From an uncultured Opitutaceae bacterium (GTDB lineage Bacteria; Verrucomicrobiota; Verrucomicrobiia; Opitutales; Opitutaceae), in assembly GCA_937942145.1 (NCBI GenBank), contig CALDFV010000151.1, forward strand, positions 1 through 44,172: 44,172 bases of DNA. Direction: 5' to 3'. The notes below the pieces were generated by a model. That model was not told the DNA's origin. It saw nothing but the letters and a program-made list of their open reading frames with translations, and made no database searches. The number at the start of each line of letters is the position of its first letter. Positions within the stretch are counted from its first letter, which is position 1. Positions 1-44,172 of this stretch are shown here, piece by piece. Made by a program: the position numbers and the translations under genes.

Positions 1-1
1 C

Positions 2-715
2 GATTTAGAGGCGAAGCTAGTCGAGGCTGATGGCAAAGGGGCGCGGTTCAAACTGATCGCGACAGACGGGGTTTTCTCGATGGATGGATTTGTCGCCCCA
101 CTCAAAGAGATCTGCGATCTAGCGGACCAATACAGTGCCCTGGTAATGGTGGACGATTCCCATGCGGTCGGCTTCATGGGCGCTCGTGGTCGAGGAACGC
201 ATGAGCACTGTGGGGTAATGGGACGCATAGACATTCTTACCGGTACGCTCGGTAAAGCTTTGGGGGGCGCCAGCGGTGGCTACACCAGTGGCAGAAAGGA
301 AATCGTTGAGCTGCTTCGCCAGCGATCCCGACCCTACTTGTTTTCCAACACGATGTGTCCTAGTATCGTGGGAGGCTCGATTGCGGCGCTGGAAATGCTC
401 AAGGCATCCACCACTTTGCGAGACCAGTTGGAAACGAATACCCGTTATTTTCGGGAAAAGATGACGTCCGCTGGATTCAATATCGCGCCGGGAGAGCATC
501 CAATCGTTCCGATCATGCTCGGTGATGCCTCTTTGGCCTCCCGATTTGCCGATGCGATGCTTGAACGCGGTATCTATGTGATCGGGTTCAGTTATCCGTT
601 AGTTCCGAAGGGCAAAGCTCGCATTCGGACGCAGATCAGCGCAGCCCATACGAGGGAGGAGTTGGATAGGGCTGTGAATGCCTTTATCGAGGTGAGGGAG
701 TCACTTGGGATTTAG
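2..715 (+). CDS. kbl: 2-amino-3-ketobutyrate CoA ligase (glycine C-acetyltransferase), 5'-truncated by the window edge
   Basis: Class II (alpha-oxoamine synthase) PLP enzyme that cleaves 2-amino-3-ketobutyrate with CoA to glycine and acetyl-CoA, the second step of threonine catabolism. Only the C-terminal ~237 residues are present; the family has about 395. The frame is open from base 2. Visible signatures are the DGVFSMDG segment, the VDDSHAVGF block with the PLP-binding Asp and His, and [10 protein letters not shown] with the Schiff-base lysine, followed by SRPYLFSN. Similarity to E. coli Kbl through this part is strong enough to prefer Kbl over BioF or HemA. A peptide transporter gene starts 9 bp downstream on the same strand, so co-transcription is likely. 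The usual partner tdh is not in view. Confidence 0.95.
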
Positions 716-724
716 AGTTTAATC

Positions 725-2209
725 ATGCAGGAAACAAAATCACACCCCACTTGGTTCGGACATCCTACCGGTCTTTCCACGCTATTTTTCACGGAGCTTT
801 GGGAGCGGTTCAGCTACTATGGAATGCGAGCTCTGCTGGTCCTCTTTATGGTGGATACCGTCAGTTCGGGAGGCATGGGCCTCGATGACAAAACGGCCAG
901 CGCGATCTATGGCTTGTACACGGCGTTCGTCTATCTGGCGGCGTTGCCTGGCGGCTGGATCGCCGATAGGCTCCTCGGGGCGCAGCGGGCTGTCTGGGTT
1001 GGGGGACTGGTGATCGCTGCGGGCCATTTCACCTTAGCGATTCCTTCTACAGCGGCGTTTTTTATCGGACTGGTTTTAGTCGTGATTGGAACCGGTTTGC
1101 TAAAGCCGAATGTAAGCGCTATCGTGGGACAGCTTTATCCGGAAGGGGGCGCTCGGCGTGATGCGGGCTTCACTATCTTTTATATGGGCATCAACATGGG
1201 CGCTTTTCTGGGGCCGCTCATTTGTGGCTATTTGGGCGAGGAAGTGAACTGGCATGCTGGATTTGGCGCGGCTGGAGTGGGAATGTTGTTCGGCGTCTTC
1301 CAGTACCGATTTTCGGCGAACCGTCTCGGAGAAGCGGGGCTTCATTCTTCGGCTCCGAAGGTTGATTCGGCAGGAATGGATAAAGCCTGGTATCCTGTAA
1401 TCGGCGGCTGCTTGATTGTGGTGTTGGTGGTGGTGCTTGGGTTGACCGGAACTTTAGAATTCAATGCCTTGGCCTTGGCCCAGAACACGACCTTCGTGAT
1501 CGTAGGGCTGGCCTTTGCCTTTTTTGTCTACATTTTCGCCTTCGGCAAACTGACTCCGAAGGAACGTAATCATACCTTCGTTATTGTAGTGCTGTTTATA
1601 ACCTCCGCGGTCTTTTGGTCGGGGTTCGAGCAGGCGGGATCCTCATTAAATCTCTTTGCGGATAGGCACACCGATCGCATGTTATTTGGATTTGAGATTC
1701 CAGCTAGCTGGTTCCAGTCGCTTAATCCGTTTTACATTGTGGTATTGGCCCCGGTTTTCGCCGCTGTTTGGGTTAAGCTGGCCAGACGTCAGCTGGATCC
1801 TTCCATGCCCGGTAAGTTTGCCATTGGCCTTTTAATACTGGGACTAGGCTTTCTGGTCATGGTTGTGGCGGCCAAAATCGTTGTGGCTGGCAATCAAGCC
1901 GCTCCTTATTGGCTGATTCTAACCTACCTGCTGCACACGATGGGTGAGCTTTGTCTGAGCCCGGTTGGTTTGAGCTCGGTTACGAAACTGGCGCCGAAAA
2001 GATTTGTGGGGCAAATGATGGGCATTTGGTTTTTGGCAACATCGTTGGGAAATCTCCTAGCCGGACTGATGGCGGGCCGGTTCAATCCGGAAGCTCTCAA
2101 CGAAATGCCGGGGCTCTTTATGCAAATCGTCATAACGGTAACGGTTGCCGGTTTGCTCCTGTTGGCGTTTACTAAACTGATCAAGGTTCTGATCGGAAAA
2201 ATCGAGTAG
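725..2209 (+). CDS. POT/PTR2 family proton-coupled peptide transporter
   Basis: Inner-membrane symporter of di- and tripeptides of the major facilitator superfamily. The 494-residue length fits the family. Near the N-terminus is the family motif ELWERFSYYGMR (ExxERFxYYG, proton coupling), and around residues 150-170 is the second signature FYMGINMGAFLGP. Hydrophobic segments run along the whole protein, consistent with 12-14 helices. The ATG lies 9 bp after kbl; no clear Shine-Dalgarno is seen (TAGAGTTTAATC precedes it). Amino acid catabolism next to peptide uptake makes sense as one nutritional unit, but that link is inferred. It converges with the following minus-strand gene, with only 17 bp between the two stop codons. 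Confidence 0.94.
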   Translation: MQETKSHPTWFGHPTGLSTLFFTELWERFSYYGMRALLVLFMVDTVSSGGMGLDDKTASAIYGLYTAFVYLAALPGGWIADRLLGAQRAVWVGGLVIAAGHFTLAIPSTAAFFIGLVLVVIGTGLLKPNVSAIVGQLYPEGGARRDAGFTIFYMGINMGAFLGPLICGYLGEEVNWHAGFGAAGVGMLFGVFQYRFSANRLGEAGLHSSAPKVDSAGMDKAWYPVIGGCLIVVLVVVLGLTGTLEFNALALAQNTTFVIVGLAFAFFVYIFAFGKLTPKERNHTFVIVVLFITSAVFWSGFEQAGSSLNLFADRHTDRMLFGFEIPASWFQSLNPFYIVVLAPVFAAVWVKLARRQLDPSMPGKFAIGLLILGLGFLVMVVAAKIVVAGNQAAPYWLILTYLLHTMGELCLSPVGLSSVTKLAPKRFVGQMMGIWFLATSLGNLLAGLMAGRFNPEALNEMPGLFMQIVITVTVAGLLLLAFTKLIKVLIGKIE

Positions 2210-2226
2210 TTTGTTTTTCAGGACAA

Positions 2227-4044
2227 TTATTTCGATAGTTCGAGATCGAACAGAAGCGTGCGGACGTATTGCGTGGGAATTGATCCGAATGATAACACGC
2301 TGTCGTGATAGGTTTTCAGGTCAAACTGGCTCCCCCACCTTGTTTCGGCGTCGGCCCGCAAGTCTACATGCTCAAGGTAGCCCACAAAATAGGTTGATAG
2401 CTGAGCCGAAGTGAGCTGGGCCCGGCGCCATTTGCCGTCCGCTTCGCGCTCCTCCTGAAAGGCCTCCTCCACCAGCATACGCATGCCTTCCTCTTTTGAA
2501 ATACCGTCTACGTGTACTGCCTGATCGAGTAGGGCGTTCGTGACGTCGCGAAGGTACCATTTCAATACGATGAGGCGCATTAGAAGGTCGCCTTCCAGAA
2601 AGCCTTCTTCGCACATCATCCATTCGGAGTAGACTGCCCAACCCTCGACGAAGACCCCGGAAGATAGGACCGCGCGGAGTTTGCGTGGATTCCGATTGGC
2701 ATGGGCGAGCTGGACAAAGTGCCCTGGCATGGCTTCGTGAACAGTGAGGTTGTGAAGCGACCTATGATTGTATTCGCGAAGATGGGATTCGACCTGCGCC
2801 TCGGTCCAGGATGCGGGAGGGGGCGCTACGGCATAAAACGTTTTGAGACCCGTTTCCAAGGGTCCTGGCGAGTCGCAATAAGCCAGCGAAACCCCGCGCT
2901 GGAATTCCGGCATCACAATGATTTCCATAGGATCATCGGGTAGAGTGATGATGTCTTTTTCTCTCAAAAAGTCAGTGGTCAGTTTAACAGAATGGTTGGC
3001 CGCGGCGACCACTCCATCGGCACTAGGCCGATCCTGGTAGGCGATTTCCAAGCACGATCTAATGATCGCCTTCTGGTACGCTTTGGATGGGCTCTCAGGA
3101 AATTCGGTATAGGGAAAACGCTCTTTGTATATCTCCTTGGATAGGGCGTACATGCGTTGATGAAGATCGTGCATGAAGTCCTCGCCGCGTTTGCGAATCT
3201 TTTCCCGGCTTAGAGAGGACTGTAGCGTCCAGGATAGTTTTTGATCGTACAGTCGAGCTCCAAGGCGGAAGTCGGCTTGTGCCTGCGGTTGTAATTCGTT
3301 TTCCAGCCATCGTTGGTGTTCCTCAACGGATTCGCGGGCGATTTCAATTGCTTGGGCGAGGCGTTGGCGATCCGTTTCGTTGAGCTCGTTCAAATGCGGT
3401 TCGATTAGATTCTCAATAATACTCAGGACTCCTCGGTTCTGGCTGACAGCGGTCTCAGCGTGAATTCTTGGGACGCGTATAGGAGCTAGCTCCGTTCGAG
3501 TTTGGGTATAGAGTCTTGGCAGCTTTTCCAAACGTGCCGTTGCGGATCTCAAGCGATCGGCGAGAGGAGCAAATTCTCTCGCCATGAGACCGTAGATGGA
3601 GCTGCCGACGAGTCCTGAATAGTAGAGTGGATTCCATGCCCATTCCTGGAGTTCTTCCTGCTTCCAAAGGGCCGCCTTAAGTCGATGCGCTAAGAGAGCT
3701 CGATCAATCTGCTCATCCAGAGATAGACTGGACTCCGTCAACGATTCGAGTTCGCTGAGAATTTCACGATAGAAACGGGCTAGTTGCTCCCGACCTTTTG
3801 CACTGACATCGTTGATCTCGGTATCAAATCGATGGTCTCCTATGGCGGTGGCGCTAATTGGATTGAGCCTGGCGGACTCTTCGAAGTAGCGATTGACGAC
3901 CGTGTCGAATCGTTGGTTGGATTCCTGCCCGAATAGCTCATTTGTAAACATGGAGATTGTTCCCGAGATGAAAATTGCCCAAATGCCGGCGGTCTGAAAA
4001 TCTGACATTGTATGCAAAGTATAATGGCGCCTCCGGTGTGACAA
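2227..4044 (-). CDS. DUF885 family protein (putative exported metallopeptidase-like)
   Basis: A 605-residue member of the DUF885 family. Members have an HExxxGH-type zinc-peptidase-like motif, here HEAMPGH at about residues 436-442, with a downstream EGWAVYSEW glutamate segment at about 467-475. The C-terminal half is well conserved; the substrate is unknown. A hydrophobic stretch (AGIWAIFISGTISMF, residues 19-33) suggests export or an N-terminal anchor. The chosen start is a TTG preceded by GAGGGG at 8 bp, an unusually good ribosome site here. An ATG 12 codons downstream (4008) is the alternative and lacks such a site. The protein is encoded alone on the minus strand. Confidence 0.85.
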   Translation of the reverse strand: MSHRRRHYTLHTMSDFQTAGIWAIFISGTISMFTNELFGQESNQRFDTVVNRYFEESARLNPISATAIGDHRFDTEINDVSAKGREQLARFYREILSELESLTESSLSLDEQIDRALLAHRLKAALWKQEELQEWAWNPLYYSGLVGSSIYGLMAREFAPLADRLRSATARLEKLPRLYTQTRTELAPIRVPRIHAETAVSQNRGVLSIIENLIEPHLNELNETDRQRLAQAIEIARESVEEHQRWLENELQPQAQADFRLGARLYDQKLSWTLQSSLSREKIRKRGEDFMHDLHQRMYALSKEIYKERFPYTEFPESPSKAYQKAIIRSCLEIAYQDRPSADGVVAAANHSVKLTTDFLREKDIITLPDDPMEIIVMPEFQRGVSLAYCDSPGPLETGLKTFYAVAPPPASWTEAQVESHLREYNHRSLHNLTVHEAMPGHFVQLAHANRNPRKLRAVLSSGVFVEGWAVYSEWMMCEEGFLEGDLLMRLIVLKWYLRDVTNALLDQAVHVDGISKEEGMRMLVEEAFQEEREADGKWRRAQLTSAQLSTYFVGYLEHVDLRADAETRWGSQFDLKTYHDSVLSFGSIPTQYVRTLLFDLELSK

Positions 4045-4108
4045 GATTTATTCCCCTCGGGTAAAAACCTGGAAGCATGTCGTTGGTTTCGTTGCTGTGT
4101 TTGGCAGC

Positions 4109-4165
4109 GGGCGATCTCCGAGCGTCCACCCGATAGATACGACAATGGGCGCTCCGAGAGCGTCC
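4109..4165. repeat. Pair of REP-like palindromic units
   Basis: The intergenic region 4045-4239 holds two related hairpins. The first is at 4109-4127 (GGGCGATCTCCGAGCGTCC) and the second at 4147-4165 (GGGCGCTCCGAGAGCGTCC). In both, a GGGCG half pairs with a CGTCC half around a 3-nt loop, with one G-U pair and, in the first, one further mismatch. The shared core and 19-nt spacing look like a diverged REP doublet. No coding sequence is seen in this interval. Confidence 0.45.
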
Positions 4166-4239
4166 GCTACTTCAAATACTTCGGGGATGCTTTATTCACG
4201 GGCAACCCAGGCAAAGTGTGTGTAACGACTTGTTGTTAT

Positions 4240-5880
4240 TTATAACGAGATGCCCCTTTTCCAGGGAAGAAAGTCATCTTGTCCTAGTCGAACAGCTGCT
4301 GGAGTAAATTCACCGCTTGCGGTGCGAACGACTAGATCCAGTAATTCGTCTCCCATGGTTTCGATCGATTTCTGGCCATAGATAACCGGGCCTGAGTCGA
4401 AGTCGATAATATCGCTCATGCGTTTGGCGAGAACTGAATTGGTTGCTACCTTCAAAGTCGGCGTAATCGCATTTCCGGTAGGCGTTCCAAGGCCAGTGGT
4501 GAAGATGATTACGTTGGCCCCGGCTCCCGCTAGCGCTGTAGTGGATTCTACATCACCGCCCGGTGTGCACAATAAGTTCAGTCCTGGGTTCGTTACCTGT
4601 TCTGGATAGTCGAGAACATCGACTACGGGAGAGGTTCCTCCTTTTTTGGCCGCACCGGCTGACTTGATCGCATCTGTAATTAGTCCGTCAGCTATATTCC
4701 CTGGGGATGGATTGGCATGGAAACCTGAGCCGACCGCTTCGGCACGGGTAGCGTATACGTTCATTAGTTTCTCGAATCTCTGTGCGGTAGAATCGGATAC
4801 GCACCGGTTCATGAGTTCGCCTTCAACCCCGCACAGTTCTGGGAACTCTGCTAGTATGGGAGTTCCTCCCAGAGTGACGAGCTTGTCGGAAACATTGCCG
4901 AGTATGGGATTAGCGGATATGCCGGAAAAGCCGTCAGAACCACCGCATTCCATACCGACAACCAGCTCGGATAAAGGAGCCGGCTTTCTCTCCAGGTGAT
5001 TGATTTGGTCCAGTCCGACAAAAATCTCCTTCAGCGCCCTGCTGATCATCGCCTCTTCGGAAGGACTTTCCTGTTGAACATGAATGTGTAGCGGTCGATC
5101 GAAGCTAGGGTCCCGCTTGGCGATCTCCTGCTCAAGGATACGTACTTCGGCGTTTTGACAACCCAGACTTAAAACGGTGGCGCCGGCAACATTGGGATGG
5201 GTGATGTATCCCGCAAGCAGACCGCATAGCGCATTGGCATCGTCGCGGGTTCCCCCACAACCTAGTCCGTGCAGGAGAAACTTCACTCCGTCCACGTTAG
5301 GGAACGGACTCAGAAAATCGTCGGACTCCAATTCGAGTTCCTCGGCAAGCCATTGTTCCTTGGAGGCACCCTGAGCACGCAGATAGGCCATGCGTTTGAA
5401 TAGGCTTTCGTATTTGCTTCTTTGGCCCTTGCCCAGAGTTTCCGCGATTGCTTCACGCATGACGGCGAGGTTTCGGTTTTCGCAAAAAACCATGGGCACC
5501 ACGAGCCAAATATTTTGCGTGCCGACACGGCCATTAGAGCGATGATAGCCCATGAAAGTCTTTCCTTGCCAGTTTGATACGTCGGGAGCTGACCAGGTAG
5601 TGTCACTCTCTCGGTCTGCTGCCGAGAAACGATCAATTTCGTGGGCGACATTTTCTGTCGTCAGCAAGCCGCCTTCTGGAATGGGTTCGGTTGCCACTCC
5701 GACTGTTACGCCATACATGTAGATCCTATCACCCTTTTTGAAATCCCTGAGCGCGACTTTATGTTTTGCGGGAATGGTTGCTTGGGTGGTTACACCGTCC
5801 TCTATTGGAGTAGAAGCAGGCAGGTCTTCAAGGGCTACTGAGACGGTGTCTTTCGGGTCAATTTTTAAAGTAGAATTCAT
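4240..5880 (-). CDS. uxaA: Altronate dehydratase (UxaA family) with N-terminal SAF domain
   Basis: Predicted to dehydrate D-altronate to 2-keto-3-deoxy-D-gluconate in the galacturonate branch of hexuronate catabolism. Related family members act on galactarate or other sugar acids, so the exact substrate is inferred. Residues ~15-90 form a SAF domain (ending in GVATEPIPEGG-like text). The UxaA catalytic core follows, with MGYHRSNGRVGTQN, a cysteine-containing LLHGLGCGGTRDDAN segment, GMECGGSDGFSGISANP and a C-terminal TTGLGTPTGN block. The chosen ATG gives 546 residues; a TTG 21 codons upstream (5943) is possible. Neither has a Shine-Dalgarno. No other uronate genes lie beside it. Confidence 0.88.
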   Translation of the reverse strand: MNSTLKIDPKDTVSVALEDLPASTPIEDGVTTQATIPAKHKVALRDFKKGDRIYMYGVTVGVATEPIPEGGLLTTENVAHEIDRFSAADRESDTTWSAPDVSNWQGKTFMGYHRSNGRVGTQNIWLVVPMVFCENRNLAVMREAIAETLGKGQRSKYESLFKRMAYLRAQGASKEQWLAEELELESDDFLSPFPNVDGVKFLLHGLGCGGTRDDANALCGLLAGYITHPNVAGATVLSLGCQNAEVRILEQEIAKRDPSFDRPLHIHVQQESPSEEAMISRALKEIFVGLDQINHLERKPAPLSELVVGMECGGSDGFSGISANPILGNVSDKLVTLGGTPILAEFPELCGVEGELMNRCVSDSTAQRFEKLMNVYATRAEAVGSGFHANPSPGNIADGLITDAIKSAGAAKKGGTSPVVDVLDYPEQVTNPGLNLLCTPGGDVESTTALAGAGANVIIFTTGLGTPTGNAITPTLKVATNSVLAKRMSDIIDFDSGPVIYGQKSIETMGDELLDLVVRTASGEFTPAAVRLGQDDFLPWKRGISL

Positions 5881-5973
5881 GTTGGAGGGATCGTATTCAG
5901 AGGAAAGGATTTCGTTTAGATCGGAGCGATATGGGGTGTCCAATATTCGATGTTTCTATTTTTGGTTGCTACG

Positions 5974-6034
5974 TAGGAGCGGCTTTACGCCGCGATCCAC
6001 AGTTGGCTCAAATCGCGGTGTAAAACCGCTCCTA
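5974..6034. repeat. REP doublet (REPIN-like inverted pair)
   Basis: Two 23-bp units lie in inverted orientation: 5974-5996 (TAGGAGCGGCTTTACGCCGC plus GAT) and 6012-6034. The right unit, reverse-complemented, matches the left except at two positions. Each unit is itself a hairpin: GCGGC-TTTAC-GCCGC on the left and GCGGT-GTAAA-ACCGC on the right. The two differences sit opposite each other in the right hairpin and keep it paired, and the loops are mutually complementary. This is the architecture of REPINs mobilised by RAYT (Y1 transposase) proteins. It sits in the 205-bp gap between the ABC ATPase and altronate dehydratase genes. Confidence 0.8.
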
Positions 6035-6085
6035 AATTCATTTATTGGATATTCTTTAAGTCGATAACAACAAAAAGCGCGAGGT

Positions 6086-7213
6086 CTAGGATAATGATAG
6101 CTCAGTTGTCGGATCAAATAAGTGAGCGTGTCCTAGATCAAACCCGACTTTTAATTGCTCGCCGATCTTAAGTTGGGAATCACTCGCTGCCCGGGCAGTA
6201 ACGGAAGTTGCCCCATTGGACAAATAAAGCAGGGTTTCGTTTCCCATCGGCTCGATAACTTCTATGTCGAGGTCGACTCCATTACCCGCCTGGATTTTAT
6301 CGGGGCTGATTATTAAATTTTCAGGCCGAATTCCAAGTATCAGCTCTTTACCTACATGAGACTCGGCTAGGCTGGAAAGGCGAGGTCCCAGTTCGATTTG
6401 CATGACGTCTTCAATCGTGCCGATTTCAATGAGCAGCACTTTTCCGTCTTTTCGTTCTATGCGGCCTTTAATGAAGTTCATGGAGGGGCTGCCAATAAAT
6501 CCGGCTACGAAAAGATTGGCGGGCTTGTTGTAGAGCTCGAGTGGATTAGCGGTCTGCATTATTTCTCCCTCATTCATTACGCAAATGCGATCACCCATCG
6601 TCATGGCCTCAATCTGGTCATGAGTTACGTAGATCATGGTAGCGTCCAGCCGGGAATGGAGCTTGGATATCTCCATGCGTGTGAATGCTCGAGTTTTGGC
6701 ATCGAGATTCGATAGCGGTTCGTCAAAAAGAAAGACTTTGGGTTTGCGAACAATGGCCCGTCCAACGGCGACCCGTTGACGTTGTCCCCCCGAGAGGGCT
6801 TTGGGCTTCCGGTTAAGCAAATCTTCGATGCCTAGGATGCGAGCGGCTTCCTCGACTCGGTTTTGGATCTCTGTTTTGGGGAATTTTCGCAACTTGAGTC
6901 CGAAGGCGATGTTCTCAAAAACCGTCATGTGAGGGTAGAGCGCGTAGTTCTGAAACACCATGGCGATATCGCGATCTTTCGGCGGGAGCTCGTTGATTAT
7001 GTGGTCATCAATCGCGATTGTCCCATCATTGACTTCTTCCAGTCCGGCAATCATCCGAAGGGTCGTCGACTTCCCGCACCCCGATGGTCCGACTAGAACC
7101 ATGAATTCCCGGTCTTGAATTTCGAGATCGATTTTCTTTACTGCTTCGACCGGCGGATTCTTGCCCTTCCCAGGATAGATTTTTTGAAGACCATTGAGTC
7201 GAACGGTGGGCAT
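6086..7213 (-). CDS. MalK/UgpC-type sugar ABC transporter ATP-binding protein
   Basis: Cytoplasmic ATPase of a carbohydrate or glycerol-phosphate importer (CUT1 class). Seen in 375 residues: Walker A GPSGCGKST at 42-50, Q-loop Gln88, signature LSGGQRQR from 140, Walker B FLFDEP at 161-166, H-loop His198 in YVTHD, and a C-terminal TOBE/OB regulatory region (GIRPENL and later). Length and layout match UgpC/MsmK/MalK. No permease or binding protein is adjacent, so it may serve one or several transporters encoded elsewhere; the substrate cannot be read from this gene. Its start diverges from the AroE-like gene across 156 bp that contain an operator-like inverted repeat. Confidence 0.93.
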   Translation of the reverse strand: MPTVRLNGLQKIYPGKGKNPPVEAVKKIDLEIQDREFMVLVGPSGCGKSTTLRMIAGLEEVNDGTIAIDDHIINELPPKDRDIAMVFQNYALYPHMTVFENIAFGLKLRKFPKTEIQNRVEEAARILGIEDLLNRKPKALSGGQRQRVAVGRAIVRKPKVFLFDEPLSNLDAKTRAFTRMEISKLHSRLDATMIYVTHDQIEAMTMGDRICVMNEGEIMQTANPLELYNKPANLFVAGFIGSPSMNFIKGRIERKDGKVLLIEIGTIEDVMQIELGPRLSSLAESHVGKELILGIRPENLIISPDKIQAGNGVDLDIEVIEPMGNETLLYLSNGATSVTARAASDSQLKIGEQLKVGFDLGHAHLFDPTTELSLS

Positions 7214-7301
7214 TGTGATTCAAGAAGTATAAAGAATTATCAGTATGTGCGAGGACATTGGGTGATTGTAGAATGATTTCGAGGCTTTTTAGATGAATAA
7301 A

Positions 7302-7336
7302 CTCAATGAAAGCGATTCGCATGGATTGTCATTGAG
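7302..7336. promoter_or_regulatory. Operator-like inverted repeat in a divergent promoter region
   Basis: Perfect 8-bp arms CTCAATGA (7302-7309) and TCATTGAG (7329-7336) are separated by 19 bp. Inside lies a second palindrome, GCGATTCGC (7312-7320), with TGAAA just before it, loosely resembling LacI-family half sites. The element lies between the divergent ABC ATPase and AroE-like genes, 34 bp before the latter's ATG. A regulator-binding role is inference; no regulator gene is nearby. Confidence 0.4.
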
Positions 7337-7369
7337 GGGGCCGCCGCGTTTTGCTTAGGATTTACATTG

Positions 7370-8197
7370 ATGTTCGAAGCATTGGAGAAGTCAACGCGAT
7401 CTTTGTATCCAATTATTGGAAGTCCTATAAAACAGGTTAAATCGCCCGACTTATTCAATCGTTACTTTGCCGAGCAAGGGATTGATGCTGAAATGGTGGG
7501 AATAGACGTGGCGCCACGAGATCTAGGTGACTTTTTCGACCAGTTACGCGTTGCGAAAAACGTGAAGGGTTGCGTTGTCACGGTGCCTCACAAGGCGGCT
7601 TCTATAGAATTCGTAGACCAGCTGTCTCGACGAGCCGAGGTCTTGCAAGCTGTCAATGTGATCCGTGTCGAAGACGGCTATTTGCAAGGAGACATGGTCG
7701 ATGGTTTGGGCTTTTTGGCGGCATTGGGCGCTCACAGGTTCTCCTGTGAAAACAAGCACATAGGCGTTGTCGGTATAGGCTCAGCCGGGTTGGCGATTGC
7801 TCATTCAGCGGCAAGCGCGGGGGCAAAAGCGATTTCTATTCAAGATTTGGATAGGGCTCGTTGCTCATTTGCGAAAAGGAAACTGATGAGCGCCTTTCCC
7901 CATGTGGAATGGTCGGTCGGAGTAGGGGCTCAGGAAGATCTGGAACTTATTGTCAATGCATCGCCGGCGGGAATGAATGGTGACAGGCGCTTGCCGATTT
8001 CATTGGAGTCCATCAGTCAGGATTGCCTCGTTATGGACATTGTGACCAAGCCAGAAACAACGCCTTGGATTGAGGCGGGGCTAGAGCGGGGATGCCCAGT
8101 CGTCTATGGCTCGGAAATGATTCAAGGCCAATTCGGCCATATTGCTCGATTCATAGGTTTGGAAGTTCCGGAGGCCAAGAAGCTATTTGAGTCCTGA
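7370..8197 (+). CDS. Shikimate dehydrogenase family protein (AroE-like, atypical active site)
   Basis: NAD(P)-dependent oxidoreductase of the AroE/YdiB superfamily, 275 residues. The catalytic lysine (TVPHK), the VN motif, the catalytic aspartate (GDMVDG in place of GDNTDG) and a C-terminal Gln (EMIQGQFG) are present. However, the first shikimate contact, usually HSxSP, is QVKSP, so the first serine is replaced by valine. The nucleotide loop reads GIGSAG rather than GAGGAG. It may therefore reduce a substrate other than 3-dehydroshikimate, as in the AroE-like (Ael) or RifI subfamilies. The ATG at 7370 was chosen for the TAGGA ribosome site 9 bp upstream; a TTG one codon earlier is possible. 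Confidence 0.85.
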   Translation: MFEALEKSTRSLYPIIGSPIKQVKSPDLFNRYFAEQGIDAEMVGIDVAPRDLGDFFDQLRVAKNVKGCVVTVPHKAASIEFVDQLSRRAEVLQAVNVIRVEDGYLQGDMVDGLGFLAALGAHRFSCENKHIGVVGIGSAGLAIAHSAASAGAKAISIQDLDRARCSFAKRKLMSAFPHVEWSVGVGAQEDLELIVNASPAGMNGDRRLPISLESISQDCLVMDIVTKPETTPWIEAGLERGCPVVYGSEMIQGQFGHIARFIGLEVPEAKKLFES

Positions 8198-8232
8198 AGA
8201 GTCGCATCTATTCGGAGCTGACTAATGAACAG

Positions 8233-9264
8233 TTACTCGTTGTTTTTAACAAGCTGACTGTAGCCCCAGTTGATCAGCTCTTGCGTGAAGGTGTCGCGGC
8301 GCTTGCTGGATTTGAATCCAGTAGTTACTGCGATGAGGCGACGTCCGTCCCGTAGGCAAGTAGCCGTGACGCAGAAGCCGGCTCCTTTTGTGTATCCGGT
8401 TTTCAATCCATCGACCCCTTCAGTTGTGAGTATGAGACGATTGTGGTTCGTAAGTACGGTTGGCTTGCCGCTATCCGCCCGGAAGTCGTAGGTGGGAATA
8501 GATGCCCATTCGAGAGCTTTGTCGTATCGCATGAGCGCGATGGCCAGTCGAGCGAGGTCTTGGCAAGAGGCAGTGTTCCCCGTGTCGCCCTGGGGAAGTC
8601 CGTGGGCATTGAAAAAGTGGGTGGAATCCATTTTGAGCTCAACTGCTCGCTCGTTCATTCGTTCGACAAAACCGTCCATGCTTCCCTCGGCTAGGTATTC
8701 GCCGACCAAGTACGAGGAGTCGTTCGCGCTCTTTACCATGATTGAGATAAGCAGTTCCTCGAGGGTGAAGCTTTCCCGAGGATCTAGCCACACTTGGCTC
8801 CCTCCAATCTTAAAAGCGGCGGTAGTGACCTGGATGACGGTATCCATCGATAAGTCTGATTTCGACTCTTCGTCTTCGAACGCGAGGAGGGCGGTCATCA
8901 TTTTCGTCATCGATGCGATCCGAACTGGCTTAGCACTGTCTTTTTCCCAAAGAAGCCGTTGGTTGGAGAAGTCGTACAGGAAACCGGATGTGAGATCGTC
9001 GGTACGAATATTTCCTGGTAAGACCTCGAAGACGGCATCCGGAAATTCTTCGACAACTGCGAGTTCCAGTTTTGGTTCGATTTCCTCCAGCAGATCGTCC
9101 TCTTCCATTTCGCTCTCTGCTTTGCTCCCTGAAAAAGGAGAGGCGGGAGTATCCAGTTTTTCAGACCCATTAGTGGTTGCGGGCTCGGTTCCAGGTCGAA
9201 GCCCTATATAGGCGAATACGAGGATGTGGGCGAGCAGAGCGATACCGAACAGCTTCTTGTACAT
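8233..9264 (-). CDS. D-alanyl-D-alanine carboxypeptidase (peptidase S11, DacA/PBP5 family)
   Basis: Penicillin-binding serine peptidase that trims the terminal D-Ala from peptidoglycan stems in the periplasm. All three active-site motifs are visible in 343 residues: SMTK at 118-121 (nucleophile Ser118), SAN at 179-181, and KTG at 288-290. An N-terminal hydrophobic segment (residues ~5-21) anchors or exports the protein. An acidic, low-complexity linker of about 65 residues separates it from the catalytic domain. The protein ends soon after the catalytic domain and lacks the PBP5 C-terminal beta-domain and amphipathic anchor, so membrane attachment is probably through the N-terminus. A tiny membrane protein gene precedes it in the same direction. 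Confidence 0.92.
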   Translation of the reverse strand: MYKKLFGIALLAHILVFAYIGLRPGTEPATTNGSEKLDTPASPFSGSKAESEMEEDDLLEEIEPKLELAVVEEFPDAVFEVLPGNIRTDDLTSGFLYDFSNQRLLWEKDSAKPVRIASMTKMMTALLAFEDEESKSDLSMDTVIQVTTAAFKIGGSQVWLDPRESFTLEELLISIMVKSANDSSYLVGEYLAEGSMDGFVERMNERAVELKMDSTHFFNAHGLPQGDTGNTASCQDLARLAIALMRYDKALEWASIPTYDFRADSGKPTVLTNHNRLILTTEGVDGLKTGYTKGAGFCVTATCLRDGRRLIAVTTGFKSSKRRDTFTQELINWGYSQLVKNNE

Positions 9265-9328
9265 AATCTTGAATCGAGGCGAGCTAGTCTATTGTGGTTG
9301 CTGCTCGCAAATGAAATTTCTCAATAAA

Positions 9329-9589
9329 CTATCGACGCGTGTTACGCCGAATTAACCAACGGGCAAGCCAATACAGGGCTATGAGCAGAACCAGCCATTT
9401 CCAGGCGAACAAGGTGCGGACGAGGTTGACAATCGATGGCGGGTAGAGAATGGCGATGCCGATTCCGATAATGGCTCCGATGACAAACTTTTTGGATAGG
9501 CGAAGCTTGACCGTCTTCTTTTCGCGGGTCTTCTTTTCGTTTGGGAGGGAATCGACGATTTCCCATTCTGGATCGTCATTGTTTTTCAT
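9329..9589 (-). CDS. Small two-helix membrane protein, function unknown
   Basis: The 86-residue product is not a family I recognise. Residues 1-32 are charged and hydrophilic (acidic start, then a Lys/Arg cluster KKTREKKTVKLRLSKK). Two hydrophobic segments follow, at about 34-56 and 61-78, and the tail is very basic (RWLIRRNTRR). This suggests an inner-membrane hairpin with both ends in the cytoplasm. It lies 64 bp upstream of the D,D-carboxypeptidase gene on the same strand and could be co-transcribed with it. It diverges from the NYN nuclease gene. No Shine-Dalgarno is seen at the ATG. Confidence 0.7.
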   Translation of the reverse strand: MKNNDDPEWEIVDSLPNEKKTREKKTVKLRLSKKFVIGAIIGIGIAILYPPSIVNLVRTLFAWKWLVLLIALYWLARWLIRRNTRR

Positions 9590-9663
9590 GCGACGGATTC
9601 AATGTTTTTGTAGGATTGGTATTGGAGTGCTCGGTGGAGAGGTCAACGTGTAAAGGACTGGCG

Positions 9664-10152
9664 ATGGGTAAAGCAGGAGAGCAGATTCACTTGATAGTCG
9701 ATGGATTCAATGTCGCCCACGCTTGGGGTTTGGTTAAAAAGCGCTCAGGGGATTGGATAAACGAGATCGTCCGCACGCTTCAGGAGGAGCTGAAGGAAAT
9801 CCACGATGAGAAAGGGTGGAGAGTAACGATCGCAATGGATGGAAAGGGCAGGGAGATCGATCGACTGCATCCGTTTGGCGACGACTCTTTTGAGCTTCTT
9901 TATTCACCCAGTTCCCTGACTGCGGATGCCGTGATTGAACAAATGGTGAGTGGCGATGCCCGACCTGAGCTGATTCGTGTTGGCACGGAAGATCGGGCGG
10001 TTTTGCATTCAATCGAGGCGGGCGGCGCGGAAGCGATCTCACCGGCTGCGTTGAAAGACGAAGTTCTAGCGGCTCGTCGAATGAAGCGATCCCGGATAAA
10101 AAATTCCTTTGGTGATTCAAAAAACACTTTCACCAACCGGATTCCTTTGTAG
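9664..10152 (+). CDS. NYN domain endoribonuclease of the YacP/Rae1 type
   Basis: A single PIN-like NYN domain of 162 residues. It has the N-terminal LIVDGFNVAHAW acidic motif, VTIAMDGKG in the second strand, TADAVIEQMV with a further acidic residue, and an RVGTEDRAV segment, as in YacP/Rae1 proteins that cleave RNA. The ATG at 9664 was chosen because AAAGGA lies 6 bp upstream. Longer frames to 9541 run into the divergent promoter region of the small membrane protein gene. A DUF2851 gene starts 17 bp after it, so they form a likely pair. The target RNA is unknown. Confidence 0.83.
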   Translation: MGKAGEQIHLIVDGFNVAHAWGLVKKRSGDWINEIVRTLQEELKEIHDEKGWRVTIAMDGKGREIDRLHPFGDDSFELLYSPSSLTADAVIEQMVSGDARPELIRVGTEDRAVLHSIEAGGAEAISPAALKDEVLAARRMKRSRIKNSFGDSKNTFTNRIPL

Positions 10153-10169
10153 ATTAGAGATACGCTACG

Positions 10170-11363
10170 ATGAATGTTACCCAAGGCGTAGAGGAATTCC
10201 AAGGCTTGTACGGACCTTATCAAGTCAGTGAACTGGTTCTGCAGAAGATCTGGCAGAAAATCGCCTTTGACTCTGCACGGATGAAGGACCCCAGAGGGCG
10301 GCAGATAGAAGTGCTAAATCCCGGGCGCTGGAATCGCTTGGCTGGTCCCGATTTCAAAGACGCCATTCTCCGAATCGATGGGGATAGAGTGGAGGGCGAT
10401 GTCGAGATTCACTTCTCACAGTCTGACTGGAGAGCCCATGGACACCACGAAAACCCCAATTTTGATAGAGTTGTGCTCCATGTGGTTTACCATCCGATTA
10501 GGTCGCGTGAGAAACCGGTGCTCACGGTTTCTGGAGGATCGGTACCTACGGTTTCTTTGATGGAATTGCTTTGGTATGACTTGGAGGAGTATTCGATTGA
10601 AGACTCCATCATAGAGTCTACTGGGGGTTCTGTTGAGGATGCGTTTCTCTCCCTGTTGGACCTGAGTATTACGCAGCGCCGTAACCGCTTGATCGAAGGG
10701 GCTGCAGATCGGTGGAAGGTGAAGCGGGACTTAGCGAAAATGCGCATTGAGCGACTCGGCTGGGACGAAGCATGCCATATGACCGCGCTTGAAATCATGG
10801 GTTTTGCGGCTAATCGCATTCCAATGCTGCATGTGGCAGGAGCATTCCCGGCCAAAAGATGTCGTGCGGATAGTCTGCATTTTGGGGATCTTTGGGAAGC
10901 GGGACGTGGTTTGTGGACCACCTCTGGCGTTCGTCCCGCAAACCATCCCAAAATCCGGCTTGAGCAGTTTTTCCAATGGATTTCGGCCCAACCTCGCTGG
11001 CAGGAGGCGCTCTTAGAATTGGTAAATAGACTTCCGATGGGTCAGATGTCTGACGAGTCCACCGCTCAGTTTCGAAAAAAAGCAGATCTTTCCGGGATTC
11101 AGCGTACTTTTTCCGATCGCGTGGTGAGTGGTCGAATAAGCGGTTCGAAGCTGGATACGCTGATATGTGACGGATTTCTACCTCTTTTGTCAGCCCGTTC
11201 CGGAGCCGATTTGAGTGGGCTTTGGTTCCACTGGTTCGCGGGGAATGCGCCTGAAATTTTAGGGAAGACTCTGAAAGGGCTAGAAATTCTCGAAACGCGC
11301 CGGTTCCCCAAGTCCAATGGCTGGCTTCAGGGATTGCTCAAAATCAGGCATTCAATGGGATAA
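10170..11363 (+). CDS. DUF2851 family protein
   Basis: A 397-residue protein of the DUF2851 family, best known from Bacteroidota and Verrucomicrobiota, with no established function. Typical features are an N-terminal LNPGRWNRLAGPDFKDA segment, GDVEIH followed by a SDWRAHGHH histidine cluster, then VVLHVVYH. The histidine/aspartate-rich block resembles a metal or nucleic-acid site, but no activity can be claimed. There is no signal peptide. The gene lies 17 bp downstream of the NYN nuclease gene, suggesting joint expression and perhaps a role in RNA metabolism (inference). Confidence 0.82.
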   Translation: MNVTQGVEEFQGLYGPYQVSELVLQKIWQKIAFDSARMKDPRGRQIEVLNPGRWNRLAGPDFKDAILRIDGDRVEGDVEIHFSQSDWRAHGHHENPNFDRVVLHVVYHPIRSREKPVLTVSGGSVPTVSLMELLWYDLEEYSIEDSIIESTGGSVEDAFLSLLDLSITQRRNRLIEGAADRWKVKRDLAKMRIERLGWDEACHMTALEIMGFAANRIPMLHVAGAFPAKRCRADSLHFGDLWEAGRGLWTTSGVRPANHPKIRLEQFFQWISAQPRWQEALLELVNRLPMGQMSDESTAQFRKKADLSGIQRTFSDRVVSGRISGSKLDTLICDGFLPLLSARSGADLSGLWFHWFAGNAPEILGKTLKGLEILETRRFPKSNGWLQGLLKIRHSMG

Positions 11364-11483
11364 ATTGAGTTCGCCCCATCGCTTTCAAGGCCTTTCCTGG
11401 CCAGTGGAACAGGCCTAGGATCGAGGTTTCCGTCAGTGGAGAGTCCGCCTGTAAAAGCTCCTTCTCCTTCTCTAAGGAGACGC

Positions 11484-11512
11484 TTGACTTTTAGAAGGCT
11501 GAGAAATTTACT
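11484..11512 (+). promoter_or_regulatory. Candidate sigma-70-type promoter of the nusA operon
   Basis: TTGACT at 11484-11489 and TTTACT at 11507-11512 are separated by 17 bp. Transcription from it would begin near 11519, upstream of the terminator at 11540-11566. The -10 box is weak (4 of 6), so this is tentative. Confidence 0.35.
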
Positions 11513-11539
11513 CCCTGCCTTAATTTTCATTTTATGAAA

Positions 11540-11566
11540 AGTGGGTCTTTGACCCGCTTTTTTTTT
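11540..11566 (+). terminator. Intrinsic terminator in the nusA leader
   Basis: AGTGGGTC (11540-11547), loop TTT and GACCCGCT (11551-11558) form an 8-bp stem with one G-U pair, followed at once by nine T residues. Flanking ATGAAAA and TTTTCAT can extend the stem. Only 16 bp separate the T run from the nusA start codon. It could end the DUF2851 transcript, act as an attenuator of nusA, or both. Between the DUF2851 gene and nusA (11364-11582) I see no coding sequence. Confidence 0.85.
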
Positions 11567-11582
11567 CATCAGCATAGCAATC

Positions 11583-12842
11583 ATGAGCAGCGAAATTTTA
11601 TCTGTATTGGAGTACATGGAGAGGGAGAAAGGGATCGGTCGTGAAGACATGATTTCTGCGATCGTTACCGCTATCAAGAATGCCGCCGCGAAAGGGGTAA
11701 ATGCAGGCCAAGAGCTCAAAGTCGAAATTGATCCGAAAAATGGAAAAATGCAGGCTTGGGCCCTACTGGAAGTGGTAGATTCCGTTAGTGATCCAAGGAA
11801 TGAGATTCCTTTGGAAAAGGCCCGTTTGAACCAGCCGGATATCCAGCTAGGGGATATGTATGAAAAGGAGATGGATCCGGCCTATTTGGGTCGAATTGCA
11901 GCCCAAACCGCTCGTCAAGCGATCATGCAACGTCTGCGCCAGTTTGAGAAAGAGCGCATTTATGACGATTTTAAAGACCAAGTCGGAGACATCGTCAGCG
12001 GCATCGTTAGAAGACGTGAGCGCGGCGACTTATGCATCGATCTCGGGAAAGCGGAGGCCATTATGCCATCACGCGAGCAAGTTCCGGGGGAGGATTACGC
12101 TCCAGGTGAACGCATTCGCTGCTTCCTGCTGAAAATTGAGGCCTCTAACAGAGGGCCCGAGTTGATATTGACCCGTTCAAGCCCCAGATTTGTTCGTAGA
12201 CTGTTCGATTTAGAAGTGACCGAAATCGCTGATGGTACGGTCAAGATTGAAGCGTTCGCTAGGGAGCCTGGCTACCGCACCAAGATCGCCGTATCTTCCT
12301 CTGATCCTAAAGTGGATCCCGTGGGCGCTTGTGTCGGAGCTCGAGGGGCCCGAGTCAAGAGCATCGTTCGTGAGCTGGGCGGTGAAAAAATCGACATTAT
12401 TCGCTTCGTTGAAGGCCCGAAGGAATTGGCGCTCGAAGCGCTCAAGCCGGCGATTCCTCGCAATGTAGAGATGGATGAAGTGAACAAGCGCCTTCGTGTC
12501 GAAGTTTCGGAAGACGACTTGGCGATCGCGATTGGGCGCAAGGGTCAGAATGCCCGCCTCACTTCTAAACTGGTCGGATGGAAAATAGACATCGTCAAAG
12601 AAGAGGTGCACGAGGTCAGCCTGGAAGCGAAGCAGCAACAAGCTGCGGAAGGCTTGAACCAGATCGAAGGCATCGACGATGAAGTCGCGGCTCGCCTCGT
12701 TCAGAATGGACTGATTAGTCCCGAAGTGTTCCTCGATGTGGAGTCTTCCGACTTGCAGGATCTTGGCTTTGACGCGGAACAAGCGGATGATATTTTGGCA
12801 AAAGTGAATGCTTTCTTGGAGAAGCAGAATATTTCGTCTTAA
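11583..12842 (+). CDS. nusA: Transcription termination/antitermination factor NusA
   Basis: Cytoplasmic RNA-polymerase-binding protein that modulates pausing, intrinsic termination and antitermination. Seen in 419 residues: the N-terminal RNAP-binding domain (1 to about 130), S1 domain (about 135-200, with [10 protein letters not shown]), KH1 ([14 protein letters not shown]), KH2 ([15 protein letters not shown]) and a C-terminal helix-hairpin-helix-like unit ([19 protein letters not shown], about 360-415). It opens the nusA-infB-rbfA operon. rimP, the usual upstream neighbour, is absent, and no ylxR lies between nusA and infB. There is no Shine-Dalgarno; a terminator hairpin ends 16 bp before the ATG. 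Confidence 0.97.
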
Positions 12843-12911
12843 AACTGGATATCGTATCTAATTGGAAAGGCACTGCACCTACATAAAATTTCAGCACCGT
12901 AAATCTATCGC

Positions 12912-15254
12912 ATGAGCGTACGAATCTATCAGCTTTCCAAAGAGATCGGAATGGACAATTCCGAACTCCTCGACCTTCTCCGCGAACGTGGCTTTCAAGT
13001 GAAGAGCGCTTCTAGCACGGTCGACAACATTTCGGCGGAATCTTTAAAAGAAGAGTTTGCTAAAAAGTCTGCGGATACCGCAAAAACGGAGACCTCCGAG
13101 CCAGCGGAAGAGAAACCGGTTGCGGCGCCTTCGGTTACTGCGTTCGTTCGAACCAAAGAGCAAATCGAAGAGGAAAAAGAAGCGGCGAAAGAATCCGCGA
13201 AAGAACCGGTGGCGCCAAAAGGCGCGCCTCCGCCTCCTGCTCCGCCGCCGCCCTCAGCTCCCAAAGCAATGGCACCGCCATCGCCCGGTCCGGTCTCTCC
13301 TCCTGCGGTCTCCAAAGCCCCTGTTCCTCCTCCGGTCGCGAGTCCCGCTAATGCCGGTCCTCCTCAGCCAGCGGCACCTTCGCAAGCGGCACCACCTCCT
13401 ATAGCGACTCCCTCGTCGCCCGTCGGAGTTGGCGCGCCCGTTTCTCCAGCAAGCGCGAAGGACCCTGCGGAAGAAGCTGAAGAAATTCGTACCATTACCC
13501 TTAAGCCACCTATCGTCGTTCGTGATTTGGCAACCGAGCTGGGAGTAAAGCCTTTCAAGCTGATTTCCGAGCTTATGGAAATGGGCATTTTCGCATCCAT
13601 TAACCAAAGCCTCGAAGAGGATGTGGCGAGCAAGATAGCGGAGAAAAGAGGTGTCGTTCTCGAAATCCGCCATCGTGGCGAGGGTGCCAAAGCGAAAAAG
13701 AAACAAGAGGTTAAGGAAGTTGATGAAACTGCCTTTCTTGAGGGCCGCCCAGCTGTAGTTTGTATTTTGGGACACGTCGATCACGGCAAGACCTCCCTAT
13801 TGGATTACATTCGGAAAGAGAATGTCGCCTCCTCTGAAGCGGGAGGAATTACGCAACACATCGGCGCTTATCAAGTTTCGCACAACGACAATAAAATCAC
13901 GTTTCTGGATACGCCGGGCCACGCGGCTTTCAACGCGATGCGAGCTCGTGGAGCAGATGTTACGGATGTGGCCATTCTCATTGTGGCGGCTGACGACGGA
14001 TTTATGCCTCAAACCGATGAAGCATTGAAGTTCATTCAAAAGTCGGGTGTTCAGCCGATCGTAGCGATCAACAAGATTGATACTCCCGGTGCAGATATCG
14101 ATAAGGTTAAGACCCAAATGCAGGAACGAGGCATCCCTTCGGAGGATTGGGGCGGCGAGACAATTGCGGTCCCCATCTCAGCCTTAAAGGGCGATGGTAT
14201 CGACGAGTTGATGGATATGATTCAGTTGCAGGCAGAGGTTCTGGAATTGAAAGCCAATCCAAAGAAACCTGCGGAAGGCGTTGTTATCGAAGGACAAGTT
14301 GAGGTCGGTCGAGGGGCTACTGCGACCGTGATCGTTCAAGGAGGAACTTTGAAGGTAGGCGATGCGCTCGTCTGCGGCCCTAACTACACAAAGGTGAAGG
14401 CCCTTTTCAACGAGTATGGCAAAAGCTTGAAGAATGCGCCCCCTTCGACTCCGGTGCGAATTATCGGCTGGTCAGGCGTGCCGGATTGTGGAGCGATTTT
14501 CCATGCGGCCAAGAACGAGAAAGCCGCTAAGCGTGAAGCAGAAGAGAATCTTGTAGGCGTTAGAGCAGATCAGAAGGCGGATGCCGAAGACCGGATGCCA
14601 ACGTCTCAGGAGAAACTTTTTGCCGCGATTGCCGCCACTCAGAAAAAGACCCTCCGATTGATTATAAAAGGGGACACCTACGGTTCAGTTGAAGCGATTG
14701 AGAGCGCCTTGAAGGAAATCAAGAGCGACAAGGTGGCGTTGGACGTTGTTCGATCGGGAATTGGAGTTGTCAGTAAGAGCGACGTTCAAAAGGCCAGCGC
14801 AGGTGGGACTGAGATTATCGGTTTCAACGTGAAGACCGAGAATGGGGTCCAGGCATTGGCTAAGCACCATGCGGTTAAGATTACCCATCACCAGATCATC
14901 TACGAACTCCTTGACCGTGTCCGGGAAGACATGGTCGAAATGCTTGATCCGGAATACAAGGAGAACAAAATTGGAGCAGCCGAGGTGCGGGCGGTATTCC
15001 CGATCGCGAAAGGTTTTGCTGCGGGTTGTTTGGTTGTCGAAGGTCGCGTGGGTGCGAAGCAGCACGCTCGATTGATTCGCAATGGAAAAACCGTTGCGGA
15101 GCGCAAAATCGATGCCCTGCGTCGTGTCAAAGACGATGTCAAAGAGGTGCGGGCTGGTACGGAATGTGGTATACACCTCACGAATACGAATGACTATCAA
15201 GTCGGCGACATTATTGAAGTTTACGAGATTCACGAAATTCGCCCAGAACTATAA
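12912..15254 (+). CDS. infB: Translation initiation factor IF-2
   Basis: GTPase that brings initiator fMet-tRNA to the small ribosomal subunit and promotes subunit joining. The 780-residue protein starts with an IF2 N-terminal helical domain (1-52), then a Glu/Lys stretch and a Pro/Ala/Ser-rich linker (about 100-180). A second IF2_N domain (about 195-250) precedes the G domain. GTPase motifs are GHVDHGKT at 287-294, DTPGH at 333-337, NKID at 387-390 and SALKGDG. Domains II-IV follow to the end. The ATG is not preceded by a Shine-Dalgarno. It is third-codon-neutral with its neighbours and shows no sign of transfer. Confidence 0.98.
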
Positions 15255-15335
15255 TCTCTTAAATTTTGGGGAACCTTTGCGACGTATGAGCATAGGTTCA
15301 GTTGCCTTGTATCGATAGCTTAGAATTAGATAAAC

Positions 15336-15692
15336 ATGAGCAATCGAAACATCAGAGTATCTGAGTTGTTAAAGCGCGAAGTGAGCGATATTCTGCACAC
15401 GCGTTATCAACGTGAGACTGTTACGGTGACGGTTACCGGTGTCGATGTTTCTCCGGATCACAGCAACGCGATCGTTTTCTATACGCTTTTGGCAAGTGAA
15501 GAAGAGCGATGGAAGATCCAGAAATTCCTGGATAGAATAGGCGGTCGAGTCAGGTTCGAGTTGGGAAAGCGGATCGTGCTTAAACGACTGCCCGCGTTGA
15601 ACTTCAAGTACGACGAGTCCATCGCCAAAGGAAATCGCATCATCGAGTTAATCGACGGGTTCGATGAATCGATCAACGAATCAGTCGATTGA
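15336..15692 (+). CDS. rbfA: Ribosome-binding factor A
   Basis: KH-fold factor that binds the 30S subunit and helps 16S rRNA 5'-end maturation. The 118 residues show the family pattern: NRNIRVSELLKREVSDIL at the start, VTVTGVDVSPDHSNAIVFYTLL in the core and RVRFELGKRIVLKRLPALNFKYDES near the end. It follows infB by 81 bp, the usual order, and its stop codon overlaps the start of the DHH phosphoesterase gene by 4 bp. Confidence 0.95.
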   Translation: MSNRNIRVSELLKREVSDILHTRYQRETVTVTVTGVDVSPDHSNAIVFYTLLASEEERWKIQKFLDRIGGRVRFELGKRIVLKRLPALNFKYDESIAKGNRIIELIDGFDESINESVD

Positions 15693-16690
15693 GTGGCTTT
15701 TTTCCAGAATTGAGCGCTGGATTTCGCGCCTTAGCTTCGAGTGTCGCCGGGCAATCGGTGTGCGTGATTGGCCATGCCCGACCTGATGGAGATTGTGTCG
15801 GGGCGCAAATCGCAGTCGCGGAAATGATTTCAACTTTTGGGGTGGTTCCCCTTGTCGCGAACGCTGATCAAGTGCCCGCGTCCCTAACTTATTTGAAGGG
15901 AAGCGAGCTCATTCGCATTGTCGAGCCCGAGTCTTTAGGAAATACAGGGCTGCTGTATTTGGATTGCGCGGACGAGGGAAGGGTAGGCCCGAAAACTTCT
16001 ATCGCATTGGAGAACCAGCGGCGTTTGGGAAATATCGATCATCATATTACCAATACTCGGTTCGCTGAGGTAAACTTGATTGATTCGGATGCCTCCGCTA
16101 CCTGTGAAATACTGGCGGGCATTGCATTTGACTTGGCTCTACCAATCTCAGAGTCCGCAGCTCAAGCCTTGTATACGGGCATCCTAACAGATACGGGCCG
16201 ATTCAGCTATGCAGCGACCAGTAGTCGAGTTTTCGAGCTGTGTAGCAGACTGGTGGATTGTGGAGCGTCACCTCGGTTGGCGGCTGAAAGTCTCTATGAA
16301 AATGCGACTCTACCACGGCTGAAACTGCTTGAGCGATTCCTGGGTTCGCTCGCTTTCGAATGTGGCGAGAAAGTTTGCATAGGTATGTTGCGGCAAAGGG
16401 ATTTTGTTGAAACGGGTACCTCGTATCAAGATACGGAAGGATTTGTGGATTATGCGCGTTCCGTAGAAGATGTCTTAATTGGGGTGTTGCTCGAGGAACG
16501 CAAAACGACGACTAAGGCGAGTTTGAGAGCAAAGAGTAAAGAGCTGCGAGTGGATCAAGTCGCATCCCAATTCGGGGGAGGTGGACATGCTTGCGCGGCA
16601 GCGACGAGTAGTAGTCTTCCATTGAAAGTCTTGCGGGAGAATTTGATCGAAGCGGTAAGAACACGTGTTGAAACGGTTGATTGCAAATGA
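15689..16690 (+). CDS. nrnA: DHH/DHHA1 family phosphoesterase (NrnA-like oligoribonuclease/pAp phosphatase)
   Basis: Cytoplasmic Mn-dependent phosphoesterase predicted to degrade nanoRNA dinucleotides and possibly pAp or cyclic dinucleotides. Motifs in 333 residues: [13 protein letters not shown] (metal site), LDCADEGR, the DHH motif in [22 protein letters not shown], and the C-terminal DHHA1 substrate motif GGGGHACAA. The start is a TTG overlapping the rbfA stop by 4 bp (translational coupling); there is no Shine-Dalgarno. Its stop overlaps the truB start by 4 bp. This rbfA-nrnA-truB-ribF order is common in bacteria. Confidence 0.92.
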
Positions 16691-17409
16691 AGGAGAATAG
16701 AGAGCTAGAGGGCGTATTGTTGATCGACAAGCCGAGCGGACTAACGTCCCACGATGTGGTGGATAAGGTTCGAAGAAAACTGAAAATGAAGCGTATCGGG
16801 CATGCTGGTACACTCGATCCGATGGCGACAGGACTTCTCATTATACTAGTGGGCAAAGCGACCAAGCTTTCGCAGTATCTGATGAGCTTGGATAAGACTT
16901 ATGAGGGAACCATTACGCTGGGAGAGTCGACGAATACGTACGATGGTGAAGGTGAAGTGATGACTAAGCGCCCCGTCCCCAGTTTAACGCTGGAAGAGGT
17001 TGCTACGGTTGTGTTCTCCTACCTGGGGGATCAGTACCAGAAGCCTCCAATGTTTTCGGCAGTGAAAATCAATGGCCAGCCCTTGTACAAGATGGCCCGC
17101 CAGGGCAAAGAGGTGGAGCGAGAGCCAAGATTTATCAGAATCTCCCGCTTCGACGTAACACGCTTTGATTCACCGGAGGTGGACTTCAGCCTAGATTGCA
17201 CAAAAGGGACCTATGTTCGTTCCCTCGCGAATGACATTGGGGAAAAAATTGGCTGTGGGGGCTATCTTTCGGGACTGCGCCGAATCGCATCCGACAAGTT
17301 TAATTTAAATGATGCCATCACATTGGAGCGATTTCTCGAAGCCACTCCGGAGGAAATTTCCAAGGCCCTAATCGGAAAAACCGAAGCGTTGCCCAATTCT
17401 GTGTTGTAA
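16687..17409 (+). CDS. truB: tRNA pseudouridine(55) synthase TruB
   Basis: Converts U55 of the T-loop of tRNAs to pseudouridine. The motif [14 protein letters not shown] carries the catalytic aspartate at residue 44. Other family segments are [15 protein letters not shown] at the N-terminus and [15 protein letters not shown] in the C-terminal half. The 240-residue length fits the short TruB form with little or no PUA domain. The start at 16687 is the ATG of an ATGA overlap with the nrnA stop, so translational coupling is likely; a TTG two codons earlier is less likely. Confidence 0.96.
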
Positions 17410-17420
17410 GCTTAATAATC

Positions 17421-18368
17421 ATGCCAGAGCCCAAACAATTTGACGGACTTGACTCGTTTCGTTCGGAGACAAATCATCCGATTCATTTGGCTATAGGCAT
17501 GTTTGACGGCGTTCATCAGGGTCATCGACTCGTGGTGGAATCAGCAATACGTTCTGCGGCAAACTCGGGTGGTCTTGCGGGAGTTCTGACGTTCTGGCCC
17601 CATCCAAGCCATCTTTTTAAACCGGACAATCCGGTTCCCATGATCCTCAATTCGAGGATGAAGCGGTCCGAACTTAGCAAACTTCGAATCGACTTTGTGA
17701 TTGAGGAGCCTTTTTCGCCTGAATTCGCGGCGGTTGATTCAGTCGATTTCGTTGCCATGCTGAAGTCTAAGATCCCGGCGTTGGCTTCTATTCATACAGG
17801 AGAAAACTGGAGGTTCGGAAAGGGGCGGCAAGGCGATGTTAAACTGCTGGTTAAATTGGCGGAGGAGGCAGGAATTTCTGCCGAATCACTCGAATGTCTT
17901 TTCCTAGATGGCGAACGCGTAAGCAGCACTCGAATACGGAACGCTTTAATTGGCGGAAGAATTGAAGAAGCGAATCGTCTTCTAGGGTATACTTACGAAA
18001 CCTGGGGAACGGTGAGAGAAGGCAAGCGAGTTGGAAGGACGATCGGAGTCCCGACCTTGAACATCCCATTTGATGGTGAATTAAAGCCTAAGTTAGGCGT
18101 TTATAGTGTCAACGTTTCCCGAGAGGGCGGAGAGGAGCGGTTACCCGCAGTCGCTAACTTTGGAATCCGACCCACTGTCAACTCACTGAAGGAGCCCATG
18201 TTGGAGGTGCACGTGCTAGGAGATTGTCCGTTCTCCTATGGAGACTCATTGCGCGTTGAGTGGTTGAGTTTCCTTAGACGAGAAAGGAAATTCGAAGGTA
18301 TTGATAAACTAAAGACGCAGATTCAAACCGATATTAGCGATGCTAAGTTGTTTTTCGAGAGTCCGTGA
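17421..18368 (+). CDS. ribF: Bifunctional riboflavin kinase / FAD synthetase
   Basis: Phosphorylates riboflavin to FMN and adenylylates FMN to FAD. The N-terminal nucleotidyltransferase domain has GMFDGVHQGH at 26-35 (HxGH-type) and SSTRIRNALIGGRIEEAN. The C-terminal kinase domain begins near residue 190, with GRTIGVPTLNI and NFGIRPTV. The 315-residue length is normal. It starts 11 bp after truB. Its TGA stop abuts the tlyA ATG with no spacing. Confidence 0.96.
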   Translation: MPEPKQFDGLDSFRSETNHPIHLAIGMFDGVHQGHRLVVESAIRSAANSGGLAGVLTFWPHPSHLFKPDNPVPMILNSRMKRSELSKLRIDFVIEEPFSPEFAAVDSVDFVAMLKSKIPALASIHTGENWRFGKGRQGDVKLLVKLAEEAGISAESLECLFLDGERVSSTRIRNALIGGRIEEANRLLGYTYETWGTVREGKRVGRTIGVPTLNIPFDGELKPKLGVYSVNVSREGGEERLPAVANFGIRPTVNSLKEPMLEVHVLGDCPFSYGDSLRVEWLSFLRRERKFEGIDKLKTQIQTDISDAKLFFESP

Positions 18369-19115
18369 ATGGGTAAGTTGCGCTTAGATGAGCTGGTCCT
18401 CCAGCGGGGGTTTGCCTCCAGTCGGAGCGAAGCCAAAGCCCTCATTATGACGGGCAGAGTGAGGCAGGGGGATCGGAGACTGGACAAACCGGGCGTGAAA
18501 GTTAGCGAAGACATCGAACTTTACGTTGAACCAGGCAAGCGTTTCGTAAGCAGAGGGGGAGAAAAGATTGAAGGGTTTGCCGAAGCTTATGACCTCTCGT
18601 TTGAAGGGAAAAGCCTTTTAGATGTGGGCGCGTCTACAGGAGGGTTTACGGATTATGCTTTGCAGAATGGAGCGATTAGCGTCACTTGCGTAGATGTGGG
18701 GAAGGGGCAGTTGCACGGAAAATTGAGAGACGATCCTCGTATTGCCAATTTGGAGAAAGTAAATGCTCGGTATTTGCAACCTGGTGACCTTCCTTTGGAT
18801 TCATACGATCGCATTGTAATGGATCTTTCTTTTATTTCACTCAAATCGGTACTGCCTGCTGTTTGGCCTTTTCTCGCGATTGGGGGAATTCTAGTTGCTC
18901 TGGTTAAACCTCAATTCGAGGTGGGCAAGGAAGTGGCGGACAAATTTAGGGGAGTGATTAAGGATCAGAATGAGCGGGATAAAGCCCTCGCAGAGGTCGA
19001 GCGGTTTGCCATGGAGAATCTGGTCAACGTATCCCGTATCGGTTGTATTCCTTCACCGATTAAAGGAGCAGACGGAAATGTTGAATTTCTTCTCGGGCTT
19101 TCTAAGTTGAAATAA
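18369..19115 (+). CDS. tlyA: TlyA family rRNA 2'-O-methyltransferase
   Basis: S4 domain plus FtsJ/RrmJ-type methyltransferase domain, 248 residues. The S4 RNA-binding domain is at about 1-60 (RLDELVLQRGFASSRSEAKALI). The SAM site LLDVGASTGGFTDYAL begins at about 83, with MDLSFISL and VKPQFEVGK downstream. Mycobacterial TlyA methylates 16S and 23S rRNA (capreomycin sensitivity); older annotations call the family hemolysin A, which is probably misleading. The start codon directly follows the ribF stop. Confidence 0.92.
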   Translation: MGKLRLDELVLQRGFASSRSEAKALIMTGRVRQGDRRLDKPGVKVSEDIELYVEPGKRFVSRGGEKIEGFAEAYDLSFEGKSLLDVGASTGGFTDYALQNGAISVTCVDVGKGQLHGKLRDDPRIANLEKVNARYLQPGDLPLDSYDRIVMDLSFISLKSVLPAVWPFLAIGGILVALVKPQFEVGKEVADKFRGVIKDQNERDKALAEVERFAMENLVNVSRIGCIPSPIKGADGNVEFLLGLSKLK

Positions 19116-19142
19116 AGCGCGTCTCGCGCGAATTTAATAGCT

Positions 19143-19982
19143 GTGCTCAATAATAAGCCCATTAAGAACCTCGGATTCGTTTTGAATCAGTCCAAATCGG
19201 GAACCTTCAAATTGTTTGGGCAGTTGCGAGAGATCGCGGAGGACATGGGGGTCTCGACTCGGGAGACGTTCGAATTTCCCGTTCCCAATGGATTTTTAGA
19301 GGGTATGGACGCCTGTTGTGTGATCGGAGGGGACGGCACCTTTTTGAGCGCGGCGTCTGAATCGACCAAGTATCAGGTGCCCTTGATCGGCGTGAATCGA
19401 GGAACGCTCGGATTTCTGACGACCTATACTGCTGAGGAAATCGATTCTTTATTTCCGTCAATTTTGGAGGGTGCCTATGACTTACGTCGGCGAGGATTGC
19501 TCGAGTGCTGTACCCATGACAATTTAGTGGATGTTGCGTTGAACGACGTGGTCATCAAATCGGCTTCGGTCAGTGGAATCGTTCATTTGAACGTTTTCGC
19601 GGATGAAGAGTTTGTGACGACCTATATTTGTGACGGATTGATATTCAGTACTCCCACTGGGTCGACCGCTTACACGCTCTCCGCAGGTGGTCCATTGATT
19701 CATCCCGAGTCAAAAGTGATTTCCCTTACGCCGATTTGCCCTCATGCGCTTAGCAATCGCTCGATAATATTGCCGGATAATGTTCAACTGCGAGTAGAGA
19801 ATGCAGTGCCAAACGGTCAACTTGTAGTAGCGGTTGATGGGCAAAGAAATTTGTCCACTTCTGAGGACGGTACGATCGCCATTAAATTATCATCTCAGAG
19901 TTTACAGATGGCCCAAAAAGTGGACTACTCCCATTTTGATGTGGTACGAAGGAAGCTGAAGTGGAGCGGTGGATACATCTGA
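19143..19982 (+). CDS. nadK: NAD kinase
   Basis: Phosphorylates NAD to NADP using ATP or polyphosphate. The GGDGTFLSA motif at 62-70 and the GSTAYTLSAGGP motif, both family hallmarks, are present in 279 residues; GVNRGTLGFLT lies between them. The predicted start is GTG, 27 bp after tlyA, without a Shine-Dalgarno. It is the last gene of the nusA operon. Only 20 bp separate it from the convergent exported-protein gene, and no obvious terminator is seen in that gap. Confidence 0.95.
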   Translation: MLNNKPIKNLGFVLNQSKSGTFKLFGQLREIAEDMGVSTRETFEFPVPNGFLEGMDACCVIGGDGTFLSAASESTKYQVPLIGVNRGTLGFLTTYTAEEIDSLFPSILEGAYDLRRRGLLECCTHDNLVDVALNDVVIKSASVSGIVHLNVFADEEFVTTYICDGLIFSTPTGSTAYTLSAGGPLIHPESKVISLTPICPHALSNRSIILPDNVQLRVENAVPNGQLVVAVDGQRNLSTSEDGTIAIKLSSQSLQMAQKVDYSHFDVVRRKLKWSGGYI

Positions 19983-20002
19983 GATCCCAATCCTGATAAT
20001 CA

Positions 20003-20383
20003 CTAGTTGGAGGCAAAGGAAAATTCGAATTTGACGATTTCGATTTTGCTCGAGCTCAATTTTGGATCCTTGAGTACTGCGGAAAGACGGATTTCTTCTA
20101 AAACGGCTTTCAGCTCTCTTGTGTACTCGAGATCGTCACTGGGTCCAAACATGTAGACCAGCTTTTGGTGAGTGTACCGAATGTACCAGCCCTCGTCGGT
20201 TAAACCAAAGTCCGTGACATCGATTCCTGGATACCGTTTCCTGAATTGGCCGTGACTCATGGCCCCGCTATCGATGACGGCTTCTAGTGGATAAACGATT
20301 ACCTTGGTAGGCGTGCTCTGAGCCCATGCCGTTCCCATAAGTAGAGTCAGCGTCAGCGAAAATATGCAAAGAATTCGAGTCAT
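20003..20383 (-). CDS. Small exported protein of unknown function
   Basis: The 126-residue product matches no family I recognise. A clear signal peptide (MTRILCIFSLTLTLLMGTAWA, cleavage likely after an AWA site) is followed by about 105 mature residues with mixed charge and no cysteine. The C-terminal end is rich in Ser/Lys/Phe. It is the third gene of a minus-strand operon, after the TPR-PEGA and Gly/Gln-rich genes and 30 bp behind the latter, so it probably belongs to the same envelope assembly. It could be periplasmic or surface-exposed. Confidence 0.72.
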   Translation of the reverse strand: MTRILCIFSLTLTLLMGTAWAQSTPTKVIVYPLEAVIDSGAMSHGQFRKRYPGIDVTDFGLTDEGWYIRYTHQKLVYMFGPSDDLEYTRELKAVLEEIRLSAVLKDPKLSSSKIEIVKFEFSFASN

Positions 20384-20413
20384 TGTCGTTGCGCGGAGGC
20401 GCGGTGTCTTGAC

Positions 20414-21412
20414 CTACAAGTTGCTGGACATTTTTCCGCCTTCTTCGGTGCCTTTAGCTCGGTTAGATCCTTGGCTTCCGCCACCCCCTACTTGCTGGCC
20501 ATCGGATTCAGTAACTTTCTTGCCGTTGTCACCCCCTGATTGTCCACCACTCTTGGCCTTGTTCTGGTCGCCGGATTCACCGTCGCTTGCGCCGTCTGAA
20601 GTTTGCGCATCAGGGTCGTTCCCGGTCAAATCTCCGATGGGTCCTCCGATTTGATCAGAAGCGCTTCCAATCTGAACGTCCGGAGGGGGAGGAGGCAATT
20701 GTCCGAGAGGCGATTCACTTGCTTGTCCCCCTTCTCCTGACTGTCCTTGTTGCCCTTGAGATCCCTGTTGTCCCTGCTGACCTTGTTGCCCTTGCTCGCC
20801 CTGTTCTCCTTGCTCGCCCATTTGCCCCATCTGTCCCTGCTGACCTTGTTGCCCTGCATTGGAAGGGGGCATGGGTATAAGAGGAGCGTTGTTGCTTTGG
20901 GAACCTTGACTCCCTTGGCTGCTAGAGCTGCTCATGGGAGGCATTCCCGAGCTGCTCTGTCCTTGTTGTCCGCCGCTAGAGCCACCTTTGGGAGGCAGCC
21001 CCATACTGCTTTGGCTTTGTTGCCCTCCGCCTGAGCTTCCTCCACCCATGGGGATTGGCATGCCACTGCTTCCGGAGGAGCCTCCCGACATCCCGCCTTG
21101 CATGCCTCCGGGCATCCCTGGGGTGTTAATGGGAATGTTTAAACCGGTTCCGCCGGGTATATCGATGGTACCTAACGGTGGAAGGGTGGACTCGTCTAAA
21201 ATCGAAACATCGCCGCCAATGGGAATGCCGCCTGCGGAAATGGAAGGACGTCCGCTACGACCTTGATTGGATCCGCTGTTGGGGCCGGCCCCATTGGCCT
21301 CTCCTTCGAAAATCTTGGGGTCTGGATCGAACTGCGCAATTCCGCTCTGGCAAAAGAGCGCGGCGGCTGCGACTACGGAAAGAAGCAAAGTTGAATGGCG
21401 TCGATTTTTCAT
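20414..21412 (-). CDS. Exported Gly/Gln/Ser/Pro-rich protein with collagen-like tract
   Basis: Mostly low-complexity protein of 332 residues. A signal peptide covers residues 1 to about 26 (SVVAAAALFCQSGIA). Then come an Asp/Asn/Gly region, a Gly-Gly-Ser-Met-Pro region (about 95-175), and a collagen-like Gly-X-Y tract at 187-228 in which X and Y are mostly Gln, Glu, Met and Ser rather than Pro. A PPPPPP run near 240 and a Gly/Asp/Ser/Lys-rich tail follow. No enzymatic domain is visible. Such composition suggests an extended, flexible extracellular or periplasmic polymer. It follows the TPR-PEGA gene by 19 bp. Plus-strand open frames here are artefacts of the composition. Confidence 0.8.
   Translation of the reverse strand: MKNRRHSTLLLSVVAAAALFCQSGIAQFDPDPKIFEGEANGAGPNSGSNQGRSGRPSISAGGIPIGGDVSILDESTLPPLGTIDIPGGTGLNIPINTPGMPGGMQGGMSGGSSGSSGMPIPMGGGSSGGGQQSQSSMGLPPKGGSSGGQQGQSSSGMPPMSSSSSQGSQGSQSNNAPLIPMPPSNAGQQGQQGQMGQMGEQGEQGEQGQQGQQGQQGSQGQQGQSGEGGQASESPLGQLPPPPPDVQIGSASDQIGGPIGDLTGNDPDAQTSDGASDGESGDQNKAKSGGQSGGDNGKKVTESDGQQVGGGGSQGSNRAKGTEEGGKMSSNL
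20729..20854 (-). repeat. Collagen-like Gly-X-Y repeat made of two 63-bp units
   Basis: Fourteen uninterrupted Gly-X-Y triplets (residues 187-228 of the exported protein) are encoded here. The tract divides into two 63-bp, seven-triplet units. A 24-bp identical segment recurs at 20769-20792 and 20832-20855, exactly 63 bp apart, which indicates an internal duplication. Confidence 0.8.
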
Positions 21413-21431
21413 TTCTTAGGCGGTTGGTGGA

Positions 21432-23144
21432 TTACAGTTTTTCATCGCATATCACTGTGAGTGGCGATTGGGCGACCCCTCCCCTGACTTGGAGTCTATA
21501 TTGAATATCTTCGTACCCTTTTTTGCGACCAATAATACGGTAGTCGCCGGGCAATAGGTTCATGGTAGATTCTTTAAGCTTAGTGGGCTTTTTGGCAGTC
21601 GGACCCTGTACGCTAACCCATGTCGCCATATCGGAGATAAAGAGAACCTGAACGGGTCTACTTTGGGTGATGAGGTGTTGCTGCAAGCGCTTTGCTTCAT
21701 CGGTTAGTTCGAGATAGTCGGGCTTGGATCGCATCGCCTGGTCCCAGGATTGGCGAGCGAGCTGATACTGAAGCCGCTTTGCCTCAATCGCTGCGATTTC
21801 CAAGTACTTTTCGTAACGAAGTATGCTGCGAATCACTTTCCCGGTTCGTAACAGCCCATCTTTGGCTTCCTGGAGGTTGGGCTCCATGTCGATCAATTGC
21901 TGGTAGATCACTCGTGCTCCTTCCCAATCCCGATTTTCACTTTCCAAAGCATAAGCCCGTGTAACCAACGTCGTGATGTCGCTCTGACGCTTGTCTGTTC
22001 GGGCCTTGACGATGGAATCGGCCAATTCCTTGCGATCTGGAAAAATAGCGAGAGCTAGCTGAAAATTCTCGATCGCTTCATCAAAGCGGTAGGACTGCTC
22101 TGCGTTCTGGGCGATCGTTAAATACTTGCTGAAGTCACGATTCTCAATTTTGCGCCGCACCCGGGAAACCCCGTTCTGAGCCTTCGCAGATTTCGGGTCT
22201 TTTTGGAATGCTTGCTGATAGGCAATGAGAGCCTCCTCGAACGCTTCGCTGCGTTCCTGTACCTCACCTTTCTTGACGAGATTGAAAACGTCGTCGGCAG
22301 TCTTCGCTCGTTCGATTTGAAGGATGGCATTTTCGTTTTGGGGATCGATCGAGAGAAGATTCGTGAAGGCTTCGATTGCTTTGGCCCCCTGTCCTTGCGC
22401 AATGTATCGATGCCCCAAGGCCGCGTTCTCGCGTATGTAGTTGGATATGGAGTCCGCAAGGGCCTGGAGTTTGTCCGTTGCTTCCGTTAATTTTGTTTTA
22501 GATGCGGTGAACGAGCCTTCAGTGAGAAACTGCTTCCCGGCGCTGGCGGCGTCGAAAGCATCGTCATAGGCCTCTTGATTCAGGTGTTTAGAAGGCTTTA
22601 GCTCGTCGACTCGAGTCAAGAAGTTGTCGTACATCTCCTGGGTAGCGAGCTTTGCCTCCACCAAATTCGAAAAGTCCTCGATTTGCACGTTGACCCCTTT
22701 GAAGGTTTCAAACGCCCGATCGAAGGCTTTTCGCCTCATGAGGTCTTCGCCCTGCAAGAACTCGCGTTCCACCGCGACTAATTTTGTTGTGAGAACGGGG
22801 TGGTTGACCCGCATTTGGCGAATTTTCTCCAATCCGCTGTTAGCGGTTTCAAGCTCAAGATCCGCTTTGGACCGGCTTGCGAACGCTTGCTGGAAGGGGA
22901 CTTCCGGCATGGTCTCGTCAGTAATTCCGAGTCGGTCCGTCAGGGCCTTGGCGTCTTTGTCCGGATTTTCCCACAATGCGATCACGCTGACTAGCAGGAC
23001 AACGACAACGGCGGCTGATACGCCTACCGCTATCGATTTACGTTTTGAGGACCGCGCTCTTTCAGCCGCTTCCTCATCCTCTGGATTCCAGTGGATAACT
23101 CTGTGCTTCCGAGGGTTTTGATGGTTCTCTTCCATGTCCGGCAT
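21432..23144 (-). CDS. Membrane-anchored TPR protein with C-terminal PEGA domain
   Basis: A 570-residue protein with a cytoplasmic charged N-terminus (1-36), a single transmembrane helix at about 37-58, and a long helical region. The latter contains TPR-like repeats, for example ALGHRYIAQGQGAKAIEAF, AFEEALIAYQQAFQKDPKSA and RFDEAIENFQLALAIFP. From about 500 a PEGA-type beta domain is seen (VQVLFISD, MNLLPGDYRIIGRKKGYED). TPRs imply protein binding and PEGA domains are linked to surface-layer proteins. The exact role is unknown. It is the first gene of the three-gene exported-protein operon. AAGGAG lies 12 bp before the ATG, one of the few clear ribosome sites in the window. Confidence 0.83.
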   Translation of the reverse strand: MPDMEENHQNPRKHRVIHWNPEDEEAAERARSSKRKSIAVGVSAAVVVVLLVSVIALWENPDKDAKALTDRLGITDETMPEVPFQQAFASRSKADLELETANSGLEKIRQMRVNHPVLTTKLVAVEREFLQGEDLMRRKAFDRAFETFKGVNVQIEDFSNLVEAKLATQEMYDNFLTRVDELKPSKHLNQEAYDDAFDAASAGKQFLTEGSFTASKTKLTEATDKLQALADSISNYIRENAALGHRYIAQGQGAKAIEAFTNLLSIDPQNENAILQIERAKTADDVFNLVKKGEVQERSEAFEEALIAYQQAFQKDPKSAKAQNGVSRVRRKIENRDFSKYLTIAQNAEQSYRFDEAIENFQLALAIFPDRKELADSIVKARTDKRQSDITTLVTRAYALESENRDWEGARVIYQQLIDMEPNLQEAKDGLLRTGKVIRSILRYEKYLEIAAIEAKRLQYQLARQSWDQAMRSKPDYLELTDEAKRLQQHLITQSRPVQVLFISDMATWVSVQGPTAKKPTKLKESTMNLLPGDYRIIGRKKGYEDIQYRLQVRGGVAQSPLTVICDEKL

Positions 23145-23195
23145 ACTGATTTTCTTCTCCTTTTACTGATCGCGTGAACGGCTGTGATACAGGTT

Positions 23196-23224
23196 AGTCT
23201 ACCTCGAAGTTATCCTATGTTCAA
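23196..23224 (-). promoter_or_regulatory. Candidate promoter of the TPR-PEGA operon
   Basis: On the minus strand, TTGAAC (23219-23224) and TAGACT (23196-23201) are 17 bp apart, each matching the consensus at 4 of 6. A start near 23188 would give a leader of about 45 nt containing the AAGGAG ribosome site. Confidence 0.35.
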
Positions 23225-23250
23225 ATATTGCAACTGGGAAGGCTTAATTG

Positions 23251-23292
23251 CAAAACCCCCCAGGGTAAAGTTACGATTTTAGGGGGTGTTTG
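23251..23292. other. Intergenic hairpin and repeats between divergent envelope genes
   Basis: The gene-free interval 23145-23541 has no coding sequence that I can support. It holds a hairpin of CAAAACCCCC (23251-23260) with GGGGGTGTTTG (23282-23292) around a 21-nt loop. It also has an 11-bp direct repeat, TTCGAATTTTA, at 23351-23361 and 23402-23412, and a small hairpin TGGGT-TAG-ACCCA near 23414. With the two divergent candidate promoters this looks like a regulatory region. Confidence 0.4.
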
Positions 23293-23454
23293 GATTCATC
23301 TATTTTTACGCTGCATTCGCTTTGAGCCCCATTTTTGATAAGTGGAGTTTTTCGAATTTTACGTTTGGTCCGTTTCGTAGGGATTTATAACAGGGAAACG
23401 ATTCGAATTTTATTGGGTTAGACCCAGATTGGTTCCTTTGGATCCCTATTGCGG

Positions 23455-23483
23455 TTGACGGGTCTCAAGGTAAATTAGTTAAT
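23455..23483 (+). promoter_or_regulatory. Candidate promoter of the M48 protease gene
   Basis: TTGACG (23455-23460) and GTTAAT (23478-23483) have the ideal 17-bp spacing. The start site would be near 23490, about 50 bp before the lipoprotein start codon. Confidence 0.4.
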
Positions 23484-23541
23484 CCGAAAGTAAACTTTGT
23501 CCGTACTACAAGGCAGCATTGAACAATCTATGGACTCGATA

Positions 23542-24315
23542 ATGAAACTGCGAATGATAGCGATCGCGTCGCTAGTAGCCATAACCTTTTCCAGCTGCAG
23601 CACTGTGCCAGTGACGGGTCGCCGTCAAATCAACCTCATGTCGGATACCGAGGTGGTGAAGATGACCAAGGTGGCGTTTGAACAAATGAAAGCGCAGTAT
23701 CCGAAGTCGAGCGATCCGCGCATGAATGATTGGTTGCTGAACGTTTCCGAACGGATTTCGCAGCAAGTGTTCTGGGACATGCCACTAGCGGAGTGGGAGT
23801 TCATTGTCTTTGACGTTCCAGGTCAGATTAACGCTTTCGCGATGCCAGGCGGCAAGGTCGGAGTATTTTCGGGTCTGTTCGACATGGTCCAGTCCGAAGA
23901 CGAACTGGCGTCGGTGATTGCTCATGAAATCGCCCATGTGACCGCGCGTCATACGCACGAACGGATGTCTCAGGCTGGTATAATGAAAGCTGGTTCAGGC
24001 GTTTCATCGATTTTCTCGGGAGGACTGAGCGGACTGGTGTTAGACCCCTCCTTGACGGGTCAACTTGCCGCATGGGACCGGGCAAAAGAATCCGAAGCGG
24101 ACCAAATCGGAATTATGTACATGGCTCGCGCGGGTTATAATCCCAATGCGGCGATCAAGGTCATGGAAAAAATGGCTGAGATGAGTCCAGGCGGCGGCGG
24201 AGGTACTCCGTGGAACTCGACCCACCCGTCTTCCCAAGAGCGGCTGGATGCCCTCCACTCCTACTTAGCGGAAGCGATGGAAGCCTACGAGAAGGCGAAG
24301 GAGATGCAGTTTTAG
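23542..24315 (+). CDS. M48 family metallopeptidase, lipoprotein (LoiP/YggG-like)
   Basis: Zinc endopeptidase of the M48 family predicted to act in envelope protein quality control. Seen in 257 residues: a lipoprotein signal with lipobox FSSC (Cys19), the zinc motif HEIAH at about 128-132, a FAMPGGKVGVFSGLF segment before it, and the third-ligand region ESEADQIG. It ends with a typical THPSSQERLDAL tail. The ATG at 23542 gives a normal lipoprotein signal peptide; ATG at 23530 and TTG at 23497 are alternatives, and none has a Shine-Dalgarno. The candidate promoter at 23455-23483 would serve any of them. Confidence 0.9.
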   Translation: MKLRMIAIASLVAITFSSCSTVPVTGRRQINLMSDTEVVKMTKVAFEQMKAQYPKSSDPRMNDWLLNVSERISQQVFWDMPLAEWEFIVFDVPGQINAFAMPGGKVGVFSGLFDMVQSEDELASVIAHEIAHVTARHTHERMSQAGIMKAGSGVSSIFSGGLSGLVLDPSLTGQLAAWDRAKESEADQIGIMYMARAGYNPNAAIKVMEKMAEMSPGGGGGTPWNSTHPSSQERLDALHSYLAEAMEAYEKAKEMQF

Positions 24316-24402
24316 GTTTTGCGGTCCTTAAAGAGGGCGGTTTCAATTGGGCAGGTCTCGATGAAAATTCACCGAGATGGAAACGGGAAAAGCTGACGCA
24401 TT

Positions 24403-24489
24403 TTGATATTCTTAGCTTACCTAGCGGTTGGACTTGTGTATATGAGCGCTGCTCACTTCGCCCGAAAGAGCTATAATCGGAATACATAA
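24403..24489 (+). CDS. Possible 28-residue single-helix membrane peptide
   Basis: From a TTG, the frame encodes a hydrophobic segment (IFLAYLAVGLVYMSAAHFA) followed by a basic, polar tail (RKSYNRNT), the pattern of a tiny single-span membrane peptide with the tail in the cytoplasm. A GGGA lies 14 bp upstream. The frame is in phase with a second hydrophobic frame after the stop. Length is too short for certainty; chance cannot be excluded. It lies 87 bp after the M48 gene. Confidence 0.3.
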   Translation: MIFLAYLAVGLVYMSAAHFARKSYNRNT

Positions 24490-24516
24490 CCGCTTTTTCT
24501 TTTGGCCGCACCGGAT

Positions 24517-24600
24517 GTGCTTTTCCTGATCGTCTTGATTTGGCCGGTTGCTTTAGTCGCACTCCATTTCAAATTGAGCCAAGAAGCCAAAGCGAGCTAG
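24517..24600 (+). CDS. Possible 27-residue second membrane peptide
   Basis: From a GTG (or a TTG at 24502), the frame encodes LFLIVLIWPVALVALHF and then a polar tail (KLSQEAKAS). It is in the same frame as the preceding peptide and separated from it only by a TAA and a short hydrophobic bridge. The two could therefore be tandem peptides or the remnants of one two-helix protein. There is no good ribosome site. Confidence 0.28.
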   Translation: MLFLIVLIWPVALVALHFKLSQEAKAS

Positions 24601-24824
24601 CGAGAAACTAGGGGTTCAGAAATAGATGATCCTCGGAGGGGCTCTTGCTCTTTCAAAAGGGGATGGCTGGACAACTCCTCGCCAGAGAGGTGTACGATGC
24701 GTGCAGGTAATGGGCACAGCGAAACGGCAATATTTCAGGGCGGCGTTTTCGACTGGATTGACAGTTGGGTCTCGTTGTAAATTTCTCCGGTCAAAGACCG
24801 CATTTACGCGTATCTCCTTTACCC
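24601..24824. other. Intergenic region before the acyltransferase pair
   Basis: Between the tiny peptide frames and the OlsB-like gene I see no supported gene. A perfect -35 box TTGACA lies at 24758-24763 but no good -10 box is found at normal spacing, so the promoter of the lipid genes is only roughly placed here. Confidence 0.3.
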
Positions 24825-25616
24825 ATGTCGACCTTCCAAAGTGAATCAACTCGGAATTCCCGAGTTAAGGAATTTATTCCTCCTTCGCCGACATCAGCTT
24901 ACTCTGTGAGGCTCGCTCGAAGCGATTGTGACGTGGAAGGCGCCCAAAGGCTGCGGTATCGAGTCTTCAATGTTGAACTGGGGGAAGGCCTGGAATCTTC
25001 GGAAGCGTCGGGATTGGATGTCGATCAATTCGACTCAGTATGTGACCACTTGCTAGTCGAAGACGTTCAGACCAGATCGGTAATCGGAACCTACCGGCTT
25101 CAAACCGGGACCAATGCTGCCGAGAAACTGGGCTATTACAGCGAACAGGAATTCGATTTTACTCCGTTTGAGAAGATACGAAAGGAAACGATCGAGCTGG
25201 GAAGAGCCTGCATCGCGCGAGAACACCGCAACATGGTGGTGCTTGGCTTGCTCTGGAAGGGGATTGCCCAATATGCCAAAATCTACGGGTCGCGGTATTT
25301 GATCGGCTGCAGTTCGCTGACTTCGACCGATCCGCTCGTCGGAATCGCCGCCTACGAAAGCCTCAAAAAATACCAAGTGGAACCCCGCTTTCAATCATCT
25401 CCCAATTCTGGATACGAGTGCAAAGGAGACCTGGCTTCGCCGGAATATCCATCGGAGCCAATCAAAGCCCCTCGTTTAATGCGAGCCTACCTTACCCTAG
25501 GCGCGCGGCTGTGTGGGAAGCCGGCTCTCGACCTCGAGTTTAAAACCATCGATTTTCTGACCCTCTTGGACCTCGAGAAGCTAGGTCCTCGAGCGTTGCA
25601 GAAGTTTCTGGGCTGA
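24825..25616 (+). CDS. olsB: OlsB-like N-acyltransferase (ornithine lipid synthesis, first step)
   Basis: GNAT-fold acyltransferase of the OlsB/hemolysin-like family, which transfers a 3-hydroxyacyl group from ACP to ornithine to give lyso-ornithine lipid. The 263-residue protein shows the family pattern: AQRLRYRVFNVELGEG near the N-terminus, FDSVCDHLLVED, GTYRLQ, and the key ETIELGRACIAREHRN block. GSRYLIGCSSLTSTDP follows. The ATG at 24825 was chosen; the frame continues 20 codons upstream to a less likely start. The neighbouring PlsC-like gene supports the lipid assignment. An N-acyl amino acid synthase with another acceptor is possible. Confidence 0.8.
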   Translation: MSTFQSESTRNSRVKEFIPPSPTSAYSVRLARSDCDVEGAQRLRYRVFNVELGEGLESSEASGLDVDQFDSVCDHLLVEDVQTRSVIGTYRLQTGTNAAEKLGYYSEQEFDFTPFEKIRKETIELGRACIAREHRNMVVLGLLWKGIAQYAKIYGSRYLIGCSSLTSTDPLVGIAAYESLKKYQVEPRFQSSPNSGYECKGDLASPEYPSEPIKAPRLMRAYLTLGARLCGKPALDLEFKTIDFLTLLDLEKLGPRALQKFLG

Positions 25617-25671
25617 AATGGGCCCGAAGCGAGTCTTGTCAATTCAGTTGAGGCCGTTTTGATCGGCTCAA

Positions 25672-26424
25672 GTGACTTGGATTGTAAAGCGGTTCCGACA
25701 GGTCTTTCGACTTTTCCACATGGGAATAGTTTTTTTCTACATGTGGCTGGTTTATCTTTTTCAAGGGGGAAGAAATTGGGATCCGCATCGCCGGGCCTTG
25801 TGGCAACAACGATTCGCAGCCTGGCTTCTAAAAGTAATGCGGTTTTCGGTCGATGCTCGCGGACTGCTAAAAGAGGGGAGTTTTATCGCAGCAAACCATC
25901 AAAGCTACATGGACATACTCGTGATGGCGTCACAAACCCCTCAGGTTTTTTTATCCCGGAAGGATGTAGGCGACTGGTTTTTCCTTGGTAGGTTTGTCAA
26001 GATGGCGGGGACTTTGTTTATTGACCGAAGCCGTCGCAGCGAGGTTTCAAATCAGGAAGACGGATTTGCGAAAGCGATTCAGAACAAGGTTGGGATGACG
26101 GTGTATCTCGAAGGAACTTCGACTGATGGTTCGCAAATTCTGCCGTTCAAATCCTCACTCTTGCAGCCGGTTGTGAAGAACCAGTGGAAAGTCACACCTG
26201 CTTATATTCGCTATGATTGTGTCGGAGGAGATCCCGTAATGGATGTCTGCTGGTGGGGCGATATGACATTTGGCGATCACTTGCTCAAAATGATGACTCT
26301 CAGGTCCGTTCAAGCGACGATAGTCTTTGGGCCCGCTCGTAGTCCCGGAAGCGATCGCAAGGCTTTGGCTAAGGAATTGCATACGGATGTCTTGGGGCTA
26401 AAGAAGCAGCTCATCGAGGATTAG
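25672..26424 (+). CDS. olsA: PlsC-type acyltransferase, probably OlsA (ornithine lipid synthesis, second step)
   Basis: 1-Acylglycerol-3-phosphate-acyltransferase-like membrane enzyme predicted to O-acylate lyso-ornithine lipid. The catalytic HxxxxD-type motif is NHQSYMD; FVKMAGTLFIDRSRR and a modified EGTSTDG (canonical FPEGTR) follow. A hydrophobic N-terminal stretch (about residues 17-33) anchors it. The start is a GTG, 55 bp after the OlsB-like gene. A role in ordinary phosphatidic acid synthesis is the alternative; the tandem with the OlsB-like gene favours OlsA. Confidence 0.75.
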   Translation: MTWIVKRFRQVFRLFHMGIVFFYMWLVYLFQGGRNWDPHRRALWQQRFAAWLLKVMRFSVDARGLLKEGSFIAANHQSYMDILVMASQTPQVFLSRKDVGDWFFLGRFVKMAGTLFIDRSRRSEVSNQEDGFAKAIQNKVGMTVYLEGTSTDGSQILPFKSSLLQPVVKNQWKVTPAYIRYDCVGGDPVMDVCWWGDMTFGDHLLKMMTLRSVQATIVFGPARSPGSDRKALAKELHTDVLGLKKQLIED

Positions 26425-26457
26425 GAAATCGAGGTGCTAAGGGGCGCAAGGCAATAA

Positions 26458-26487
26458 AAGGCCGACCCTCTGGTGAGGACCGGCCTT
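26458..26487. terminator. Strong hairpin terminator between convergent genes
   Basis: AAGGCCG and CGGCCTT enclose CCTC/GAGG around a 4-nt loop, giving about 13 pairs with two wobble pairs. On the minus strand TTTT-ATT follows directly, so it ends the gld-type operon. On the plus strand it lies 33 bp after the OlsA-like gene but the T tract is weaker. Confidence 0.75.
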
Positions 26488-26515
26488 AGCAAATTAATTG
26501 GTTTTTAAACCCGGC

Positions 26516-27631
26516 TTAGGGTGATTCCTCGGCAGGAGGAACCACTAAGGGAGCGGGCGTCTCTTCAACCGGTTCAGGGGCGTCAGAGAGCAGGGCATCC
26601 AAAGATTCTGGCAGACTGGTGAATTGGTAGGAACTCACTTCGAATGCAGAGCGGCTCATGTATTCGTTAACTGGATCGCTTGCATCACTGGATGAAATAA
26701 AGAAGTAGACCGGGCCTTCTGGTGTCACCACCTCTTCTTCCATTTCCGTCGTCTTCTCCCCGTTCTCGTCTTCCTTTTCGACTTCCTTCTCTATCTTCAC
26801 TTCCGGTTGGCGTCCGATTGTAAACTGATAGCTTTTGCCGTTGTTCAGTTGGAGATCGAATTGATGGCTGTTCTCACGAGCAGCGACTACGTTGGGTCCA
26901 TCTTTGTCTGCGGTGGCAGTGAAGCTGAGCCCGGCAAATTTCGACGCGATTTGTCCGACAGAGCTCTGGTTCAGGATTTTCTTTTCCGGAAGCGAGTCAT
27001 CTGTGGTCCAGTCCGAGTCGGCATTGTCGCGAGTTGCCGAAAGCTTGTCTCCGTTTTGCAGTGTAGCGGTGATCGCTGCCACGTCGTTCGCTTCGAAGGA
27101 AACCAGCTTTTTCTCCAGCCAAGAGTCGAGATTGGAGTCAATGTAGAAGGTCGTATTCACTAGAAATGCCTTTTCCTCGCCATTGAAGCGGAGGAACTGG
27201 CGTCCGTTTTCGGTCTCCTTGCCGAGCCCGAAGGCAACGATATCGTTATCGAGTTTGTCGATGAACTGAATGCGGTCACCTCCCTCAAAGCCTAAGGTAG
27301 CGATCCGATCCGGGTTTTCACTCACAAGTCTTTGAAGCTTCGCTTCGGAAACATTCCGGGCTAGTTGTGAGATACGAGTATAACTGGTAGGAAGATTGTG
27401 TTTCTCTTCCAGTACCCAGGCCTTCTTTTCCTCGTCATTGACAAGCGTGATCTTCTCGCCATCGGTCTCGACAACGATTTTTGCGGTGTCGCGTAGATTC
27501 GCGGGGTCGACTAAATTAGAGCCCACGCGTTCGTCGAGCAAGGGGGCACTGCTAGTGCGAGTTAAAATGCTGGTGATGATTGCAAGGACAGCAAGGACTC
27601 CAGCGCTGATGTATAAATGCTTTATATTCAT
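26516..27631 (-). CDS. DUF4340 domain protein of a Gld-type ABC system
   Basis: A 371-residue membrane-anchored protein with an N-terminal helix (about 7-24), then repeated beta-rich DUF4340 segments, for example VVETDGEKITLVNDEEKKAW, LGFEGGDRIQF and LSFTATADKDGP. The tail is rich in Glu and Pro (residues 345-371). DUF4340 proteins accompany GldG-like and ABC-2 genes, but their function is unknown. It is the last gene of the four-gene operon, 8 bp after the GldG-like gene. It carries no catalytic motif I can identify. Confidence 0.82.
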   Translation of the reverse strand: MNIKHLYISAGVLAVLAIITSILTRTSSAPLLDERVGSNLVDPANLRDTAKIVVETDGEKITLVNDEEKKAWVLEEKHNLPTSYTRISQLARNVSEAKLQRLVSENPDRIATLGFEGGDRIQFIDKLDNDIVAFGLGKETENGRQFLRFNGEEKAFLVNTTFYIDSNLDSWLEKKLVSFEANDVAAITATLQNGDKLSATRDNADSDWTTDDSLPEKKILNQSSVGQIASKFAGLSFTATADKDGPNVVAARENSHQFDLQLNNGKSYQFTIGRQPEVKIEKEVEKEDENGEKTTEMEEEVVTPEGPVYFFISSSDASDPVNEYMSRSAFEVSSYQFTSLPESLDALLSDAPEPVEETPAPLVVPPAEESP

Positions 27632-27639
27632 TGTAAGTC

Positions 27640-29508
27640 TTAGAGTGCTTTTTGTTTACGCATGCGGTAGAAAATGAAACCGAATATGACGAGACCAATG
27701 GGCGAGTATCCGATATTCAAGGATACTAGCTTCCACTTGAGGGCGTCGATGTCTTTTCGAAGTTCACGCCGAATGACACGTCTTTCTGCTCTCATGTTCG
27801 CTTCGTTTTCCCGAAGTTCCTGCAAGGCGTTTGAAAGCTCTGGGCCCGCAACGATTAATCCTGTGCCCTGTTGTTGGGTTACTAGTTGCTGTATCTCCTG
27901 ATTCATTTCGGAGATCTTTTCCTCAACTTCCTGAAGCTTGATTTGATATTGTTTCTGAGCTTCAACTTCCATCGCTTGGACGCGGTCGAACGATCTGGCC
28001 TCTTCTCCTTTGCTGCGGATGCCAATCAGATCCTGACTTCCGCCAAGAAACTCGATGACGTTTGTACCCATGGTCAAATTGTCATTGATTGGCTGAATGG
28101 TCATCATGCCGAGGAAGTTTTGACGTCGGATGGAAAACTGGTCGAGTAGCCAGTCGGTGTCAGCAATTATGAATACATTGCCTTCTCCCGTGTAGCGTTG
28201 ATCGGATCCTTCTGTGGTTTCCTCACTTTCTGGCGAAGCACTCGGATCGGAGGGCTTTCCATTGGGGAACGCCGTCGTAAACTCTCCGCTGAGCAATCCG
28301 GCTACGGTCTGTTTTTCGTTAGAGGCTTCCAACTGATTCAAGAGCGCGCCTTGCTGGGCAAACTGAAGCATCATCCCGGCGACGCTGCCGGCACTTTCAG
28401 TTGTCTGCAAAATCGGCTCGAGAGTGAGCTTAGAGCTTTCGTCCAAGCCGAGGCTCCCCGCTTCGAGAAGCAAGACCGCATTGAGCTCAGCGGCCGGAAG
28501 GAAATCTTCGGCGACATTGTCTTCGCGAAAAATGAGCCAGGCTGGCTGCATGGTATTCTGTTGAGTATATGCGATGTCAGGATCGGCGAGCGCTTCACTA
28601 GCGGAGTAGCTGATACCCCAAGCAGAAAAGAACGGTTGGAAATCGCTCGAAGTATTCGGATTGGGGCGACCCATCATCATCTGATTCTGTTGCTGCTGGC
28701 TTCTGAAAAAGAGCGATGAGGGATCGACTGCGAGGAACATGGGCTTTCCTGACAGCGTGAACTGGTCGATGCCAAAGAGAAGCGTTTCCGGAAGCCCGAT
28801 GGGATGGATCACCATCAGCATATCTAGGTCTTGTGGCAATTCCGAAGCCGTAGGCTCGATAACCTCAACATTGAACGAGCTCTCGAGCTCGCTGATGATG
28901 TATTGGTCCTCTTGTGGCGGTTGTCCGGGCATCATCGGCATCGGAGGCGCCTTCAGCGGCAGCGTGCTGATCAAGCCCAATTTTGGCTTGGACAACTGCT
29001 GCGCTTCATGGACCGCTTTTGCGATGTCGTATTCAATAGAGCCTTCTTTATTCCAATCGAAGAAGGGAATCACGTGTTCGGAATCCCCCTGGCTGATCAC
29101 CAATCCAAGGAAAATGGTGTCTCCATTGGGCAGGCTTTGGCCATGGACACCTGCGGCAATCGCGTTTTCCTCCGCAGGCGTATCGGGTTCAGGGTCGATC
29201 CGATCTAAAATGATCTTTCCATTGGCGGCCCGCTCGAACTGACGGAGCATCTGTTCTACGCGATCTCCAAAGTTCTGGATGTGCATCTTGATTTGAGGTG
29301 AAAGCCCCTCGACTGATCGGGTCCGGTAAAAGTCGAACCGAACCGGTTCTTCGACTTTGGAGAGCAGCGATTTGGCGCTGTCCGAGAGCGTAAAAGAATT
29401 CCCCGCTGTCATATCAATCCTTAGTGGTATGGATGAAAGGACGTAATGCAGCAGGAGAAAATTTACGAGGATGAGAATGGCGGCGTGAATTTTTGTACTC
29501 GTTTTCAT
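27640..29508 (-). CDS. gldG: GldG-like ABC-transporter auxiliary membrane protein
   Basis: 622 residues. An N-terminal helix (about 7-25) and a C-terminal helix (about 595-615) flank a large extracytoplasmic part containing GldG/ABC_transp_aux-type segments, for example VRFDFYRTRS, ILDRIDPEPDTPAEE and IAKAVHEAQQLSKPKLGLI. A coiled-coil-like stretch (about 515-590) precedes the last helix. In Bacteroidota GldG works with GldA and GldF in gliding; in other phyla the same unit occurs without gliding genes and its substrate is unknown. It lies 18 bp after the permease gene. Confidence 0.85.
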   Translation of the reverse strand: MKTSTKIHAAILILVNFLLLHYVLSSIPLRIDMTAGNSFTLSDSAKSLLSKVEEPVRFDFYRTRSVEGLSPQIKMHIQNFGDRVEQMLRQFERAANGKIILDRIDPEPDTPAEENAIAAGVHGQSLPNGDTIFLGLVISQGDSEHVIPFFDWNKEGSIEYDIAKAVHEAQQLSKPKLGLISTLPLKAPPMPMMPGQPPQEDQYIISELESSFNVEVIEPTASELPQDLDMLMVIHPIGLPETLLFGIDQFTLSGKPMFLAVDPSSLFFRSQQQQNQMMMGRPNPNTSSDFQPFFSAWGISYSASEALADPDIAYTQQNTMQPAWLIFREDNVAEDFLPAAELNAVLLLEAGSLGLDESSKLTLEPILQTTESAGSVAGMMLQFAQQGALLNQLEASNEKQTVAGLLSGEFTTAFPNGKPSDPSASPESEETTEGSDQRYTGEGNVFIIADTDWLLDQFSIRRQNFLGMMTIQPINDNLTMGTNVIEFLGGSQDLIGIRSKGEEARSFDRVQAMEVEAQKQYQIKLQEVEEKISEMNQEIQQLVTQQQGTGLIVAGPELSNALQELRENEANMRAERRVIRRELRKDIDALKWKLVSLNIGYSPIGLVIFGFIFYRMRKQKAL

Positions 29509-29526
29509 GTCAGTATATTCCCGTTT

Positions 29527-30246
29527 CTAATTTTCCAAAACGATTACATTGATGCCCAGGAAGGCGATGGTCAGGACGACGAAGAACGATACGGCGCTTA
29601 GTTCAATGAGTCCGCGAGTCATCGTCTGAAAGTGATTGAGAAAACTGAAGTTGCCGAGGAAGTCTAGGAGCCCAGGGGACGCAATATTCTCGAAGATGGT
29701 TAGCAAGATTTGCGAACCGAAGAGTGTCACCAGCACGCAAATCAATACGCTGATGACAAAGGCGATCACTTGGTTTTTTGTCAGTGCCGAGCAAACTGAG
29801 CTAATAGACAGATAGGCAGCGGCCATGAGAACGGATCCGAAGTAGCCGGAGAAGATGATTCCCCAATCCGGATTGCCAAGGTAGCTTGTGGTTAGGGCCA
29901 GGGAAAAGGTCAGTGCCAGAGCGATCCCGATGAACGCCCAGGCGGCGAGAAACTTCCCTAACACTGCGCTCATGGTCGGTATAGGCAGGGTAAAGAGAAG
30001 CTCGATACTGCCTGATCTTTTCTCTTCTGACCAAAGCCGCATTCCTGTGGCGGGAATGAAAATCAGGAAGGTCCAGGGAAGGAAGGTCCAGATGGTGTCC
30101 AGGCTGGCCTGGTTGCTTTCGTAGTAGCCGGCGAAAATGGCTAGCCCGACGAGGACGATATGGAATACGGCTAGAATCACGTAGCCGACGGGCGAACGGA
30201 AATAGCCGAAGAACTCTTTCTTGAATATAGGAGCAATCTGGTTCAT
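29527..30246 (-). CDS. gldF: ABC-2 type permease, GldF-like
   Basis: Inner-membrane permease of 239 residues with about six hydrophobic segments. It begins with the typical QIAPIFKKEFFGYFRSPVGYVI; the SPVGY motif is characteristic of this GldF/ABC-2 group. GMRLWSEEKRSGSIELLFTLP follows at about 68-88. The start overlaps the ATPase stop by 4 bp, so the two are translationally coupled. The transported substrate is unknown. Confidence 0.87.
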   Translation of the reverse strand: MNQIAPIFKKEFFGYFRSPVGYVILAVFHIVLVGLAIFAGYYESNQASLDTIWTFLPWTFLIFIPATGMRLWSEEKRSGSIELLFTLPIPTMSAVLGKFLAAWAFIGIALALTFSLALTTSYLGNPDWGIIFSGYFGSVLMAAAYLSISSVCSALTKNQVIAFVISVLICVLVTLFGSQILLTIFENIASPGLLDFLGNFSFLNHFQTMTRGLIELSAVSFFVVLTIAFLGINVIVLEN

Positions 30247-30971
30247 GCGTATGCCTTACTGTTGGTGATTTCACGGAAAATTTCGTCGATGGAAGATCCG
30301 GGTAGTCGTGTTTTGAATTCCTCAGGGGTTTCATTCACGCGCACCTTTCCTTGGTCGATGACGATGATGCGATTACAGATCGCTTCGACTTCCTCGAGAA
30401 TATGGGTAGATAGGATGATGGCTTTTTCCTCAGCCATTGCCTTAATCAAGTTTCTCACCTCGTGCTTTTGGTTCGGATCGAGACCATCGGTAGGCTCGTC
30501 GAGTATGAGAACCGGTGGATCGTGCAGGATGGCTTGGGCGACACCGACTCTTTGACGGTATCCCTTGGAGAGCGTTTCAATGGCCTGATTCTGCACAGTT
30601 TGCAGGTGACATTTTATGATGACGTTGGCCAGGCGGTCGTGGATTTCATCCTTCGTGCGATAGCCTCTGGTTTCCGCGACATAGGTCAGGAACTCGACAA
30701 CCGTCATCTCTGGGTAGGCAGGGCTGCTTTCTGGCAAATACCCGATACGTCTCTTCGCTTCCATCGGATCTTTCTGCACGTCGAATCCCGCTACTGAGGC
30801 GGTCCCGGCAGTCGGTGAAAGGTAGCCTGCGATCATTTTCATTGTGGTGGACTTGCCCGCACCGTTGGGACCAAGAAAGCCAAGAATATCGCCTTTCTTA
30901 ACCTCGAAGGACACGCCGTCGACGGCTCGCAAGTCCCCGTAGTCTTTGACTATATTATCTACAATTACCAT
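30243..30971 (-). CDS. gldA: ABC transporter ATP-binding protein, GldA-like
   Basis: Cytoplasmic ATPase of the ABC-2/GldA class, 242 residues. Walker A is GPNGAGKST at about 34-42, the signature is LSKGYRQRVGVAQA, Walker B is LILDEPTDGLD, and the H-loop is STHILEE. The residues GYLPESSPAYPEMTV match GldA/NatA-type members. It opens the operon ATPase-permease-GldG-DUF4340. About 200 bp lie between this gene and the HAD gene upstream, with no supported coding sequence. Confidence 0.9.
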   Translation of the reverse strand: MVIVDNIVKDYGDLRAVDGVSFEVKKGDILGFLGPNGAGKSTTMKMIAGYLSPTAGTASVAGFDVQKDPMEAKRRIGYLPESSPAYPEMTVVEFLTYVAETRGYRTKDEIHDRLANVIIKCHLQTVQNQAIETLSKGYRQRVGVAQAILHDPPVLILDEPTDGLDPNQKHEVRNLIKAMAEEKAIILSTHILEEVEAICNRIIVIDQGKVRVNETPEEFKTRLPGSSIDEIFREITNSKAYA

Positions 30972-31168
30972 TAGTGGATCAGTTTTAAGTTTAGGGTGAA
31001 AAATAGATTTGTTCTACCGGTTCAAGTTCCTGGTTGAATAGGGTTTTTTAGTTTTTTTGAGCTTGAGGGCGAAGCGTCTAGCGAACGGATCGAGGGATTT
31101 CAAGTATTTCGTTGGAAGTTCTACTAGGATTCGAATGTTCTCGCCGGTTAAAGCTCAATTGCTGAGCT

Positions 31169-32188
31169 TCAGATCTCTAGCGAATCCTGCTCCGCAATAT
31201 CCGCTTCGGCTTCGGGAGTCTCGACCTCGTCCTTTAGATGCCTCGGGGGCTCTGCGATACGTTTAGCGAAATTCGCTTCCCGATCGGCGACGATTCGGTC
31301 GCAGATTTTCTGAACGTGCAAACGAAGCCACATCGAAGTATTGGAATCTCCGGAATACCGAGCCGGACCGTAGGCATGAATGCGATTTGTTTGCAGAAGG
31401 AGGTCGTTCTGGGCGAACTCGGCCTCGTTGCTCGGTTTATAGACGGCGTAAGCCTTTCCTCCAAATTTGCGAACCACGGAGAAGCTCGGTACATCGCTGG
31501 GCCCATCGGCGATGTAAATCATGTTCTGAAAAGGAATGCGACGGTCTTCGTGGGCCAGTTTAGCGTTCACGTCGATCGCGCCGTCTTTGTTAGAGCCCTT
31601 GTTGATCTCGAACAGGGCCCGAGTCTTGGTCGTATTGTCGATCATCATGCCGATTTGGCTGATTTCCTTGTCAGTCTCCATCGCTAGTTCGTCTTGGGAG
31701 AGAAAACCTGGCAAAAGGGGGTTCTCGATGAACTCCGATCCCCAAATCCCGTCGACATAGGGAGCTATTTCGCTGCCGCGAATCATCTCTGCCAAGCCCG
31801 TGCTGACAATATAGTGCTCGATTTCGATTTCGTGCTTTTCGTATTCAGGTTTGGAGCGCGCTTCCGCTCTCAGCTCGCCGAAGAATTTCGGCAGCCCCTC
31901 GTAAAACTCGATTTCAGCCCCTAGGGTTCGGAGCAGCTCGTTGTTGAGGCCTTTCATCTGGCCGTTGCGAACGTGAGTGAGGATGTGATTGAGGTATACG
32001 CTCTCGCCTGACACGTGATAACCGCGCTCCTTGTAGCGTTCCGCCATGGCGTTGGTTTCCTCCCAAAAGCGATCTTCGTCGATTTGATATCGCTCGAAAA
32101 TGGGCTGCTGCATGTAGCCGGGTATCAGCGTCTTGTCGAAATCCCAGATGAGGGCTATTCTGTTCTGGGTGAACAGTCCTTGTGCCAT
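31169..32188 (-). CDS. HAD superfamily phosphatase
   Basis: Haloacid-dehalogenase-fold hydrolase, 339 residues, longer than simple HADs. Motif I is DFDKTLI near the N-terminus (nucleophilic first Asp), motif II is IVSTG, and motif IV is ADGPSDVPSF. An insert of about 100 residues between motifs I and II probably forms a cap. It may act on a phosphorylated small molecule, but the substrate is not apparent. ATG at 32188 was chosen over a TTG 14 codons upstream (32230). The promoter region is shared with the divergent prfA gene. Confidence 0.8.
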   Translation of the reverse strand: MAQGLFTQNRIALIWDFDKTLIPGYMQQPIFERYQIDEDRFWEETNAMAERYKERGYHVSGESVYLNHILTHVRNGQMKGLNNELLRTLGAEIEFYEGLPKFFGELRAEARSKPEYEKHEIEIEHYIVSTGLAEMIRGSEIAPYVDGIWGSEFIENPLLPGFLSQDELAMETDKEISQIGMMIDNTTKTRALFEINKGSNKDGAIDVNAKLAHEDRRIPFQNMIYIADGPSDVPSFSVVRKFGGKAYAVYKPSNEAEFAQNDLLLQTNRIHAYGPARYSGDSNTSMWLRLHVQKICDRIVADREANFAKRIAEPPRHLKDEVETPEAEADIAEQDSLEI

Positions 32189-32377
32189 ACGAGACAGAAA
32201 ACGCCTTAAGGTTGCGACTGCAATTGCCAATTTCGATGAGAGCGAAGTAATCGTGTTGGACTAAGAGGAGAAAAGAAACTATCGATTGGTTCAGTGGTTG
32301 TCTTATCTCGTCCCGCATCTTCGTTAAATTGAGATTTGCAGTTTTAAGATCGAGTCGGCATTGCTGCTTCCTTTCTT

Positions 32378-33475
32378 ATGGCGATCGAGCTTCCAGATAT
32401 TTCCACATTTCAAAAACGCGTTGAAGAAATCGACGGGTTTATGAATCAGCCTGACTTTTTCAATGATGCCCGCCGTTCGGCGGCGCTATCTAGAGAGCAA
32501 ATAAAATTGCGTCAGCTAATCGAGGACCATGCTGCTCTGGAATCGGCCAAGGCTGCCTTAGTGGAGCACAAAGGGCTGCTGGAGGATCCCAATGGAGATG
32601 AAGAGCTTAAGGAGCTTGCCTTGGAAGAGCTTCCTGAGTTGGAGGAGCAAGTAGCTAGTCTTGAGAGCAAGATCCTCGTTTCCATGATCCCTCCTGATGA
32701 TTCTGACTCGCGGAATACGATCGTTGAAATTCGTGCGGGAGCGGGAGGTGACGAAGCGTCCTTGTTTGCGGGAAGCCTTTACCGAATGTACACTAGATTG
32801 GCGGAACGTCGTGGCTGGTCGATCGAACAGCTCGGTTCGAGTGAAAGTGGCATCAGCGGGTTCAAGGAAGTGTCCTTTCTCATTCGAGGGGAGGAAGCTT
32901 ACAAGCAAATGAAGTTTGAGAGTGGAGTTCATCGCGTTCAGCGGGTGCCTGAAACAGAGTCTCAAGGGCGCATACATACTTCCACTGTAACAGTCGCCGT
33001 GCTTCCCGAAGCAGAGGAAGTGGATATTCAAATCGATCCTCAGGAGCTGGAAATAACCGTTACCCGAGCCAGCGGTCCAGGTGGGCAAGGCGTCAATACG
33101 ACCGATTCTGCCGTACAAATCCTTCACAAGCCGACCGGGATTATCGTGCTTTGTTCTGACGAACGTTCGCAGATTAAGAACAAGGCGAAGGCGATGACGG
33201 TTTTGCGGTCTCGATTGCTTCAGGCGAAAGAGGACGAAGAAAGAGCCAAGTACGCCGAAAATCGCAAAAAGCAAGTGGGCACTGGAGACAGGAGCGAACG
33301 AATTCGAACCTACAATTTTCCTCAAAGCCGACTGACTGATCATCGAATTGGACTCACCATCCACAGCTTGAATCAGGTGATGGAGGGCGAGCTCGACGAA
33401 GTGATCGAAGCGCTTCAGAAGGAAGATCAGAAACTGAAAATCGAGAGTCTAATGAGCGGTCAATCTCAGGTTTAG
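32378..33475 (+). CDS. prfA: Peptide chain release factor 1
   Basis: Reads UAA and UAG stop codons and triggers peptidyl-tRNA hydrolysis. The GGQ motif is at residues 235-237 in SGPGGQGVN, and the stop-codon-recognition loop carries P191-E192-T193 in RVPETESQGR, with Glu where E. coli has Ala. TYNFPQSRLTDHRIG is typical of RF1. The 365-residue length is normal, so it is RF1 and not RF2 (no PxT-to-SPF change or frameshift). No Shine-Dalgarno is seen. The methyltransferase prmC follows 16 bp later. Confidence 0.97.
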   Translation: MAIELPDISTFQKRVEEIDGFMNQPDFFNDARRSAALSREQIKLRQLIEDHAALESAKAALVEHKGLLEDPNGDEELKELALEELPELEEQVASLESKILVSMIPPDDSDSRNTIVEIRAGAGGDEASLFAGSLYRMYTRLAERRGWSIEQLGSSESGISGFKEVSFLIRGEEAYKQMKFESGVHRVQRVPETESQGRIHTSTVTVAVLPEAEEVDIQIDPQELEITVTRASGPGGQGVNTTDSAVQILHKPTGIIVLCSDERSQIKNKAKAMTVLRSRLLQAKEDEERAKYAENRKKQVGTGDRSERIRTYNFPQSRLTDHRIGLTIHSLNQVMEGELDEVIEALQKEDQKLKIESLMSGQSQV

Positions 33476-33491
33476 AAATCGCAGAAAACCC

Positions 33492-34352
33492 GTGGTTAAG
33501 GTGCTTACAGTTTTGGATGTAGTTCGAAAAAGTGCGGACTTTCTCGGACGCAAGCAGGTAGAGAACCCGCGATTAAATGCGGAGTGGCTCATCGCTCACG
33601 TGTTGGGAATGGGTCGAATGCAACTCTACCTGCAGTTTGATCGGCCTTTGCAGGAGCCGGAACTCGGGAAGATGAGGGAATACGTCGCCCGAAGAGGGAA
33701 GCGTGAACCGTTGCAGTACATTATTGGTCAAACTCCGTTTCACAATCTAACGATTAAATGCGATCACAGAGCGCTGATCCCGAGACCGGAAACAGAGCAA
33801 TTGGTTGAACAAATCATTGATCTTGGACCAGAGATCGATGAAGAAGTGCGTATACTGGATTTGGGTACAGGTTCAGGGGTGATTGCCCTTGCTTTGGCGA
33901 TGCACTTCCCGCGTTCACAAGTGGTTGCGATTGATGAAAGCATCAAAGCTATCGATCTGGCGAAGGAAAACGCCTTACATTGCGGACTTCAGAACCGAGT
34001 CGAGTTTGTCCAGTCAGACTGGTTTGAGAAACTGGGAGATTCGGACTCATTCGATTTGATTGTCGCGAACCCCCCGTATTTGACGAAAGAGGAACTGTCT
34101 GATGCGGAAAGCGAGGTAAAGGATTTCGAGCCGGTGACCGCGCTCGTTGCTGATAAGGCAGGTTTAGAGGATTTGCTAGTTATCATTGAAGGAGCCTTCA
34201 AACACCTTGAAGAAGGGGGAACGCTCTGGCTCGAAACGGGAATAGAACAGCATTCGGCTCTGCTGGATACCTGTAACCGGTATGGGTACAGCGTGAGTGA
34301 AGGAATCAACGACTGGAGCGGTCGGCCTCGGTTTGTCCGTGCGAAGCGTTAG
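33492..34352 (+). CDS. prmC: Release factor glutamine methyltransferase PrmC
   Basis: Methylates the GGQ glutamine of release factors. The SAM-binding motif LDLGTGSGVIALALA is at about 122-136 and the NPPY catalytic motif is at 193-196. An N-terminal helical domain (1 to about 85, with YIIGQTPFHNL) binds the release factor. The start is a GTG 16 bp after prfA, so the enzyme is made with its substrate. It converges with the Tsp gene; 43 bp separate the stops. Confidence 0.96.
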   Translation: MVKVLTVLDVVRKSADFLGRKQVENPRLNAEWLIAHVLGMGRMQLYLQFDRPLQEPELGKMREYVARRGKREPLQYIIGQTPFHNLTIKCDHRALIPRPETEQLVEQIIDLGPEIDEEVRILDLGTGSGVIALALAMHFPRSQVVAIDESIKAIDLAKENALHCGLQNRVEFVQSDWFEKLGDSDSFDLIVANPPYLTKEELSDAESEVKDFEPVTALVADKAGLEDLLVIIEGAFKHLEEGGTLWLETGIEQHSALLDTCNRYGYSVSEGINDWSGRPRFVRAKR

Positions 34353-34395
34353 CGGGCTATCTCCGAGAATCTGAAAACTATATGCCTGCTGAGGC

Positions 34396-36735
34396 TTAGT
34401 TAATCAGCTTTTCGAAACGCGATTTAGAAGAAGCCAGTGGAAGCGCGGGCTGTTTCCAGTCGTTGATGTTTGGAGACGCATTCACCGCATCTACCATAAT
34501 GCGAAGGGTTTCCCTAAGCTGTATATCAAAATCTGGAACAGGTTCTTCGTCCTCTTCCTCTTCGTCGCCCGCTTCATTTTCGGCAACTTCGATGTCCAAA
34601 TCTTCACTGGGAGTGCCCTCAGTCTGAGCGAGTTCGCCGTCTTCTTCTAGGGGAGCCACTTCGGTACTCGCTAAATCGGGTTCTTCTTCCTCTTCGTTCT
34701 CAGCTTCCTCTTTTAGAACGGCATCGAGTTTCACTTCAGTTGAATCGAAGTTTATTTCGGCCAATTGGCGCTGTTTCTCCTTCATTTGGTCGATGAACTC
34801 TTTGTCCTCTTCCATGATGAGTTTACGTTTTTCCAGATTGAGGGAAATCGTCTTCTGCTCCTCTCGTTCCTCATACCAGCCGATTCGCTGCTTCAAGAAT
34901 CCGAATTCCTCCAGCTGCAAGCGTCTTTGCTTACTCTGTTCTTGCAGGGTTTCAATGAACGGTTTTTTGAGAGTCATTTCCACGAAGAAGCGCGCAGGTT
35001 TTATATAGTCCCAAGCGAGGGCGTTGTCCAAGTCGGCTTCACCCACCGCAGTGATGTCAGCAACTGAAGGTAATGAAATATCTGATACGACACCTTTTCT
35101 CTGAACGGAAAACCCGTTTGGCAGGTAGTACTTTTGGATCGTTAACTTTGCCGCGCCGGCCTTGTTGCTAGAATTGTAAGCGCGGAGGACATAGTCTTCG
35201 AGCGGGAGGACCTGTTGGACGGTTCCTTTTCCATGCGTGCTGTCATTGCCTATGATCAATGCGCGGCCATAATTTTGCAGGGCTCCGGCTAGGATCTCCG
35301 ATGCGGACGCGCTGTGGCGCGAAGTTAGGACTGCCAGGGGACCATTATAAACGACTTTCGGGTTGCGGTCTGATCGGGCGAGGATCTTTCCGTAGGAATC
35401 CTTCACTTGAACAACCGGTCCTCTCGAAATGAACAGCCCGGTCATGTCGACGGCTTCGTTGAGTAATCCCCCTCCGTTTCTTCTAAGATCCAGGACGATC
35501 CCTTGTACCCCCGCGTCCTTCATTTTCAGGACGAGCTCTTCGACATCAGCCGTGACACTGGTTATAACCCGATTTCCTTGATCGTCGATTTCATCGGAGC
35601 CATAAAACCCGGGAATGTCGATGACACCCATTGACATGGTGGATCCAGAAGCGGTCGGGACGGTGAAGATCTCTCCTTCACAGCGGCTCGAGTTGATGCG
35701 GACGGTATCGCGAACAATACTCACGACCCGTCGTTCCGATTCGTCGACAGCGTCTGCCGGGATGATCGTGAGATTTACGACGGAGCCTTTTTCGCCCCGA
35801 ATTTGATCGACCACTTTACGCAAGCCCATGTCGATAATGTCAACGGGCTCTCCATCCCCTTGGGCGACGGCTACGATCCGGTCGTTGGGTTTGAGATCGG
35901 TCGTATTCTTGGCCGGTCCGCCGGGTATCAATTCACGAATCACGCAGTAGCCATCCTCTTCACTGAGCAGGGCTCCGATTCCAACAAGGGACAGTCTCAT
36001 GTGAATACTGAAATCCTCGAACGTATCCGAGGAGAAAAAGGTGGAATGGGGGTCGAAGATGTGGGTGAGGCTCGTTAGGAAGACCTCCTGCACGTCACTC
36101 GAGCCGAATTCTTTGATGCTGCGAAGCTGACGCTCGTACCGTTTGGTAATGCGTTCTTTTGCCTCCTCAGTCGTCTTGTCATTTAGAAGCTCTTGCAGCA
36201 TTTCCTGCTTAAGCCGCTTTACCCACAGATCGTTTGCCTCCTCCACGGAAGCCGGCCATGGGCTCTCGCTCCGATCGTACTCGTACTCCTCTTCGCCGTC
36301 GAATGTCCATTCCTGTTCGAGCTTTTCTAGGATCCACTGAATTCGCTCGAGAGAGATCTCCCGGTACTTGCTGTAGATGTTGAAAGCGGCATCCAGGTTT
36401 CCTTTGTGTCGCATTTGCATGCTGAGACGTGAGGCGTAGGTGTCGATGAATTGGTCTTGGTCAGACTGGAGGAAATAGAGGCGGTTGTAGTCCAGCTTAC
36501 TCATGAACTCGCGAATCAATTCGATAAAGGCCTCGTCTGAGATCTCCTCGTTGTTGAAGTGCAAGGTTTCCAGCATTTCGATTACCCGCATCGTTTCCTG
36601 TGACATGAGATCCGTTGGCGCCAGGACTGGCAGCTCGGCGGGATCGATCAAGGGCTCCTTGTCGGTAAGCGCGTGGCCGATCGGTATTGCGGATAAGAGG
36701 GTGAGGGTGGTTAGGAAAACGTTTCGTTTAAGCAT
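34396..36735 (-). CDS. prc: Tail-specific protease Tsp/Prc (peptidase S41A)
   Basis: Periplasmic C-terminal processing protease, 779 residues with an N-terminal signal peptide (1 to about 22). An N-terminal helical domain, a PDZ domain (about 245-325) and the S41 catalytic domain follow. The Ser477 nucleophile lies in SASASE and the general-base Lys503 lies in HGKGTVQ; their spacing is 26 residues rather than 25 as in E. coli Prc. The DUF3340-like C-terminal part (about 570-670) is followed by an unusual acidic Glu/Asp stretch (about 676-735) before a short folded tail. The rhomboid protease gene lies upstream on the same strand. Confidence 0.92.
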   Translation of the reverse strand: MLKRNVFLTTLTLLSAIPIGHALTDKEPLIDPAELPVLAPTDLMSQETMRVIEMLETLHFNNEEISDEAFIELIREFMSKLDYNRLYFLQSDQDQFIDTYASRLSMQMRHKGNLDAAFNIYSKYREISLERIQWILEKLEQEWTFDGEEEYEYDRSESPWPASVEEANDLWVKRLKQEMLQELLNDKTTEEAKERITKRYERQLRSIKEFGSSDVQEVFLTSLTHIFDPHSTFFSSDTFEDFSIHMRLSLVGIGALLSEEDGYCVIRELIPGGPAKNTTDLKPNDRIVAVAQGDGEPVDIIDMGLRKVVDQIRGEKGSVVNLTIIPADAVDESERRVVSIVRDTVRINSSRCEGEIFTVPTASGSTMSMGVIDIPGFYGSDEIDDQGNRVITSVTADVEELVLKMKDAGVQGIVLDLRRNGGGLLNEAVDMTGLFISRGPVVQVKDSYGKILARSDRNPKVVYNGPLAVLTSRHSASASEILAGALQNYGRALIIGNDSTHGKGTVQQVLPLEDYVLRAYNSSNKAGAAKLTIQKYYLPNGFSVQRKGVVSDISLPSVADITAVGEADLDNALAWDYIKPARFFVEMTLKKPFIETLQEQSKQRRLQLEEFGFLKQRIGWYEEREEQKTISLNLEKRKLIMEEDKEFIDQMKEKQRQLAEINFDSTEVKLDAVLKEEAENEEEEEPDLASTEVAPLEEDGELAQTEGTPSEDLDIEVAENEAGDEEEEDEEPVPDFDIQLRETLRIMVDAVNASPNINDWKQPALPLASSKSRFEKLIN

Positions 36736-36801
36736 CTCGCGTTTATGGCTGGTTCTTTAATTGTCTATGACGCGTCTGGAAAATATTTGGTCTCGTACCG
36801 T

Positions 36802-37653
36802 TTATCTTTTCTTTAAGAGATCTCCTGCGTCATCGAGTATTTTCTTTTCGCTATCAGTCAGCGCTCCGAAGCCCTGGCTGTTGATCTTGTCCAAAATGCG
36901 GTCGACTTCTTTTTTGAGATCGCGAGGAGGACTGATGTTAACTTTGTAGGGAAAAATTTTGGTGGTAGCCTTCTTAGGTTTGGGTTTAAACCAGTCTGGC
37001 ATCTTGAAAGCTTCCGCTTTTCCGGGCCCCGGGTTTCGCAGGTAGATGAACTTGTAAAAAAGGTAACCACCGATCATCCCTCCAAGGTGGGCTGAATGGG
37101 CCGTGCCGTGTCCATTTAGGAGTTCGAAGAAGATTAGCCCAAACGCAGCGATACCCAATGAAATGTAGAGCAGGACCTTCGCTTTCATGCGGATGACCAT
37201 CATGAAGTAAATATCGCTTTCCGCGTACATCAGCCCGAAACAGGTGATTAGGCCGAAGACCGCTCCGGACGCGCCATAGACGGCATGCGATGGCGTGGCG
37301 AAACTGACGATATACCAGAGAATCCCTCCCACGAAGGTAGAAATAAGGTATAGACTGACGAATCGCTTTTCGCCGAGTTCTGGAAGAAGCGCCCTCCCGA
37401 GGAAGAAAACACCGATCATGTTTCCTACTAGGTGGAAAACGCTTTGGGTGCTATGGAGGAAAGAGTAGGTTATGAAACTCCAGATGTGCGGCCCTCCTAG
37501 CTCGCTTGTCGTCAGCGCGAAAAGACGGAAAAACCGTTCCCCACCGGTTAGCTGCACCGCATACATGACCACATTGAAAATGATGATACCAAGTACCAAG
37601 TTCCGGGACCGGGTACCACCGTTTTGCTGCATGTAGGGTCGATCGTAAAGCAT
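36802..37653 (-). CDS. Rhomboid family intramembrane serine protease
   Basis: Six hydrophobic segments in the first ~205 of 283 residues. The catalytic serine is S129 in GASG and the catalytic histidine is H189 in HSAHLGG, both in transmembrane helices. The loop helix HLVGNMIGVFFLG carries His74 and Asn78, part of the oxyanion environment. The basic/charged C-terminal tail (about 205-283) contains a rhomboid-associated RILDKINSQGFGALTDSEKK segment. It lies 66 bp upstream of prc on the same strand, so the two proteases may be co-expressed. Confidence 0.9.
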   Translation of the reverse strand: MLYDRPYMQQNGGTRSRNLVLGIIIFNVVMYAVQLTGGERFFRLFALTTSELGGPHIWSFITYSFLHSTQSVFHLVGNMIGVFFLGRALLPELGEKRFVSLYLISTFVGGILWYIVSFATPSHAVYGASGAVFGLITCFGLMYAESDIYFMMVIRMKAKVLLYISLGIAAFGLIFFELLNGHGTAHSAHLGGMIGGYLFYKFIYLRNPGPGKAEAFKMPDWFKPKPKKATTKIFPYKVNISPPRDLKKEVDRILDKINSQGFGALTDSEKKILDDAGDLLKKR

Positions 37654-37875
37654 GCGTTAATTTAGGATCATCATTTTTTGGGGAATTACAAGGAAGCTAT
37701 CGCGTAAATTATCGCTAGTTATTACGTTTCTATTAGGGGTTTTGCTGCGATTGGGCCCTTTTACCTACGTTGTTCGCCCTTTTGACGATGAAATCGTTGA
37801 TTTTCGGGAGTTTGCATAAATTGCATTCATGATCCACTCGAGACCCCTTTTGGGTTCAAATGGTTCAACGAAATC

Positions 37876-37894
37876 GATCGGAATTTTGCCGATC
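37876..37894 (-). terminator. Weak hairpin after ychF
   Basis: GATCGG and CCGATC form a perfect 6-bp stem around a 7-nt loop, 13 bp past the ychF stop codon on the minus strand. It lacks a real T tract, so it is at best a weak terminator. The rest of the 254-bp interval 37654-37907 shows no supported gene. Confidence 0.35.
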
Positions 37895-37907
37895 CAGCAG
37901 CGAGGCG

Positions 37908-39011
37908 CTAGTTATTGAACCGGAACAAGGCGACATCACCGTCTTTGAACGGGTATTCCTTGCCTTCGAGACGGTATCTACCGGCATCCCGAGCTGCGGC
38001 GACACTTCCCAGTTCTGACAGGTCATCGTAGGACACGACTTCCGCTTTAATAAATCCCTTTTCGAAATCCGTGTGTATGACTCCGGCGGCTTGAGGAGCC
38101 TTCATGCCGTGAGTGAAAGTCCACGCTCGGACCTCTTTCTCGCCCGCGGTGAAGTAGGTTTCGAGACCCAGCAATGCGTAGGTGGCTTTGATGAGTAAGG
38201 AAATGCCCGAGTCTTCTACCCCAAGATCTGCCAGAAATTCCGCGGCTTCCTCCGAACTGAGGTCGATTAGCTCAGACTCGATTTGGGCGCTGATGACCAC
38301 GCATTCAGCGTCTTGGCTTTCCTTCGCATAGGCTTTTACCTTGGAGACAAGCTCGTTGGTCTCAGAGTCTGCCAAGTCGTCTTCCATTACATTCGCGGCG
38401 TAAATCACGGATTTTGAGGACAACAAATGAAGTCCCTTCATCACCAAGCCTTCATCTTCAGAGACCTCGAGGGTATTGGCGGGCTTGCCTTCATTCAAAT
38501 GGGGAAGGAGCTTGTCGATCATCGTGCATACGGCTTGGGCTTCCTTGTCGTTGCCCCGGGCCTTCTTCATCGCTTTTTCTCGCTGCCGCTCCACCGATTC
38601 CAAGTCTGCGAGTACAAGCTCTGTATTTATAATTTCGATATCCCGAATGGGATCCACTGATCCCATGCTATGAATGATGTCGTCGTTCTCAAAGCAACGG
38701 ACGACTTGCACAATTGCGTCAACTTCTCGGATATTCGCGAGAAACTTGTTTCCGAGTCCTTCTCCTTTGCTCGCCCCCTCAACGAGTCCTGCGATGTCGA
38801 CAAACTCAATCGCGGCGGGAATGACCACCTCGGTTTTCGCGATCTGCTTGAGAACGGCGAGACGCTTGTCTGGTACGTTCACAACGCCGATATTGGGATC
38901 GATGGTGCAGAAAGGGTAGTTGGCCGACTCTGCTTTGCGGGTTCGAGTCAACGCATTGAAAAGCGTAGACTTGCCAACATTGGGGAGACCGACGATACCT
39001 GCTTTGAGCAT
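37908..39011 (-). CDS. ychF: Redox-regulated ATPase YchF (Obg-related)
   Basis: Universal ribosome-associated P-loop ATPase, 367 residues. The P-loop GLPNVGKST is at 8-16 and [17 protein letters not shown] follows. The base-specificity motif reads NVMED (N-x-x-E), consistent with ATP rather than GTP preference, and there is a C-terminal TGS domain ([13 protein letters not shown], about 300-365). A coiled coil lies in the middle. The ATG at 39011 was chosen; a longer frame to 39122 would run into the divergent rpsP promoter. Confidence 0.97.
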
Positions 39012-39042
39012 AGGCGAGGAACAACATTCAATCGGATGTTGC

Positions 39043-39048
39043 TTGACA
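39043..39048 (+). promoter_or_regulatory. Candidate -35 box of rpsP
   Basis: A perfect TTGACA lies 58 bp before the rpsP ATG in the 94-bp divergent gap. No convincing -10 box is seen at 17 bp (ATCTTC) or 16 bp (AATCTT), so this is a weak call. Confidence 0.28.
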
Positions 39049-39105
39049 AGACCCAATTTTGGTAAATCTTCCTCGTCTTTTCCGAATTTTCCAGGATACC
39101 GAAAC

Positions 39106-39381
39106 ATGGCCTTAAAGATCAAACTTCAGAGGGGTGGAGCTACCCACAATCCCATTTACCGCATAGTGGTCGCAGAGGCTCGCGGACGCCGCGATGGACG
39201 CTTCGTCGAGAAGCTCGGCACCTATATCCCGAGAGCACAGGGCCAGCAGATTGAACTCACTTTGGATGTGGAGCGTGCTGACTATTGGACTTCCGTTGGG
39301 GCGAAGGCAACGGAAACGGTTGGAGGCCTCATTAAGAGAGCCCGCAAAGAAGTGCCAGCTGCTGTCGAAGCAGAAGCTTAA
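39106..39381 (+). CDS. rpsP: Small ribosomal subunit protein bS16
   Basis: 91-residue ribosomal protein with the typical KIKLQRGGATHNPIYRIVVAEAR start and a GLIKRARKE end. CAGGA lies 9 bp before the ATG. It begins the rpsP-trmD-rplS group, here without rimM between rpsP and trmD. An intrinsic terminator follows 29 bp later. Confidence 0.97.
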   Translation: MALKIKLQRGGATHNPIYRIVVAEARGRRDGRFVEKLGTYIPRAQGQQIELTLDVERADYWTSVGAKATETVGGLIKRARKEVPAAVEAEA

Positions 39382-39409
39382 ATCAAGAGCGCTTGTCCTT
39401 TAAATTTCT

Positions 39410-39435
39410 AACCCGGTTTTCGAGCCGGGTTTTTT
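39410..39435 (+). terminator. Intrinsic terminator after rpsP
   Basis: AACCCGG (39410-39416) and CCGGGTT (39425-39431) form a 7-bp stem with an 8-nt loop, followed by TTTTTT. It lies 29 bp after rpsP and 62 bp before the trmD ATG, so trmD is reached by read-through or from its own promoter. Confidence 0.85.
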
Positions 39436-39497
39436 AGTTTCCAGAGCCTTGCCTTGAATCGATTAGCGGATTGCCCCTTTGTCTTAGTTGGACGCCC

Positions 39498-40169
39498 ATG
39501 AAAATTGATGTACTCACGCTCTTCCCGCAAATGCTGGACGGATTTCTATCTGAGAGCATGATGGGACGCGCCCAGGCGAGTGGGTTGGTGGAGGTCAATG
39601 CCCACAACCTTCGGGACTGGGCCAAGGGGAAGCACAAACAGGTCGATGATCGCCCGTTTGGCGGCGGAGCGGGCATGGTCCTGATGCCGGAACCGATCTT
39701 CGATGCCTTCGAGACACTGCAGGCTCCGCAAAGCCACCGCATATACCTTGCCCCGGACGGTGAACCTTTGACGCCTGCGATTGCCCAGTCGCTCTCCCAG
39801 AAATCGCACTTGATTTTACTGAGCGGCCATTACGAGGGAATTGATGAGCGAGCCCGTGAAAACCTGATCGATCAGGAGATCAGTATCGGCGACTATGTAC
39901 TGACCAATGGCACCTTGGCAGCGGCGGTTTTGATCGACTGTTTGTGCCGATTTTTGCCCGGTTTTTTAGGCGAAGAAAAATCATTGACTAGCGAAAGCTT
40001 CCAAGGCAGTTTGCTCGACTTTCCTCAATTCACGCGTCCCGCGGTGTTTCGAGATATGCCAATTCCGGAGGTTCTTTTGTCCGGAAACCATGCAGAAATC
40101 GAGATGTGGCGTCAAAGGGAACGGGAGGAAAGAACGCGCCAGCGAAGACCGGATTTACTAGAGGATTAA
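39498..40169 (+). CDS. trmD: tRNA (guanine(37)-N1)-methyltransferase
   Basis: SPOUT-class enzyme that methylates G37 next to the anticodon and so prevents +1 frameshifting. It begins KIDVLTLFPQML and has the DDRPFGGGAGMVL substrate loop. The knot region includes LLSGHYEGIDERARE, SIGDYVLTNGTLAAAVLID (canonical SGGEL is NGTL here). The 223-residue length is normal. The stop codon overlaps the region of the rplS ribosome site, and rplS starts 4 bp later. Confidence 0.96.
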   Translation: MKIDVLTLFPQMLDGFLSESMMGRAQASGLVEVNAHNLRDWAKGKHKQVDDRPFGGGAGMVLMPEPIFDAFETLQAPQSHRIYLAPDGEPLTPAIAQSLSQKSHLILLSGHYEGIDERARENLIDQEISIGDYVLTNGTLAAAVLIDCLCRFLPGFLGEEKSLTSESFQGSLLDFPQFTRPAVFRDMPIPEVLLSGNHAEIEMWRQREREERTRQRRPDLLED

Positions 40170-40173
40170 TATA

Positions 40174-40536
40174 ATGAACCAGATTGTTAAAGATTTGAAC
40201 CAAGACCAGCTCAAGACTGACATTCCCCCTTTCAAGGTAGGTGATGGTGTTAAAGTGCACACGTTGGTGAGAGAGGGTGACAAGCGTCGCGTCCAGATAT
40301 TCTCTGGCATCGTAATCGCACGAAAGGGTTCGGGCATTCAGGAGGCATTCACGGTTCGTCGCATTTCCTACGGTGAAGGCGTTGAAAAGGTGTTCCCGGT
40401 CCACAGCCCCAACGTTTCCAAGATCGAGATCGAGAAGGAATCCAAGACAATGCGTGCCCGCATGTACTACCTTAGGGGACTCGTTGGCAAGAAGGCCATG
40501 CAGGTGAAGGAAAAACGCCTGGCCCGCGGCCACTGA
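40174..40536 (+). CDS. rplS: Large ribosomal subunit protein bL19
   Basis: 120-residue protein of the 50S subunit interface. Typical features are FKVGDGVKVHTLVREGDKRRVQIFSGIVI and IRRISYGEGVEKVFPVHSP-like text. GAGGA lies 8 bp before the ATG and overlaps the trmD end, so the two genes are coupled. A strong terminator follows. Confidence 0.98.
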   Translation: MNQIVKDLNQDQLKTDIPPFKVGDGVKVHTLVREGDKRRVQIFSGIVIARKGSGIQEAFTVRRISYGEGVEKVFPVHSPNVSKIEIEKESKTMRARMYYLRGLVGKKAMQVKEKRLARGH

Positions 40537-40563
40537 TATCTGCCCGAATGTTTGATTTTAATC

Positions 40564-40590
40564 AGGCTGCCCGTTTGGGCAGCCTTTTTT
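40564..40590 (+). terminator. Intrinsic terminator after rplS
   Basis: AGGCTGCCC and GGGCAGCCT pair perfectly around a GTTT loop, followed by TTTTT. It ends the rpsP-trmD-rplS transcript 27 bp after rplS. Confidence 0.95.
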
Positions 40591-40717
40591 GTGCTCGGGA
40601 TCGTCGCTGTCTCAATTCCCTGTGACAGGATTAAGCGGCCATTTTACCCTTGAGCCCTTGGACAGGCAAGATAGACGTGGGGCCTTCGAAACCTTGTTTG
40701 AATTTTCGCAATCTGAA

Positions 40718-42694
40718 ATGAATAAAGACATCCTTCAAATAGCTGCCAATCAAGCCCGCGGGCTCGCCATCGATGCGGTTCACGCCTGCCACTCAGGACA
40801 CGTGGGCTTGCCACTCGGATCAGCCGAGATTGGCGCTGTCCTGTATGGGCACGCGCTGAGTGTTAATCCGGACGAGCCGCGTTGGCTAAACCGCGACCGT
40901 TTCATCCTCTCGGGCGGTCATGGAAGCATGTTCCTCTACAGTTGGCTGCATTTGGCGGGATTTGATCTGGATTTGGAGGAACTCAAGAATTTCCGCCAAC
41001 TGCACAGCAAGACTCCAGGGCATCCGGAATTCAAGGAAACTGCAGGGGTTGAAAGCACAACGGGTCCTTTGGGACAGGGAATTGGCAACGCGGTTGGGTT
41101 TGCCGTCTCCCAGAAAATGGCGGCAGCAAAATTCAACACGGACACCCATACCATATTGGACAACCACATCGTGGCCTTGGCGGGCGATGGTTGCATTCAG
41201 GAGGGGGTTGCCCAGGAAGCGTCTGCGCTCGCGGGGCATCTGCACCTCGATAATTTGATTGTTTTCTATGACAGTAATGACGTCACGCTCGATGCGATGG
41301 CGGATAAGTCTCAGAGTGAAGACACCGCTATGCGATATGAAGCGTTGGGATGGGGTGTTGTCACAATCGATGGACATGATCTCGATGCCGTGGCAGCGGC
41401 GTTTAGCGATGCCAAGGCAGCGAAGGGTAAGCCTCAGTTGATTATTGCCAAGACCGAGATTGCTCGAGGGATTCCGGAAGTTGCCGGGACGAGCGCCGGT
41501 CATGGGGAGAGCGGCGCGATCAAGCATTCTGAAAACGCCCACCAGATTTTAGGGCTCCCAGAAGAGCGCTTCCACGTTTCCGAGGATGTTCGAGCTTATT
41601 TCGCTGAACTGAAGCAAGCGCGTATTGAAGCTTACAATACTTGGAAAACGACCTATGATGAGTGGGTCGCGGCCAATGGCGAGCTAGCAGCTGCGTTGGA
41701 GGCGGGAGCGTCGGCTCCGGTGGACGTTGACGATCTTTTGTCGAAAATTCCGGTAGCGGGAGCAGACGCGAAACTGGCAACGCGAGCGGCAGGGTCGAAT
41801 GTCCTGCAGCCTATCGCGCAGGCCCGTCCCGAATTGATTAGCGGTTCTGCGGACCTCCACGGATCTACGAAGAACTATATTAAAGACGGAGGCGATTTTC
41901 TGCCTGGAAACGACTCGGGACGAAACTTGCTCTTTGGGATTCGCGAGCACGCCATGGGCGCCTTGCTCAACGGGGTGGCTTACGATGGGATTTGGAGAGC
42001 TTCGGGAGCTACCTTTATGGTGTTTGCGGATTATTTGCGACCTTCGATCCGATTGGCTTCCTTGGCGGGTCTTCCTGTGACCTACATTTTCACCCACGAT
42101 TCGGTTGGAGTGGGTGAGGACGGTCCGACACATCAACCGGTGGAAACGGTTTCCGGTCTAAGAGTCATACCCAATCTGGACGTGATTCGCCCTTGTGATA
42201 CGGAAGAGACTGCGGGAGCGTTTGTGGCGGCCATGGAGCGTCAAGACGGTCCAACCGTGCTTTCGCTCACGCGGCAAGGTGTGCCCAATATTAATACGGC
42301 GACTTCTGAAGAACGCCGCCACGGAGTTCTCAAGGGAGGGTACGTGATAAAAAAAGAGACCGGACCTTTGGAAGTCATCTTAATCGGAACCGGTTCGGAA
42401 GTGCAGCATGCCATTGCCGCAGCGGATGAAATAGGTCCCGGTGCCCGTGTCGTGTCGATGCCTTCCATGCTGAGATTTGATGGCCAAAGCGATGAATACA
42501 AAGAGAGTGTTTTACCTTCGTCCTGTACGAAACGGATCGCGATTGAAGCAGGTGTCACGGGGCTTTGGTACAAGTATGTCGGCTTGGAAGGAAAAGTCCT
42601 AGGAATCGACCGATTTGGTATCAGCGCTCCTGGAAATACGGTCATGGCCGAATTGGGAATGACGGGATCGAATGTGGTTTCGGCAGCGGGGTAA
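40718..42694 (+). CDS. tkt: Transketolase
   Basis: Thiamine-diphosphate enzyme of the pentose phosphate pathway, moving two-carbon ketol units between sugar phosphates. Seen in 658 residues: the N-terminal [13 protein letters not shown] block, [14 protein letters not shown], the [13 protein letters not shown] cofactor motif, [10 protein letters not shown], the catalytic-glutamate [13 protein letters not shown] block, and [18 protein letters not shown]. The frame continues upstream to 40589, but ATG at 40718 matches the family length and start ([20 protein letters not shown]). No Shine-Dalgarno precedes it. A terminator lies 33 bp after the stop. Confidence 0.97.
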
Positions 42695-42727
42695 TGAAGA
42701 CAAAAGTCTCATTGATTTAATTATTTG

Positions 42728-42760
42728 GCCTCAGTCGCGTTCTGCGGTTGAGGCTTTTTT
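42728..42760 (+). terminator. Intrinsic terminator after tkt
   Basis: GCCTCA (42728-42733) and TGAGGC (42749-42754) form a stem, with inner CGC/GCG pairing, followed by six T residues. It ends just 7 bp before the start codon of the acetyltransferase gene. Confidence 0.88.
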
Positions 42761-42767
42761 CCAGCCC

Positions 42768-43205
42768 ATGAAGCGCCATTTTTGTGAAATTGCTTATGGT
42801 TCTCCTGAATACGAAAAGGTGTTCTTGCTCCGCAACCAAATCCTGAGAGAGCCATTTGGGCTGGATTTCCGTTTGGAAGACCTCTCCTGGGAAGCGTCCT
42901 CTTACCACTACGCGATTTTTCAAGGAAATGAAGCCGTTGCCTGCTTGATCGCTATTCCAGAGCGAGATCATTGCTATCGTATCAGGCAGATGGCGACAAA
43001 GAAGGAAATGCAAGGGCAGGGTATTGGCTCGGAGCTAATGCGAAAGGTCGAATCTGAATTGGCAGGGAAGGGCGGCGTAAAAATCAGTTTGAATGCACGG
43101 GTCACCGCGCTCGGATTTTACCAGAGTCTCGGGTATCATTCGGTTGGCGATGAATTTGTAGAAGTTACGATTCCGCATCAGAAAATGGAGAAGCGGCTTC
43201 AATGA
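42768..43205 (+). CDS. GNAT family N-acetyltransferase
   Basis: 145-residue acetyltransferase of the small ElaA/YjcF-like type; substrate unknown. Motif A is visible as RQMATKKEMQGQGIGSELM (acetyl-CoA pyrophosphate loop QxxGxG), and LRNQILREPFGLDF is typical of the N-terminus. The ATG at 42768 is used because it starts 7 bp after the tkt terminator. An in-frame ATG at 42672 would need to read through that hairpin within coding sequence and would add 32 residues with no family match. Confidence 0.82.
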   Translation: MKRHFCEIAYGSPEYEKVFLLRNQILREPFGLDFRLEDLSWEASSYHYAIFQGNEAVACLIAIPERDHCYRIRQMATKKEMQGQGIGSELMRKVESELAGKGGVKISLNARVTALGFYQSLGYHSVGDEFVEVTIPHQKMEKRLQ

Positions 43206-43239
43206 TCGATCATAGGAAAAATCAAGAGGGGATTCTGGC

Positions 43240-43962
43240 ATGGTAAAGGTAGAAGCGTGCATTCGAGGCGACGCAGCTGAAGAGACTGGTCTATTTGCTA
43301 AGGCCGCATTCCAGGGCGGAGCGGATACCATCGAGCTTTGCGGATCGATGCACCTCGATGGTTTGACCCCGCCCAGAGAAAGCATTGAAGCGGCTCGATT
43401 GGCTTTTCAACGTCCCGGGCTTATGGTGATGGTGCGACCGAGGGGTGGAAATTTTTGCTACTCCAGTGATGAGATTGCGGAGATGCGCCGAGAGATCGAA
43501 ATCGCTGCAGAAGCCAAAGCGGATGGAGTGGTGCTGGGTGCATTGACTGGTGGGGGAGAAATTGACGTGCCTCAGATCGGACCGTTGATCGAACTGAGCC
43601 ACTCCTTGGGTTTGAAAGCGACTTTTCATCGCGCTTTCGACGCGGTGAGAGACGTCCCAGAATCACTGGAGCTTCTTATCCAATTAGGTATTGATCGAAT
43701 TCTTACTAGTGGGGTGCCTTGGGGAGAATCGGGATCAGCCCTTGACGGGGTATTCGTACTCAACCAGCTTATACAGCAGTGTGCGGGGAGAACGGAAATC
43801 GTTATCGGTGGCAGTGTCTCACCAGAAAATGCCCCGCTAGTTCTGAAGGAGCTTCAGCCTTGGAAAGGGGACTTATCCGTTCACGTATATTCAGGCGTGA
43901 TGGAAAACGACAAGACGTCTGAAAGGAAAGTCCGCTTGCTGGTTGACGCGGTGTCGTTATAA
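43240..43962 (+). CDS. cutC: CutC family protein (copper homeostasis)
   Basis: TIM-barrel protein of 240 residues. It starts VKVEACIRG, then GGADTIELCGSMHLDGLTPP, VMVRPRGGNFCYS, GVVLGALTGGGEID, TFHRAFDAVRD and the LTSGVPWGES segment, all matching CutC. CutC was first linked to copper tolerance in E. coli, but the molecular role is unsettled. GAGGGGA lies 8 bp upstream of the ATG. Start 35 bp after the acetyltransferase stop, so the two may be co-transcribed. Confidence 0.93.
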   Translation: MVKVEACIRGDAAEETGLFAKAAFQGGADTIELCGSMHLDGLTPPRESIEAARLAFQRPGLMVMVRPRGGNFCYSSDEIAEMRREIEIAAEAKADGVVLGALTGGGEIDVPQIGPLIELSHSLGLKATFHRAFDAVRDVPESLELLIQLGIDRILTSGVPWGESGSALDGVFVLNQLIQQCAGRTEIVIGGSVSPENAPLVLKELQPWKGDLSVHVYSGVMENDKTSERKVRLLVDAVSL

Positions 43963-43973
43963 TTTTCGGAAGA

Positions 43974-44172
43974 CTAGAGCTCGCGAATTTTGAGACTGCG
44001 ATAGCTTACCTCATCGTTATGGTTTTGAAGAAGGAGAAGCCCTTTTTCTCCCAATCCGAAATTCTCATAATTTTCGTATTTGCTACGAGCCACGAGTGCA
44101 TCATAAATATTCGATCCGCGTTCGTATTCGACGACGTTAAAGCCGTTTAGCCAATGTTGGACCGTTCCATTG
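43974..44172 (-). CDS. 3-keto-disaccharide hydrolase (DUF1080) C-terminal end, truncated by the window edge
   Basis: The last ~65 residues of a minus-strand gene are visible, ending in a TAG at 43974. The text fits the end of DUF1080 domains: NGTVQHWLNGFNVVEYE, an FGLGEKGLLLLQNHNDEVSYRSLKIREL tail split here into GLLLLQNH and VSYRSLKIREL. DUF1080 proteins (3-keto-glycoside hydrolases, concanavalin-like fold) are very common in Verrucomicrobiota and Planctomycetota. The N-terminal part, including any signal peptide, lies beyond the window. Confidence 0.8.
   Translation of the reverse strand, partial: NGTVQHWLNGFNVVEYERGSNIYDALVARSKYENYENFGLGEKGLLLLQNHNDEVSYRSLKIREL

Follow-up and report, generated by a model that had tools for sequence, protein, structure and literature searches.

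A conserved three-gene operon of Opitutales as the likely envelope partner of an ExbB/TolQ-type motor

Paired TPH-vWA/TolQ motors have been predicted in Proteobacteria and Verrucomicrobia (PMC12204202, 2025), their 5:2 assembly and proton-driven rotation being likewise predictions of that paper. For the TPH-vWA family its accessible text names no partner besides TolQ and gives no function, and it mentions a TPR gene only for another, Tichowtungia-type family. The Tol-Pal system has a TPR protein described in the accessible literature, CpoB. The window analysed here (the whole stretch of 44,172 nucleotides, from an uncultured Opitutaceae bacterium) carries three genes of which a literature search found no description, and which we take, in a loose sense and with a probability of about 0.6, to encode the envelope-side partner of an ExbB/TolQ-type motor driven by protons, coupling that motor to the envelope. 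The features are as follows.

21432..23144, minus strand: gene 1, 570-aa TPR protein with a single membrane helix (ORF list)
23076..23108, minus strand: gene 1 residues 13-23, conserved N-terminal motif KHRVIHWNPED, presumed cytoplasmic (alignments)
22965..23036, minus strand: gene 1 residues 37-60, single transmembrane helix, approximate (hydropathy; AlphaFold helix)
21663..22895, minus strand: gene 1 residues 84-494, helical/TPR region (Pfam, AlphaFold)
21486..21653, minus strand: gene 1 residues 498-553, six-stranded C-terminal beta domain, PEGA-like but unproven (AlphaFold, hhalign)
20414..21412, minus strand: gene 2, exported-looking low-complexity two-ended 'tether' protein (332 aa; ORF list)
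21302..21331, minus strand: gene 2 residues 28-37, docking-like conserved N-terminal motif FDPDPKIFEG (pattern match across loci)
20720..20854, minus strand: gene 2 residues 187-231, 15 Gly-X-Y triplets, Gln-rich, no Pro (sequence)
20417..20455, minus strand: gene 2 residues 320-332, conserved C-terminal motif KGTEEGGKMSSNL-COOH (pattern match across loci)
20003..20383, minus strand: gene 3, small exported-looking protein, tail-less form (126 aa; ORF list)
20027..20305, minus strand: gene 3 residues 27-119, conserved domain with GWYIRYTHQKLVYMFGP, order beta-alpha-alpha-beta-beta-alpha-beta (alignments, predicted fold)

The ORF coordinates bear out the original prediction of three minus-strand genes, with gaps of 19 and 30 bases, and the trio is a conserved operon. 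From 80 loci fetched, the TPR gene was detected in 73, all of the Opitutales type, and the order TPR, middle, small is the same in every one; the TPR gene lies upstream on the same strand in 67/67 loci with at least 3 kb of upstream sequence. The check on linkage across relatives thus came out in favour of the original prediction, the genes staying together and none being scattered in the loci examined. A cultured bacterium, Pelagicoccus mobilis KCTC 13126, is among the carriers, and its genome also has VWA2 (see below). In other classes of the phylum profiles found neither the middle nor the small protein beside the motor and only a relative of the TPR protein accompanies it, so the middle and small genes are lineage-specific. 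A promoter and terminator scan gave no promoter-like sites and three terminator-like sites, all on the opposite strand; no RNA families were found in the window, and a PEGA plus FGE-sulfatase gene was absent among the ten window neighbours scanned. The neighbouring genes for NAD kinase, an FtsJ-like methyltransferase and an M48 peptidase are kept in four loci (L021, L022, L023 and L031).

The TPR-like repeats and single helix claimed for gene 1 are both well founded. Pfam TPR_2 scores 49.4 bits in three stretches (cut-off 27, E 2.7e-13), the AlphaFold model is a helical array over this region, and hydropathy shows a single strongly hydrophobic stretch (residues about 34-62), with an AlphaFold helix of modest confidence spanning 21-58. 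On the topology that we infer, the KHRVIHWNPED motif is presumed to be on the cytoplasmic side; its I17 and W19 are invariant in an alignment of 50 sequences. The PEGA-type domain was not recovered in the same way: Pfam scans gave no PEGA match in the whole protein, nor any to PF08308 in its C-terminus at E values up to 10, two of four relatives scanned gave sub-threshold matches (E 0.11 and 0.056), and alignment of the C-terminus with four true PEGA repeats was in register but weak (hhalign probability 30%). The PEGA identity of the beta domain is unproven.

The 'collagen' of gene 2 turns out to be a linker that is poorly conserved, whereas the motifs at the two protein ends on either side of it are conserved. 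The Gly-X-Y run itself is real, the longest stretch being 15 triplets rather than the 14 first counted, whereas 1000 shuffles gave 3.9 on average and at most 9. Collagen-like proteins would be expected to have a long uninterrupted run that contains Pro and is conserved in the family; here the run has no Pro, and 13 relatives have only 2-12 triplets. As the run is not conserved, a collagen fibre was rejected as the protein's main function. Of the envelope assembly originally proposed, the assembly as such is likely, with the TPR protein as the likely scaffold, but the displayed flexible collagen-like polymer is not supported, and it is the ends that are conserved instead. The C-terminal motif was found in 73/73 loci with the TPR gene against 3 of 3507 other ORFs, and a pattern for the N-terminal motif fitted 70 of 73 loci (the remaining three being variants by eye) against 16 of 3507; both patterns were written after inspection of the sequence ends, so that 73/73 is descriptive, and the control ORFs come from the same loci. 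The middle ORF ranges from 220 to 466 aa across loci, some starts perhaps being placed too early, and the linker differs strongly. The protein looks like a two-ended tether, and the products of genes 2 and 3 both look exported, their signal peptides being judged by hydropathy and sequence.

Gene 3 had been assigned to no recognised family, and this still holds, with no match in Pfam or NCBIfam and nothing significant in the PDB. The fold of its domain is predicted with confidence; the best structural matches have E 0.95 with Foldseek and Z 2.7 with VIA, a missing match not being equivalent to a new fold. The order of strands and helices is presumably that of the SPOR-like fold, and SPOR is not listed among the Foldseek and VIA matches. 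Where the window form is tail-less, most relatives have a flexible tail together with a C-terminal helix that is hydrophobic, and a loose pattern for the C-terminal hydrophobic motif fits 62/63 long-tailed loci.

An ExbB/TolQ-type motor, a partner that the original prediction overlooked, is encoded elsewhere in the window genome. There it lies apart from the trio, with VWA genes at 872-1936 and 1933-3078 of contig C130; the contig starts inside the motor operon and ExbB is therefore not seen there. In genome G007 the ExbB-like protein matches MotA_ExbB (PF01618, E 6.4e-14) and Pfam places ftsA and ftsZ close to the motor; blast found the same motor operon in G010, where similar ORF starts suggest that these two genes are close by as well. 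GTVRG and FNST occur in 28/28 ExbB sequences. In 14 VWA2 and 13 VWA1 sequences, those of the window genome included, an Asp lies inside an invariant F-x3-F-L/x-D-x-I-x-C-G-F-G-A stretch, which by eye reads as transmembrane, a stricter transmembrane pattern fitting only 5/33 VWA1 and 7/36 VWA2. Pfam VWA_3 is found in 10/13 VWA1 and VWA_2 in only 3/14 VWA2, and neither motor protein of the window genome has a VWA match in Pfam; their vWA assignment comes from relatives and is weak in places. The motif [DE]-x-S-G-S is present in 36/36 VWA2 (as DTSGSM in 31) and its acidic residue is absent in 33/33 VWA1. Searches of the PDB with the vWA profiles gave mainly coiled-coil matches, which fell on the linker and not on the vWA domain, and VWA2 had no match in plasmid records. 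Between ExbB and VWA1 most loci have an extra protein, in which FHA is above the cut-off only in L026 and not in L024 or L119; a single-sequence PDB search with it was empty and a profile search matched FHA weakly (CHFR, E 0.073) and, once and also weakly, an Hsp70-type protein (E 0.24), an actin/Hsp70-like origin being no more than a possibility. None of the motor-operon proteins scanned matched ExbD, and none of these or of the trio matched TolA, TonB, TolB or Pal in Pfam.

Trio and motor are often neighbours. Of the 60 loci with 4 kb or more of downstream sequence, 30 have VWA2 convergent with the trio, and in the 26 loci that hold the TPR gene and all four motor genes the trio always faces the motor operon in a single orientation, VWA2 starting 4 to 5247 bases past the small gene; a Gly-zipper gene (23 of the 26) and a DUF4136-like gene (22) are divergent from the motor. 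Among the remaining 30 loci, whole-genome searches of 21 genomes located VWA2 elsewhere in 18 (and not in G466, G467 and G469), seven more probably correspond to VWA2-positive genomes, and L134 and L136 are outside the count. In the genus of the window the two are unlinked. In an order-level sample of 177 genomes, 23 had both the small protein and vWA (G086 and G172 by partial vWA matches), three the small protein only and none vWA only, with cut-offs of E 0.001 for the small protein (window sequence as query) and E 1e-10 for alignment queries, vWA included. In 288 genomes of the phylum, TPR and VWA2 were both present in 20, TPR only in one and VWA2 only in none; this VWA2 count leaves out weak matches in G255, G353 and G392 (E 5e-7 to 1e-4), and the TPR count leaves out ten that match by TPR repeats only (G220, G223, G280, G290, G343, G346, G390, G394, G400 and G417) and includes G327, matched only in the C-terminal domain, all these choices being made after the table was seen. 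Among 38 relatives, both were found in 16 and three were discordant, each at most 89% complete. These counts ignore the relatedness of the genomes, and the named loci overlap the samples, which are not independent. The TPR-only genomes of the order sample (G087, G101 and G121, 88-95% complete) lack vWA and a strong ExbB, and their TPR gene is perhaps a paralogue like one in L032. In G088 (99% complete), with no vWA and no strong ExbB match, the TPR gene has two in-frame stops and is a pseudogene; in its congeners G056 and G072 the TPR and VWA2 reading frames are open. The trio is very probably associated with this motor and, as its genes are found in the same genomes and often next to it in related bacteria, is likely to be the motor's envelope part.

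As to how such a module might work, topology, binding partners, ion flow and pulling action are all inferred. Two different proteins, each with one helix and a vWA domain, would make up the rotor, and alongside them is encoded another protein, taken to be cytoplasmic and FHA-like in at least one relative. Protein 1 would be anchored in the inner membrane as a scaffold, its TPR array and beta domain facing the periplasm. Protein 2 would act as a disordered rope whose two ends each carry a conserved docking motif; the TPR groove or a vWA domain would probably hold one of these ends, and an outer partner the other. Protein 3 would supply a periplasmic domain, with its own flexible tail and hydrophobic C-terminal helix in most relatives. 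As the vWA pair turns, it would pull on the chain and so shift or re-pattern a partner in the outer membrane, after the fashion of TolA or TonB. We give this rope mechanism less than even odds. More tentative is the full picture of an undescribed PMF-powered trans-envelope machine, conserved across Opitutales, in which vWA rotors pull an exported disordered rope with a peptide plug at each end, an inner-membrane TPR scaffold holds the rope and the outer receiver is another tailed protein, whose fold may be new, force transmission being distinct from that of TolA/TonB.

It is possible, if unlikely, that the trio works with the motor as its regulator or assembler (a scaffold, or a sensor acting via the cytoplasmic arm), the middle protein being a soluble adaptor and no rope. 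Variation in the length and linker of the middle ORF is as compatible with an adaptor as with a rope, a motif presumed to be cytoplasmic is conserved in the TPR protein, and one protein of the motor operon is FHA-like in L026; however, two conserved ends flanking a low-complexity linker are the layout expected of a tether, and the small protein repeats this pattern with its long tail and C-terminal hydrophobic motif. That the trio is an independent envelope scaffold displaying a collagen-like fibre, its association with the motor reflecting shared ancestry in the same clades, is improbable: the Gly-X-Y run here exceeds all shuffles and trio and motor are unlinked in the genus of the window, but the run shrinks in relatives and has no Pro here, and shared ancestry alone would predict neither the convergent gene order of the 26 loci, nor patchy matched presence across families and classes, nor a TPR pseudogene in a motor-less genome.

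We see very little chance that trio and motor together form an anti-phage defence of the Zorya kind, with an ExbB-type motor and accessory proteins, for while the ExbB-like protein weakly matches PADLOC ZorA models (E 6.8e-5), the Gly-zipper protein LeoBC (E 1e-6) and VWA1 LmuB (E 0.0013), these last two probably via helical stretches, PADLOC matches none of the three window proteins, no other Zor similarity appeared among nine proteins scanned, the housekeeping neighbours are constant in the four loci named above, unlike those of mobile defence genes, and to our knowledge Zorya parts include neither vWA rotors nor exported partners. Replacement of Tol-Pal is just as improbable: the motor is of the same type, the divergent Gly-zipper and DUF4136-like genes are outer-membrane lipoprotein-like by name and ftsA and ftsZ lie near the motor, but TolB-like proteins occur in 36/38 relatives, motor or not (best E values mostly around 1e-40 to 1e-67), in an unspecific search with none above the family cut-off and with matches in 10/14 control genomes, Bacillus and archaea included.

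Taking the trio as the motor's envelope partner, three candidate partner proteins can now be offered for paired vWA-bearing TolQ-type motors, among them a linker protein whose ends are conserved and a small domain with no significant structural match. Matched presence and absence shows that the trio goes with the motor, and as cultured carriers exist its function is open to gene deletion.

The system shares with Tol-Pal and TonB-ExbBD a PF01618 motor and a proposed transmission of force through the periplasm, and differs from them in its vWA rotors and disordered two-ended middle protein; TolA, TonB, TolB and Pal are unmatched in the trio and in the motor-operon proteins scanned, TolB-like genes lying elsewhere in the genome by the unspecific test. 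With bacterial collagen-like proteins it has the Gly-X-Y run in common, but ours is without Pro and unconserved and it is the ends that are kept. PEGA plus FGE-sulfatase genes (GldK-like, below cut-off) accompany the same motor class in L029, L032 and L272, and share genomes with the TPR relative and motor. The trio's motor most resembles, by description, the paired TPH-vWA motors as they appear in the accessible text of PMC12204202, whose proteins include those of Idiomarina: in both, a TolQ/ExbB-like protein adjoins a heterologous single-helix vWA pair with a conserved helix Asp. That text names no TPR protein, tether or small protein for these motors, whereas ours has in most loci a further protein, FHA-like in L026, between ExbB and VWA1, and has the trio as a second operon.

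The three ORFs lie on the minus strand where the original prediction had placed them, with spacings of 19 and 30 bases, and in the ORF listing are as follows:

21432-23144, minus strand, protein 1 (TPR protein)
20414-21412, minus strand, protein 2 (middle, low-complexity protein)
20003-20383, minus strand, protein 3 (small protein)

Protein 1 exceeds the Pfam cut-offs for TPR repeats and has a single hydrophobic segment, both as anticipated; its PEGA label was not confirmed. The AlphaFold model (mean pLDDT 85.5, pTM 0.50) has a six-stranded C-terminal domain after a long helical array, and its TPR part resembles peptide-binding TPRs (CHIP, Hop, FKBP52) at Z scores of about 8-9, a level that helical repeats commonly reach.

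The trio proved to be a genuine, conserved set. Of the 38 genomes in the relatives set, 18 have TPR relatives (window genome counted), and BLAST of the loci showed the gene order to be kept in the window genus and in other families. Named genome contigs were scanned with an alignment of the small domain and the best 80 of 81 loci were retained; every title among these was that of an Opitutae, Opitutales or Opitutaceae genus or a Verrucomicrobia-type bacterium, the genera including Pelagicoccus, Opitutus, Lacunisphaera and Oleiharenicola. The expectation that the three genes would stay together was borne out: a TPR gene lies upstream of the small gene on the same strand at all 67 loci that include 3 kb or more of upstream sequence (at the seven loci without a TPR match a contig end is close to the small gene), and all 73 TPR-holding loci have an intervening ORF whose conserved C-terminal motif was found in only 3 of 3507 other ORFs used as a control.

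This motif, whose commonest form is a carboxyl-terminal M/I-P-x-G/N/D-L, and an N-terminal motif of the DPDPxIFDG type (70/73 loci by pattern match, the remaining three by eye) make the two ends the conserved portions of protein 2. Collagen-like display of this protein, as first proposed, is not supported. The window protein does have 15 consecutive Gly-X-Y triplets, exceeding every one of 1000 shuffles; the run contains no proline and is down to 2-12 triplets in 13 relatives. Protein 3 had been assigned to no recognized family and indeed matches none in Pfam or NCBIfam; its domain is predicted at block pLDDT values of 92-98 (residues 31-120) and gave no significant match in structure searches of the PDB. 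The protein stops soon after the domain at 15 of the 80 loci, including the window's close relatives and Pelagicoccus, and has a long tail at 63, the other two being cut by contig ends. Of the long-tailed proteins 62 carry a short hydrophobic helix-like terminal motif (loose pattern) and 38 have at least two DGDG units in the tail; at L149, L159, L173 and L189 the tails carry repeated MDGDGIPN units that resemble thrombospondin type 3 calcium-binding repeats.

At many loci the trio is linked to a motor operon encoding an ExbB/TolQ-like protein, a second protein and two vWA proteins (VWA1 and VWA2). In genomes G018, G028 and G031 these genes, the ExbB/TolQ-like gene among them, adjoin the trio. 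In G028 the ExbB/TolQ-like protein matches PF01618 and another motor protein matches FHA; two further motor proteins in all three genomes share an SFLDCxxCGFGA-type stretch, one giving a weak VWA match in G028. Among the 80 named loci VWA2 is convergent to the trio at 30 of the 60 whose sequence extends 4 kb or more downstream. At 26 loci the TPR gene occurs together with the complete set of four motor genes, in a single orientation throughout and mostly accompanied by a divergent Gly-zipper gene (23/26) and a DUF4136-like gene (22/26). The window genome has its motor on a separate contig, C130, and no ExbB was seen because this contig starts within the operon; the operon is complete in the close relative G010. 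Where the trio has no motor nearby, VWA2 was found elsewhere in 18 of 21 whole genomes searched and was absent from three. The channel hallmarks GTVRG and FNST are present in 28/28 ExbB sequences, and alignments of both vWA families show an invariant Asp within a hydrophobic N-terminal stretch. In VWA1 the metal-site motif is missing its acidic residue (33/33), and the two vWA domains may therefore have different binding partners. Only a few kb separate the motor operon of G007 from ftsA and ftsZ; judged by ORF starts, that of G010 looks to be placed likewise (L119 1483-14105 and L130).

Presence of trio and motor is matched. In the order sample (177 genomes) the small protein occurs in 26 (16/77 genera) and vWA matches in 23 (14/77 genera; G086 and G172 counted from partial matches), and all 23 vWA genomes have the small protein. 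TPR relatives number 29, the 26 small-protein genomes plus G087, G101 and G121, in which neither vWA nor a strong ExbB match was found. In the phylum sample (288 genomes), after weak rows were dropped, VWA2 was found in 20, TPR with the C-terminal domain in 21 and both in 20. Fisher values for co-occurrence are tiny but ignore relatedness. Three order-sample genomes have the small protein without vWA: G037 (82% complete) has an ExbB match at a contig edge; G133 (75% complete) has no strong ExbB match; G088 (99% complete, 1.7 Mb) has neither vWA nor a strong ExbB. In G088 (L276 7294-10198) the TPR gene is a pseudogene with two in-frame stops and the small protein is without its usual C-terminal helix; its congeners G056 and G072 have both TPR and VWA2. 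Such decay is expected if loss of the motor leaves the TPR protein useless, although the stops could instead reflect an assembly error.

Other clusters were noted. Near the trio, the window carries an ABC transporter cluster with ABC_transp_aux/DUF7088 and DUF4340 proteins (26516-30971, minus strand), which we take to be of the GldFG-like kind and whose order is kept across the genus loci read. On the G018 contig C300 (L032 5579-17920) a second operon, divergent in orientation, combines ExbB and vWA genes with those for a TPR relative, a PEGA plus FGE-sulfatase (GldK-like) protein and an 88-aa protein ending MPSDV; it represents a paralogous motor system within G018. At L269-L272, which come from a different class of the phylum, a TPR relative adjoins a gene of about 400 aa starting MERIRS/MERVRG and one of about 300 aa ending KLWKEYEAYLDG, with a PEGA plus FGE-sulfatase gene beside it at L272; the vWA genes of these genomes are located elsewhere.

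Very probably the trio belongs to an envelope machine driven by this motor. Protein 1 would have its anchor in the inner membrane and expose its TPRs to the periplasm, both ends of protein 2 would dock into partners, and ion flow would turn the vWA pair, which would pull on the protein chain. It is less likely that trio and motor form a distinct force-transmission design. Among the papers listed in searches of published, largely open-access literature (10 of 58 and 10 of 26 matches in two of the searches), none describes the trio in its title or in the opening of its abstract. The section of PMC12204202 on the TPH-vWA family predicts that paired TPH-vWA proteins of Proteobacteria and Verrucomicrobia serve as an axle for TolQ-like pentamers. 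In its layout the motor described here resembles that TPH-vWA/TolQ family, for which the section mentions no TPR protein, tether or small protein.
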